From the NCBI GenBank assembly GCA_020444505.1, contig JAHLKU010000001.1, positions 1 through 62,809 of the forward strand: DNA of 62,809 nt, read 5' to 3'. Positions 1-62,809 of this stretch are shown piece after piece. Numbering within the stretch: the first letter of the stretch is position 1; every line of letters starts with the position of its first letter. The DNA is from Actinomycetota bacterium. Lineage in GTDB: Bacteria > Actinomycetota > Acidimicrobiia > Spongiisociales > UBA11373. The notes below the pieces were generated by a model, which worked only from the letters and a program-made list of their open reading frames with translations, searched no databases and was not told the origin of the DNA. A program made the position numbers and the translations under genes.

Positions 1-1
1 C

Positions 2-46
2 ATCGACCGGCTCGGCTGGGCCGTCTTCGACGGGCTGGAGGGCTAG
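2..46 (+). CDS. C-terminal tail of a truncated CDS (…IDRLGWAVFDGLEG*)
   Basis: Open frame from the window edge to TAG at 44-46, followed by the next gene in the same direction. Confidence 0.4.
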   Translation: MDRLGWAVFDGLEG

Positions 47-111
47 CGGATCGGGCATGTCGTCTCTCGGGGGCGAAGCCAGTAGCCTTCCGCTCCCTGG
101 AGGTCAGGACT

Positions 112-1173
112 ATGAGGATCCTTATCACCGGCCATCTCGGGTACATCGGGGGTGTGCTGGTCCCGACGATGCTCGACGGAGGACACGAGGTCGTTGGATT
201 GGACAGCGGTCTTTTCGATGGGTGCGACTTCCTCAGCCAGTCGGCGGTGGTACCCACGGTCGCCGAGGACATCAGGGATGTCGAGCCGCACCAACTCGAT
301 GGCATCGATGCCGTGGTTCATCTGGCAGGAATCAGCAACGATGCCGTCGGCGCGTTGAATCCACCTCTGACAGATGAGGTGAATCACCGAGCCTCCGTGT
401 CGTTGGCGCAGGCGGCGAAGCGGGCGGGTGTCGCTCGATTCGTCTTCTCCTCCACCGCTGCTGTGTATGGGCACCGCGTTGCACCGGTCTCGGAGGAGGT
501 GAAGATCAGCCCATTGACCGAATACTCCCGATCGAAGGGCGATGCCGAAGCCGGGTTGTTGGCTATGTCGGATGACCGATTCGCCGTGACTGTGCTGAGG
601 AGCGGCACGGTGTACGGTGCATCGCCTCGGTTTCGTCTCGATCTCGTGATGAACCGCATGGTTGCCTCAGCGTTGCTGAGCAGTGTCGTCGAGGTGCACG
701 GGGGAGGCGTGGTCTCACGACCGATCCTCGATGTTCGAGACCTCGTCCGGGTGTTCGCCGCCGTGGTGACGGCGCCACTAGCCGATGTCGAGGGACGGGT
801 CTTGAACGTCGGGAGGCCGGACGGCAATCTCACCGTTGCGGAGATGGCCGAGATCGTCACATCACTGGTGCCAGGCGCCCGGGTGATCAGATCGAGGGGG
901 CATTCGCCTGGCGAGAGCAGTTACCGGTGCGACTTCTCCGCGCTCAGACGGGTTCTGCCGGGGACTCGCCTCGAGTTCGATCCGTACGAGGGGGCCAGGG
1001 ATCTCATTGAGATCCTGCAGAGCCGCAGTCTCGGTGTCGACGACCTCGACCACCCGCGGTACTCGCGTCTGGGGTGGATAGAACGGCGAGTCGAAGGAGG
1101 CAAGCTCACCGCTGACCTCAGGCCCGCGCGTGACCCCGAGATGGACGGCGTGTGGGATGATTTGCTAGGTTGA
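112..1173 (+). CDS. NAD-dependent epimerase/dehydratase (extended SDR)
   Basis: N-terminal MRILITGHLGYIGGVL Rossmann motif, SSTAAVYG and YSRSKGDAE (YxxxK) motifs. Confidence 0.88.
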   Translation: MRILITGHLGYIGGVLVPTMLDGGHEVVGLDSGLFDGCDFLSQSAVVPTVAEDIRDVEPHQLDGIDAVVHLAGISNDAVGALNPPLTDEVNHRASVSLAQAAKRAGVARFVFSSTAAVYGHRVAPVSEEVKISPLTEYSRSKGDAEAGLLAMSDDRFAVTVLRSGTVYGASPRFRLDLVMNRMVASALLSSVVEVHGGGVVSRPILDVRDLVRVFAAVVTAPLADVEGRVLNVGRPDGNLTVAEMAEIVTSLVPGARVIRSRGHSPGESSYRCDFSALRRVLPGTRLEFDPYEGARDLIEILQSRSLGVDDLDHPRYSRLGWIERRVEGGKLTADLRPARDPEMDGVWDDLLG

Positions 1174-2312
1174 CCGTCGCCCATACCTTGGGAGAAGCCT
1201 TGGCGGACGACCGCGCCACAAGACAGAGATCGGCCTCGCCAACCTGGGGAACCATTTTCGCTGTCGCTGCGGTCGTTGGTCCCTTCATCTACCTCGGAAT
1301 CAAGGTGGTCGTGCGGCGCGAACCCGCCGGTAGCGATGCCGTATGGTTCTACGCCATTGCTTTCGCCGGTCTCGCAGGCCTGGTGGCCTTCTGGGTGGTG
1401 CCGCGCCTGCGGGCGCTGGCCCGCCACCTCACGGACAAGGTCAAGGATCGTCGGAAGCGAAGGTCGAGCGAGATTCAGACGGCTGTAGCAGCCGGTCTTC
1501 GGGAGGTGGGTGGTGCCACGAGCAGCGTTGAGAGCACCCGTCTCCAGATGGCTGCGGCGTTCTTCGGATTCGGGCGCAACGGTCACGACTTCACGATCGT
1601 CCACTCCGCGCTCTCCGACTACGAGGGGCTCTTCAGACAGGCGAGGAAGGTCACCGATTTCGTGGTGATCCCTACCGATGAGCTCCGCACTGTCGCCGAC
1701 CTCTATGCCCTCGCGGCCGACAGGGGTGCGCTCTACGACGGAGGCCCCATCAGTCTGAATCCGGATGAGATCGAAGGCGGCCAGTACGACGTGCAACTCA
1801 AGGGCAATCTCATCCTGGTGGGCAGCCCCAAGTTCAACAAGGCGACCGAACACATCCTCGATCAGATCAACCGGATGAACGCCACCCAGATCAGGATGAA
1901 CCTAACGCCGCCGGATGCCGATCCGGCAGATCAAGTCGTGACCATTGAAGTGGGTGGGAAGAGATTTGAACCCACACCCGATAGCCGCTTGGGTCGTGTG
2001 GACCGGCTCGACGAAGACTACGCGTTGCTCGTGAAAGCGCCCAACCCCTTGGGCGAGACCTCGGAGGTCTTCATCTTGGCGGGCTGCAACCAGGCGGCTC
2101 AGGAGGCCCTCGGCCGTTGCCTGGTGAAGACGGAGGTACTCCGAGCGCTGTATCAAAAAGCCAACGGTGGCCCGGTCTTCGCGGTCTTGAAGACGATGTA
2201 CACCTACCGATCGCAGGGACGGCCGCGGCTACAGAGCGCCGTGTTCGTCTTCCCAGAGGAAGTCGAGTTCACGACTCTCAGTTGTCGGTATGAGACCGAA
2301 GAGGAGGGCTGA
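1170..2312 (+). CDS. Membrane-anchored protein of unknown function, possible Rossmann-like C-terminal domain
   Basis: TTG start overlapping upstream stop (TTGA); two N-terminal hydrophobic segments; C-terminal NLILVGSPKFNKAT and SEVFILAGCNQAAQEAL segments; same operon as epimerase and aminotransferase. Confidence 0.7.
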   Translation: MTVAHTLGEALADDRATRQRSASPTWGTIFAVAAVVGPFIYLGIKVVVRREPAGSDAVWFYAIAFAGLAGLVAFWVVPRLRALARHLTDKVKDRRKRRSSEIQTAVAAGLREVGGATSSVESTRLQMAAAFFGFGRNGHDFTIVHSALSDYEGLFRQARKVTDFVVIPTDELRTVADLYALAADRGALYDGGPISLNPDEIEGGQYDVQLKGNLILVGSPKFNKATEHILDQINRMNATQIRMNLTPPDADPADQVVTIEVGGKRFEPTPDSRLGRVDRLDEDYALLVKAPNPLGETSEVFILAGCNQAAQEALGRCLVKTEVLRALYQKANGGPVFAVLKTMYTYRSQGRPRLQSAVFVFPEEVEFTTLSCRYETEEEG

Positions 2313-2315
2313 GAC

Positions 2316-3494
2316 ATGAGTCATGACTACCGAGGAACTCAGTCGGATCCGATCCCACTCACTCGACCGAGTCTCCCCCCTCTCGATGAGATGCTTGAGG
2401 ATTTCCACACCGTCTTCGACTCCGGGCGCCTCACGAATTTCGGGCCATACGCCACACGCCTGGAGGCATTGGTCTCCCAGACCGTGGGGGCGAGGCGGGT
2501 GGTCAGCGTCGCGAACGCGACGACAGGCCTGATGATGGTGCTGAATACGCTTCCCCCTGGAACCGAGGTGCTCCTCCCGAGTTTTACCTTCCTGCCCACT
2601 GCTCAGGCGGTGGCATGGAACCCGGGTCTGACGCCGGTGTTCGTAGACATCGACAGGAACACCTACAACATCGACCCAGACGATCTGCGCAGGAAGGTGT
2701 CCTCAAACACGTCGGCGATCCTTGGTGTCCATGTGTTCGGTGTGCCCTGCGACATCGATGCGTTGGATCGGATCGCCCGTGACCACGGGTTGCGCGTATT
2801 CTTCGACAGCGCGCATGCTCTTGGGTCGCGAATCGGAGAAGACGCCATCGGGGCGTTTGGGACCGCCGAGGTGTTCTCGTTGAGCGCAACAAAGGTCGTT
2901 GCATGCGGAGAGGGCGGCGTGGTCGCCACCAATGACGATACCCTCCACAGGGGGCTGCTGAACCGCCGCAACTACGGCTTCTCCATCGACGCCACGGACA
3001 GTGCCAACCTTGGTCTCAACGGGAAGATCACCGAACTCAGCGCCGTACTTGGACTCCACTTGCTAGGAGGCCTGCAGGATCGCGTCTCGCGTCGGAACCA
3101 GATCGCAGCTGCATACCGGAGTGGTCTCTCACGGGTCCGGGGTCTTCGGTTCCAATCAGTGCCCGATGGGAGTGTCAGCACGTACAAGGACTTCACGATC
3201 GAGATCGATCCGAAGGAGTTCGGGATGACCCGCGACGGACTCCGAGCCGGGTTGGCTGCTCTCGGGATCGAGACAGCGCCCTACTTCTCCCCGCCCATTC
3301 ATCGGATGACCTACTTCAGGGAGCGCTTCCCCGTTGCGGAGCCCCTGCCGACGACCGACCAGGTCTCGGGGCGGATCCTCTCTCTCCCGATGTTCGAGGA
3401 CATGACGGACAGCCAGGTCGAGCGAGTGATCGAGTCGGTCGAAGCGGTGGGTGCGGGCGCCATCAATCGCCTCGGCAAACGATCGGCGGGTTGA
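2316..3494 (+). CDS. DegT/DnrJ/EryC1/StrS family PLP-dependent aminotransferase
   Basis: PSFTFLPTAQAVAWNPGLTPVFVDID, DSAHALGS, SATKVVACGEGGVVATN (Schiff-base Lys), RRNYGFS motifs. Confidence 0.92.
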   Translation: MSHDYRGTQSDPIPLTRPSLPPLDEMLEDFHTVFDSGRLTNFGPYATRLEALVSQTVGARRVVSVANATTGLMMVLNTLPPGTEVLLPSFTFLPTAQAVAWNPGLTPVFVDIDRNTYNIDPDDLRRKVSSNTSAILGVHVFGVPCDIDALDRIARDHGLRVFFDSAHALGSRIGEDAIGAFGTAEVFSLSATKVVACGEGGVVATNDDTLHRGLLNRRNYGFSIDATDSANLGLNGKITELSAVLGLHLLGGLQDRVSRRNQIAAAYRSGLSRVRGLRFQSVPDGSVSTYKDFTIEIDPKEFGMTRDGLRAGLAALGIETAPYFSPPIHRMTYFRERFPVAEPLPTTDQVSGRILSLPMFEDMTDSQVERVIESVEAVGAGAINRLGKRSAG

Positions 3495-3520
3495 GGATCT
3501 GACGGCGAACCGCCGGAGGT

Positions 3521-4651
3521 TCATCGGATCGGGGTGTCCCGGTCCTTCCACGCCACCGACGAGTTGGTGGCGTAGAGCACCATCGAGTGGAACAGCGTCG
3601 TGCCCCAGAACGCCACCGTCACCGGGTGGAAGGGCGTGGTCCACAGCGGGTCGCCGCCGAGGTTGGAGGTGAGCGCACGGTTGGCCAGCAGCAGCAGGCA
3701 CTGGAACACGGCGATCTCCGGCACCGCGTCGCCCGCCAGCCCGAAGCCCACCCGCACGAAGGGCGCCAGCAGCAGCGGGGCGAGCACGAAGGCGACGGCG
3801 GCGCCCATCCACGGGTTGTTGCCGAGGGCGCCGTAGGCGTTCTTGGAGAACCCGGTCCAGATCTCCCCCAGCTCGTCGTACCAGCGGGTCTCCACGAGGT
3901 CGGTGCCGTTGGCGATGCGGACCCGGAACCCGGCGGCCTTCACGTTGCGGCTCATCTGCACGTCGTCCACCACGTGGTCGGGGGCGGCGGCGTGGCCGCC
4001 GGACGCCTCGTAGGCGTCGCGGGACACCATCAGGAAGGGCCCGAACGCCACCGCCAGCATCGGGTTGCGGGTGTGGTGGATGAGGGCGATGGGGAAGAGG
4101 CCGAACAGGGCGTGGGTGACCATGGGCAGCAGCACCTTGCCCGCGAACGAGGTGGACCCGGAGCGGGGGAGCAGCGAGACCAGGCCGGCGTCGTCGGCGG
4201 CCATGATCTCCACGGCGCTGGACACGGCTCCGGGGGCGATGACGGTGTCGGCGTCCACGAAGCAGAGGACGTCGCCCTTCGCCGCGGCCGCCAGTTGATG
4301 GCAGGCCCAGTTCTTGCCGCTCCACCCGGCCCGCAGCGGCGCGCCGCTGCGCAGCCGCACCCTGGGGTCGCCGCAGCCCTCGACGATCTCGGCGGTGCGG
4401 TCGGTGGAGTTGTCGTCCATCACCACGATCTCGACGTTCGGGTAGTCCTGGGCGAGGAGGCCCTCCAGGCAGCGCCCGATGACGTCCTCCTCGTTGCGGG
4501 CGGGGACCAGCAGGCTGACGAGGGGGGCGTCGTCGCCCCACGTCCTGGGCTCGGGCCGGCGCATGATGCGGCGGTTCCACAGGATGAGGGCGAACTGGGC
4601 CAGCACCAGGCCGGTGAGCACGCCGTCGAACACGAAGCCGCCGTCGATCAC
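3521..4651 (-). CDS. Family 2 glycosyltransferase with C-terminal membrane segments
   Basis: VSLLVPARNEEDVIGRCLEGLLAQDYPNVEIVVMDDNSTDRT, VDADT; GTG start at 4651 overlapping the plsY stop (GTGA). Confidence 0.88.
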   Translation of the reverse strand: MIDGGFVFDGVLTGLVLAQFALILWNRRIMRRPEPRTWGDDAPLVSLLVPARNEEDVIGRCLEGLLAQDYPNVEIVVMDDNSTDRTAEIVEGCGDPRVRLRSGAPLRAGWSGKNWACHQLAAAAKGDVLCFVDADTVIAPGAVSSAVEIMAADDAGLVSLLPRSGSTSFAGKVLLPMVTHALFGLFPIALIHHTRNPMLAVAFGPFLMVSRDAYEASGGHAAAPDHVVDDVQMSRNVKAAGFRVRIANGTDLVETRWYDELGEIWTGFSKNAYGALGNNPWMGAAVAFVLAPLLLAPFVRVGFGLAGDAVPEIAVFQCLLLLANRALTSNLGGDPLWTTPFHPVTVAFWGTTLFHSMVLYATNSSVAWKDRDTPIR

Positions 4652-5265
4652 GCCGTCCCCCCTCGTACCCGGTCCCACCCGGTCTCGGCCTCGATCTCCC
4701 GCATGCGGGGCTCGTCCACGATCCGCTTGGCCGCGGTGAGCAGGAAGCCTCCGAGGGCCACCGCCAGCACGCCCCAGCCGGCGCCGGTGAGCGGGGCGAG
4801 GGCGAAGGTGCCCACCACCACGGTGATCAGCGTGGGGAGGAAGCGGCGGGTCGCCAGCCACACCAGGCCGCAGGCGGCGCCTGCACCGAGGGCGGCGAGC
4901 GGGGCGAGCGCGGCGAGGAAGCCCCCGGCGGCGGCGACGCCCTTGCCGCCGACGAACCCGAGCCACACCGGGTAGGCGTGGCCGATCACCAGGAACGCCA
5001 CGCCCACGGCGAGGCGGGAGAGCGGGCCGTGGGCGAGGGGGATGGCCACGGCCGCTCCCTTGCCGAAGTCGAGGGCGAAGGCGGCGACGCCCCACCCCCG
5101 GCCGACCTCGTGGAACGTGTTGCGCGCCCCGACGTTGCCCTCGCCTGCGGTGCGGATGTCGATGCCGGCGCCGAACCGCCCGAGCAGGTACGCGGACGGG
5201 AACGACCCGATCAGGTAGGCGCCGATCGCCACGACGGCGAGCACTCCGGCCTCGTTCCAGTCCAC
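4648..5265 (-). CDS. plsY: Glycerol-3-phosphate acyltransferase PlsY
   Basis: GSFPSAYLLGR, GEGNVGARNTFHEVGRGWGVAAFALDFGKGA, GHAYPVWLGFVGGKGVA signature motifs; GTG start. Confidence 0.93.
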   Translation of the reverse strand: MDWNEAGVLAVVAIGAYLIGSFPSAYLLGRFGAGIDIRTAGEGNVGARNTFHEVGRGWGVAAFALDFGKGAAVAIPLAHGPLSRLAVGVAFLVIGHAYPVWLGFVGGKGVAAAGGFLAALAPLAALGAGAACGLVWLATRRFLPTLITVVVGTFALAPLTGAGWGVLAVALGGFLLTAAKRIVDEPRMREIEAETGWDRVRGGTA

Positions 5266-5333
5266 AGGGTTCCTCCAGGGGGGCAGTGTAGGGGGACGCC
5301 CCCTGCGGCCGCCCGGGCGGGCCTGCGGTGCCG

Positions 5334-8003
5334 CTACGGGCGAGCCATGCGGCGCAGCACCATGTGGAGGATCCCGCCGTTGCGGAGGTACTCCACCTCG
5401 ATCGGCGTGTCCACCCGGGCGGTGGCGGTGAACTCCACCACCGACCCGTCGGCGCGGGCCGCCCGGACCGGCACCCCGGCGCGCGGGGTGAGGGCGTCGT
5501 CCACGTCGATCTCGAACGTCTCGGTGCCGTCGAGGCCCAGGCTGTCGGCGTCGTGGCCGTCGGGGAACGTGAGCGGCAGCACGCCCATCATCACCAGGTT
5601 GCTGCGGTGGATGCGCTCGTAGGAGACGGCGATCACCGCCTTCACGCCCAGCAGGAACGTGCCCTTGGCCGCCCAGTCCCGGGACGAGCCCATGCCGTAG
5701 TCCTTGCCGGCCAGCACCACCAGCGGCGTGCCGGCGTCCCGGTACCGCATGGCCGCCTCGTACACCGGCTTGACGGTGCCGTCGGTGAAGTCGGTGGTGA
5801 CGCCGCCCTCGGTGCCGGGAGCCAGCTGGTTGCGGATGCGGATGTTGGCGAACGTGCCCCGGGTCATCACCCGGTCGTTGCCGCGCCGCGACCCGTAGGA
5901 GTTGAACATGGTCCGTTCGACGCCCCGCTCGAGCAGGAACCTGCCTGCGGGGGTGTCGGGGCCGATGGCCCCGGCCGGGCTGATGTGGTCGGTGGTCACG
6001 GAGTCGGCCAGCTTCAACAGCGCCCTGGCGCCCCGGATGGGGGCGATCGGGGCGGGCTCGAGCCCGAGGTCGGTGAAGAACGGCGGCTCCTGGATGTAGG
6101 TGCTGGCGTCGTCCCAGTCGTACAGGTCCCCGCCGGACACGGCGATGGCCTTCCACTCGTCGGCGCCCTCGAACACCGAGGCGTACTGCTCCTCGAACTG
6201 GCCGCTCGACACGGAGCTGCCCACGATCTCGGCGATCTCGTGCTGGGTGGGCCACAGGTCCCGCAGGAACACGGGCTCGCCGTCGGCGCCGGTGCCGAGC
6301 GGCTCGGTGGCCAGGTCGATGTCCACCGTGCCGGCGATGGCGTAGGCCACCACCAGCGGCGGAGACGCCAGGTAGTTGGCGCGCACGTCGGGCGAGATGC
6401 GCCCCTCGAAGTTGCGGTTGCCGGACAGGACCGAGGTGGCCACCAGGTCGTGGGCGTGGATGGCCTCGCTGATCGGCTGCGGCAGCGGGCCGCTGTTGCC
6501 GATGCAGGTGGTGCACCCGTAGCCGACGGTGTAGAAGCCAAGTGCCTCCAGGTCGCCGGTGAGCCCCGCCTCGTCCAGATAGCGGGTCACCACCCGCGAC
6601 CCGGGGGCGAAGGAGGTCTTCACCCACGGCTTGCGGGACAGCCCGCGCTCCCGGGCCTTGCGGGCCACGAGACCTGCGCCCACCATCACGTCCGGGTTGG
6701 AGGTGTTCGTGCACGAGGTGATGGCGGCGATGACCACGTCGCCGTGGGTGAGGTCGAACTCCTCGCCGTCGAAGGCCACGTCCTCGGCGGTGGCTCCGGG
6801 GTCGGCGTCGAAGGTCTCGTCGAGGTCGCGGCGCCACTCGCTCTTCATGGCGCCGAGGTCGATGCGGTCCTGGGGCCGCTTGGGGCCCGACAGCGACGGC
6901 ACCACCGTGCCCATGTCCAGTTCCAGCACGTCGGAGTAGACGACGTCGCGGGTGTCGTCCCGCCACAGCCCCTGCATCCTGCAGTACTGCTCGACGGTCT
7001 CCACCAGGGCCTCGTCCCGGCCGGTGAGCCGCAGGTAGCGGGTGGTCTGGTCGTCCACCGGGAAGAAGCCGACGGTGGCGCCGTACTCCGGCGCCATGTT
7101 GGCGATGGTGGCCCGGTTGGCCAGCGGCATGTCGTCCAGGCCCGGCCCGTAGAACTCCACGAACGCGCCGACCACGCCGCGGGCCCGGAGCATCTCGGTC
7201 ACCCGCAGCACCAGGTCGGTGGCGGTGGCCCCCTCGGCGAGCCTGCCGGTGAGGTGGAAGCCCACCACTTCGGGCACCAGCATGTAGATCGGCTGGCCCA
7301 CCAGCACCGCCTCTGCCTCGATGCCGCCGACGCCCCAGCCGACCACCCCGAGGCCGTTGATCATGGTGGTGTGGGAGTCGGTGCCCACCAGGCTGTCGGG
7401 GTAGAGCACGGCGCCGTCGTCCCAGACCACGGTGGCCAGGTACTCCAGGTTCACCTGGTGGACGATCCCGGTGGCCGGCGGCACCACCCGGAAGTTGTCG
7501 AAGGCCTGCTGGCCCCACTTCAGGAACTCGTAGCGCTCCCGATTGCGCTCGAACTCCTTCTCGCTGTTGATGAGCAGCGCCATGCCGCTGTTGAAGGCGT
7601 CCACCTGCACCGAGTGGTCGATGACCAGGTCGGCAGGCACCTGCGGGTTCACCTTCTGCGCCGAGGCGGTGTCGCCCGTCATCCTGACGATGGCGGCCCG
7701 CATCGCCGCCAGGTCCACCACGGCGGGCACGCCGGTGAAGTCCTGCAGCACCACCCGGCCGGGGTTGAAGGCCACCTCGGTGGTGCCGACCTTGGAGGCG
7801 TCGTACCCGGCGAGGGCGGCGACGTCGTCGTCGGTGACCACCCGGCCGTCGTGGTTGCGGAGCACCGCCTCCAGCAGCACCTTGATCGAGTACGGCATCT
7901 TGTCGAGGTCCCCCATGTCCCCCAGCGCGTCCAGGCGGTGGACGGTGCGCCTGCCGAGCGGGGTGTCGATCTGGGTGCGTGCTTCGAAGGGATCGTGCGC
8001 CAT
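5334..8003 (-). CDS. acnA: Aconitate hydratase AcnA
   Basis: 889 aa; [74 protein letters not shown]. Confidence 0.97.
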
Positions 8004-8067
8004 GGGTGGTCTCCGGGGTGGCCGACGGGGTGAGGATACCGGCGGCGGTGGAACTGCCGGGCGCGGC

Positions 8068-8757
8068 TCAGACCTCGGCGACGCAGGCGTCGCCCGGATG
8101 CTGGTGGGGGGTCACGACCACCGGGCCGGACGTCCCCCGCGCCGCGTCCATCAGCCCCCGCACCAGGCCCTGGTCGATGCGGCACACGATCTCGGGGTGA
8201 TCGGTGGCCGTGGCGCCGAAGGGGCAGTGGCTGGTGAGCAGCGAGGCGTCGGCGGGGGCGGCGGCCACGCCGAAGCCGATGGTCTCCAGGGCGCCCGACA
8301 CCGCCTCGAGTGCCGAGCCGGCGTCCCCGGCGCTCAACCCGAGCTCCTCGGCGAGGGCGGCCCCGAAGCGATAGCCGACCTCCTCGGCGACCGCAGGGCC
8401 CCGTCCGTCGTCGAGCCCCTCCACCACCTGCACCAGGAGCTCTGCCAGCAGGTCGAAGCGGCGGGGCGGGTAGGAGACGGCGATCTCCCTGGTGGTGGCC
8501 CGGTAGTGGCGGGGAGGGCGCCCCGCCCCGTGTACGGCTCCCTCCGGGGCGCCGGTCTCCTCGAGGTAGCCCTCGGCGGTGAGGCGCTCCAGGTGGTGGC
8601 GTGCCACGTTGGGGTGGATCCCGAACCGCTCGGCGATCACCGACACCGTGGCGGGCACGTCCGCCTCGGCGACGGCGAGGTAGATGCCGCGCCGGGTCGC
8701 GTCACCGAGGATGGCGGTGAGATCGCCGAGTGTGCTCTCGAAGTGCCGGGCGTCCAC
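8068..8757 (-). CDS. Helix-turn-helix regulator with C-terminal cysteines, SufR/Rv1460-like (putative Fe-S sensor)
   Basis: ArsR/DeoR-like wHTH ([27 protein letters not shown]) and C-terminal [29 protein letters not shown] start inferred. Confidence 0.72.
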
Positions 8758-8825
8758 AGCGGCCCCCTGGATGGGTCGGGACGGGCCGTCACTATAGTTT
8801 CGAGGCCCCGCCCGAAGGAGTCCCC

Positions 8826-9914
8826 GTGGCCGATCTCTCCGCCGTCGAAGCCGCCGTCGGGGCGGTCGTGGACCCCGATCTGCGCCGCTCCCTCGCCGAG
8901 CTGGGGATGCTCGACGAGGTCGTGGAGGCCTCCCGCGGGGTGGTGCAGGTCCGGCTGGCGGTGCCGCTGTCGGGGTGGCTGCAGGAGCCCGGCGCCAGGG
9001 CGATCGCCGACGCCGTGGAGGCGGTCGGCGGGGTGAAGAAGGTGGACATCGACACCACCACGATGGGCGACGACCGGCGCGACGCCATGCTGGCCCGGCT
9101 GGCCGAGGGCAAGCCGGAGCGGCCGGGCGCACCCGGTTCCCGCACCCGGGTGGTCTCGGTGTCGAGCGGCAAGGGCGGCGTCGGCAAGTCTTCGGTCACC
9201 GCCAACACCGCCGTGGCCCTGCATCGCCTCGGGCACGACACCGCCGTCATCGACGCCGATGTGTGGGGCTTCTCGATCCCCCGCATGCTGGGCATCGAGG
9301 AGCCGCCGACGGCCATCGGCGAGATGATCATCGCCCCGGCCGCCCACGGGGTGAGGGCCATGTCGATGGACTACTTCGTGCCCCAGGACCGCGCCGTCGT
9401 GTGGCGGGGCCCCATGCTCCACAAGGCACTGGAGCAGTTCCTGACCGACGTGTACTGGGACGAGCCCGAGTTCCTGCTGGTGGACATGCCCCCGGGCACC
9501 GGGGACGTCGCGATCTCGCTGTCGCAGTTCCTGCCGCACTCCCAGTCGGTGGTCGTGACCACGCCGCAGCCCACCGCCCAGCGGGTCGCCCGTCGCGCCG
9601 CCCTGATGGCCGCCGAGGTGGACCAGGAGGTCATCGGCGTCATCGAGAACATGTCGTGGTTCACCGGGGACGACGGCACCCGCTACCGGATCTTCGGCGA
9701 GGGCGGCGGCGCCGAGCTCGCCGCCGACCTGGGGGTGGACCTGCTGGGGACGGTGCCGCTGCTGCCGGCGATGCGCGAGGGCGCCGACCGGGGCGAGCCG
9801 GTGGTGGTGGCCGCTCCCGGGTCCGAGGCGGCCGCCGTGTTCGACGAGATCGCCCGCAGGATCGTGGACGCCCGGCCCAGGGTGCGGAGCCACCCCGACC
9901 TGGTCATCTCCTGA
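8826..9914 (+). CDS. mrp: Mrp/NBP35/ApbC family P-loop ATPase (Fe-S carrier)
   Basis: SSGKGGVGKSSVTANTAVALH, N-terminal MIP18-like region, LLVDMPPGTGD, VIENMSWF; GTG start after GAAGGAG. Confidence 0.93.
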   Translation: MADLSAVEAAVGAVVDPDLRRSLAELGMLDEVVEASRGVVQVRLAVPLSGWLQEPGARAIADAVEAVGGVKKVDIDTTTMGDDRRDAMLARLAEGKPERPGAPGSRTRVVSVSSGKGGVGKSSVTANTAVALHRLGHDTAVIDADVWGFSIPRMLGIEEPPTAIGEMIIAPAAHGVRAMSMDYFVPQDRAVVWRGPMLHKALEQFLTDVYWDEPEFLLVDMPPGTGDVAISLSQFLPHSQSVVVTTPQPTAQRVARRAALMAAEVDQEVIGVIENMSWFTGDDGTRYRIFGEGGGAELAADLGVDLLGTVPLLPAMREGADRGEPVVVAAPGSEAAAVFDEIARRIVDARPRVRSHPDLVIS

Positions 9915-9964
9915 CCGGGCCGGGAGGGGGCTACGATCCGCGTGGAACCGACCGAAGGAGCACC

Positions 9965-10192
9965 GTGCGCGTTCGCATCGGCATGAGCATGGCCCCCAGG
10001 GAGATCGACCTCGACGTCGACGACGCCGAGGCCGTCGCCTCCAGCATCGAAGCCGCCCTCGACGACGGCGCGCCGCTGGTGTGGGTGATCGACGCCAAGG
10101 GCGTCAAGCACGGCCTGATCGTGGACAAGATCGCCTTCGTCGAGGTGGAGGCGGACGCCGACCCGCGGGGCGTGGGCTTCTCCGGCGCCTGA
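9965..10192 (+). CDS. DUF3107 family small protein
   Basis: 75 aa VRVRIGMSMAPREIDLDVDDAEAV…VWVIDAKGVKHGLIVDKIAFVEV; actinobacterial DUF3107 pattern. Confidence 0.8.
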   Translation: MRVRIGMSMAPREIDLDVDDAEAVASSIEAALDDGAPLVWVIDAKGVKHGLIVDKIAFVEVEADADPRGVGFSGA

Positions 10193-10212
10193 GGCCGGCC
10201 AGGGAACGAGGA

Positions 10213-10240
10213 AGAGGCTCGCCGCGACGGGCGAGCCTCT
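10213..10240. terminator. Perfect 11-bp stem hairpin between convergent DUF3107 and whiB genes
   Basis: A-GAGGCTCGCC / GCGACG loop / GGCGAGCCTC-T in a convergent intergenic space; no clear U-tract. Confidence 0.65.
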
Positions 10241-10261
10241 CGTCGTGTGCGATCGGGGGCG

Positions 10262-10528
10262 TCAGGAAGCGCGGCGGCGCCGCTCGGCGAGCCAGCGCTT
10301 GCGGAGGCGGCGACGCTCGTCCTCGGCGTACCCGCCCCACACCCCGGCCTCCTGATTGGTCTCCAGCGCGTAGTTGAGGCATTCCTCGCGTACGGAGCAC
10401 TGGAGGCAGATCGCCTTGGCGTCCTCGATCTGGTCGAGCGCCGGGCCGGTGCTCCCGATGGGGAAGAAGAGATTCGGCTCGGAGTCCCGGCACATGGCGA
10501 GTTCACGCCAGTCGGTGATGGTCAGCAT
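10262..10528 (-). CDS. WhiB-family Fe-S transcriptional regulator
   Basis: 88 aa; C13-x-C-x2-C-x5-C pattern (MCRD…ICLQCSVREECLNYA), GVWGG turn, basic C-terminus. Confidence 0.95.
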   Translation of the reverse strand: MLTITDWRELAMCRDSEPNLFFPIGSTGPALDQIEDAKAICLQCSVREECLNYALETNQEAGVWGGYAEDERRRLRKRWLAERRRRAS

Positions 10529-10567
10529 GTTGGTCTTCGTTCTTCGTCAGATCGTGTTCAACGGGAA

Positions 10568-10583
10568 TGTGATTTCATTCACA
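10568..10583. promoter_or_regulatory. CRP-type palindrome TGTGA-TTTCAT-TCACA upstream of whiB
   Basis: Exact TGTGA-N6-TCACA, 40 bp upstream of the whiB start codon in an AT-rich patch. Confidence 0.6.
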
Positions 10584-10727
10584 AGCCACGGTGAGCCAAG
10601 ATAGGCGCGCCCGGGTGCCCGGTCAAGGGGTTTTTCGACGGGCTGACGCTTCGCGTGCTGCGGGGCATCCCGCCGGGCTTCCCCTGCTGGGTACGCTCAC
10701 CCCGACGTCGACGCGAGAGAGATCCCC

Positions 10728-11189
10728 ATGGCGATCAAAGCCGAGCTTGCTGCCGAACTGAAGGACGCGCTGCGGTCGGGCGACAAGCCCCGTGCCGCAG
10801 TGATCCGACAGGTGGAGACCGAGGTCAGCCGCGCCCGTAGCGAGCCGGGGTTCACGGGCGACGTGGACGACGCCCTCTACGTGCAGGTGATCGGCTCGTA
10901 CACCAAGAAGATGGCCAAGGCCCGCGAGGAGTACCTCGGCTACGGCGAGCAGGGCGCGTCGCGCGCCGAGGCGCTCGCCTACGAGATCGAGTACCTGAGC
11001 CGGTGGCTGCCCACGGCGCTCGGTGAGGACGAGACCAGGGCGCTCGTGGAGGCGGCCGTCGCCGAACTGGGGGTGGACGACCCCAAGATGGCGGGCAGGG
11101 TGGTGGGCCACGTCATGAAGTCGGGCACCGAGGGGCTCGACGGTGCCCTGGTCAACAGGATCGTCCGGGAGGTGCTGGGGGCGGAGTGA
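10728..11189 (+). CDS. GatB/YqeY domain-containing protein
   Basis: MAIKAELAAELKDALRSGDKPRAAVIRQVETEV; AYEIEYLSRWLPTAL; VVGHVMK. Confidence 0.88.
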   Translation: MAIKAELAAELKDALRSGDKPRAAVIRQVETEVSRARSEPGFTGDVDDALYVQVIGSYTKKMAKAREEYLGYGEQGASRAEALAYEIEYLSRWLPTALGEDETRALVEAAVAELGVDDPKMAGRVVGHVMKSGTEGLDGALVNRIVREVLGAE

Positions 11190-12127
11190 CGCTCCCGGCC
11201 TACCGGCCGATGCTGGCGGTGCCCGCCGCGGCACCGTTCTCCGACGACGCCTGGCTGTTCGAGCCGAAGTGGGACGGCGTGCGGGCCCTCGCCGCCTGGG
11301 ACGGCACTGCTCTCCGGCTCTTCGGCCGCCGGGGTGACGACGTCACTGCTCGGTACCCGGAGTTGCAGGGTCTCACCGTTCCGGTGCCGGCCGTGCTCGA
11401 TGGCGAGATCATCGCCCTCGGCGCCGACGGCCTGCCATCGTTCGAGGCCCTGCAGCGGCGCATGCACCGCGACGCCCCGGGCGACGAGGTGGCCCGGACA
11501 CCGGTGACGTTCGTCGCCTTCGACCTCCTGCACTCCGGGGAGCCGCTGACGGCCCTGCCCCTGGAGGAGCGCCGCGGCCGGCTCGGGGCGCTGACGCTGC
11601 CGGCCGGGTACGTGGTGTCCGAGTCGGTGCGGGGGGAGGGCGAGGCCCTGTGGGCCGCCGTGGCGGACCGTGACCTGGAGGGCATCGTCGCCAAGCGCCT
11701 GGCGTCGCCCTACCGCCAGGGGGAGCGCTCGCCCGAGTGGAGGAAGGTGGCCAATGTGGCGTTCGCCAAGGCCGTGGTCGGCGGGTTCACGCCCGGCGAG
11801 GGCGGCCGCCGGGGGACCTTCGGAGCGCTGCTGCTGGGCCAGTGGGACGGCCCTGCGCTGCGGTTCGTGGGGGCGGTGGGCACCGGGTTCTCCGACTTCG
11901 ACCTGCGGGAGATCCGCCGGGCGCTGGACACCGCCGTCTCGGGCACGTGCCCGTTCCACGACGACCCCGCCCCGGGGGAGGGTGCGGCCTGGGTGCACCC
12001 GGCATTGGTGGCGTCGGTGGGGTATCGCAACTGGACGCAGGCGGGACGGCTCCGGCATCCGCGCTTCCGGGGGTTCACCGGCGACCCGGTCGAGGCGATC
12101 ACCTGGTCGGAGGAGGGGCCGGGTTGA
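11186..12127 (+). CDS. ATP-dependent DNA ligase (LigC-like)
   Basis: FEPKWDGVRALA (motif I Lys), VLDGEIIAL, VTFVAFDLLH, EGIVAKRLASPYRQGERSPEWRKVA. Confidence 0.87.
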   Translation: MTLPAYRPMLAVPAAAPFSDDAWLFEPKWDGVRALAAWDGTALRLFGRRGDDVTARYPELQGLTVPVPAVLDGEIIALGADGLPSFEALQRRMHRDAPGDEVARTPVTFVAFDLLHSGEPLTALPLEERRGRLGALTLPAGYVVSESVRGEGEALWAAVADRDLEGIVAKRLASPYRQGERSPEWRKVANVAFAKAVVGGFTPGEGGRRGTFGALLLGQWDGPALRFVGAVGTGFSDFDLREIRRALDTAVSGTCPFHDDPAPGEGAAWVHPALVASVGYRNWTQAGRLRHPRFRGFTGDPVEAITWSEEGPG

Positions 12128-12130
12128 CCG

Positions 12131-12487
12131 TCAGCCCAACCTGCGCAGCCGGGCTGCGACGAGGCGCTGGACCAGCGCGCGGGGGAGTGGCTCGTCGACG
12201 GCGAAACGCAGCGCGCCCTTCGACGTGACGTAGCCGCCCAGGTCGTCCGCCAGTTCCTCGACGACCGCACCACTGTGCGGGAAGTACGAGAGATGGGCCT
12301 TGAAGGCGGCGAACCCGGCGATGGGAACGCCGTCCACCCTGAAGGCCGGCACACCGTACGACAGGCCTTCCTCGGCGTCGGGCAGCACTTCGCGAAGGGT
12401 GCTCCGCAGCGCCTCCAGGGTGCTGCGCTTGGGCTCGTCCAGTCCGGCCAGGTAGGCGTCGATCTCGTGTGCGGGCACGGGCGCCAC
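12131..12487 (-). CDS. DUF1801 / YdhG-like small protein
   Basis: MAPVPAHEIDAYLAGLDEPKRSTLEALRSTLREVLPDAEEGLSYGVPAFRVDG…ALRFAVDEPLP. Confidence 0.82.
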   Translation of the reverse strand: MAPVPAHEIDAYLAGLDEPKRSTLEALRSTLREVLPDAEEGLSYGVPAFRVDGVPIAGFAAFKAHLSYFPHSGAVVEELADDLGGYVTSKGALRFAVDEPLPRALVQRLVAARLRRLG

Positions 12488-12520
12488 GCTAGCCGGGGGA
12501 CACGTGCGGTCCGGGACGGC

Positions 12521-13456
12521 TCACCCGCCCCGATACCAGTCCACCGCGGCCTGCACCGCCTCGTCCAGCGGCGTGGTCTCGAGCGGGCCGAACGCCGTCT
12601 GGAAGGCGGTGTCGTCGGCGACGAACGGCTCGGTCCACTGGTACATGACGCCGAGCATCTCCCTGGACGGCTTGTGGAAGGGGGCGGCGATGCGCAGCAT
12701 CGCCGTGGGCAGCAGGCCGGTCCCGACCGGTTCGGGGAGTGCCCGGTTCACCGCGTCGAGGAACTCCCTGCCGGTGACCGGTTCACCGTGGGGGAGCACC
12801 CACACCTCGCCGTACGCCTCCGGCGAGGTGCACAACCGCGCGTAGGCCCGCGCCACGTCGGGCAGGTACGCCACCGAGTGAGGGGCGTCGAGGCCGCCCA
12901 CCCACTTGGCCCCCTTGCCGGCGGCGGCGGGGGCGATGGCGAGGGCGGTGATGGCGCCGTTGTCGGCGCGGGGGCCGAAGTAGTCCGAGGCCCTCCCGAT
13001 CGCCACCCGCAGCCTGCCCGAGCGATGGGCGTCGAGCAGCATGCGGGTGAGGTCTCGGCGGAGCAGGCCCTTGCGGTCGGTGGCGCGCTCCGGGGTGCGC
13101 TCGGTGATCGGGCCCTCGCCCCGGCCGTAGGCGTACAGGTTGTCGACCATCACCAACCTGGCACCGGCATCGGCAGCGGCGTCGATCACGCGGCCGAGCA
13201 TCGCCGGGAACTCCTGAGGCCAACGGTGGTAGGGGGGCTGGGCGGCCATCACCACCACCGACGCGCCGTCCACCGCCGCGGCGGCCCCTTCGGGCGTGGT
13301 GATGTCGGCGGCGAGGCGCTCGATGCCTGCCGGCAGGTCGGCGTCGCCCCTGCGGCTGACGGCGCGCACCCGGTGGCCGTCGTCGGCGAGGGCGCGGGCG
13401 ATGGCGTTGCCGGCGCCGCCGGTGGCGCCGAGGACGGTGTGGAGATCGTGCTGCAT
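12521..13456 (-). CDS. NAD(P)-dependent epimerase/NmrA-like SDR
   Basis: HTVLGATGGAGNAIARALADDGHRVRAVSRR; start chosen at MQHDLH. Confidence 0.82.
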   Translation of the reverse strand: MQHDLHTVLGATGGAGNAIARALADDGHRVRAVSRRGDADLPAGIERLAADITTPEGAAAAVDGASVVVMAAQPPYHRWPQEFPAMLGRVIDAAADAGARLVMVDNLYAYGRGEGPITERTPERATDRKGLLRRDLTRMLLDAHRSGRLRVAIGRASDYFGPRADNGAITALAIAPAAAGKGAKWVGGLDAPHSVAYLPDVARAYARLCTSPEAYGEVWVLPHGEPVTGREFLDAVNRALPEPVGTGLLPTAMLRIAAPFHKPSREMLGVMYQWTEPFVADDTAFQTAFGPLETTPLDEAVQAAVDWYRGG

Positions 13457-13500
13457 GCGGGGTTCCCCCTGGGATGGACGGGCGATGCCCGCCACCCTAG

Positions 13501-13515
13501 GTGAACACTGTTCAC
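13501..13515. promoter_or_regulatory. Perfect palindrome GTGAACA-C-TGTTCAC (putative TetR operator)
   Basis: 7-bp arms, 1-nt centre, between divergent SDR and TetR genes. Confidence 0.65.
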
Positions 13516-13564
13516 GTTGTCAATACCGTTTGCAATCGGCGCACGGTTCCGGCAGAGTGGCGGC

Positions 13565-14248
13565 ATGAGCGCCACCCGACGCGAACGGCAGCGTGCCGCC
13601 ACGATCGACGAGATCAAGGAGGCGGCCGTCGCCCTGATCGCCTCGGAGGGGCCGGCGGGGCTCTCCATCCGCGGCGTCGCCCGTGCCATCGGGATGAGCC
13701 CCGCCGGGCTCTACCGCTACTTCGACGGCCTCGACGACCTGCTCACGGCACTGATCGCCGATGCCTACGGCGCCCTCGCCGACCACGTCGCCGCCGCGTC
13801 GGGCGAGGGGGCGCCGCGCGACCGCCTGGGTGCCGCCATGCTGGCCTACCGCGAGTGGTGCCTCGGCAACCGCGACCGGTTCCTGCTCATCTACGGCACC
13901 CCGATCCCCGGGTACGCGGCCCCCGAGGGCGGGCCCACCGAGCAGGCGAGCCGCCGCATCGGCGAGGTGTTCTTCGGCATCGTCATGGAGGCGTGGCGGC
14001 GCGGCGAATTGGCCGTCCCCTCCGCGACCCGGCCGCCCGACGCCCTCGAACGGGAGCACGCCTCCCGGATGGCGCCGGGCTTCCCGCCGGAGTTGCTGGG
14101 CACGTTCCTCAGCACCTGGGCGCACTTCCACGGCCTGGTGACCCTGGAGGTGCTCAACCAGTTGTGCTGGGTGTACCCCGACGCCGGGGCGTTCTACCGG
14201 GGCGAGGTGGAGCGGATCCTGGACCGCTCGTTCGGCGGGCAGGGGTGA
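13565..14248 (+). CDS. TetR/AcrR family transcriptional regulator
   Basis: AAVALIASEGPAGLSIRGVARAIGMSPAGLYRYFDGLDDLL HTH. Confidence 0.92.
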   Translation: MSATRRERQRAATIDEIKEAAVALIASEGPAGLSIRGVARAIGMSPAGLYRYFDGLDDLLTALIADAYGALADHVAAASGEGAPRDRLGAAMLAYREWCLGNRDRFLLIYGTPIPGYAAPEGGPTEQASRRIGEVFFGIVMEAWRRGELAVPSATRPPDALEREHASRMAPGFPPELLGTFLSTWAHFHGLVTLEVLNQLCWVYPDAGAFYRGEVERILDRSFGGQG

Positions 14249-14272
14249 CGGCGCGGCCGTAGGATCGCCGCC

Positions 14273-15442
14273 ATGACGGTCCACCCGCCCGGCGAGCACC
14301 TCACCGGAGCCGCCCGCGCCGCCGACCCGGCCGCCCTGGAGCGCTTCTTCGGCGCCCCCGACGGCGTCCTGCCGCTGTGGATCGCCGAGCCGTACGTGCC
14401 GCTCGCCCCCGGCGTGGTGGCGGCGCTGCAGGAGCGCGCCGCCACCGGGTGGTACGGGTACGAGGTGCGGCCGCCGTCCGCCGCCGGGGCGTTCTGGGAC
14501 TGGGCGCGGCGCCGCCACGGCTGGGGGCCCGGGGGGCTGCAGACCACGGTCAGCCCCAGCGTGGGCACCAGCATCGGCGTGCTCATCGACCGTCTCACCG
14601 ATCCCGGCGACGGCGTGATCCTGCAGCCCCCGGTGTTCACCGACTTCAAGCCGCTGGTGAAGGCCGCCGGGCGGGAGGTGGTGCGCAACCCGCTGGTGCG
14701 CGAGGGCGGCCGGTACCGGATGGACCTCGGCGGCCTCGCCGCGGCGGCGGCCGGTGCCCGCACCCGCATGCTGATCCTGTGCAATCCCCACAACCCGGTG
14801 GGCAGGGTGTGGTCGGAGGCCGAACTGCGCGCCGCAGCGGAGGTGTGCGCCGAGCACGACGTCATGGTGCTCGCCGACGAGGTCCACGGCGACCTGGCGC
14901 TGCCGCCCCATCGCTGCACCCCGTTCGCCCGGGCTGCCGCCGGCACCGGGGCGCGGTGGGCGGCGGTCTGGGGGCCGATCAAGACGTTCGGGCTGGCCGG
15001 GGTGTGCGACACGCTCCTCATCACCGACGACGACGCGCTGACGGCGACGTTCCGGGAGGCGAGCGGCCGCTTCCACCTCACCCGCACCAACGTGTTCGGC
15101 GTCGCCGCCCTCGAGGCCGGCTACCGCACCGGCGGGCCCTGGCTCGACGGGCTGCTGGACCTGGTGACGGCCAATGCGGCGCTGCTGCGCGACGGCCTGC
15201 CCGATGGCATCGGCCTGGTCGAGCCCGAGGGCACCTACCTGGCCTGGCTCGACTTCCGCGACCTGGGCATGGACGTGCCCGGGCTCGCCTCCTGGCTCGG
15301 GGGTGCCGCCCGCCTGGCGCTCAGCCCCGGCCACTGGTTCGGCCGCGAGGGCGCCGGGTTCGCCAGGATGACGATCGCCGCTCCCACCGACCGCATCGAG
15401 GAGGCGGTCACCCGGCTCCGGACGGCGGTCGGCGCACGCTGA
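14273..15442 (+). CDS. MalY/PatB-type PLP aminotransferase / C-S lyase
   Basis: ILCNPHNPVGRVWS, VLADEVHGDL, WGPIKTFGLAG (PLP Lys), PLWIAEPYVPLAPGVVAAL. Confidence 0.87.
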   Translation: MTVHPPGEHLTGAARAADPAALERFFGAPDGVLPLWIAEPYVPLAPGVVAALQERAATGWYGYEVRPPSAAGAFWDWARRRHGWGPGGLQTTVSPSVGTSIGVLIDRLTDPGDGVILQPPVFTDFKPLVKAAGREVVRNPLVREGGRYRMDLGGLAAAAAGARTRMLILCNPHNPVGRVWSEAELRAAAEVCAEHDVMVLADEVHGDLALPPHRCTPFARAAAGTGARWAAVWGPIKTFGLAGVCDTLLITDDDALTATFREASGRFHLTRTNVFGVAALEAGYRTGGPWLDGLLDLVTANAALLRDGLPDGIGLVEPEGTYLAWLDFRDLGMDVPGLASWLGGAARLALSPGHWFGREGAGFARMTIAAPTDRIEEAVTRLRTAVGAR

Positions 15443-15463
15443 GCGATCGCCGGGCCGCGCCGC

Positions 15464-17017
15464 CTACGGCGCCGGGGCGAGGCACACGCCGAAGACGGCG
15501 ACGGTGGATGCCGGTCCGGCATCCCCGAGATCCGGGTTCCGGGCCCAGACACCCCAGATGCCCTCCAGGAAGCCGGACGCCTCGTAGACGATGTCCAGGC
15601 TGGACGACCCGCCGCCCACCCGGAAGCTGCCGGCGGGGCACGACGGGGCGGGCACGAAGTCGACCGAGCCGTCGGCGACGGAGACGGTGCGCTGCACGAT
15701 CTCGGTCGAGAACCCCTCGCCGTGGATGCACAGCACCGACGCCCGGAGGCTCTTCGGCCCGCCGACGCCCAGTTCGTCGAACGCCAGCACCGACCAGCCG
15801 TCGTCGGTCGGGATGCTGGCGAGGACGTTGAGGCCGGCATCGGCATGCCATCCGCCGGCGGTCCGGGTGGTCCCGGCCGGGCACGACACGCGCACCGTGC
15901 CGGCGCCCGCTTCGCTCACCTCGATCGACTCGTTCGTCATCGTCACGTGGATGCCCTCCATGCAGAGGACGTGCGACGCGACGGACACCGAGCGCGACCC
16001 GGGCGCCTGCACCGAGGCCACCCACTGCGTCGGTGACGGCGGTGCGTTGGCGGTGATCCACCCGCGCTCGGGTGCTCCCACCGCCTCGCTGGAGCCGAAC
16101 CCGCCGCCCAGGGCCTGGGACCCCGACGGGCAGTTCGCCCACGACCGGGCTGGCGTGTCGTCGCCGGGATCCGACGTCTCGGCGGTGCCGTCCACGAAGA
16201 AGGGGTCGGCGGCGCACTCGGGAGCGGCCCACTCGCCGCCGCCGGCGCTGCCGAGATGGGTGCCGTCGGGCGCCAGGCCGGTCACCAGCACGGTGAACAC
16301 CGCGTCGCACGGCACGGTGAGGTCGTAGGAGTCCCGGTTGCCCTGGATGACCTCGTCGTCGAACCCGGACGTGCCGGCGGAGGGGTTGCGCCATTCCCAG
16401 TGGACCCGGTACTGCATCTGCCCCACGCCGTGCGCCCAGGCGACGGTGCTGAGGCCGTCGGCGGTGTGGCCGACGAAGTGCACGTCGTCGGGACCGCGGG
16501 CCTCGGGAGGGCAGGCGGACGTCTCCACGGACGAGGAGCCGAACGCCACCACGGCACCGCCGGCATCGACGGCCTGCAGGTCGAAGGAGGCCGCCGTGCC
16601 GCACCCCGCCGGCGTCGCCCACGACGTCGCGCCGGCCGGCAGCGACCCCGACACGGGGCCGGCCGGGGTGGTGAACGTGTACGTGTAGGCGGACTCGCCG
16701 TCCACGTCGCCCCAGGTGAAGAGGATGCCGTCGTCGGTGAGCGTGGCGATCAGCCCAGCGATCGCCGCGGGGGAACCCGCCGGGGGAGAGGTCGTCGTGG
16801 TGGACGACGTCGTCGCGGCACCGGTGGTGGCCGTCGATGCGGGAGCACCGCCCGTGGTGGTGGTGGAGGAGGCACCGGGTGCGGCGGTTCCGTCCTCTCC
16901 GCCGGAGAAGGCCCAGATCCCCAGCGCGATGGCGAGTACGGCGACGGCGCCCAGGCCGACGGCCCACCACGGAACGGGGCGACGGGGTGCGGACGGGGGT
17001 GCGGGCTGGTCGGTCAC
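15464..17017 (-). CDS. Membrane-anchored extracellular protein with Thr-rich stalk and C-terminal Cys-bearing repeats
   Basis: N-terminal TM WWAVGLGAVAVLAIALGIWAF; STTTTGG…TTSSTTTTSPP stalk; three CP[SA]G…GGG/GGW…C segments. Confidence 0.75.
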   Translation of the reverse strand: MTDQPAPPSAPRRPVPWWAVGLGAVAVLAIALGIWAFSGGEDGTAAPGASSTTTTGGAPASTATTGAATTSSTTTTSPPAGSPAAIAGLIATLTDDGILFTWGDVDGESAYTYTFTTPAGPVSGSLPAGATSWATPAGCGTAASFDLQAVDAGGAVVAFGSSSVETSACPPEARGPDDVHFVGHTADGLSTVAWAHGVGQMQYRVHWEWRNPSAGTSGFDDEVIQGNRDSYDLTVPCDAVFTVLVTGLAPDGTHLGSAGGGEWAAPECAADPFFVDGTAETSDPGDDTPARSWANCPSGSQALGGGFGSSEAVGAPERGWITANAPPSPTQWVASVQAPGSRSVSVASHVLCMEGIHVTMTNESIEVSEAGAGTVRVSCPAGTTRTAGGWHADAGLNVLASIPTDDGWSVLAFDELGVGGPKSLRASVLCIHGEGFSTEIVQRTVSVADGSVDFVPAPSCPAGSFRVGGGSSSLDIVYEASGFLEGIWGVWARNPDLGDAGPASTVAVFGVCLAPAP

Positions 17018-17104
17018 GGTGGTGCTCCCTGGCTGCTGCGGTGCAGGGTGGCCGAAGGCATCGTTCCCCGCCAGGGACGGACGGCCCCTTCTCGCCGGGA
17101 GCGC

Positions 17105-17512
17105 CTACCCCTCGTCCACCAGGTCGGCGAGCGAGGTCGACGCCAGCGAACTGCGGAAGGTCTCCTGCGCCGCCGCCCAGGTGTCGTGGACCGCGCAGCG
17201 GTCCTCCCATGAGCAGGGGCCGCCGCGGAGCACGCACTCGGTCAGGTCGAGCGGCCCTTCTGCGGCCTCGACCACGTCGAGCAAGGAGATGGCGGACGGG
17301 GAGCCGGCCAGGGTGTACCCGCCGCGCGGCCCCGCGGCTGCCTCGAACACGCCTGCCGCGGTGAGGAGCGCCGCGACCCTGCTGAGGAAGGCGCGGGGGA
17401 TGTCCATCGACGCGGCGATCTGGGCGGCCTTCCGTCGTTGCGGGTGGTGCGATGCGACGTCGAAGGCGGCGCGCACGGCGTAGTCCCCGCGCCTGGTCAG
17501 GGTGATCCTCAC
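17105..17512 (-). CDS. Rrf2-family transcriptional regulator with three cysteines (NsrR/IscR-like)
   Basis: MRITLTRRGDYAVRAAFDVA…IAASMDIPRAFLSRVAALL HTH; ECVLRGGPCSWEDRCAVHDTW Cys cluster. Confidence 0.9.
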   Translation of the reverse strand: MRITLTRRGDYAVRAAFDVASHHPQRRKAAQIAASMDIPRAFLSRVAALLTAAGVFEAAAGPRGGYTLAGSPSAISLLDVVEAAEGPLDLTECVLRGGPCSWEDRCAVHDTWAAAQETFRSSLASTSLADLVDEG

Positions 17513-17546
17513 CGGATCTCCCGCCCTCTAACATCGACGTATTCGC

Positions 17547-17569
17547 TCAACGTTGACCTCAACAGTTGA
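17547..17569. promoter_or_regulatory. Tandem dyads TCAACGTTGA and TCAACAGTTGA, putative Rrf2 operator
   Basis: Two inverted repeats sharing TCAAC/GTTGA arms, 12 bp apart, between divergent rrf2 and octaheme genes. Confidence 0.6.
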
Positions 17570-17621
17570 CCATTGCCGGACCTCAGCGTAGTTTCGACGG
17601 GAAGTCGGAAAGGAGCAACCC

Positions 17622-18929
17622 GTGCACGACGGCGCCACCCCCGAGACAGAGGACCGTCCACGGTGGTGGACGGCGGGCCGCATCGCCGTCATCGCCTTCG
17701 CCGGCACCCTCCTGGTGCTGGCACTGATCCTGGTCATCGCGGTCAGCAGCGACGGCACCACCGGGAGCGGACCCGACCGCGTCGATGCGCTGGCCGGCAG
17801 CGATGACGACTGCGTCGCCTGCCATCGCAACACCACTCCGGGCATCGTGGAGCAGTACGGCCACTCCACCATGGCGGCCGCCAACGTGGAGTGCCGCGAC
17901 TGCCACGAGGTGGATCAGGGGTACCCGGGCTCGACGGCGCACGAGGGGACCTGGGTGCTCGCCAGCCCCACCTCCGCGATGTGCGAGCAATGCCATCCGG
18001 CAGAGACCAGGCAATACCTCGCCAGCCGGCACGGCATCCCGGCGTACGTCGCGATGACGGGGACCGACGGCCTCTCCGCCGATCTGCTCGCCATGTACGA
18101 GGCGATCCCCGAGGGTGGGTTCGCCCCCGACAAGGAGCGCAACGCCCTGTTCGCCATGGAGGGTCCCGAGATCACGCGGTTCGCCTGCGAGGGCTGCCAC
18201 AACATCGGGCGGCCCGCCGCGGACGGATCCGTTGGGGAGTGCCAGCAGTGCCACCTCCGCCACGAGTTCAGCCTCGAGCAGTCCCGGAAGCCGGAGACCT
18301 GCAACGCCTGCCACATCGGGCCGGACCACCCGCAGTGGGAGATCTACCAGGAGTCGCCGCACGGCATCGCCTACGCCACCGGCGGCCATGAGTGGCACTG
18401 GGACGTCGAGGCGGGCCGGGCGACGGTCGTCGACTTCCCGGCACCGACCTGCGCGACGTGCCACATCAGCGCGTTCGGCTCCACCGGGACCACCCACGAC
18501 GTGGGCGAGCGGCTCACCTGGTACCTGTTCGCCTCGGTGAGCGAGCAGCGGCCCAACGCCGACTCCAATCGGGTCAGGATGCAGACGGTCTGCCTCGAGT
18601 GCCACAACCCCGCGTTCGTCGACGACTTCTACGCAGGCGCCGATGCGGCGACGCTCAGGGTCAACGCATGGGTGCTGGAGAGCCGCGAGATCATGGCGCC
18701 GCTCGTCGAGGCCGGGCTGCTGACGCCGGAGCCGTTCGACGAGCCGATCGACTTCGTCTCCTTCGACCTCTGGCATCACTGGGGGCGCACCGCCAAGTTC
18801 GGCACGTGGATGCAGGGGCCGGACTACGTGCAATGGCACGGCGCCTACGAGGTGCTGCGAGAACTGGCCGAGCTGCGCACCCTGGTCGACGAGAAGCTCG
18901 CCGAGGCCGGCCTGCTCGAAGGCGAGTAG
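17622..18929 (+). CDS. Membrane-anchored octaheme c-type cytochrome, hydroxylamine oxidoreductase (HAO)-like
   Basis: Eight CxxCH motifs (CVACH, CRDCH, CEQCH, CEGCH, CQQCH, CNACH, CATCH, CLECH); N-terminal TM; HAO-like CHIGPDHPQWEIYQESPHG and WHHWGRTAKFGTWMQGPDYVQWHGAYEV. Confidence 0.88.
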   Translation: MHDGATPETEDRPRWWTAGRIAVIAFAGTLLVLALILVIAVSSDGTTGSGPDRVDALAGSDDDCVACHRNTTPGIVEQYGHSTMAAANVECRDCHEVDQGYPGSTAHEGTWVLASPTSAMCEQCHPAETRQYLASRHGIPAYVAMTGTDGLSADLLAMYEAIPEGGFAPDKERNALFAMEGPEITRFACEGCHNIGRPAADGSVGECQQCHLRHEFSLEQSRKPETCNACHIGPDHPQWEIYQESPHGIAYATGGHEWHWDVEAGRATVVDFPAPTCATCHISAFGSTGTTHDVGERLTWYLFASVSEQRPNADSNRVRMQTVCLECHNPAFVDDFYAGADAATLRVNAWVLESREIMAPLVEAGLLTPEPFDEPIDFVSFDLWHHWGRTAKFGTWMQGPDYVQWHGAYEVLRELAELRTLVDEKLAEAGLLEGE

Positions 18930-18932
18930 CGG

Positions 18933-19850
18933 ATGTACCACCTGGCGACCCTGTGGCCGTGGGCGGGCGAGCGGGCCCGGAGGGTCTCCCGCGACGATGC
19001 CATCCTGCTCCTGGCTGCGGTGAACCAGGTGTTCCTGGGTGTGGACATCTACCTGGCGCACCTCGCCGATCAGACGATCCAGCCCAACGAGTGGATTCCG
19101 GTGGTGTTCGGCCCGGCGGCGGGGGCGCTGCTGCTGATGGCCGGGGCCCTGGCGCTGTGGAGGCGCCCGCCGGCTGCGGTGCTGGCGACCTCGGTGTTCG
19201 CGATCAGCGCCGTGGTGGGCGCCCTCGGCATCTACTTCCACCTCGTCCGGGCCGCGCTCCCCACGGGCCCGATCACCTACCGGCTGACCACGCGGCTGCT
19301 GGTGTGGGGCCCGCCGTTCCTGGGCCCCTTGATGTTCGTGCTGGTGGCGCTGTTCGGGATCAGTGCCGTCTGGCGGGAGGATCCGCCCGACAGCGGCCGT
19401 CTCCGCATCCTCGGGAACCTGCGGCTGAAGATGCCCCTCCGCAAGACGGACGCCTACTTCCTGCTGGTCGGCTCGACCGCCATGGTCGCCACCGTCAGCG
19501 CCGTGTTCGACCACGCCCGCACCGGATGGGACAACACCAACCTGTGGATCCCCACGGTGGTCGGGGTGCTGGTGTCGATCGTCTGCTTCGCGATGGCGAC
19601 GATCCGGCGGCCCCGGTGGGGCGACCTGCTGGTCTACGCCGGGGCGATGGGCCTGATGGTGATCACCGGCCTGCTCGGCGTCTGGTTCCACTTCGGGGAC
19701 AACGTGACGTCCCGGGGGGTCGTCGTGGTCGAGCGATTCATCCGGGGAGCGCCGATCATGGCGCCGCTGCTGTACGCCAACGTGGGCCTGTTCGGCCTCG
19801 TCGTGCTCCTCGACCCGGCGGTGCGCCGCTCCGGGGAGGGGGGCGGCTAA
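18933..19850 (+). CDS. Polytopic membrane protein of two tandem ~4-TM repeats with conserved His; likely partner of the octaheme cytochrome
   Basis: ATG 3 bp after the cytochrome stop; about eight hydrophobic segments; halves align (EWIPVVFG/LWIPTVVG; GALGIYFHL/GLLGVWFHF). Confidence 0.7.
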   Translation: MYHLATLWPWAGERARRVSRDDAILLLAAVNQVFLGVDIYLAHLADQTIQPNEWIPVVFGPAAGALLLMAGALALWRRPPAAVLATSVFAISAVVGALGIYFHLVRAALPTGPITYRLTTRLLVWGPPFLGPLMFVLVALFGISAVWREDPPDSGRLRILGNLRLKMPLRKTDAYFLLVGSTAMVATVSAVFDHARTGWDNTNLWIPTVVGVLVSIVCFAMATIRRPRWGDLLVYAGAMGLMVITGLLGVWFHFGDNVTSRGVVVVERFIRGAPIMAPLLYANVGLFGLVVLLDPAVRRSGEGGG

Positions 19851-20635
19851 CCCGCCTTGCGGGCCGCCTTGGTGGCCTCGACGCTGGCCTTGAGGGCCTC
19901 CATGAGGTCGACCACACCGGTGGGCTGGGGGGCCTCGGTGGTGACGATCTCCTCGCCCTCCATCTTGCGGCGGGCCAGTTCCTCGACGGCGGCGCGCGAC
20001 TCGTCCACCCACGCGGCGGGGTCGAACGGCGAGGTGAGGTTGTCGATGATCATCTCGGCCATCTTCACCTCGTCGGGGCGGACCTCCACCTCCTCGGCGA
20101 TCTCCTCGAACGCCGGCTCCCGGATCTCGTCGGGCCAGAACATGGTCTCCAGCACCAGCACCTCGCCGTCGGTGCGGAGGGTGGCGGGGTACTCACGGCC
20201 CCGCATGGCGACCCGGGCCAGCCCGACCATGCCCTTCTCGTCGAGCGCCTGCACCAGGATGCGGTACGCCTTGGCGCCGGTCTTCTCGGGGGCCAGGTAG
20301 TACGACTTCTGGTAGTAGATCGGGTCGATCTCCTCGTCCCGGACGAACTGCACCACGTCCACGGCACCGGTGGTGCCGGAGCGGAGCGCCGCCTGCAGTT
20401 CGTCGTCGTCGAACACCACGTAGCGGCCCTTGTCGATCTCGTAGCCCTTGACGATCTCGTCGGAGGCCACCTCGGCACCGTCGGCCTCGGCCACCTTGCG
20501 GTAGCGGATGCGGCTGCCGTCGCTCTTGCGCAACTGGTTGAACTTGGGGCGCTTCTCCTCCGTGGCCGAGTAGAGGCCGACCGGGATGGTGACCAGGCCG
20601 AAGGAGATGGCTCCCTTCCAGATGGGTCGGGGCAT
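19847..20635 (-). CDS. ku: Non-homologous end-joining protein Ku
   Basis: MPRPIWKGAISFGLVTIPVGLYSATEEKRPKFNQL; bacterial Ku core, 262 aa. Confidence 0.96.
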   Translation of the reverse strand: MPRPIWKGAISFGLVTIPVGLYSATEEKRPKFNQLRKSDGSRIRYRKVAEADGAEVASDEIVKGYEIDKGRYVVFDDDELQAALRSGTTGAVDVVQFVRDEEIDPIYYQKSYYLAPEKTGAKAYRILVQALDEKGMVGLARVAMRGREYPATLRTDGEVLVLETMFWPDEIREPAFEEIAEEVEVRPDEVKMAEMIIDNLTSPFDPAAWVDESRAAVEELARRKMEGEEIVTTEAPQPTGVVDLMEALKASVEATKAARKAG

Positions 20636-20715
20636 GGGACGTGCTCCGGTGTGGGTGGGGGCGCATCATACGGCCGGCCCCGGCCCTGTGGAGGGCGGGA
20701 CTAGCGTGGCGTCCC

Positions 20716-21492
20716 GTGACACGCGAGCCACTGCCCCCGGGGGCCGAACCCGCCGCCGCCCGCCTCGACCGGCGCACCGTCGTCGTCCTGGTGACGGCGG
20801 TGGTGCTGCTGATCGTGTTCGAGTACTGGGGCCTGGCCGGTGCGTTCCGGGCGTCCTCGTGGCACCAGCGGGCCCTCGACTGGCTCGGGGACGGGTACGC
20901 CGAGTACGCCGACCTGCTGCCGTACCAGTACTGGGGCGTCGCCTCGCTGGTGATCCGGGTGATCGTCCCCTTCGCCGTCGTCGCCCTGGTGCTGCGCGAG
21001 CCGCTGCGGGAGTGGGGATGGAAGCTGAAGCCGCGCTGGCGGGACGTGCGGCCCTACGTGCTGTTCCTGGCCGTGATGATCCCCGTGGTCGCCGTCATGT
21101 CGCTGATGGGGTCGTTCCAGCGCAAGTACCCCTTCTACGACGGCGCCGTCGCCGGCGGGTGGCACTTCTGGGGCTTCCAGGCGTTCTACGGCCTGCAGTT
21201 CCTGGGCGTGGAGGCGTTCTTCCGGGGGTTCCTGCTGTTCGGGTTGGAGCGGCGCCTCGGGTGGTACGCGATCGGGGTGTCCACCATCCCCTACGTGATG
21301 ATCCACTTCGGCAAGCCGATGCCCGAGACCTTCGCCGCCATCGTGGCCGGGGTGCTGCTGGGGTGGATGGCGCTGCGCACCCGTTCGTTCCTGTGGGGCG
21401 TCGCCCTGCACTGGACGGTGGCGATCACCATGGACCTGGCGGTGCTGAGCCGCGAACTGGGCCTGGTCGAGACGCTCCACCGCATCTTCTAG
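20716..21492 (+). CDS. CPBP family intramembrane metalloprotease
   Basis: GVEAFFRGFLLFGLERR, YVMIHFGKP, GVALHWTVAI motifs in a multi-TM protein; GTG start inferred. Confidence 0.82.
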   Translation: MTREPLPPGAEPAAARLDRRTVVVLVTAVVLLIVFEYWGLAGAFRASSWHQRALDWLGDGYAEYADLLPYQYWGVASLVIRVIVPFAVVALVLREPLREWGWKLKPRWRDVRPYVLFLAVMIPVVAVMSLMGSFQRKYPFYDGAVAGGWHFWGFQAFYGLQFLGVEAFFRGFLLFGLERRLGWYAIGVSTIPYVMIHFGKPMPETFAAIVAGVLLGWMALRTRSFLWGVALHWTVAITMDLAVLSRELGLVETLHRIF

Positions 21493-21512
21493 GGCCGGCC
21501 CCGCAACTGAGT

Positions 21513-21540
21513 GCGGGACCGCCCCACCGGGCGGCCCCGC
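21513..21540. terminator. GC hairpin downstream of the CPBP gene and tRNA-Arg
   Basis: GCGGGACCGCCC / CACC / GGGCGGCCCCGC, 12-bp arms with one A-C mismatch. Confidence 0.5.
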
Positions 21541-21543
21541 ACG

Positions 21544-21615
21544 CGCCCCCGGTAGGATTCGAACCTACGCTCCCGGCTCCGGAGGCCGGTGCTCTCTCCC
21601 CTGAGCTACGGGGGC
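21544..21615 (-). tRNA. tRNA-Arg (anticodon CCG)
   Basis: Reverse complement folds: GCCCCCG…CGGGGGC acceptor, GCTC/GAGC D-arm, CCGGC-CTCCGGA-GCCGG anticodon arm, GTAGG-TTCGAAT-CCTAC T-arm; no encoded CCA. Confidence 0.95.
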
Positions 21616-21664
21616 GGACGCCCGGGATCGTATCACGGCGGCCGGAGCACCTCCCGGGGGTACG

Positions 21665-23359
21665 ATGCCCCCCGATCCGCCGGAGGTGCCCGTGTTCCCC
21701 GAAGCCATCCACGACGCCGTCGCCGCCGCATTGGCGTCGCTGGACGGGGGTGGCGCGCCGTCCGGCGGCCCGTCGTCCTGGGGTTTCGTGGTGGAGCGTC
21801 CCCGGGACCGGGCCAACGGCGATTGGGCGGCCAACGCCGCCATGGTGGGGGCCAAGCGGGCCGGGATGGCGCCGCGCGACCTGGCCGCCGCCATCATCGA
21901 GCACCTCCCGGAGATCCCGTTCCTGGACGGCGTCGAGATCGCAGGCCCGGGGTTCCTCAACTTCACCCTGTCCCACGACTGGTACCTGGAGGTGCTGCGC
22001 ACCGCAGCGGCCGGCGGGCCCGATCACGCCCGGGTGGACGACGGCGCGGGGGAGCGGATCCAGGTGGAGTTCGTGTCGTCGAACCCCAACGGCCCGCTGC
22101 ACATCGGCCATGCCCGGGGCGGGGTCGTCGGCGACGTCATCGCCCGCCTGCTCGACTACGTCGGCCACCCCGTGGAGCGGGAGTACTACTACAACGATGC
22201 CGGGGCCCAGATGACCCGCTACGCCGCCAGCCTGGAGGCGGCGATGCGGCGGGCGATGGGGCAGGACGCCGAGATCCCCGAGGACGGCTACCACGGCCCC
22301 TACGTGCTGGAGTGGGGGGCCGAACTGGCCGCAGAGCAGGGCGGCGCCCTGGTGGAGATGGGCGAGGACGAGCGCCGGGAAGCCGTGCTCGCCTGGGGGT
22401 TGGACCGGGCGATGCGCGACATCGAGCAGACCCTCGCCATGGTGGACATCCCCTTCGACGTCTGGTTCAGCGAGCGGACCCTTCACGACCGCGGCGACGT
22501 GGACACCGCGCTGCAGCGCCTCGACGGGGCCGGCCACCTGTACCGCGAGGACGGGGCCACCTGGTTCCGCACCACGCACTTCGGCGACGAGAAGGACCGC
22601 GTGGTCGTCACCTCCGACGGCCGCTACACCTACCTGGCGCCCGACATCGCCTACCACCTGGACAAGTTCGCGCGCGGCTTCGCCCGGGTCATCAACATCT
22701 GGGGCGCCGACCACCACGGCTACGTGCCGCGGGTGAAGGCGTCGCTGCAGGCACTGGGGGTGGACCCGGACCGCCTGGAGATCGTCATCACGCAGATGGT
22801 CAATCTGGCCAGGGGCGGCGAGCCGGTGCGCATGTCGATGCGGGCGGGAGAGTTCGTCACGTTCCGGGAGGTGATCGAGGAGGTGGGCGCCGACGCCGTC
22901 CGCTACTTCCTGGCCGCCTACAGCCCCGACACGGCGATCACCTTCGACCTGGAGCAGGCCAAGCAGCAGAGCATGGACAACCCGGTGTACTACCTGCAGT
23001 ACGCCCACGCCCGCATGTGCAGCCTGGAGCGCTTCGCCGCCGCCGAGGGCGTGGTGCGGGCGCCGCTCGGCGACGCCGACCTGGCCCTGCTCACCGACCC
23101 CGCCGAGGTGGAGCTGCTCAAGCAGTGCGACCGCCTCCGCGAGGAGGTGCGGGAGGCGGCGGCGCGGCGGGCCCCGCACCGCATGACCACCTACGGCACC
23201 GACGTCGCCACCGCCTTCCACCGCTTCTACACCGACTGCCGCATCGTCACCGACGACGCCGCCCTCACCCAGGCCCGGCTGTGGCTCGTGGAGGCGTCGA
23301 AGAGCGTGATGGTGGCCGTGCTCGGCCTGCTGGGGATCAGCGCCCCGGAGGCGATGTAG
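21665..23359 (+). CDS. argS: Arginyl-tRNA synthetase
   Basis: VEFVSSNPNGPLHIGHARGGVVGD, YYYNDAGAQM, MSMRAGEFVTFREVIEEVGADAVRYF. Confidence 0.97.
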   Translation: MPPDPPEVPVFPEAIHDAVAAALASLDGGGAPSGGPSSWGFVVERPRDRANGDWAANAAMVGAKRAGMAPRDLAAAIIEHLPEIPFLDGVEIAGPGFLNFTLSHDWYLEVLRTAAAGGPDHARVDDGAGERIQVEFVSSNPNGPLHIGHARGGVVGDVIARLLDYVGHPVEREYYYNDAGAQMTRYAASLEAAMRRAMGQDAEIPEDGYHGPYVLEWGAELAAEQGGALVEMGEDERREAVLAWGLDRAMRDIEQTLAMVDIPFDVWFSERTLHDRGDVDTALQRLDGAGHLYREDGATWFRTTHFGDEKDRVVVTSDGRYTYLAPDIAYHLDKFARGFARVINIWGADHHGYVPRVKASLQALGVDPDRLEIVITQMVNLARGGEPVRMSMRAGEFVTFREVIEEVGADAVRYFLAAYSPDTAITFDLEQAKQQSMDNPVYYLQYAHARMCSLERFAAAEGVVRAPLGDADLALLTDPAEVELLKQCDRLREEVREAAARRAPHRMTTYGTDVATAFHRFYTDCRIVTDDAALTQARLWLVEASKSVMVAVLGLLGISAPEAM

Positions 23360-24095
23360 CCGTCCCCGCCCGGCCGGCGACCTCCCGGCCGATGCGGCGG
23401 ACCGCGTCGAAGAAGTCGGTCTCCCGCAGGCGGCCCGGATCGCCGAGGGCGTCCTCCAGGGCGGGGTCGTAGGGGACCGCTCCCAGGAACGGCACGCCCG
23501 ACCCGGCGGCCAGCGCCTCGACCTCGCCGCCGCCGTCGCGCCGCAGGTTCTCGGCCATCCCGACGATCGGCGCCCGCAGTTCCACCAGCAGCCGCACCGC
23601 CCGCTGCACGCTCCCGATGACCACCCGCGACGCCGTGCCGAGCAGCAGGAACTCGGTGCGCGGCACCAGGCGGACCACGTCGAGGGCGATGTCGCCCAGG
23701 CCTGGGGGCAGGTCGAGGACCAGGGCGTCGAGGTCGCCCCAGCGGGTGATGGCCAGCAGTTCCAGCAGGGTGTTGGTGACGTCGCCGCCCCGCATCGGGG
23801 CGGCCGCGTCGCCGGAGAAGTACGCCACCGACATGGTGCGGACCCCCGCCAGGACCACAGGATCCACCCCGAACTCCTCGGTCGGGAACCGGCCCCCGCC
23901 GCCCAGGACCACGTGGTCGCTGGGGGAGGTGAAGTCGAGGTCCAGCAGGCCGACCGCCATGCCCTCGTCGGCCCACGCCAGGGCGAGGGACGATGAGATC
24001 ACGCTCTTGCCGATGCCGCCCTTGCTGCCGGTGACGGCGACGATGCGTCCCACGCCGGCGAGGCGGTCGTCGATGGCGGCGGCGCGGGGGTCCAT
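23337..24095 (-). CDS. MinD/Mrp-type P-loop ATPase, probable HypB-like partner of HypA
   Basis: VAVTGSKGGIGKSVISSSLALAWA (deviant Walker A), LLDLDFTSPS, LVLDLPPGLGD; 5-bp gap from hypA. Confidence 0.85.
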   Translation of the reverse strand: MDPRAAAIDDRLAGVGRIVAVTGSKGGIGKSVISSSLALAWADEGMAVGLLDLDFTSPSDHVVLGGGGRFPTEEFGVDPVVLAGVRTMSVAYFSGDAAAPMRGGDVTNTLLELLAITRWGDLDALVLDLPPGLGDIALDVVRLVPRTEFLLLGTASRVVIGSVQRAVRLLVELRAPIVGMAENLRRDGGGEVEALAAGSGVPFLGAVPYDPALEDALGDPGRLRETDFFDAVRRIGREVAGRAGTATSPPGR

Positions 24096-24100
24096 GGGGG

Positions 24101-24535
24101 TCACCCCGGCGCCGGCCCGGGGTCGGTGTCGCCTTCGACGCGCGCCAGGCTGATGCCGCGTCCGGCCAGGATCTCGAAGTCGGGGCTCCCGCACCCCGGG
24201 CAGCGGATGTAGGCGTGCGACAGTTCGGGGAGGAAGTGGATCGCCTCCCGGTCGTCGGCGTCCTCCACCCGATCGAGGTCGGGCGTGCCGAACTCGCGCT
24301 CGCACACCCGGCACCGGAACCGCACCGGCTCTTCCTCCACCACGAACCGCACCCCCTGCAGCGCCGGCTCGGCGGCGGGGATCACCTCGGTGAGGGAGAA
24401 CTCGAACAGGTCGCGCTCGATCTGCTGCAGTTCGCCCACCCGCACCGTGATGGCCTCGATGCGGGCCATGCCGGCCTCGCGAGCGGCGCGCACGGCTGCC
24501 TTCACCACGGCGTCGGCGAGCGCGAACTCGTGCAT
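24101..24535 (-). CDS. hypA: HypA-family nickel-insertion accessory protein
   Basis: MHEFALADAVV N-terminus (Ni-binding His2), VRVGELQQIE, CRVC…CPGC zinc site. Confidence 0.87.
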   Translation of the reverse strand: MHEFALADAVVKAAVRAAREAGMARIEAITVRVGELQQIERDLFEFSLTEVIPAAEPALQGVRFVVEEEPVRFRCRVCEREFGTPDLDRVEDADDREAIHFLPELSHAYIRCPGCGSPDFEILAGRGISLARVEGDTDPGPAPG

Positions 24536-24642
24536 GGGCCATCCCTCCGCAGGGGCGCGGCACTGACCGGCGCATCCTAGGGACGGCGCCGGCCCCTCCC
24601 GCCCGGCGCCCGGGCCCGCCCGGCCCGCCTACCATCCCGGCC

Positions 24643-25929
24643 ATGGCGGTGGGCATCGGCATCGTGGGTGCGGGCACGGTCGGCGGGACGCTGGTCCGGA
24701 GGCTGATCGACGAGCACGACGCGCTGGAGGCCAAGACCGGCCTCGACCTCGAGGTGCGGCGGGTCGCCGTCAACGACGTCGCCAAGGAGCGGCCGTTCAC
24801 GGTGCCCGACGGGGTGCTCACCGGGCGGGCGCTCGACCTGGCGGACGACCCCTCCGTCGACCTGGTCGTCGAGGTGATGGGCGGCACCGGGGTGGCGGCC
24901 GAAGTGGTGATGGGGGCGCTGCGGGCCGGCAAGCCGGTCGTCACCGCCAACAAGGAACTGGTCGCCGCCCGCGGCCCCGAGCTGTTCGACGCCGCGGCCG
25001 CCTCCGGGGTGTCGCTGCTGTTCGAGGCGGCGGTGGGCGGGGGCATCCCGATCATCCGCCCGCTGTGGGAGACGCTCGCCGGCGAGCAGGTGCGGCGGAT
25101 CCTGGGCATCGTCAACGGGACCACCAACTACATCCTCACCCGCATGAGCGAGGACGGAGCCTCCTATGCCGACGCGCTCGCTGCAGCCCAGCGGCTCGGC
25201 TACGCCGAGCCCGACCCGAGCGCCGACGTGTCCGGGGCCGACGCCACCTCCAAGGCGGCCATCCTCGCCGGGCTGGCGTTCGGCACCTGGATAGAGACGG
25301 CCGCCGTCCACCGTGAGGGCATCGAGGGCATCGCCCGCGCCGACGTCGCCTTCGCCGCGGAGCTGGGCTACGTGGTGAAGCTGCTGGCCGTCGCCGAGCG
25401 CACCGGCGGCGGCGTCAGCGCCAGGGTCCACCCCGCCCTCGTGCCCCTCCACCACCCGCTGGCAGGCATCCGGGGCGCCACCAACGCCGTGTTCGTCGAG
25501 GGACCTTCGGTGGGCGAGCTGCTCTTCGCAGGTCCCGGCGCCGGCGCGGGGCCCACCGCCACCGCGGTGCTGGGCGACGTGGTGGACGCGGCGCGGGAGC
25601 TGCTGGCCGGGGCGCAGGTGGCGCCCAGGATCCGGCTGGCCGCCGCCTCCGGTGTGGCCGACTTCGGCGCGATCCCCACCAAGTGGTACGTCAGGCTCGA
25701 GGTGGCCGACCGGCCCGGGGTGCTGGCGGCGGTGGCCGCCGCCTTCGGCGATCACGGCGTCAGCATCAAGTCGGTGCGCCAGGAGGGCCGCGGCGACCGG
25801 GCCACGCTGCTGGTGGTGACCCACCGCGCCGCAGAGGCGGACCAGCAGGCCGCCGTCGCCGCCATCGGGAACCTCGACGTGGTCGCCGAGGTCGGGGCTG
25901 CGCTGCGGGTGGAGAGCGACGAGCCGTGA
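24643..25929 (+). CDS. hom: Homoserine dehydrogenase
   Basis: [44 protein letters not shown]-terminal ACT domain. Confidence 0.97.
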
Positions 25930-26951
25930 CCGCCTGGCCCGGCATCATCGAGGCGTACCGCGACCGCCTGCCGGTGAGTGACGCGACGCCGGTCGTGACC
26001 CTGCAGGAGGGCGCCACGCCGCTGGTCCCGGCGCCGTACCTCAGCGAGCAGGTGGGGCGGCGGGTGCTCCTCAAGTACGACGGGGCCAATCCCACCGGCT
26101 CGTTCAAGGACCGGGGGATGACGCTGGCGGTCTCCAAGGCGGTCGAGGAGGGGGCGACGGCCGTGGCGTGCGCCAGCACCGGCAACACGTCGGCGTCCGC
26201 CGCCGCGTACGCCGCCCGGGCCGGCATCGAGTGCCTGGTGGTGCTGCCCGCCGGCAACGTCGCGCTGGGGAAACTGGCGCAGGCCATCCGCCACGGCGCC
26301 ACGGTGGTGGCCGTGGACGGGTCGTTCGACGACGCCCTCGAACTGGTGCGGAAGGTGACCGCCGAGCGCCCCATCGTCCTGGTGAACTCCCTCAACCCCT
26401 ACCGCATCCTCGGCCAGCAGTCGGCGGCGTGGGAGGTGCTCGACGCCCTCGGCGAGGCCCCCGCCGTCCACGCCCTGCCGGTGGGCAACGCAGGCAACAT
26501 CACCGCCACCTGGAAGGGGTACCGGTCGGCGGGGGCGGCGCCGGTGATGTGGGGCTTCCAGGCAGCGGGTGCCGCCCCGCTGGTGCACGGCGCACCGGTG
26601 CCGCACCCCGAGACGGTGGCCACCGCCATCCGGATCGGCTCCCCGGCGTCGTGGGACGGGGCGATCGCCGCCAGGGACGGCTCGGGCGGCCGCATCGAGG
26701 CCGTCACCGACGACGAGATCCTCGGGGCGTACCGCCTGCTCGCCGCCAGGGAGGGGGTCTTCGCCGAGCCGGCGTCGGCCGCCTCGGTGGCCGGAGTCCT
26801 CAAGTACCGCGGCGACCTGCCCGAAGGAACCGTGGTCTGCACGCTCACCGGGCACGGCCTCAAGGACCCCGGCACCGCCATGGACGGCGTGCCGCAGCCG
26901 GACCCGATCCCGCCCACCGTGGAGGCGCTCGCAGCACACCTCGGCTGGTAG
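25926..26951 (+). CDS. thrC: Threonine synthase
   Basis: [57 protein letters not shown] start overlapping hom stop. Confidence 0.96.
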
Positions 26952-26967
26952 CCAGGGAATGCGGCCT

Positions 26968-26995
26968 TTGCCGTCGGGGTTGGAGCGTCTACACT
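26968..26995 (+). promoter_or_regulatory. Putative sigma70-type promoter for the tal-rho-rpmE operon
   Basis: TTGCCG – 16 bp – TACACT in the thrC-tal gap. Confidence 0.4.
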
Positions 26996-27092
26996 GTTCC
27001 CCGGTCGGGCTCCCCGCCCGGCATCTCCCATCGGAAACAGGTCCCTCGCGGCGCCGTGCGCCCGGCCGGACCTTCCCTCACTGGAGGCACCG

Positions 27093-27758
27093 TTGAAGCT
27101 CTTTCTCGATACCGCCCACCTCGCCGATCTCGAGACCGCAAAGGGGTGGGGCATCCTCGAAGGGGTGACCACCAATCCGTCGCTGGCGGCCAAGGAAGGC
27201 CTCGAGTTCGCCGATCTCGTCAAGGAGATCACCGGCCTCGTGCCCGGCCCCGTCTCGGCGGAGGTCACCGACGAGACCGCCGACGGCATGGTCGCCCAGG
27301 GCAAGGACCTGGCCGCCATCGCCGAGAACGTGGTCGTCAAGGTGCCGATGACCCGTGAGGGGGTCACTGCGGGCAGCCGCCTCGTCGAGGCCGGCATCCC
27401 CATCAACGTGACGCTGGTGTTCTCGCCGGCACAGGCCATCCTGGCCGCCAGGATCGGGGCCACCTTCGTGTCGCCGTTCCTGGGCCGCGTGGACGACATC
27501 GGCAACGACGGCCTCGGCCTGCTCCGCCAGATCGTGGAGATCTACGCCGTGCAGGGGTACGAGACCGAGGTGCTGTCCGCCAGCCTGCGCCACCCCCAGC
27601 ACGTCGTGGAATCCGCCCGCATCGGCGCCGACATCGCCACGATGCCCTTCGCCGTGATGGACAAGTTGTTCAACCACCCGCTGACCGACATCGGCATGGA
27701 GCGCTTCGCCGCCGATTGGGAGGCCTACCAGCAGGCGCTTGCCGACAAGCGCAGCTGA
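27093..27758 (+). CDS. tal: Transaldolase / fructose-6-phosphate aldolase-like (TalC type)
   Basis: MKLFLDTAHLADLETAKGWGILEGVTTNPSLAAKEG, VVKVPMTREG, INVTLVFSPAQAILAA, SPFLGRVDD; TTG start after GGAGG. Confidence 0.94.
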   Translation: MKLFLDTAHLADLETAKGWGILEGVTTNPSLAAKEGLEFADLVKEITGLVPGPVSAEVTDETADGMVAQGKDLAAIAENVVVKVPMTREGVTAGSRLVEAGIPINVTLVFSPAQAILAARIGATFVSPFLGRVDDIGNDGLGLLRQIVEIYAVQGYETEVLSASLRHPQHVVESARIGADIATMPFAVMDKLFNHPLTDIGMERFAADWEAYQQALADKRS

Positions 27759-27779
27759 ACCGACGCCCGAAAGGACGCC

Positions 27780-29369
27780 ATGATCACTCGAGCCAAGCTG
27801 CAGGAGAAGACCCTCGACGAACTGCGGGCCATCGCCGCGTCGTTGGAGGTCCCCGATCACGAGACGCTGCAGAAGACCAAGCTCATCGCAGCCATCGTGA
27901 ACTCCGACGGCTTCGAGGCGAGCACCGAGCCGGAGCCGGTCGACCTGCCGGCCGCCGAGGTGCGCCCCGCCGAGGGCGACGCCGCGTCCAACGGCGAGTC
28001 GAAGGACGCCGCGTCCGGCGCCGCCAACGGCGAGCCCAGGGGCGGCGCCAAGGCCAAGCCCAGGGCCGACGACGACGGCGACGACGACGACGGCGACGAC
28101 CGCCCCAAGGGCGGCCAGGGCAAGGGCGGCCAGGGCCAGCAGGGCCAGCAGGGCCAGGGCCAGCAGGGCCAGCAGGGCCAGGGCCAGCGGAAGCGACGCA
28201 ATCGGGGCGGCCGCGGCCAGCAGCAGGACTACGACGAGAGCGAGCTCGAGGTGCGCGAAGGCATCCTCGACATCCTCCCCGAGTCGTACGGCTTCCTGCG
28301 GGTCACCGACTACAAGCCCGGCGACAAGGACGTCTACGTCTCCGCCAGCCAGGTCCGCAAGTTCGGCCTCCGCAAGGGCGATCTGGTGAGCGGCCCCATC
28401 CGCCCGCCCCGCTCCCAGGAGAAGTTCCCGGCGCTCACCCGCATCGAGAGCGTCAGCGGCATGTCGGTGGAGGACGCACGCAAGCGCCCCAAGTTCGGCG
28501 ACCTGACGCCGCTGTTCCCCGACGAGCGCCTCCGTCTGGAGATCGACGGCGAGCCCAACCACATGCTCGCCCGGATCGTCGATCTGATCGCCCCCATCGG
28601 CAAGGGCCAGCGCGGGCTCATCGTGTCGCCGCCCAAGGCGGGCAAGACCACCGTGCTGAAGGAGATCGCCAACGCGATCACGTCCAACAACCCCGAGTGC
28701 CACCTGATCGTGGTGCTGGTGGACGAGCGGCCGGAGGAGGTCACCGACATGCAGCGCTCGGTGAAGGGCGAGGTCGTCTACTCGACCTTCGACCGCCCTG
28801 CCGAGGAGCACACCCAGGTGGCCGAACTGGCGCTGGAGCGGGCCAAGCGGCTCGTCGAGATGGGCACCGACGTGGTGATCCTGCTCGACTCCATCACCCG
28901 CCTCGCCCGTGCCTACAACCTGGCGACGCCTGCCAGCGGCCGCATCCTGTCGGGTGGCGTGGACAGCACCGCTCTCTACCCGCCGAAGCGCTTCTTCGGC
29001 GCCGCCCGCAACATCGAGGAGGGCGGCAGCCTCACCATCCTCGGCACCGCGCTGGTGGAGACCGGCTCGCGGATGGACGAGGTGATCTTCGAGGAGTTCA
29101 AGGGCACCGGCAACATGGAGTTGCGGCTCGACCGCAAGCTCGCCGACAAGCGGGTGTACCCGGCCATCGACATCCCCGCCTCCGGCACCCGCAAGGAAGA
29201 GCTGCTGTTCACCAGCAGCGAGCTTGCCCAGGTCTGGAAGCTGCGTAGGGTGCTGATGGCCCTGCCCGAGCCCGCCGCCGGGCTGGAGCTGCTGATCGAC
29301 CGGCTGAAGAACGCCAAGTCGAACAAGGAGTTCCTGGCCGAGGTGGCCAAGAACACTGCCAACGGTTGA
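27780..29369 (+). CDS. rho: Transcription termination factor Rho with a Gly/Gln-rich N-terminal insertion
   Basis: [18 protein letters not shown] Walker [31 protein letters not shown]; low-complexity insert. Confidence 0.97.
28134..28181 (+). repeat. Perfect 2x24-bp tandem repeat inside rho
   Basis: GGCCAGCAGGGCCAGCAGGGCCAG repeated at 28134 and 28158. Confidence 0.9.
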
Positions 29370-29385
29370 GCGAGGAGACCAGACG

Positions 29386-29646
29386 TTGAAGACCGACATC
29401 CATCCCGAGTACGGAGAGACCACCGTCACGTGCTCGTGCGGCAACACCTTCACCACCCGCTCGACCGCGGTGGGGGAGATGCACGTCGAGCTGTGCAACG
29501 AGTGCCATCCCTTCTACACCGGCAAGCAGAAGCTGGTGGACTCCGGCGGCCGCGTGGAGCGTTTCCAGCGGCGCTACGGCCGGAAGTCGTTCACCACCGA
29601 TGCCAAGGGCGACGAGGAGGCCCCCGAGGCTCCCGCGGAGTCCTAG
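29386..29646 (+). CDS. rpmE: 50S ribosomal protein L31 (zinc-binding form)
   Basis: [22 protein letters not shown]…[34 protein letters not shown] start. Confidence 0.96.
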
Positions 29647-29692
29647 TGCTCCTGCCCCGAACGCCCGCTGCCGCCCCGGGGCGGAGCGCGAG

Positions 29693-30625
29693 GTGAGCCG
29701 CCCACCGGGAGCAACCGTCGGCGGCCAGGCCGTCATCGAGGGCGTCATGATGCGCGCCCCGAACGCCTGGGCCGTCGCCGTCCGCCGCCCCGACGGCGTC
29801 ATCGAGTCCGTCGCCAAGGACCTGCCCCGCCTGTCGGCGCGGTCGCGCTGGGCGCGGGTGCCGTTCGTGCGCGGCGTCCTGGTGCTGGTCGAGTCGCTCA
29901 GCCTGGGCATGCGGGCGCTGTCCTGGTCGGCCCGCAAGGCCGGCGAGGAGGAGGACGAGGAGATCCGCACCCGCGACATCGCCTGGGCGATGATCGTGGC
30001 GCTGGTGTTCTTCGTGGCGGTGTTCATGGTGCTGCCGCTGCTGCTGGCCCGCGGGGCAGAGCGCCTCATCGGCATCGACAACTCCGTGCTGTTCAACGTG
30101 GTGGACGGCGTGGTCCGGGTGGGCCTGTTCGTCGGGTACATCTGGGCGATCGGGCGGTCCGCCGAGATCGCCAGGGTCTTCGAGTACCACGGCGCCGAGC
30201 ACAAGACCATCCACGCCTACGAAGCCGGCAAGCCGCTGCAGGTGGACCAGATCCAGCCCTACAGCCCGCGCCACCCGCGCTGCGGCACCAACTTCCTGCT
30301 CATCGTGGTGCTCATCGCCCTTATCGTGTTCACCGCGCTGGGGCGCCCCTCCTGGCCGTGGCTGATCGCCAGCCGGGTGGTGCTGGTGCCGGTGATCGCG
30401 GGGTTCGCCTACGAGGTGCTCAAGGCGGCCGCCGAGACCGCCTGGCTGCGGCTGGCGTCGCGGCCGGGCATCTGGCTGCAGCGACTCACCACCCGCGAGC
30501 CCGATGCCGGGCAGGTGGAGGTGGCCATCGCGTCGCTGCTCGCCGCGCTCACCGACGACGAGCGGCGGGCGGTGGAGGAGCGGGGCCCGATCGCCCCCGG
30601 CGCGCTCGCCGCGGAGACGGGATGA
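29693..30625 (+). CDS. DUF1385 (YqhQ-like) membrane protein
   Basis: [47 protein letters not shown]. Confidence 0.93.
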
Positions 30626-31704
30626 TGGACCCCGGTCTCGTGGGACGCCTCGAGGAGGCGGAGGCCGCCCTGGCCGCCGCCGAGACCGAGATGGCCGCCC
30701 CCGAGGTGGCCTCCGACCCGTCCCGCTACGCCGAGGTCGCCAAGCGCCACTCCGAACTGCGGCCGGTGGTGGCCGCCTTCCACGCCCTCAAGGACGCCCT
30801 CGCCGAGGCGGCCGAGGCCGCCGAGATGGCCTCGGGGGAGGACGACGCCGAGATGGCCGAGTACCTCGAGGCCACGGCGGAGGAGAAGACGGCGGAAGCG
30901 GAGCGCCTGGAGCAGCGGCTCCGGGTGATGCTGGTCCCCAAGGACCCCAACGACGAGAAGGACGTCATCATCGAGATCCGCGCCGCCGTCGGCGGCGACG
31001 AGGCCGCGATCTGGGCGGGCGACCTGCACCGCATGTACACGCGGTACGCCGAGACCAGGGGCTGGGGCATCGAGCCGATCTCCGGCTCCGAGTCGGAGGC
31101 GGGCGGGTTCAAGGAGGTCACCTTCGCCGTCAAGGGCACCGGCGCCTACAGCCGCCTCAAGTACGAGGCCGGCCCCCACCGGGTGCAGCGCGTGCCCAAG
31201 ACCGAGTCGCAGGGCCGGGTGCACACCTCCATCGCCACCGTGGCGGTGCTGCCGGAGGCCGAGGACGTGGAGGTCGAGGTCCACGACAACGACCTGGAGA
31301 TCGACGTGTTCCGCAGCACCGGGCCGGGCGGCCAGTCGGTCAACACCACCGACTCAGCGGTCCGCATCACCCACAAGCCGACCGGCATGGTGGTCACCTG
31401 CCAGGACGAGAAGAGCCAGCTGCAGAACAAGCTGAAGGCCATGCGGGTGCTGCGGGCGCGGCTCTACCAGATCGAGATGGAGCGCCGCAACGCCGAACTG
31501 GCCGCCGACCGGCGGGCCCAGGTGGGCACCGGGGAGCGCGCGGAGAAGATCCGCACCTACAACTACCGGGAGAACCGGGTGACCGACCACCGCATCGGGC
31601 TCACCATCCAGCGGCTCCCCGACATCCTCGAGGGCGACCTCGACGAGTTCATCGACGCGCTCACCCTCGACGAGGAGGCCCGCCGCCTCGCCGAGGGCTC
31701 CTAG
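30622..31704 (+). CDS. prfA: Peptide chain release factor 1
   Basis: [28 protein letters not shown] (GGQ); [15 protein letters not shown]. Confidence 0.97.
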
Positions 31705-32384
31705 CCCCCGGCGCCTGCCGCCCGCTCCGCCAGGCGCTTGATCTCGCGCAGCATCTTTCGGCTCATCACGAACGTGACGGCCTCGATCGGGAACCGCCCG
31801 AACGCCAGCCGCACGGCCAACCCGCCGGAGTAGTCGCTGCGGCCCCGGGTGAGCAGCCGGGTGCCCCCGGCCGCGCCCGGCAGGACGGCGAACTGCCACG
31901 TGGACATGCCCCACGACTCGGCGGCGTCCATGTCGGCCGGGGAGCCGAAGAGCACGAGCGCGCGCGGCGGGTCCGCCACCTCGACGCGCATCGGCGGCGC
32001 CGTCGGGTGGAGGTACACCTGGTCGCCCGGCTCCGGGTGCTGATGCTCGGGCAGGATCTCGGTGGTGTTGGTGATCCTGCACCCGAACAGGTTCTCGAGC
32101 GTCTGGTAGGTGTAGAAGCCGCCGCGCCGCTGCCCGATCTGGGCGACCCACGGCCAGACCTGCTCCGGCGGCGCCGCCACGTCGATGCCGAGCGTGTAGG
32201 CCCACTTCGGCTCCGGCACGAGGTCGTCGCCGGGGAGCGGGTCGCCGGCCTCGCTGCCGCGGGTGCCCCAGCGCAGCCGCCTCCTGCCGATGAACGGGGT
32301 CGCGAGCAGGTGCCAGACGACGAGGCCGGCGCCCTCGAGCGCGGAGAGCACCCCGACGCCGGGGGAGCGTTCACCTGTGGTCAT
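31701..32384 (-). CDS. SRPBCC (START-like) family protein
   Basis: [39 protein letters not shown]…; 227 aa. Confidence 0.75.
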
Positions 32385-32399
32385 GGTTCCTCCTCGCCC

Positions 32400-33038
32400 T
32401 CATCCCGCACGATCTCGCCGGCTCCGGCGCCGCCCCATCCACCATCGCAGGCCGAGCGCCGCCACGACGGGCCACCAGACCCAGGCCAGGTCGCCGGGGC
32501 CGCCGGGGGCGTCCTCCCGTTCGATCGGGCAGATGCGCAGCAGCCGGTAGGAGGCGGTGGCCTCGGCGAGCGCGTCGTCGTCGGCGACCCGGGCGTCGAT
32601 GCCGAACACCCGGCCGGCGAAGCCCGAGTCGGCGATCACGCGCCGCAGGACGGCGAGGCGGTCGGGGGAGTGGGACGCGTCCTCCGCCCGCGCCGTCCAC
32701 CGCCCGTCGGGCAGCCACACGGCGATGTCGGGGGCGGCCAGCACGTTGCGGTACCAGTCGGTGCGGGGGCCGAAGCCGGCCAGGCAGAACAGGTCGGGGC
32801 CGCACCGCGTGAAGTTCACCGGGGTGCGGTAGCGCGTGCCGGTGCGGCGGCCGGCGTGCTCGATCACCAGGATGCGGCCGAAGCCCGACGGCCACACCTC
32901 GGCGAAGCGGCCCAGCCCCGTGCGCCACAGCAGCAGCATCCAGCGGTTCATGTCCCGGAAGGCGTAGCGGAGGCGGTCGAGCGACCCCCCTTCGAGCAGG
33001 CGCCGGTAGCGGGGGGCGATCCCCGCCGGTGTGGTCAT
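32400..33038 (-). CDS. Deazaflavin-dependent (F420/DDN-like) nitroreductase-family protein
   Basis: ILVIEHAGRRTGTRYRTPVNFTRCGPDLFCLAGFGPRTDWYRNVLAAPDIAVWL. Confidence 0.8.
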   Translation of the reverse strand: MTTPAGIAPRYRRLLEGGSLDRLRYAFRDMNRWMLLLWRTGLGRFAEVWPSGFGRILVIEHAGRRTGTRYRTPVNFTRCGPDLFCLAGFGPRTDWYRNVLAAPDIAVWLPDGRWTARAEDASHSPDRLAVLRRVIADSGFAGRVFGIDARVADDDALAEATASYRLLRICPIEREDAPGGPGDLAWVWWPVVAALGLRWWMGRRRSRRDRAG

Positions 33039-33122
33039 GGCGACAGTGGACCTCGCCGCCCCCTCCGCCGCCAGGGTCGAACGGCGGCTTGTCGGCGGGG
33101 CCTCCTGTGCTCCCCGGACGCG

Positions 33123-33148
33123 GTGGAGGGCCCCGGAGGGCCCTCCAC
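33123..33148. terminator. Perfect hairpin downstream of the subtilase gene
   Basis: GTGGAGGGCCC / CGGA / GGGCCCTCCAC. Confidence 0.6.
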
Positions 33149-33171
33149 TCGGTCGCGGGGTCGGGTGGCCG

Positions 33172-34554
33172 CTACGGCGTGGAGGACAGCGCGGCGTCGG
33201 CCGTGATGAGGCCGCTGCCGGTGGCGTCGGCGCCCCAGCACACGGGCTCGAGCGAGCCGGTGTTCGGGTCCACGACGTCCAGGCAACCGGCGCCCATCGG
33301 GATGGCCGCGGTCTCGAGGATGCTCTCGACCTGCGCCTGCGTCAGTGTGTCGTTCTTCTCCATCATCAGCGCCGCGATGCCGGCCACATGGGGGCTGGCC
33401 ATCGAGGTGCCGCCGAGGTAGTAGTACGACAACTGGCCGCGGTTGACCTGGTACGGGCCCACCACCCAGGAACCGGGGGCGGCCACGTCGAGATCCTGGC
33501 CGGGCAGCGCACGGGACGAGAAGTCCGCGATGTAGTAGTCCTCGGGGTAGAAGCCCTCGGGCACGTCGAGCGTGTACCACCACGAGGAGGCGTACCACTC
33601 GTACTCCCAACCGCTGGCGGCCACCGAGATCACGGGCTCGTAGGCACCCGGGTACCCCATGCCTGCGGCGCCCTCGTTGCCGGCGGACGTGACGATGATC
33701 ACGCCCTGGGCGATGGCGTAGTCGAGGGCGGCCTGCTCCACCGCGTCCAGTTCGGGGCCGCCGAGGCTCATGTTGATGACGACCGGCGAGTCGGCCAGCG
33801 GGCCGGCCTTCAGGTCGCCGATGTAGGTGATGCCGGCGGCGATCACCGACGACCACCCCGACCCGTTCTGGTTCAGGACCTTGACGGGGATGACGGTGGC
33901 CTTCGGGGCCACGCCGTTCACCGGCGTCCCGCCCAGGTCGAAGCCCAGGATGGTGCTGGTGACGTGCGTGCCGTGGCCGTTGACGTCGTGCTCCCACTTG
34001 TTGGGCTGCTCCGACACGTTGCCCTTCTCGCCGCCACCGCCGCCGAACGACGCGGCGTACTCCTCGGCGATGCGCTCCTGCGGGAAGTACTGCCGCCAGC
34101 TGTCGAGCAGGCCGGTGTCGAGCACCGCCACGTACACGCCGGTGCCGTCGTAGGGGACCTGACGGTTGTCGAAGCCCCAGTCGGTCACGTTGATGGCGTC
34201 CAGGTCCCAGGTGCTGAGACCGTCGGCGAAGGCGTCGACGAACACCGTGTCCACCGGTGCGCCGTTGCGCTCGGCATCCGGGTTGACGGCCGCCACGAAC
34301 GGCAGCGCGGTGATGTCGTCGACCTTCGACTCCTTGGCGGTCATGAACACGGCGTCGATCTCGACCAGCGTGTCCTTGACCTTCCCGTAGTCGCCCAGCT
34401 CGGCGACGATCGTGTCCGATACGTCGGTGTTGAGCAGGACGTTCAGCTTGACGTTCTTGTCGGCCGACGCCGGGGCTGCCATCAGCCCCACGATCAGTCC
34501 GGCAAGTGCCAGGAGGATGGCTCCCTTCCTCACCTCATCTCTCCTTCGACCCAT
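33172..34554 (-). CDS. Secreted S8 subtilisin-like serine protease
   Basis: Signal peptide; VAVLDTGLL (Asp), VNGHGTHVTSTI (His), GGTSMASPHVAGIAALM (Ser). Confidence 0.95.
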   Translation of the reverse strand: MGRRRDEVRKGAILLALAGLIVGLMAAPASADKNVKLNVLLNTDVSDTIVAELGDYGKVKDTLVEIDAVFMTAKESKVDDITALPFVAAVNPDAERNGAPVDTVFVDAFADGLSTWDLDAINVTDWGFDNRQVPYDGTGVYVAVLDTGLLDSWRQYFPQERIAEEYAASFGGGGGEKGNVSEQPNKWEHDVNGHGTHVTSTILGFDLGGTPVNGVAPKATVIPVKVLNQNGSGWSSVIAAGITYIGDLKAGPLADSPVVINMSLGGPELDAVEQAALDYAIAQGVIIVTSAGNEGAAGMGYPGAYEPVISVAASGWEYEWYASSWWYTLDVPEGFYPEDYYIADFSSRALPGQDLDVAAPGSWVVGPYQVNRGQLSYYYLGGTSMASPHVAGIAALMMEKNDTLTQAQVESILETAAIPMGAGCLDVVDPNTGSLEPVCWGADATGSGLITADAALSSTP

Positions 34555-34630
34555 GAGGGTCCTCGACGATTCGCGACGCGCGGCGCCGCGAAGCGCTCAC
34601 TTCAGCAGATCGCGGCCGGACGTGCAGGCG

Positions 34631-36532
34631 TCAGAGCCCTTCGATCGGGACCGGGTCCACCCCGTGGGGCTCGAACCCCATCACCTGCCCGTAGAACGAC
34701 AGCTCCGCCAGGAGGGTGCGGATCTGGTTCTCGGCCTTGCGGAACCCGTGGCCCTCGCCCTCGTAGGTGACGTGGGCGACCGGGATGCCGCCGGAGCGCA
34801 GCGCGTCGGCCATGATCTCGGCCTGCTCGGGGGGCACCACCCGGTCGTCGAGGCCCTGGAACAGGATGATCGGGCACGTGATGTCCGCGGCGTGGTGGAT
34901 GGGGGACCGCTCGGTGTAGAGGGACTCGGTCTCGGGGTACGGCCCCACCAGCCAGTCCAGGTAGCGGCTCTCGAACTTGTGGGTGTCGCGGGCCAGCAGC
35001 GCCAGGTCGGCGACGCCGTAGTGGCTGGCGCCCGCGGCGAAGTCGTCCCGGAAGGCGAGCGCCGCCAGGGTGGTGTAGCCGCCCGCGCTGCCGCCCCTGA
35101 TGGCGAGGCGCCCGCCGTCGGCCTTGCCCCCGTCCACCAGGTGCTGTGCCGCCAGGGCGCAGTCCCGCACGTCCACGACGCCCCAGGTGCCCTCGAGCCG
35201 CTCCCAGTAGTCCCGCCCGTACCCGCACGAGCCGCCGTAGTCCACGTCCACCACCGCGATGCCGCGGCTCGTCCAGAACTGGATGGCCAGGTCGAGGTGG
35301 GTGCGGGTGGCTGCGGTCGGCCCGCCGTGGCTGAACACCACCAGCGGCGGCAGTTCGCCGTCGGGGGCCGAGAAGCCGGGGTTGGCGGGCGGGTAGTGGA
35401 AGGCGTGGGCGGGCCCGTCCGGCGTGTCGAACGTGATCCGTTCGGGCGCCGAGAAGAAGGCAGGGTCCACCCCGGGGTCGGGCGCGGCGGCGAGCACCTC
35501 GGCGGCGCCGTCGGCGGCCTTCACCCGGACCACCTCGGGGAAGCGGTCGGGGGCGCCTGCCACCATCACGGCCCCGGTGCCGCCCACCGCCAGGAGGGGC
35601 GGCAGCCAGGTGCCGGGCGCCGGGAGGTGCCGGAGCGTGCCGTCGGGGGCTGCCACCAGCACGAGCGGGCCGTGGGGGGTGCTGGCTACCGCGAAGATCG
35701 ACCCGTCGTCCAGGAAGCCGTAGCGGCGGCACCGGAACTGCCACTGGCAGGTGCCGATGTCGCCGGTGATCTCGAACACCGGGTCGGCGCCGTCCTCGTC
35801 GTACTCGTACAGGTTCCACCAGCCGGTCCGGTCCGAGGCGTAGTGCAGCGTGCCGTCCGGCGACCACTCCGGCTGGAAGATCGACTCCTGCGGCCCGCCG
35901 GCCACCCACGACGGCGTGCCGCCCAGGTCCACCTTCCACAGCGTGGTGCCGTTCCAGGGCATGTTGGGGTGGTCCCAGGCGAGGTAGGCCAGGGTCACCC
36001 CGTCCGGGCTGATGCGTGGGTTCGAGAAGAAGTCGTGGCCGGAGGCCACCACCTCGGGCTCGGAGCCGTCGAAGCGGATGCGGACGATCTCGTTCACCGG
36101 CTCGCCGCCGCCGTGCCGCTCCCGCACCGCCACCAGGAACCCGTCGCCCAGGTCGAGGTCGGCGTAGCGCAGCGCGGCGGGTGCTGCCGGCTCGGGGGTG
36201 ATCGGCTCCGGGGCCGCCCCGGGGGCGATGCGGTAGATGCGCTGGTCCTCGAACGAGACGGCGTACACCACCCCGTCGCGCACCGCGTAGGCGCCGCCGC
36301 CGTACTCGTGGACGCGGGACCGGGCGTTGAAGCCCTCCGGCACGGCGTCGGCGGTGGTGCCGTCTGCGGAGCGCCGCACCACCACGCTGCGGCCTCCCTC
36401 GCGGGGCCGGCTCTCCACCCAGTAGGCGTCGCCTCCGTCGAGTTCGACCGAGTCGGCGTACTTGACGGAGGCGGCGACCACGTGCTCCGGCGTGATCGGC
36501 GATTCCCAGGACCCGTACGGGGCGGTCTTCAT
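34631..36532 (-). CDS. S9 family prolyl oligopeptidase-like peptidase
   Basis: Beta-propeller N-terminal half; SHGGPTAATRTHLDL, IRGGSAGGYTTLAAL, GLDDRVVPPEQAE; start at MKTAPYGS. Confidence 0.9.
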   Translation of the reverse strand: MKTAPYGSWESPITPEHVVAASVKYADSVELDGGDAYWVESRPREGGRSVVVRRSADGTTADAVPEGFNARSRVHEYGGGAYAVRDGVVYAVSFEDQRIYRIAPGAAPEPITPEPAAPAALRYADLDLGDGFLVAVRERHGGGEPVNEIVRIRFDGSEPEVVASGHDFFSNPRISPDGVTLAYLAWDHPNMPWNGTTLWKVDLGGTPSWVAGGPQESIFQPEWSPDGTLHYASDRTGWWNLYEYDEDGADPVFEITGDIGTCQWQFRCRRYGFLDDGSIFAVASTPHGPLVLVAAPDGTLRHLPAPGTWLPPLLAVGGTGAVMVAGAPDRFPEVVRVKAADGAAEVLAAAPDPGVDPAFFSAPERITFDTPDGPAHAFHYPPANPGFSAPDGELPPLVVFSHGGPTAATRTHLDLAIQFWTSRGIAVVDVDYGGSCGYGRDYWERLEGTWGVVDVRDCALAAQHLVDGGKADGGRLAIRGGSAGGYTTLAALAFRDDFAAGASHYGVADLALLARDTHKFESRYLDWLVGPYPETESLYTERSPIHHAADITCPIILFQGLDDRVVPPEQAEIMADALRSGGIPVAHVTYEGEGHGFRKAENQIRTLLAELSFYGQVMGFEPHGVDPVPIEGL

Positions 36533-36607
36533 GAGGTCTCCTCGGTGGTGCCACCGGCGACGGTAGCAAGCGGCGCCTAGGCCCGGCGCCCTGCTTTGAT
36601 GCGATGC

Positions 36608-37399
36608 ATGGACCTCCCCGCTCACGAAGCGCGCCGGCTGGCCGCCGCCGCGGCAGGGACGGCGCCGGGGGCCGCCCCTGCGCCGCTCGACGCCGCCCGG
36701 CAGGAGGCGTACGACCGGCTGGCTGCCCGCCGCCTCGACGGCGAGCCGCTGCAGTACCTGGAGGGGACCGCGGCGTTCGGGCCGGTGGAGGTGGCCGTGG
36801 ACGCCAGGGCGCTGATCCCGCGGCCGGAGACCGAGGGGCTCTGGGAGCTGGCGGTGGCCGCGCTCGGCGAGGCCGGCCCCGGCACCACCATCGTCGACCT
36901 GGGCACCGGCACCGGGGCGCTGGCGTTCGCCCTGGAGCACGCCTTCGGGGAGGCCAGGGTGATCGGGGTGGACGACGACGAAGCGGCGCTGTCGCTGGCC
37001 GCCGAGAACGCCGCCCGCCTCGGCTCGAACGTGGAGCTGGTGCACGGCGACCTGTTCTCAGCGCTCGACGAGCGGCTCATGGGCCGCCTGGACCTGGTCG
37101 TGTCGAATCCGCCGTACGTGGCCGAGGCCGAGTGGGCGTCGCTGCCGCCCGACGTGCGCGAGCACGAGCCGCGCCACGCCCTGGTGGCGGGGCCGGCAGG
37201 CACCGAGGTGCTGGAGCGCATCGCCGAGGAGGCGTACTGGTGGCTGGCGGTGGGGGGCCACCTGCTGTGCGAGATCGGCGAGACCCAGGGAGCGGCGATG
37301 GAACGGGCGTTCGGGGCGTTCGACCGCCACATCCGCACGGACCTCGCAGGACGCGACCGCTACCTGGTGGCCCGCAAGGGCGCCCCCTGCTGCGTGTGA
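36608..37399 (+). CDS. prmC: Release factor glutamine N5-methyltransferase
   Basis: VDLGTGTGALAF, VVSNPPYVAEAEWASLPPDVREHEPRHAL (NPPY). Confidence 0.95.
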   Translation: MDLPAHEARRLAAAAAGTAPGAAPAPLDAARQEAYDRLAARRLDGEPLQYLEGTAAFGPVEVAVDARALIPRPETEGLWELAVAALGEAGPGTTIVDLGTGTGALAFALEHAFGEARVIGVDDDEAALSLAAENAARLGSNVELVHGDLFSALDERLMGRLDLVVSNPPYVAEAEWASLPPDVREHEPRHALVAGPAGTEVLERIAEEAYWWLAVGGHLLCEIGETQGAAMERAFGAFDRHIRTDLAGRDRYLVARKGAPCCV

Positions 37400-37974
37400 T
37401 GGACGCCGCCCTCGCCGCCGCCGTCGCCGCCCTCGGGGAGGGCCGCATCGTCGGGGTGCCCACCGACACGGTGTACGGCATCGCCGCCGACCCCTTCTCG
37501 GAGGCGGCGGTCCGGGCGCTGTTCGCCGCCAAGGACCGCCCGGAGGTGCTGCCGATCCCCATCCTCGCCGCCGGTCCCGATCAGGCCGCCCGCATCGGCG
37601 TGCTCGACGGCGCGGCGGCCACCGCGGGGGCGGTCCACTGGCCGGGAGCGCTGACGATGGTGGTGCCCCGGGCCCCCGGCCTGCCGCCGTGGATCGGCCA
37701 CCCCGACAGCGGTTCGGTGGGCATCCGGGTGCCCGACCACCCGGTCGCCCTGGCGCTGCTGCGTCTGGCCGGGCCGCTGGCCGTCACCAGCGCCAACCGG
37801 AGCGGGTTCCCCGCCGCCGACGACGACCGCAGCGCCCGGGCGGCGCTCGGCGCGGCGGTGGCGGTGTATCTGGAGGGGAGCGGCGCCGGCGGGGCGGCGA
37901 GCACGGTCGTGGACTTCACGGGGCCGGTGCCGCAGGTGCTGCGGCGGGGCCCGACCGCCTGGCCTGCGGGCTGA
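37399..37974 (+). CDS. tsaC: L-threonylcarbamoyladenylate synthase (TsaC/Sua5)
   Basis: [42 protein letters not shown]. Confidence 0.94.
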
Positions 37975-38026
37975 GCCTGGATGCCCGGGGCCGCCGGGTA
38001 CAATCCCGGCGCCCGAGGAGGCTCCC

Positions 38027-39298
38027 ATGACCGATCTCCGGCCGCTCTCCGACGCCGACCCCGCCGTCGCCGATCTCCTCGGCCGTGAGGCCGAGCGGCA
38101 GCGGTCCAGCATCCATCTCATCGCCAGCGAGAACTTCGTGTCGCGCGCGGTGATGGAGGCGTCGGGATCGGTGCTGACCAACAAGTACAGCGAGGGCTAC
38201 CCGGGGCGCCGCTACTACCAGGGCTGCGCGATCGTCGACGCGGTGGAGGACCTGGCCCGGGATCGGGCGAAGGCGCTGTTCGGTGCCGAGCACGCCAACG
38301 TCCAGAGCCACAGCGGGGCGCAGGCGAACATGGCGGTCTACTTCGGCCTGCTGGAACCGGGCGACACGGTGCTGGGGATGGCGCTCGACCAGGGCGGCCA
38401 CCTCACCCACGGCGCCGGGGTGAACTTCTCGGGCCGCATCTTCGACTTCCAGGCGTACGGGGTGGACCCCGGCACCGAACTGGTGGACATGGACGAGGTC
38501 CGGCAACGGGCGCTCGACACCCGGCCCCGGATGATCGTGGCCGGCTACTCCGCCTATTCGCGGCTGCTGGACTGGGCGGCGTTCCGGGCGATCGCCGACG
38601 AGGTGGGCGCCTACCTGATGGTGGACACGGCGCACTTCATCGGCCTCATCGCCGGCGGCGCCCACCCCGACCCGGTGCCCCACGCCCACGTGGTCACCGG
38701 CACCACCCACAAGGCGCTGCGCGGCCCCCGCGGCGGCCTCATCCTCACCACGGCCGACCTCGCCGCCGCGATCGACAAGGGCGTGTTCCCGGTCACCCAG
38801 GGCGGCGCCCTCAACAACCAGATCGCCGCCCGGGCGGTGGCGTTCGCCGAGGCGTCCACGCCGCAGTACCGGGAGTACGCCCACCAGGTGGTCCGCAACG
38901 CGGCGGCCATGGCCGCAGAGATGGCCGCCGGCGGCGCCCGCATCGTCAGCGGCGGCACCGACAACCACCTCTTCCTGGTGGACCTGCGCTCCCTCGACGA
39001 GGACCTGACCGGCCGGGACGCCGCCGCGGTGCTGGCATCGGTGGGCATCGTGCTCAACTCGAACCCGATCCCCTTCGACCCCCGCCCGCCGTACCGGGCC
39101 ACCGGCATCCGGATCGGCACCCCCGCGGCCACCACCTGCGGCATGCGCGAGCCCGAGGTGGAGGCGACCGCCCGCCTGATCCTGGAGGCGCTGCGCCATC
39201 GCGGTGACGATGCCCGCCTCGAGGCGGTCCGCGCCGGGGTGGCCGAGATCACCGCCGCTCACCCGGCCTACCCGGAGGGCTTCCCCGGCCATGTCTGA
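38027..39298 (+). CDS. glyA: Serine hydroxymethyltransferase
   Basis: [56 protein letters not shown]. Confidence 0.98.
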
Positions 39299-39548
39299 CC
39301 ACGGCGCCCCGGGCGACGATCGGCGGACCGAGACGGCCCGCCGGCAGGTGAGCAGGGCCGTGGGGCACACCGTGGAGACGACGTCGTTCTTCGGGTCGAT
39401 CATGGCCGGGCTGCTGGTGGGCTGGGTGGCCGACCGCCTCGCAGGCACCGATCCGCTGTTCATCGTGATCGGCATCGTGGCCGGGTTCGGCGTCGGGTTC
39501 TGGAAGATGTGGGTGGACTACACGAAGGCGACCGATGACCGACATTGA
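39291..39548 (+). CDS. AtpZ/AtpI-like small membrane protein
   Basis: 85 aa, two TMs ([18 protein letters not shown]…[18 protein letters not shown]), immediately before the atp operon. Confidence 0.75.
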
Positions 39549-39933
39549 GCTCGGGATGGCCTGGAAGATCGTCGTGCGGACGGTGTGGGTGGGGCCGGTC
39601 GCGGTGGCGGCCGCGTGGGCCCTGCGGGGGCCGGTCGGAGCGTGGTCGGCGGCCGTCGGCGTGGCGATCGTGGTCGGCAATTTCCTGCTGTCGGGATGGG
39701 TGCTGAGCCGGGCTTTGAGAATCTCGCCGGGCGTCTATCATGCCGCAGCGCTGTTCGGATTCCTGCTCCGGCTCGGCCTCATCGCCGCCGCGATGTTCGC
39801 CGTCGCCGCCGTGGCAGACGTGGACAAGCACGCAATGGGGATTGCGGCCGTGGGGAGCTACCTGGTGTTACTCACGCTGGAGGCGGTCGCCATGACCAAG
39901 AGCACCGAGAGGGAGCCAGAGTGGAGCAACTGA
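39535..39933 (+). CDS. ATP synthase I chain-like protein
   Basis: 132 aa, four hydrophobic segments, between AtpZ-like protein and atpB. Confidence 0.65.
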   Translation: MTDIELGMAWKIVVRTVWVGPVAVAAAWALRGPVGAWSAAVGVAIVVGNFLLSGWVLSRALRISPGVYHAAALFGFLLRLGLIAAAMFAVAAVADVDKHAMGIAAVGSYLVLLTLEAVAMTKSTEREPEWSN

Positions 39934-40739
39934 TACTCGCCAGCGGCGCCTGCGACCCGGCGGCAGACATCATCTGCAAGCCGGAGAACGTGAACGAGTT
40001 GTTCGAGTTCACGCATCCCCTCTTCTCCATCGGCCCCTTCGACTTCACCCGCACCGTCTTCCTCACCTTCCTCGCCATGGTGATCGTGCTGGCCTTCCTC
40101 TACTTCGGCCTGCGCAAGACCAGGGTGGTCCCCTCCCGCTTCGGCGTGCTGGTCGAGTCGGCCGTCGGCTTCGTGCGCGACGACATCGCCAAGGGCGTCA
40201 TCGGGCCCGAGGGCGGCCGGTACGTCCCCTACCTGCTGGCGATGTTCCTGTTCCTGCTGGTGGCCAACCTGTTCGAGGTCACCCCGGGCATCAACTTCCC
40301 CATCACCAGCCGCATGGCCATCCCGGTGTTCCTGTCGCTGCTCACCTGGGTGATCTTCGTGGTGGTCGGGTTCTTCAAGAACGGCTTCCGCTACGTCCTC
40401 GACATCATCTGGCCCAAGTCCGTGCCGATCGGCCTCCGCTGGCTCGTCGGCATCATCGAGCTCGTCTCCACGTTCCTGCTCCGCCCCCTCACGCTGGCCG
40501 TCCGGCTGTTCGCCAACATGGTCGCCGGCCACCTGATGCTGACGCTGCTGCTGGTGTCGGGGTGGGTCTTCATGTCGAGCGTCGGCGACATCGGTGCACG
40601 GTCGATCATCGGCCTGCCCTGGTTCGTCTTCGGCCTCGGCATCTACCTGTTCGAGATCGTCGTCGCCGTGCTGCAGGCGTACATCTTCACGCTGCTGTCG
40701 GCGGTCTACATCCAGTCGTCCGTTCACCCCGAGCACTAG
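39921..40739 (+). CDS. atpB: F0F1 ATP synthase subunit a
   Basis: LRPLTLAVRLFANMVAGHLML (catalytic Arg), FEIVVAVLQAYIFTLLSAVYI; GTG start. Confidence 0.97.
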   Translation: MEQLILASGACDPAADIICKPENVNELFEFTHPLFSIGPFDFTRTVFLTFLAMVIVLAFLYFGLRKTRVVPSRFGVLVESAVGFVRDDIAKGVIGPEGGRYVPYLLAMFLFLLVANLFEVTPGINFPITSRMAIPVFLSLLTWVIFVVVGFFKNGFRYVLDIIWPKSVPIGLRWLVGIIELVSTFLLRPLTLAVRLFANMVAGHLMLTLLLVSGWVFMSSVGDIGARSIIGLPWFVFGLGIYLFEIVVAVLQAYIFTLLSAVYIQSSVHPEH

Positions 40740-40979
<240 letters not shown>

Positions 40980-40991
40980 GGGAGCCCCGAC

Positions 40992-41552
40992 ATGCTGCAA
41001 CTGCTCGTGCCGGCCCTGGTGCTGGCCGCCGAAGAGGCTGCCGAGGAGCCGTCGGGGATCGACCTGCTGATCCCCGAGACCTCGGAGCTGATCGCAGGCA
41101 TCATCGCCTTCGCGATCATCTTCTTCGTCGTCTGGAAGTGGGCCCTGCCCGCCATCAACCGGACGCTGGAAGCCCGCCAGGCGGCCATCACCGGCCAGGT
41201 GGCCGAGGCCGAGAAGACCAAGGCCGAGGCCGAGAGCCTGCTGGAGGACTACAAGCAGCAGCTCTCCGAGGCCCGTTCCAAGGCCGACTCGATCGTGGAC
41301 GAGGCCAAGGCCACCGCCGAGGCGGTGCGGGGCGACATCGTCGCCAAGGCCGAGGCCCACGCCGCCGAGATCACCCAGAAGGCGCGTGCCGAGGCGCAGG
41401 CCGAGAAGGCCCGCGCCGCGGCGTCGATCCGTGACGAGATCAGCGCGCTCTCGGTGGAGATCGCCCAGAAGGCGACCGCCGGGGCGATCGACGCCACGGC
41501 GCACCGCGCGCTCGTGGACCAGTTCCTCCAGGAGCTGGGGGAGATGGAGTAG
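40992..41552 (+). CDS. atpF: F0F1 ATP synthase subunit b
   Basis: N-terminal TM and long coiled coil, position between atpE and atpH. Confidence 0.95.
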   Translation: MLQLLVPALVLAAEEAAEEPSGIDLLIPETSELIAGIIAFAIIFFVVWKWALPAINRTLEARQAAITGQVAEAEKTKAEAESLLEDYKQQLSEARSKADSIVDEAKATAEAVRGDIVAKAEAHAAEITQKARAEAQAEKARAAASIRDEISALSVEIAQKATAGAIDATAHRALVDQFLQELGEME

Positions 41553-42089
41553 ATGGCCTCCGACGACCGCATCGACGGCTACGCCGCTGCGATCCTCGAG
41601 ATCGCCCGCTCGGAGGGCGAGCTGGAGCGGGTCGGGGACGAGCTCTACACGATCGCCCGCGCCTTCGAGTCCTCCGCCGACCTGCGCGACGTCCTCACCG
41701 ACCGGAGGGTGCCGCTCGACCGCAAGCTGGCGGTGCTCGGCGACCTGCTCGAGGGCAAGGCGTCGCCGCTCTCACTGGGGCTCGTGAACTTCGTGGTGAG
41801 CGTCGGCCGCGGCGCCGACCTCCCCGCCATCGCCGACCGGCTGGCCGCCCGGGCGGCGGGCGAGCGGGATGCGGCCATCGCCGAGGTGCGCTCGGCCATC
41901 GAGCTGGACGACGAGACGGTCGCCCGGCTGGCGGCGGCGCTCGGCGAGGCCACCGGGAAGAAGGTGGAGGTCAAGACCGTGGTGGATCCCTCACTCCTTG
42001 GCGGGATCGTCGCCCGGGTGGGCGACACGGTCATCGACGGCTCCCTTCGGCACCGGATCGAACAACTTCGCGACACGTTGAACCAGTAA
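41553..42089 (+). CDS. atpH: F0F1 ATP synthase subunit delta
   Basis: YAAAILEIARSEGELERVGDEL…VDPSLLGGIVARVGDTVIDGSLRHRIEQL. Confidence 0.96.
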   Translation: MASDDRIDGYAAAILEIARSEGELERVGDELYTIARAFESSADLRDVLTDRRVPLDRKLAVLGDLLEGKASPLSLGLVNFVVSVGRGADLPAIADRLAARAAGERDAAIAEVRSAIELDDETVARLAAALGEATGKKVEVKTVVDPSLLGGIVARVGDTVIDGSLRHRIEQLRDTLNQ

Positions 42090-42098
42090 GGCGGATGG

Positions 42099-43613
<1,515 letters not shown>

Positions 43614-43616
43614 CCC

Positions 43617-46293
<2,677 letters not shown>

Positions 46294-46725
46294 ATGACCC
46301 GGCCCGCCCCCGTGGGCGAACCCGACCTCCTGGCACTGCGCGCGTTGCTGCGCGCCGCGGGCCTCCCCGACGACGTGGGAGAGCATCGCGACACGCTGGT
46401 CGCCGTGGCCCGGGACGGCGACGTGGTCGTCGGCGGGGTGGCAGTGGAGATCCACGACGGCCACGGCCTGCTCCGCTCGCTGGTGGTGGACGACGGGTTC
46501 CGGTCGATGGGGATCGGCCGCGGCCTGGTGGCCGCCGCCGAGGCGGCGGCCGGCGCCCGCGGCCTCGACGCGCTCACCCTGCTCACCGAGGGCGCCGCCG
46601 GGTACTTCGAGCCCCTCGGGTACCAGGGGGTGGCGCGGGACGCGGTGCCGGGGCCGCTGCAGGCGTCGAGCGAGTTCGCCGGCCTGTGCCCCGACGATGC
46701 GACGGCGATGACCAAGCCGCTCTGA
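46294..46725 (+). CDS. GNAT acetyltransferase, ArsN2-like
   Basis: LLRSLVVDDGFRSMGIGRGLVAAAEAAAGARGLDALTLLTEGAAGYFEPLGY…SSEFAGLCPDDATAMTK. Confidence 0.78.
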   Translation: MTRPAPVGEPDLLALRALLRAAGLPDDVGEHRDTLVAVARDGDVVVGGVAVEIHDGHGLLRSLVVDDGFRSMGIGRGLVAAAEAAAGARGLDALTLLTEGAAGYFEPLGYQGVARDAVPGPLQASSEFAGLCPDDATAMTKPL

Positions 46726-46751
46726 CGCCGGCCCCGCTAACCTCTGCCGCC

Positions 46752-47594
46752 GTGCCCGGCTTGCTGGCGTTCCACGCCCACCCCGACGACGAGTCGCTCT
46801 CCATGGGCGGCACCCTGGCGCGCTACGCCGACGCCGGCGAGCACGTCGTGGTGGTGACCGCCACCAACGGCGAGGTCGGCGAGATCCACAACCACGACGA
46901 CCCGGAGTCCATCCGGGACCGCCTCGGCGAGGTGCGGCTGGAGGAACTGGCGGCGGCCACCGGGATCCTCGGGGTCGAGAGCGAGCGGCTCGGGTACCGG
47001 GACTCGGGGATGATGGGCACCGCCGACAACGGCAACCCCCGCTGCTTCTGGCAGGCCGACTTCATGGAGGCGGTGGGCCGCCTGGTGGCGGTGATCCGCC
47101 GCCACCGGCCCGAGGTGGTCACGTGCTACGACCCCTACGGCGGCTACGGCCACCCCGATCACATCCAGGTGCACCGGGTGGGGACCGCCGCCTTCTTCGG
47201 GGCGGCCGACATCGGGCGCTTCCCGCCCGGCGGCGGTGAGGAGCCGTGGCAGCCGTCCAAGCTGTACTGGGCCACCTGGCCGCGGGAGCGCTCTCGCCGC
47301 TCCAGGGAGGCCATGCTGGCGATGGGGCGGATCACCCCCGAGGAGGCGGCCCGGGAGCCCGGCCACGGCACCCGCGACGAGGACATCACCACCCGCCTCG
47401 ACGTGAGGGACTGGTTCGACCGCAAGTGGGAGGCGGTGCTGGCCCACCACACCCAGATCGCCGCCGATTCGTGGTTCCGGGCCCTGCCCGAGGAGGTGCG
47501 GCGGGAGGGGTTCGGCATCGAGACCTACCAGATGGTGTTCGACCGGACCGGGTCCGACCCGGCTGCACCGGATCTGTTCTCCGGGCTCAGGTAG
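46752..47594 (+). CDS. PIG-L family deacetylase (MshB/Mca-like)
   Basis: AFHAHPDDESLSMGGTLARYADAG; VVTCYDPYGGYGHPDHIQVHRV; GTG start. Confidence 0.9.
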   Translation: MPGLLAFHAHPDDESLSMGGTLARYADAGEHVVVVTATNGEVGEIHNHDDPESIRDRLGEVRLEELAAATGILGVESERLGYRDSGMMGTADNGNPRCFWQADFMEAVGRLVAVIRRHRPEVVTCYDPYGGYGHPDHIQVHRVGTAAFFGAADIGRFPPGGGEEPWQPSKLYWATWPRERSRRSREAMLAMGRITPEEAAREPGHGTRDEDITTRLDVRDWFDRKWEAVLAHHTQIAADSWFRALPEEVRREGFGIETYQMVFDRTGSDPAAPDLFSGLR

Positions 47595-47598
47595 CGCG

Positions 47599-48408
47599 GT
47601 GGGCCCGGCCGCGGCGCACTGGAAGCGGCACCTCGAAGCCTGGGCCATACCCGCCGACCTGCTCGCCGCCGCCGAGGAGCCTCCGTACGGGTGGCCGCCC
47701 GCCGTCCTCGCCAGGATGCGACGCGAGCGCGACCGGGGGGCGGCAACGCCCACCATCGACATCGTGACCGGCCTCGCCCCCGATGAGGGGACGGTGCTCG
47801 ACGTGGGGGCGGGCACCGGCCGCCTCGCCGTGCCGCTGGCCCGGGCCGGGCACCGGGTGACGGCCGTGGAGCCGGCGGCGACGATGCTGGCCGGGCTGCG
47901 GGAGGGGGCCGCCGGCCTCCCGGTGGAGGTCGTGGAGGGCCGCTGGCCGGAGGCGGCCGGCGTGGTGGGGCGTCACGACGTGGCCGTGTCGGCGCACGTG
48001 GTGTACGACGTGGCCGACCTCGCCCCGTTCCTCGCAGCGCTCGCCGACCGGGCGGCGGCGGTGGTGATCGAGTGCGGCGCCGACCATCCCTGGGCGTCGC
48101 TGGCGCCGCTGTACCGGGCGCTCCACGGCCTGGAGCGCCCCGCCGGGCCCACCGTGGACGACCTGGCGGCCGTGGTCGAGGAGATCACCGGTGCCGCCCC
48201 CGAGGTGGAACGCTGGGAGGCGGCGCGGCCGCTGTGGTTCGCCGACGAGCCCGAGATGCTGGCCTTCTACCGGCGGCGCCTGGTGTTGCCTGCGGACCGC
48301 ACCCCGGAACTGGCGGCGCTGCTGGCGCCCCGGGTGCGGCGGTTCGGCGGCGGCGTGACGCTCGACGACCGGCCGAGGCAGACCGCCACCGTCTGGTGGC
48401 GGGCCTGA
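47599..48408 (+). CDS. Class I SAM-dependent methyltransferase
   Basis: GTVLDVGAGTGRLAVPLARAGHRVTAVEPAATML. Confidence 0.82.
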   Translation: MGPAAAHWKRHLEAWAIPADLLAAAEEPPYGWPPAVLARMRRERDRGAATPTIDIVTGLAPDEGTVLDVGAGTGRLAVPLARAGHRVTAVEPAATMLAGLREGAAGLPVEVVEGRWPEAAGVVGRHDVAVSAHVVYDVADLAPFLAALADRAAAVVIECGADHPWASLAPLYRALHGLERPAGPTVDDLAAVVEEITGAAPEVERWEAARPLWFADEPEMLAFYRRRLVLPADRTPELAALLAPRVRRFGGGVTLDDRPRQTATVWWRA

Positions 48409-48437
48409 GCGGGCGGAGCCTCACTACCCTCCGTGCC

Positions 48438-49175
48438 ATGGACTTCTATGCACGGATCAACATCCTGGGCGGCCGCGCCGTCCGCCTCCCCAAGGGCGAC
48501 GTACGCGACGCCGTCTCGCTCGACGCCGACCCGGTGGCCAGGGCGCAGGGCTGGGTCGCCAAGGGCGCCGATCGCCTGTTCGTGGTCGACCTGGACGCTG
48601 CCGCCTACCGCGACACCAGGAACCGGCCGCTGATCGGCCGGATCGTCGAGGCGGTCGACGTCCCGGTGCACGCCGCCGGGGGCGTGCGCTCCGCCGGCGA
48701 CGTCGCCTGCATGCTCGACCTGGGCGTCGAGCAGGTCGGCATGGGCACCGCCGCGGTCAACAACCAGGTGCAGCTGTGGGACCTGTGCCGGGACAACCCG
48801 GGCCGCATCTTCGTGACCCTCGACGTGCTGCCCGACGAGGAGCTCGCCACCAGGGGATGGATGGCCGGCAGCGGCCGTTACCTGGAGGAGACCCTCATCG
48901 AGCTGTCGTCGGCCGGCGCCGCCGGCTTCCACGTGCAGGCGGCCAACCGCGACGCCCTGGTCGAGCCGACCAACCTGGGCCTGCTGCGGGCGACGCTGGC
49001 GGTGGTGGAGGAGCCGGTGATCGCCTCCGGCGGGGCGCGCGACGTCGCCGACCTCACGTCGCTGCGCGACCTGGTGCACGAAGGGCGCCGCCTGCAGGGC
49101 GTGGTGGTGGGCCGGGAGGTCACCGAGGGCCGGTTCAGCATCGAGGAGGCCAGGGCGCTCCTCGGGGAGGCGTAG
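48438..49175 (+). CDS. HisA/HisF-like (beta/alpha)8 protein with altered catalytic residues
   Basis: ILGGRAVRLPKGD, FVVDLDAAA, AAGGVRSAGDVACMLDLGVEQVGMGTAAV, IFVTLDV; ARINILGG where HisA has AxDLxxG. Confidence 0.78.
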   Translation: MDFYARINILGGRAVRLPKGDVRDAVSLDADPVARAQGWVAKGADRLFVVDLDAAAYRDTRNRPLIGRIVEAVDVPVHAAGGVRSAGDVACMLDLGVEQVGMGTAAVNNQVQLWDLCRDNPGRIFVTLDVLPDEELATRGWMAGSGRYLEETLIELSSAGAAGFHVQAANRDALVEPTNLGLLRATLAVVEEPVIASGGARDVADLTSLRDLVHEGRRLQGVVVGREVTEGRFSIEEARALLGEA

Positions 49176-49178
49176 GCG

Positions 49179-50672
49179 ATGCACATCGGGTTCCTCAACC
49201 CGCAGGGCAACTTCGACCCCGACGACTCCTACTGGACCGAGCACCCCGATTTCGGGGGCCAGCTGGTGTACGTGAAGCAGGTCGCGCTGGCGCTGGGGGA
49301 GATGGGCCACCGGGTGGACATCCTCACCCGCCGGGTGGTGGACGACGACTGGCCGCCGTTCGCCGCCGAAGAGGACGCCTACCCGGGTGCGCCCAACGTG
49401 CGGATCCTGCGGATCTCCGCCGGCGACGACGACCGCTTCCTCCGCAAGGAGGACCTGTGGCCGTACCTGGGGCGCGATTGGGTGCCGGGCATCCTGGCCC
49501 GCTACCGGGCCGAGGGGTCCCTGCCCGACGCCTTCACCGGCCACTACGGCGACGGCGGGCTGGCGGCGGTGCTGCTCCGCGAGGCCGCCGGGGTGCCGTT
49601 CACCTTCACCGCCCACAGCCTCGGCGCCCAGAAGATGGACAAGCTGGGCGCATCGGCCGGGTCCCTGGCTTCCCTCGAGGACCGCTACCACTTCGCCGCC
49701 CGGCTGACGGCGGAACGGCTGGCGATGAACCACTCCGGCGTCGACATCACCAGCACCGGCCAGGAGCGCATGGAGCAGTACGGCCACCGGGCCTACGCCG
49801 GCGCCGTGGACCCGGGTGACGACGCCCGCTTCTCGGTGGTGCCGCCCGGCGTGAATCTGGCGATCTTCGGCATCGACGCCCGGTCGCCACGGGAGGACGA
49901 GGTCCGGCGCACCGTGGACGACCGGCTGGAGCGCGACCTGGCCCCCGGCAGGCGGGGCCTGCCGGTGGTGGTGGCGTCGAGCCGGCTCGACCCGAAGAAG
50001 AACCATCTCACGATCGTGGAGGCCTTCGCCGCCGACGGGGCGCTGCGGGACGCGGCCAACCTGGTGATCCTCACCGGGTCGCTCGACGACCCGCTGCGCA
50101 GCGACGAGGGCGCCTCGCCCGGCGAGCTCGAGGTGCTGGGGCCGATCCGCGACCTGATCGCCTCCTCCGGGCTCGACGGGGCGGTGGCGGCGTTCGCCCT
50201 GCCGGGGCAGGACCGCCTCGCCGCCGCCTACCGCTACCTCGCAGAGCGGCGGTCGGTGTTCTGCCTGACCGCGCTGTACGAGCCGTTCGGCCTCGCTCCC
50301 CTGGAGGCGGCCGCCGCAGGGCTGCCGCTGGTGGTGACCCGCAACGGCGGGCCGTCGGAGAGCCTGGTGGACGGGGCCACCGAGTACGGCGTGCTGGTGG
50401 ACCCGGCCGACCCCGAGGCGGTGGCCGCCGGGCTGCGGCGGGCTCTCGGGGCGGGGTGGGACGCCCTGGCCGAGGCCGGCAGGCAGCGGGTGCTGGATCG
50501 CTACACGTGGGACCGCACCGCCGAGGGCTACCTGGCGGCGATCGGGCGGGCACGCTCGGCGCCGCCGCGCGACCTGCTGCCGATCCCCCCGTGGTTCGGG
50601 GACCCGGACGGCTCGGACCCCTTCGACGCGGCCGACCTGGCCCGGCTCTACGCCCCGCCCTCGCCGGACTGA
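49179..50672 (+). CDS. Sucrose-phosphate-synthase-like GT4 glycosyltransferase
   Basis: MHIGFLNPQGNFDPDDSYWTEHPDFGGQLVYVKQVALAL; SRLDPKKNHLTIVEAF; ALYEPFGLAPLEAAAAGLPLVVTRNGGP. Confidence 0.87.
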   Translation: MHIGFLNPQGNFDPDDSYWTEHPDFGGQLVYVKQVALALGEMGHRVDILTRRVVDDDWPPFAAEEDAYPGAPNVRILRISAGDDDRFLRKEDLWPYLGRDWVPGILARYRAEGSLPDAFTGHYGDGGLAAVLLREAAGVPFTFTAHSLGAQKMDKLGASAGSLASLEDRYHFAARLTAERLAMNHSGVDITSTGQERMEQYGHRAYAGAVDPGDDARFSVVPPGVNLAIFGIDARSPREDEVRRTVDDRLERDLAPGRRGLPVVVASSRLDPKKNHLTIVEAFAADGALRDAANLVILTGSLDDPLRSDEGASPGELEVLGPIRDLIASSGLDGAVAAFALPGQDRLAAAYRYLAERRSVFCLTALYEPFGLAPLEAAAAGLPLVVTRNGGPSESLVDGATEYGVLVDPADPEAVAAGLRRALGAGWDALAEAGRQRVLDRYTWDRTAEGYLAAIGRARSAPPRDLLPIPPWFGDPDGSDPFDAADLARLYAPPSPD

Positions 50673-51019
50673 CGCTTCCGCTCCTCCCGCCGCTCCCGGC
50701 GCTCCAGGCGCGCCTCGGCGGCGAGGGAGGCGATGCGGGTGACCAGGGCGACGATGATGCCGACGCCGATGAGGACGTAGAAGATGGTGAACAGGCGGCC
50801 CCGGAAGGTGTGGGGGGAGAAGTCGCCGTAGCCCACCGTGGTCAGGGTGATCACACAGAAGTAGAAGGCCTGGAAGTACGTCCATCCCTCGACGCGGTGG
50901 AACAGGAACGACCCGCCGACCAGCAGGGTCAGCGACAGCAACATCAGGCTCCGGAAGACCGGGTCCTCCCAGCCGCGGCGGATCGCCTGGCCGAGCCGTT
51001 GGAACACCACGAACAGCAT
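50648..51019 (-). CDS. Two-TM potassium channel family protein
   Basis: FYFCVITLTTVGYGDFSPHT selectivity filter flanked by two TMs. Confidence 0.92.
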   Translation of the reverse strand: MLFVVFQRLGQAIRRGWEDPVFRSLMLLSLTLLVGGSFLFHRVEGWTYFQAFYFCVITLTTVGYGDFSPHTFRGRLFTIFYVLIGVGIIVALVTRIASLAAEARLERRERREERKRQSGEGGA

Positions 51020-51150
51020 CTGGCAACCTCCCTGCGCCAGAGGCTAGGCGCGCCGGGAGGGGTCGGGCCCGGCACGGGGAGATCCCCCGCCGCCGGGGTG
51101 CGGCCGGCGTCCCCGGCCCGCCGCAGCGGGGCAGGCCGGGTGCGGCGGCG

Positions 51151-52157
<1,007 letters not shown>

Positions 52158-52161
<4 letters not shown>

Positions 52162-54083
52162 GACGCGATCAGCTCCATGATCTTGTCGCGGATCTCGGCT
52201 GCCTTGAACGGCTGCCCCTGCACTTTGGAGAGCCGGATACCGTCCAGCAGGTACTCGGCGCGCAGCAGGCGCCACAACTGCCCCCGGTTCAACTCGGGGA
52301 TCAGCACCTTGTCGTAGGACGCCAGCACCTCGCCCAGATTCCTGGGGAACGGGTTGAGGTGGCGGAGGTGGGCCCTGGCGACCTTGCCGCCGCCCGTCCG
52401 CACCATCCGCACCGCGGCGTGGATGGCCGACGAGGTGGACCCCCACCCCAGCACCAGCACGGTGGCGCCGTCGTCGGCGTCCACCTCGACATCGGCGATG
52501 TCGTCGGCGATGCCGGCGATCTTCCGCTCGCGGTAGGCCACCATCAACTCGTGGTTCTCTCCGTCGTACTTGACGCCGCCGGTGCCGTCCTCCTTCTCGA
52601 GGCCGCCCACTCGGTGCTCCAGCCCGGGCGTGCCCGGCACGGCCCACGGTCGGGAGTGCGTGTCGGGGTCCCGCAGGTAGGGGAGGAACCCCTCGGGGGT
52701 GTTCGGCTCGGTCTGGAACGGGACGCTGATGTCGGGCAACGCGTCCAGGTCGGGCACCTGCCACGGCTCTGCGCCGTTGGCGATGTAGCCGTCCGACAGC
52801 AGCAGCACCGGCGTCATGTACTTGAGGGCGATGCGGGCCGCCTCGATGGTGGTCTCGAACGCGTCGGACGGCGACCCGACCGCCAGCACCGGCAGCGGCG
52901 ACTCGCCGTGGCGGCCGTACACCGCCATGAGCAGGTCCGACTGCTCGGTCTTGGTGGGGAGGCCGGTGGACGGCCCGCCGCGCTGCACGTCCACGATCAG
53001 CATCGGCAGTTCCGTCATCAGCGCCAGGCTGATCGTCTCGCTCTTGAGGGCGACGCCGGGGCCCGAGGTGCCGGTGACGCCGAGGTGGCCGGCGAACGCG
53101 GCGCCGAGGGCGGCGCCTGCGGCGGCGATCTCGTCCTCGGCCTGGAAGGTCCGCACCCCGAAGTTCCGGTGCTTGGACAGCTCGTGGAGGATGTCCGACG
53201 CAGGGGTGATCGGGTACGAGGCGTAGAACACCGGCAGCTTGGCGGCGACGCCGGCGGCGACGATGCCCCACGCCACGGCCAGGTTCCCGGTCACGTTGGT
53301 GTAGGTGCCGGGCTCCATGTGGGCCGGCTTCACCTCGTAGGTGTGCCGGAAGATCTCCGTGGTGACGCCCAGGTTGTACCCGGCCTTGAAGGCGTTGACG
53401 TTGGCGGCCAGCACCTGGGGGTCCTTGCCGAACTTGCGCTCGATCCACCCCAGGGTGGGCTCGATGGGCCGGTTGTACATCCAGGCGAGCACCCCGAGGG
53501 CCAGGAAGTTCTTCGAGCGCAGCACGCCCCGGCCCTTGAGGCCGGTCTCCTCGACCGCCTTCTTGGTCAGCTCCTCCATGGGGACCGGCAGCACCGTGTA
53601 CCCGTCGAGCGTGCCGTCCTCGAGCGGGTTGGAGGTGTACCCGGCCTTGGTCCAGCGGCGCTCGGTGAAGGCGTCGGTGTTGACGATGATGGTGCCGGTG
53701 GCCTGCAGGTCGCCCAGGTTGGCCATGAGGGCCGCCGGGTTCATCGCCACCAGGACGTCGGGGTGGTCGCCCGGCGTCAGGATGTCGCGGTCGGCGATGT
53801 GCACCTGGTACGAGGACACGCCGCCCAGGGTGTCGGCGGGGGCGCGGATCTCGGCCGGGTACGACGGGAAGGTGGAGAGGTCGTTGCCGAAGATGGCCGA
53901 CGCCTCGGTGAACCGGGCCCCGGCCAGCTGCATGCCGTCACCGGAGTCACCGGCGAACCGGATGCGCACCGATGCGATCTCCTCGACCTCGGCTTCGTCT
54001 CTCGGGGGTGCTTCCTGGGACACCTCGATGCCTGCCTTGTTGCTCGGGTAGGTGCGCGATCGATGCGCAATGCGAGGCGCCAT
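52158..54083 (-). CDS. korA: 2-oxoacid:acceptor oxidoreductase alpha subunit (fused gamma/alpha)
   Basis: RFAGDSGDGMQLAGARFTEASA; AEDEIAAAGAALGAAFAGHLGVTGTSGPG; overlaps korB start; exact start uncertain. Confidence 0.94.
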
Positions 54084-54104
54084 TGTATGCGGCTCGCCGT
54101 CCCT

Positions 54105-55502
54105 TCAGAAAGGGCCGTCCGGCGCCGGGGGTCGCGAACCGACGATGCCGGCCCCTTCCAGCGCCATGCCGGCGGCGAGCAGCAGGTCCTCGCCCCAGGC
54201 CGGTCCGATCAGCTGCAGCGATGGGGGCGGGGTGCCTGCGGAGGCCAGCGGGAGCGCGATCGCCGGCAGCGAGGCGTGGTTCACCAGGGCGGTGAACCGG
54301 GAGAAGGCACCCCGGTAGGGCACCGGCCCCGCCCGGGACTCGGCGTGCTCCTCGCCGATGCGCTTGCGGCGGGCGGCCACGGTGGGGGTGGCCAGCACGT
54401 CGTAGCGGTTCAGCAGGCGCCCGAAGGCGCCGCGCAGCGCCGCCCGCCAGGCCAGTGCGTCCTGGTATCCGTCGGGGTCGGCCTCGAACAGCGGCGCCAT
54501 CCGCTCGGCGACGTCCGGCCCGTACCGGTCGGGGTGGCGGGCGAACCACCCGCGGTGCACCCGGGCCACCTCCGGGCGGAACGACGCGGTGATCTCGGGG
54601 CCGGGGTGGAGCATCGGCGCCGACACCTCCTCCACCACGGCCCCGGCGGCGGCCGCGGCCTCGAGGGCGGCGCCGAACCCCGCCCCGGTGTCGGCGTCGA
54701 GGGCGGTGTCCACCCACTCGGACGGCACGCCCACCCGCAGCCCGGCGAGCGGTCGCGGCTCCGAGGGCACCGCGACGGGACGGGGCACCGACCAGGGGTC
54801 GCGGGCATCGTCGCCGGCCATGACCCGGTACAGGAGCGCCAGGTCGCCGATCGTCCTTGCGAGCGGCCCGACGGTGTCGATCGACGGCGCCAGCGGGAAC
54901 ACCCCGTGCAGCGGGACCCTGCCGTGGGTGACCTTGAGCCCGGCGATGCCGCACAACGCGGCCGGCACCCGCACCGACCCGCCGGTGTCGGTGCCCACCC
55001 CGAGCGCGGCCATGCCGGCGGCGACCGCCACCGCCGACCCGCCCGAGGACCCGCCGGGGGAGAGGGCGGGGTCCCACGGGTTGCGGACCGGGCCGAACCA
55101 GTGGTTCTCGCTGCTGAAGCCGAAGGCGAACTCGTGGAGGCCGGTGCGGCCGACGACGACGCCGCCGGCGGCCTCGATGCGCTCCACCACCGCCGCCGAT
55201 GCGGCGGGCACCTCGCGGTAGAAGCCGGAGCCGCAGGTGGTGGGGCGGCCGGCGTGGTCGATCAGGTCCTTGAGCGCCACCGGGACCCCGGCCAGCGGGC
55301 CCGGGTCCTCTCCTGCGGCGACCGCGGCGTCGATCCGGGCGGCGCGGGCCAGGGCGCGCTCGGCGTCCACCAGGGTGAAGGCGTTGAGGCCGGCGCCGGC
55401 CCCGATCGCCGCCAGGTGCTCCTCGACGACGGTGACCGCCGCCGTCTCGCCCCGGCCGACCTCCTTCGCGATGCGGGCGGCCGGGAGCGCGGTCCCGCTC
55501 AC
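54105..55502 (-). CDS. Amidase signature family (GatA-like) amidase
   Basis: GVPVALKDLIDHAG (Lys), NPWDPALSPGGSSGGSAVAVAAGM, GTDTGGSVRVPAALCGIAGLKVTHGRV. Confidence 0.92.
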   Translation of the reverse strand: MSGTALPAARIAKEVGRGETAAVTVVEEHLAAIGAGAGLNAFTLVDAERALARAARIDAAVAAGEDPGPLAGVPVALKDLIDHAGRPTTCGSGFYREVPAASAAVVERIEAAGGVVVGRTGLHEFAFGFSSENHWFGPVRNPWDPALSPGGSSGGSAVAVAAGMAALGVGTDTGGSVRVPAALCGIAGLKVTHGRVPLHGVFPLAPSIDTVGPLARTIGDLALLYRVMAGDDARDPWSVPRPVAVPSEPRPLAGLRVGVPSEWVDTALDADTGAGFGAALEAAAAAGAVVEEVSAPMLHPGPEITASFRPEVARVHRGWFARHPDRYGPDVAERMAPLFEADPDGYQDALAWRAALRGAFGRLLNRYDVLATPTVAARRKRIGEEHAESRAGPVPYRGAFSRFTALVNHASLPAIALPLASAGTPPPSLQLIGPAWGEDLLLAAGMALEGAGIVGSRPPAPDGPF

Positions 55503-56611
55503 CAGTCGACGGAGTTCTGCTCGGGGAAGATCGAGATCCAGGGGTGGCCGGGCGGCACGGTGAGCGGCGCACCGTCCTCGTCGGTGAACGTGAACGGGTC
55601 CCGGTAGCGGTCACGATGCCAGGTGCCGGTCTTCACCACGCCGTCGTAGAAGATCTCGACGGGGCCGCTGCCGACGGTGTCGATGGCCGGCACCTTGTTG
55701 CCGTCGATCCCCGCAGCCGGCCTGGCCAGGTAGCGGGTGCCCTCGATGACCACCAGCACCTCGGCCGAGACCTGCCTCGTGGTGCCGTCGCGGTCGGTGA
55801 CCATGTGGGCGATGGGGTTCTCGGTGCCGATGGAGCGGTAGTACCGGCCGTCCTCGTACCGCCACGAGTAGATCGTGGTGTTGTTCGCCCAGTTGAAGGT
55901 GATCGCGGTCGCCTCTTCGGTGGGCATCTCGTCCCAGGGGGCGATGTCGTAGAGCATGGTGCCGAACTCGTCGCTGTAGCCCCTGCCGTCGGCGGTGTCC
56001 CGCAGCGCCTCGGTGTCGCCGTACAGGTTGTGCGGCTGGGGACGGGACGAGATCCGGTACGTGCCGGCGACCTCGCCGATCATCCTGATGCCGCGGTCGG
56101 CGGTGAGGCCCAGGATCCAGGGCTGGCCGCCGCTGATCACGGCCACTGCGTTCATGGGAAGCAGGACGGTGGAGTCCGTGGGCCGGAGCGAGCGGATCGG
56201 GCCGACGTAGTCGGTGTCGGTGGTGTGGAAGAGCGCCACGAAGCGGGTGAAGCCGCCCTCCACCAGGATCTCCATGACGGCGTCGGCCCGATCGATGCCG
56301 GACTGGGGGCGGGCGTCGGGGTGGTTGTCCACCTTGACGGCCATCACCCGTCGCGCCGCGAGGTCGGCGTCGTCGATGGCCAGGCCGGTGAGGGGGGCGA
56401 CGGGGCCGTCGTAGACGGTGGTCGTGGTGGTAGAGGTGGTGCTGGTGGACGACGTCGTGGTGGTCTCCGGCACGGTGGTGGTGGTGGTCGTGGTGGAGGT
56501 GGTCGTCGTGGTCGGGGCGGTGGTGGTGGTCGTCTTGGCGGCATCGCCGCCGCAGGCGGCGAGGGCCAGGCCCAGGGCGACCACGAGCGGCAGGGCGCGG
56601 GTGGGTCTCAT
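55499..56611 (-). CDS. DUF3048 (YerB-like) lipoprotein with Thr-rich stalk
   Basis: Lipobox LALAACGG; TTTTTAPTTTTTSTTTTTTT linker; VMAVKVDNHPDARPQSGIDRADAVMEILVEGGFTRFVALFH. Confidence 0.87.
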   Translation of the reverse strand: MRPTRALPLVVALGLALAACGGDAAKTTTTTAPTTTTTSTTTTTTTVPETTTTSSTSTTSTTTTTVYDGPVAPLTGLAIDDADLAARRVMAVKVDNHPDARPQSGIDRADAVMEILVEGGFTRFVALFHTTDTDYVGPIRSLRPTDSTVLLPMNAVAVISGGQPWILGLTADRGIRMIGEVAGTYRISSRPQPHNLYGDTEALRDTADGRGYSDEFGTMLYDIAPWDEMPTEEATAITFNWANNTTIYSWRYEDGRYYRSIGTENPIAHMVTDRDGTTRQVSAEVLVVIEGTRYLARPAAGIDGNKVPAIDTVGSGPVEIFYDGVVKTGTWHRDRYRDPFTFTDEDGAPLTVPPGHPWISIFPEQNSVDW

Positions 56612-56655
56612 AGTCGGGTCACGTTAGCCGCCCCCGGTGGATGCGGCCCATGCGC

Positions 56656-58983
56656 CTACCCGGCCGGGCGCAGCGTGAGCGTGTGGCGCGTCGCGCGGGC
56701 CACCATCGGCTCCGACCACGCGATCGGCAGCGCATCGCCCTTGCGCCACAACTCGAACTGGTCGGCGTAGTGATGCGAGAACGGGTTGCCCGACTGGCCG
56801 CCCGGGAGCACGAACCGCGCCTGCTCCCATGCGCCGACGTCCACCGCCATGCGCAGCGAGGCGACCGCGAAGTCGGGGTTGCCGGTCGGGTCGGCCGGGT
56901 CCACGGGGGCCGGGTTCACGGTGTTGGCGTCGCCGCCGTAGGGGATGGGCCCCAGGTCGAACACCCGGTCGAGCGGCGGGCGGGCGCTCAGCGGGTGCCG
57001 CAGGGTCAACCGGCGGACCGTGCCCCACTCCCAGCCGTCGGGGCCGGCTCCGTGGTCGGCCTCCAGCCGGGCCCAGGCGGCCTCGAGCGCCGCCCTGGTC
57101 CTGGCCCGCCAGCCCTCGGGGAACCAGCCGTCGGGCCGGGTCCGCAGCAGCCGGGACAGGTGCGACACGCGCCGCACCAGGAACATGTTGAACGGCACGA
57201 GCGGGGTGAACCCCTTGCCGAGCGCCCACTCGGCACTGCGGGGCGCCCGGGCGGCGACGACCGCGGTGATCATCTCGCCGAGGAACACCTCGAACAGGGT
57301 GGCGGCAGCCGAATCGGGCGACAGCACGCCGTCCCACCCCTCGAGGATGGCGGCGGCGGGCAACCCCTCGGCCGCCTCCAGCACGACGGGGGCGAGTTCG
57401 CGCCACACGGTGGACGTGCGGTCCATCTGGAACTCGAGCGTCGAGGGCACGTCCCAATCGTCGCGGGACGAGAGCACCTCGGCGATGCGCGACACCCGGT
57501 AGCCGTCGAGGAAGTCGTGGCTCAGCCAGGCGGCGTCCTCGGCGGGCAGGTTGTTGGCGGTGGCGACGAACCCGGTGTCCGGGTCCACGGCGCGGGGCAG
57601 CCGCTCGAAGGGGACAGGCTCCGGGCCCCAGGCGGTGGACGGGTCGGCCGCCGGCAGCGGGACCGCACCCGAACCCCTGCGCCGGTCGGGGGCGTCGCCG
57701 ATCAACTGCCACCCGATCGTGCCCGACGCATCGGCGTAGGCGACGTTCAGGGGCAGCGACGGCCAGGAGGTGAACGCCTCGCCGATGTCGGCGAACTCCC
57801 GGATCCGCACCAGGTCGAACAGCCCGCCCATCTCCCGGGGTTGCAGCCAGGTGGCGGCCATGGAGAGCGCCCCCACGTCGCCGTCGAACGCCGGCCCGAC
57901 GATGGGGCCGCGGTCGGTGACCAGCACGTCGAGGTCGATGGGCTCACCGCCCTTCACCGAGATGACCTCGGCGATGACCTCACACGGCACGAACCGGTCG
58001 CCGCGCCGCACGCTGCGCCCGTCCGGCCCCATCTCCTCCAGGTAGAGGTCGGTGTTGTCGATGAGCCCGGCCGTCACGCCCCAGGCGGCGTGCCCGTTGT
58101 GGGCTGCGGCCACCGCAGGGGCCCCCGTCATCGAGGCGCCTGCCACCGACCAGCCGGGGGTGGTGAGGTGGATCAGGTACCAGTGCGGCGGGAGCACCGG
58201 CGCCAGGTGGGGGTCGTTGGCCAGCAGCGGGCGCCCCGTGGAGGTGCGGGATGCGGCCAGGGCCCAGTTGTTCGACCCGCCGCCCAGCCCGGTCACCTCA
58301 CCGAGCGCCTCGAGGTCGGCCGCGAGGCGGGCGGCGAGTGCCGCCTCCTGCCGCTCCCCGGCCACGGTGCCGGGAGGCGTGCTGGCCACGTGCCACGCCG
58401 GGTAGGCGGGGTCGAGGTCGGCGACGGCCTCCGGGCCGTCGGTGCGGAGCATGGCCAGCCGCGCCAGCTCGCTGTCCCAGTTGGAGGCGAGGCTGAAGGC
58501 CATGAGCGCCAGGAACCCCATGGCGTCGGCCGCCTCGTAGGGGGTGGGCCGGCTGCGGAGCAGCACGAAGGGGTGGGGGCGCCGGCGAAGCCCGGCGGTG
58601 GCGCCCGCGGTGACGCCGGCGGCGTAGGCCTCGGCCAGGACGCGGTGCTCGGCCGACAACGCGGCGACGGCGGCCTCGCCGAACCGCCGCAGCCCCATGC
58701 GGCGGCTGATGCGGTCCACCGGCACGCCGTCGGCGCCGACCAGCGCGGCCACGGTGCCGCGCACCGCCCGCAGCCTGGTCTCCATCTGGAAGGGGCGGTC
58801 CTGGCCGTGGCAGAAGCCCAGGCCGAACCAGGCGTCGGCGTCGCTGCCTGCGGCGACGTGCGGGACGCCGAAGCGGTCCCTCCTGATGGTGATCTCCCCG
58901 TCCAACCCGGCCACCTCGAGGGTGCCGTCGACCGTGGGGAGCCGTCTGCCGAGCGCCCGGAGGGCCAGTCTCGCAAGGTTCAT
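56656..58983 (-). CDS. Penicillin acylase family (Ntn hydrolase) protein
   Basis: GLGGGSNNWALAASRTSTGRPLLANDPHLAPVLPPHWYLIHL; GDEAAWGVTAG-type segment HNGHAAWGVTAGLIDNTDLY. Confidence 0.92.
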   Translation of the reverse strand: MNLARLALRALGRRLPTVDGTLEVAGLDGEITIRRDRFGVPHVAAGSDADAWFGLGFCHGQDRPFQMETRLRAVRGTVAALVGADGVPVDRISRRMGLRRFGEAAVAALSAEHRVLAEAYAAGVTAGATAGLRRRPHPFVLLRSRPTPYEAADAMGFLALMAFSLASNWDSELARLAMLRTDGPEAVADLDPAYPAWHVASTPPGTVAGERQEAALAARLAADLEALGEVTGLGGGSNNWALAASRTSTGRPLLANDPHLAPVLPPHWYLIHLTTPGWSVAGASMTGAPAVAAAHNGHAAWGVTAGLIDNTDLYLEEMGPDGRSVRRGDRFVPCEVIAEVISVKGGEPIDLDVLVTDRGPIVGPAFDGDVGALSMAATWLQPREMGGLFDLVRIREFADIGEAFTSWPSLPLNVAYADASGTIGWQLIGDAPDRRRGSGAVPLPAADPSTAWGPEPVPFERLPRAVDPDTGFVATANNLPAEDAAWLSHDFLDGYRVSRIAEVLSSRDDWDVPSTLEFQMDRTSTVWRELAPVVLEAAEGLPAAAILEGWDGVLSPDSAAATLFEVFLGEMITAVVAARAPRSAEWALGKGFTPLVPFNMFLVRRVSHLSRLLRTRPDGWFPEGWRARTRAALEAAWARLEADHGAGPDGWEWGTVRRLTLRHPLSARPPLDRVFDLGPIPYGGDANTVNPAPVDPADPTGNPDFAVASLRMAVDVGAWEQARFVLPGGQSGNPFSHHYADQFELWRKGDALPIAWSEPMVARATRHTLTLRPAG

Positions 58984-59093
58984 CGTTCCACCTCCCGCTC
59001 CGGCGATCCTACGCCGAGCGGAGCACGCGTCCCCGGGTGGGGTGCCGGCGTGTCCATCCTGTGCACCCTCTAGTGTGACGCCAGGAGGTGGCC

Positions 59094-60353
59094 ATGCGTG
59101 ACGTGGTGACGGCGATCCTCGGCGGCGGGCGCGGGACCCGCCTCTGGCCCTTGACGAGAGACCGGGCGAAGCCGGCCGTGCCGGTGGCCGGCAAGTACCG
59201 GCTGATCGACATCCCGATCAGCAACAGCCTCGATGCCGGCATCGACTCGATCTTCGTGCTGACGCAGTTCAACAGCGCCAGCCTCCACCGCCACATCGCC
59301 AGGACGTACCGCTTCGACTCGTTCAGCAGCGGCTTCGTGAACATCCTCGCCGCAGAGCAGAACATGCGGAGCACCGACTGGTACCAGGGCACGGCCGACG
59401 CCGTCCGCCAGAACATCGACCGCCTCACCGAGAACGATCCGTCGGAGGTCATCATCCTCTCCGGCGACCAGTTGTACCTGATGGACCTGGAGGACTTCGT
59501 GCGCCGCCACCGCGAGGCCGGCGCCGACGTCACCATCGCCGTCTCGCCGGTGAGCCCCGAGGAGGCGAGGGCGCTGGGCATCATGCGGCTCGACAGGGAG
59601 GGCCGCCTGGTGGAGTTCGTCGAGAAACCCGACGACCCGGCCGAGATCGAGCGGCTCACCCTGGACGCCGCCACGGTGGAGGCGACCGGGGTCGACGCCG
59701 CGCCCGGCTCGCTGCTGGCCAGCATGGGCATCTACGTGTTCCGCTCCGGTGCGCTGGTGGACCTGCTGGCGTCGGAGGGCGACGACTTCGGCAAGAATCT
59801 CATTCCGCAGGCGGTCGCCGAACAGGACGCGTACGGCTACGTCCACAGCGGGTACTGGAGGGACATCGGCACCATCGGCGCCTTCCACCTCGCCAGCCTG
59901 GAACTGACCCACCAGTTGCCGTCGCTGAACCTGTACGACACGAAACGGCCCGTCTACACCCGGCCCCGCTTCCTCCCGCCGGTGAAGGTGACCGACTGCC
60001 GCATCTACGAGTCGCTGCTCGCCGACGGCGCCATCCTGTCGGGGTCGGAGATCATTCGGTCGGTGATCGGCATCCGCTCCCTGGTGCGGTCCGGCTCGGT
60101 GCTCGACCGGGTGGTGGTGATGGGCAACCGCTCCTACGGCGACACCGGGGAGGACGCCCCTCCGGCCCTCGGCATCGGCCACGACTGTGAGATCCGCGAC
60201 GCGATCCTCGACAGCGACGTGTCGATCGGCGACGGCTGCCGCCTCGTCAACCGGGACGGCGTGACGGAAGCCGACGGGGACGGGTGGTACATCCGCGACG
60301 GGGTGATCGTGGTGCCCCGGCTGCAGGCGATCCCGCCGGGGACGGTCATCTGA
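59094..60353 (+). CDS. glgC: Glucose-1-phosphate adenylyltransferase
   Basis: AILGGGRGTRLWPLTRDRAKPAVPVAGKYRLIDIPISNSL; WYQGTADAVRQNI; ATG after AGGAGG. Confidence 0.96.
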   Translation: MRDVVTAILGGGRGTRLWPLTRDRAKPAVPVAGKYRLIDIPISNSLDAGIDSIFVLTQFNSASLHRHIARTYRFDSFSSGFVNILAAEQNMRSTDWYQGTADAVRQNIDRLTENDPSEVIILSGDQLYLMDLEDFVRRHREAGADVTIAVSPVSPEEARALGIMRLDREGRLVEFVEKPDDPAEIERLTLDAATVEATGVDAAPGSLLASMGIYVFRSGALVDLLASEGDDFGKNLIPQAVAEQDAYGYVHSGYWRDIGTIGAFHLASLELTHQLPSLNLYDTKRPVYTRPRFLPPVKVTDCRIYESLLADGAILSGSEIIRSVIGIRSLVRSGSVLDRVVVMGNRSYGDTGEDAPPALGIGHDCEIRDAILDSDVSIGDGCRLVNRDGVTEADGDGWYIRDGVIVVPRLQAIPPGTVI

Positions 60354-61780
60354 TGCGGATCGCCTTCCTCAGCGCCGAGATGGCCCCGTACGCCCACGTG
60401 GGGGGCCTCGGCGACGTGGCCCGCTGGTTGCCGGAGGCGCTCGCCGCCGGTGGCGACGAGGTGGCCGCGTTCCTGCCCCGCTACGACGTGCTGCGGGGCG
60501 ACCCGCCCATCACCGAGATCGCCTCGGGCGTCACGGTGCCCGGGTTCGGCGAGGTGGGTGTGGCGCGGCTCGAGCACGACGGCGCCGCCGACCTGTACCT
60601 GATCGATGCCCCGGAGTGGTTCGCCCGCGGGGCGGTGTATCCCGACGACGGCGACGATCACCTCCGGTACTCGTGTTTCACGGCGTCGGTGATCGCGGCG
60701 TGCGAGGTGCTCGATTGGGTGCCCGACGTGTTCCACGCCAACGACTTCCACACCGCGCTGCTGCCGCTGCAGACGGTGGCCGCCGGGCTCCCCTGGGCCG
60801 CCGTGCCGGTGGTGCTGACCATCCACAACCTGGCCTTCCAGGGGGCCTTCCCGATGGCCGACGCCCCTCGCATGGGCCTCGCCGGGAGGGAGGCCCTGAT
60901 CGTGCCGGCGGGCGACGACTGGGGCAACGCGCTGGCGAGCGGCATCCTCGGCGCGGACCTGGTCACCACCGTCAGCCCCACCTACGCCCGCGAGATCCTG
61001 ACACCCGAGCAGGGCATGGACCTCGACGAGGTGCTCCTGGAGCGGGAGGCCGACCTGGTGGGCATCCTCAACGGGATCGGCGAGGAGTGGGACCCCGCCA
61101 CCGACCCGTGGATCGAGCACAACTACGACCTGTCCGCCGCCGGCGAGAAGTGGCGCAACCGCGACGCGCTCCGGGAGGAGCTGGGCCTGGAGGGCGAGCC
61201 CGTGCCGGTGCTGGGGGTGGTGTCGCGCCTCACCGACCAGAAGGGCTTCGACCTGTTCGAGGAGACCGTGGTGCCGCTGGTCCTGCACCGCGCCGCCCAG
61301 CTGGCGGTGGTGGGGACCGGCTCGCCCGAGATCGAGGCGATGTTCGAGTCGCTGGCGGAGGAGCACCCGGGCTGGGTGGCGTACCGGCGGGCGTTCGACA
61401 TCGGGCTCGGCCACCGCATCGAGGCCGGCGCCGACCTGTTCCTGATGCCGTCGCGCTTCGAGCCGTGCGGGCTCAACCAGATGTACAGCATGACGTACGG
61501 CACCATCCCGGTGGTCCGCCGCACCGGCGGCCTCAACGACACGGTGGAGCCGTGGAACGGGGCAGCCCGCACCGGCACCGGGTTCACGTTCGGCGACTAC
61601 GACACACCGTCGTTCGCCGCCGCCCTCGGCGAGGCGCTCGACGTGTTCGCCGACCGGGAGGCGTGGCAGGTGCTCGTCCGCAACGCCATGGCCGGCGACT
61701 GGTCGTGGACGCCGCGGGCCGCCGAGTACCGGGGTGCGTACGGGCGGGCGATCAGCGCGCGGGCGATGCGATCCGCGTGA
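60353..61780 (+). CDS. glgA: GT5 glycogen/starch synthase
   Basis: SAEMAPYAHVGGLGDVARWLPEALA; DVFHANDFHTALLPL; RFEPCGLNQMYSMTYGTIPVVRRTGGLNDTV. Confidence 0.95.
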   Translation: MRIAFLSAEMAPYAHVGGLGDVARWLPEALAAGGDEVAAFLPRYDVLRGDPPITEIASGVTVPGFGEVGVARLEHDGAADLYLIDAPEWFARGAVYPDDGDDHLRYSCFTASVIAACEVLDWVPDVFHANDFHTALLPLQTVAAGLPWAAVPVVLTIHNLAFQGAFPMADAPRMGLAGREALIVPAGDDWGNALASGILGADLVTTVSPTYAREILTPEQGMDLDEVLLEREADLVGILNGIGEEWDPATDPWIEHNYDLSAAGEKWRNRDALREELGLEGEPVPVLGVVSRLTDQKGFDLFEETVVPLVLHRAAQLAVVGTGSPEIEAMFESLAEEHPGWVAYRRAFDIGLGHRIEAGADLFLMPSRFEPCGLNQMYSMTYGTIPVVRRTGGLNDTVEPWNGAARTGTGFTFGDYDTPSFAAALGEALDVFADREAWQVLVRNAMAGDWSWTPRAAEYRGAYGRAISARAMRSA

Positions 61781-62180
61781 GCGGCAGGGGCTTGTAGCGC
61801 CACAACACCTTGGCCGTGATCGCCTCGCGCGGCACCGGCCCGAAGTGGCGGCTGTCCACGCTGCCGGCTGCGGGGTCGTCGCCGAGCACCCACACCTCGT
61901 CGGCCCCGACGGTGCGGGGCCCGTCCGGCGTGTCGAGCGGGTCGCCGGCGACGGCGGCCACCCGTTTGACGATCTCGAAGCCGGGCCGGCCCGGCATCTC
62001 GAGCACCACCACGTCGCCTGCAGCGAGGCGCCCGGGGCGCCGCAGGCCCATCACCCAGTCGCCGGGCCGGAGCGCCGGGCGCATGCTCTCCTCGGCGATC
62101 TCGTACCGCACCAGGCGGGCCGCCGCCAGGGCGCCGGCGACGACGACGGCGGCGCCGATACGGGTCTTCCAGTCGGCCAA
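61752..62180 (-). CDS. sodX: S26 signal-peptidase-like, probable Ni-SOD maturation protease
   Basis: EESMRPALRPGDWVMG (SM motif), VVVLEMPGRPGFEIVKRVAAVAGD, WVLGDDPAAGSVDSRHFGPV; divergent from sodN; TTG start inferred. Confidence 0.85.
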   Translation of the reverse strand: MADWKTRIGAAVVVAGALAAARLVRYEIAEESMRPALRPGDWVMGLRRPGRLAAGDVVVLEMPGRPGFEIVKRVAAVAGDPLDTPDGPRTVGADEVWVLGDDPAAGSVDSRHFGPVPREAITAKVLWRYKPLPLTRIASPAR

Positions 62181-62247
62181 GGCTCCCTCCGGGTTGCCGG
62201 CACCCGAAGTGTATGGTGTCGGGCAGCCGTCACAACCGGAGGAATGG

Positions 62248-62637
62248 ATGCATCTCTTCAAGCCGCACAAGGTGGCCCATGCCCATTGCGACCTCATGTG
62301 CGGGGTGTACGACCCCGCCCAGGCCCGCATCGAGGCCCAGTCGGTCAAGGCGATCGCCGAGAAGTACCAGGCGTCGGACGACGAGGTCTTCCGCCAGCGC
62401 TGCGTGATCCTCAAGGAGCAGCGCGCCGAACTCGCCAAGCACCACCTGTGGGTGCTGTGGACCGACTACTTCAAGCCGCCTCACGTGGAGCAGTTCCCGA
62501 ACCTGCACGACCTGTTCTGGCGTGCGACCAAGAAGGCCGGTGATGCGAAGAAGTCCATGGACCCGGCCGTCGGCCAGGAGTTGCTGGACCTCATCGACGA
62601 GATCGCCGACATCTTCCAGCAGACCAAGCAGGCCTGA
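62248..62637 (+). CDS. sodN: Nickel superoxide dismutase
   Basis: 12-aa propeptide then HCDLMCGVYDPAQARIEAQSVKAI; VILKEQRAELAKHHLWVLWTDYFKPPH. Confidence 0.95.
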   Translation: MHLFKPHKVAHAHCDLMCGVYDPAQARIEAQSVKAIAEKYQASDDEVFRQRCVILKEQRAELAKHHLWVLWTDYFKPPHVEQFPNLHDLFWRATKKAGDAKKSMDPAVGQELLDLIDEIADIFQQTKQA

Positions 62638-62746
62638 GCACGCGCGCTGCGTGCCGGACCGAGCCGGCTGGGGCGGAGGAGGGTCCCCTGCAGCATGGCG
62701 GGGACGACCGTGAGGGCTCGGGGGGCTAGCCGTACAGATTCGGGCC

Positions 62747-62778
62747 GGAAGGGGCGGTGCTCTGGAGCCGCCCCTTCC
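62747..62778. terminator. Perfect 11-bp stem hairpin downstream of sodN
   Basis: GGAAGGGGCGG / 10-nt loop / CCGCCCCTTCC. Confidence 0.5.
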
Positions 62779-62809
62779 ACGCGTCCGCAGCCTTGTGCAC
62801 CGGCGCCAC

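Follow-up and report, generated by a model that had tools for sequence, protein, structure and literature searches.

An octaheme HAO-superfamily cytochrome with a conserved 8-TM membrane partner, a putative redox anchor, in Chloroflexota and an acidimicrobial family

An octaheme c-type cytochrome of the HAO superfamily and a membrane protein with eight transmembrane helices (8TM protein) form a conserved gene pair in the window (the whole 62,809-nucleotide stretch analysed here, from an acidimicrobial genome) and in many Chloroflexota. By its predicted type, the cytochrome represents a known kind of enzyme, the reductive HAO; what is new is its membrane partner, for which the best reading is a redox anchor that lacks annotation and works with two unrelated enzymes. 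Our leading interpretation, held with somewhat less than even confidence, is that the pair forms a membrane-bound, quinol-linked reductase, likeliest acting on nitrogen oxides, that was derived from Chloroflexota and locally came under the control of an Rrf2 regulator.

Gene arrangement in the window

The pair is encoded on the forward strand. The cytochrome gene (17622-18929; 435 aa; PF13447 E 1e-29) opens with a GTG start codon preceded by AAGGAG and ends in TAG (18927-18929), followed by CGG and then by the ATG of the 8TM gene at 18933 (18933-19850; 305 aa), a 3-bp gap exactly as reported in the first-pass annotation. A gene for an Rrf2-family regulator (17105-17512; 135 aa; PF02082 E 6e-33) diverges from them on the reverse strand, and its coordinates and three cysteines (Cys93, Cys100 and Cys106) confirm its earlier description as a 3-Cys Rrf2 gene. 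The flanks consist of an unrelated secreted protein (15464-17017) and Ku (19847-20635), both named from their translations, and no NapC-, NrfH- or HaoB-like reading frame was seen among the neighbouring translations, in keeping with what had been noted before. The Ku gene is convergent to the 8TM gene, and their stops overlap by 4 bp (19847-19850).

An octaheme cytochrome of predicted reductive type

Sequence and fold place the cytochrome in the HAO superfamily. It contains exactly eight CxxCH motifs in the HAO order, at residues 64, 91, 121, 189, 207, 227, 277 and 324, as compared with at most two in 5000 shuffles of its residues, and one hydrophobic N-terminal membrane helix (aa 20-42; 17679-17747, forward strand) that is kept in most relatives and was modelled with a pLDDT of about 90 in a fused cytochrome-8TM model; both features had been recognised at first reading. 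Profile searches of the PDB matched IhOCC (4qo5, E 2e-44), HAO (1fgj, E 3e-31), and HDH and Kuenenia HAOs (E 1e-23 to 2e-24), and a fold search with the fused model matched the same HAO-type enzymes (best E 7e-6). Together with the PF13447 match, these results bear out the HAO-like identity originally assigned. We also weighed the Ardenticatena surface cytochrome ARMA_580 (PMC5808234) as a possible characterised homologue but set it aside, given its seven motifs and different best match.

The active site separates this cytochrome from the oxidative enzymes. Asp235-His236 (18324-18329, forward strand) aligns with the Asp-His pair of HAO, which we take to be catalytic there, and is invariant in 76/76 relatives aligned. 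The column of the tyrosine that cross-links catalytic heme 4 in oxidative HAO and hydrazine dehydrogenase was set by Ruegeria HaoA, whose gene adjoins haoB and which has Tyr at this position; the column holds Gln in all 76 relatives (Gln404 in the window; 18831-18833, forward strand), and in the enzymes of Desulfobaculum and Desulfosarcina it holds Trp. HAOs lacking the cross-link tyrosine are reductive (PMC12758564, PMC3701875), and since the site is Gln throughout, the cytochrome is predicted to work in the reductive direction. The retained Asp-His pair and absent Tyr match the epsilon-Hao type of reductive HAO, an oxidative HAO identity is disfavoured, and the NCBIfam hydrazine dehydrogenase profile gave 87 bits against a cut-off of 900.

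Among known enzymes, IhOCC of Ignicoccus hospitalis is the best PDB match by both sequence and fold, and is likewise octaheme and devoid of the cross-link Tyr, but its counterpart of the Asp-His pair has no His (PDV versus PDH); we know of no 8TM partner for it. Kuenenia HAOr (Kustc0457/0458, 6h5l) and other reductive HAOs share the HAO fold and reductive type, whereas the partner of Kuenenia HAOr is, from the entry title, a small heme protein with which it forms a soluble complex, and not an 8TM anchor. The HAO/HaoB system of ammonia oxidisers and Ruegeria pomeroyi haoAB have the superfamily and the order of the eight hemes in common with the window cytochrome, which differs in lacking the cross-link Tyr; the 8TM profile had no match at the Ruegeria haoAB locus.

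The cytochrome-8TM pair is the conserved unit

Searching GTDB genomes with an alignment of the cytochrome recovered at least 131 relatives, and the best 80 of 131 were analysed. These have about 60-77% identity to the window protein and come mostly from Chloroflexota (Anaerolineae, Caldilineae, Ardenticatenia and Dehalococcoidia), the others being Acidimicrobiia and single MAGs labelled Planctomycetota, Verrucomicrobia and Tectomicrobia. An 8TM gene lies downstream of the cytochrome in 77 of these best 80 loci, at a distance of 15 nt or less in 67/80 start-codon calls, with three loci counted twice. The exceptions are one contig end (L031) and two Dehalococcoidia loci (L087, L096), where a profile search of the flanks found no 8TM match. 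The octaheme-type 8TM gene also adjoins the cytochrome in all three carrier genomes among 301 sampled from the phylum of L036, itself one of the three, and within the window's family both genes are also present in a second species of the genus and in two further genera. In the 'Tectomicrobia' MAG, the 8TM gene occupies two overlapping frames (L044:7273-8215), reflecting a frameshift or sequencing error.

The uncharacterised membrane partner postulated by the first-pass annotation is thus near-constant, and the arrangement, which might have been confined to this genome, is conserved far outside it. The same co-occurrence check did not uphold the self-contained trio that had been proposed: among the 80 loci, only the window and L008, from another genus of the same family, have an Rrf2 gene diverging from that of the cytochrome, while the family's L006 and L007 loci have no adjacent Rrf2. 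The conserved unit is therefore the pair, and its regulation by Rrf2 is local. A search of open-licence papers on octaheme or HAO-like proteins of Chloroflexota, Anaerolineae and Actinobacteria, and on the membrane partners of such proteins, found no published description of the pair, nor a characterised cytochrome family with this 8-TM partner, which had been named as the alternative to a new module.

A close described analogue is the epsilon-Hao/HaoCA system of reverse-HURM modules (Nautilia, and plasmids of Desulfobaculum and Desulfosarcina), which has the same octaheme superfamily, the Asp-His pair, no cross-link Tyr, and a membrane electron partner encoded alongside. The two plasmid enzymes are the closest annotated neighbours outside the 8TM-linked cytochrome group, with 35-36% identity to the window cytochrome over the shared region, and are encoded downstream of a NapC/NirT gene. 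Their partner is this NapC/NirT tetraheme cytochrome, whereas the window partner is an 8-TM protein without CxxCH and the window cytochrome, unlike theirs, has its own membrane helix. An adjacent tetraheme gene of the HaoCA kind is missing, and the 8TM gene stands there instead in the 77 loci; judged from gene order, the 8TM protein takes the place of the NapC/NirT quinol dehydrogenase beside the cytochrome. The NapC/NirT and octaheme HAO-like gene pair is located at L101:4287-6284 in Desulfobaculum bizertense and at L102:4233-10593 in Desulfosarcina ovata; the Desulfosarcina pair has norR and genes for a quinol-type NO reductase and a hemerythrin next to it.

A duplicated four-helix module shared with flavodehydrogenases

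AlphaFold2 modelled the 8TM protein with eight membrane helices (pLDDT 92, pTM 0.91), and its halves are homologous (hhalign probability 98%, E 7e-14), which substantiates the duplicated 8-TM architecture first described from the translation. Module 1 (aa 15-152; 18975-19388, forward strand) contains His43 and His103, and module 2 (aa 166-300; 19428-19832, forward strand) His194 and His253. All four are invariant in 67/67 8TM proteins and lie near the C-terminal ends of TM1, TM3, TM5 and TM7. The N-terminus and the TM2-3 and TM6-7 loops are more positively charged (K+R 10.3 inside versus 5.8 outside; D+E 6.3 versus 4.0), suggesting that the four histidines may be on the outer side of the membrane. 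The protein bears the signature by which we define the 4-TM module here: a His at the outer end of TM1, another at that of TM3, and a GPP..AP motif before TM4; this motif is degenerate in module 2 (GAP), and the two His are the firm signature.

Searches with the 8TM protein gave no significant match in Pfam, NCBIfam or PDB profiles, the best Foldseek hit of its model against the PDB had an E of 0.32, and no CxxCH occurs in its sequence. The profile and structure searches that had been recommended at the outset thus placed the cytochrome in the HAO superfamily and the regulator in PF02082, and left the 8TM protein outside any known family or PDB fold. Profile, Foldseek and locus searches ruled out HaoB, NapC and NrfD identities. 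Anchors of the NrfD/PsrC/DmsC kind also have eight helices in two bundles and partner extracytoplasmic redox enzymes, but a Pfam scan of 67 members yielded no NrfD match and one weak DmsC match (1/67, E 0.006), and Foldseek found no NrfD/PsrC-type quinone anchor. Up to 10/67 members gave weak holin-family Pfam matches (best E 2.5e-4), which in the case of the window protein fall short of the curated cut-off; we read them as chance because hydrophobic helices resemble each other. When the cytochrome and 8TM protein were modelled by AlphaFold2 as one chain through the stop, the heme regions were of low confidence and no interface was defined (pTM 0.56).

Further copies of the 4-TM module, whether single, in tandem or fused, were detected with the 8TM profile in other members of the Actinomycetota and Chloroflexota. 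Of 28 module loci examined, two were octaheme (L122, L123) and one was cut by a contig end; in 25/25 others, the module adjoins genes resembling those for a Gluconate_2-dh3 subunit and for a GMC oxidoreductase, assignments that were confirmed by Pfam for part of the 25. Both His are invariant in the aligned GMC-linked modules (40/40 with the module 1 profile, 46/46 with module 2). Gluconate 2-dehydrogenase-type complexes (GMC and Gluconate_2-dh3), in their actinobacterial and Chloroflexota versions, use the same module with a flavoenzyme as catalytic partner, where the window has a multiheme cytochrome. Electron transfer is the simplest role for an anchor that accompanies both a flavodehydrogenase and a multiheme cytochrome, and this company lends independent support to the electron-transfer role initially assigned to the 8TM protein; by analogy, we infer a link to the quinone pool. 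The module/GMC loci (L009-L017, L117-L136) often have genes for an FAD-oxidase/Fe-S protein, an enolase-like protein and a thiamine-diphosphate enzyme nearby.

Proposed role of the pair

Tethered by its N-terminal helix, the cytochrome would act outside the cytoplasmic membrane as a reductive HAO-type enzyme, receiving electrons through the 8TM protein and reducing most probably nitrite, NO or hydroxylamine, for detoxification or respiration of nitrogen oxides. More generally, and with the chances not quite in its favour, the 4-TM module may be a quinone-reactive, possibly heme b-carrying anchor of a new fold, whose duplicated form would connect the quinone pool of Chloroflexota and some Actinomycetota with GMC flavodehydrogenases or with a reductive HAO-like octaheme cytochrome; the latter combination would amount to a nitrogen-oxide reductase, respiratory or detoxifying, that needs no NapC. 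We count against this quinol-linked reading the L087 and L096 cytochromes without an adjacent 8TM gene, and the bc complex, Cyd-I-like and cytochrome b genes added in some operons.

A nitrogen-oxide substrate is favoured by the strictly conserved HAO-type Asp-His active site, by the norR and qNOR genes beside the nearest annotated HaoA-like locus, and by a Cu-nitrite reductase in the window's genome that would make NO (match over the family cut-off, G000:C13:21353-22273, L112). The same quinol-linked architecture could instead serve a sulfur oxyanion, a metal or an extracellular acceptor, a reading that we regard as unlikely but deserving of attention: the octaheme class includes a tetrathionate reductase (PMC5317091), surface exposure of cytochromes, albeit of a different one, occurs in Chloroflexota that have no classical outer membrane (PMC5808234), and the denitrification genes are patchy. 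Of 20 genomes with the pair, narG was present in 5 and nirK exceeded the cut-off in 4, so that the pair is not tied to nitrate respiration and its link to that process by co-occurrence is weak; the window's genome has a nirK match and no narG match. The frame of its Cu-nitrite reductase ends in an extra plastocyanin-like copper domain.

The direction of electron flow does not follow from the anchor alone, since its GMC partners donate electrons to the membrane. That the cytochrome oxidises a reduced nitrogen compound while the 8TM protein reduces quinone, as with the GMC dehydrogenases, would agree with the dehydrogenase nature of the anchor's other partner and with the retained Asp-His pair; we nevertheless find it improbable, given the missing cross-link Tyr in 76/76 relatives and the NapC/NirT partner of the nearest annotated neighbours, which is typical of quinol oxidation. 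Still less probable is a maturation, anchoring or transport role for the 8TM protein, in which case the cytochrome would draw its electrons from elsewhere, for example a bc complex. The genes for a bc complex and for cytochrome c maturation that flank the pair in several Chloroflexota, the lack of a proven heme-binding motif in the 8TM protein, the two loci without it and the epsilon-Hao of Caldithrix, thought to function without NapC (PMC5317091), speak for it, but four strictly invariant, symmetrically placed His speak against it, and cytochrome maturation does not fit a module that also pairs with flavoenzymes needing no heme attachment.

If the quinol-linked nitrogen-oxide reductase reading is right, many Chloroflexota MAGs (at least 131 matching loci in one pattern scan) encode such an enzyme under genes usually annotated 'hao' or 'multiheme cytochrome', which could be mistaken for nitrification genes. 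A membrane family that lacks annotation could be named and given a role open to testing, one kind of anchor would be seen to serve two unrelated redox enzymes outside the cytoplasm, and how NapC-free HAO-like enzymes reach the quinone pool would become directly testable.

Gene surroundings of the pair vary. In one group of Chloroflexota (L083, L095 and L097-L099), it has cytochrome b/Rieske/cytochrome c genes on one side and cytochrome c maturation genes on the other, and a ferredoxin/cupin gene is found just upstream of the cytochrome in eight Chloroflexota loci (for example, L023:5302-5907 and L027:18-404). The upstream position is taken by a cytochrome b, ferredoxin and FlpD fusion at L122:169-2301, a cytochrome b561-type gene in L092 and a Cyd-I-like gene in L038.

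Origin and local regulation

In a PMSF tree of the cytochromes, the acidimicrobial sequences form one clade (support 100/100) that branches among Chloroflexota, with Anaerolineae/Thermoflexus-type sequences as closest sister at a support of 87/77, which is not firm. Profile searches of the window's phylum found the octaheme-type 8TM protein only within the window's own family. With the acidimicrobial clade nested among Chloroflexota, the simplest reading is that the unit entered this family by horizontal transfer from Chloroflexota, and it would then have been placed beside an Rrf2 gene in at least two genera.

The window Rrf2 has its three Cys in the C-terminal half, as in Fe-S regulators of the NsrR/IscR type, and the L008 orthologue also has three. 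Its scores lie far below the NCBIfam cut-off for the NsrR equivalog (41.8 versus 182 bits) and below that for IscR (73.7 versus 207.55 bits). Under the leading interpretation, it would respond to NO or redox state. The Rrf2-cytochrome intergenic region contains CTCAAC/GTTGAG twice in the window and three times in L008. This 6-mer was picked post hoc, and the shuffle statistic covers all 6-mers: any 6-mer was equally repeated in both regions in 1/2000 paired dinucleotide shuffles. The window copies make up a perfect palindrome, TCAACGTTGA (17547-17556), and a second one, TCAAC-A-GTTGA (17559-17569); the first is a candidate Rrf2 operator and the second provides candidate operator half-sites, and Rrf2 probably binds such TCAAC-GTTGA palindromes between the genes. 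Crp/Fnr-type genes occur near the pair in 10 Chloroflexota loci, one of them checked by Pfam, and the remaining Chloroflexota loci have no recognisable regulator adjoining the pair.
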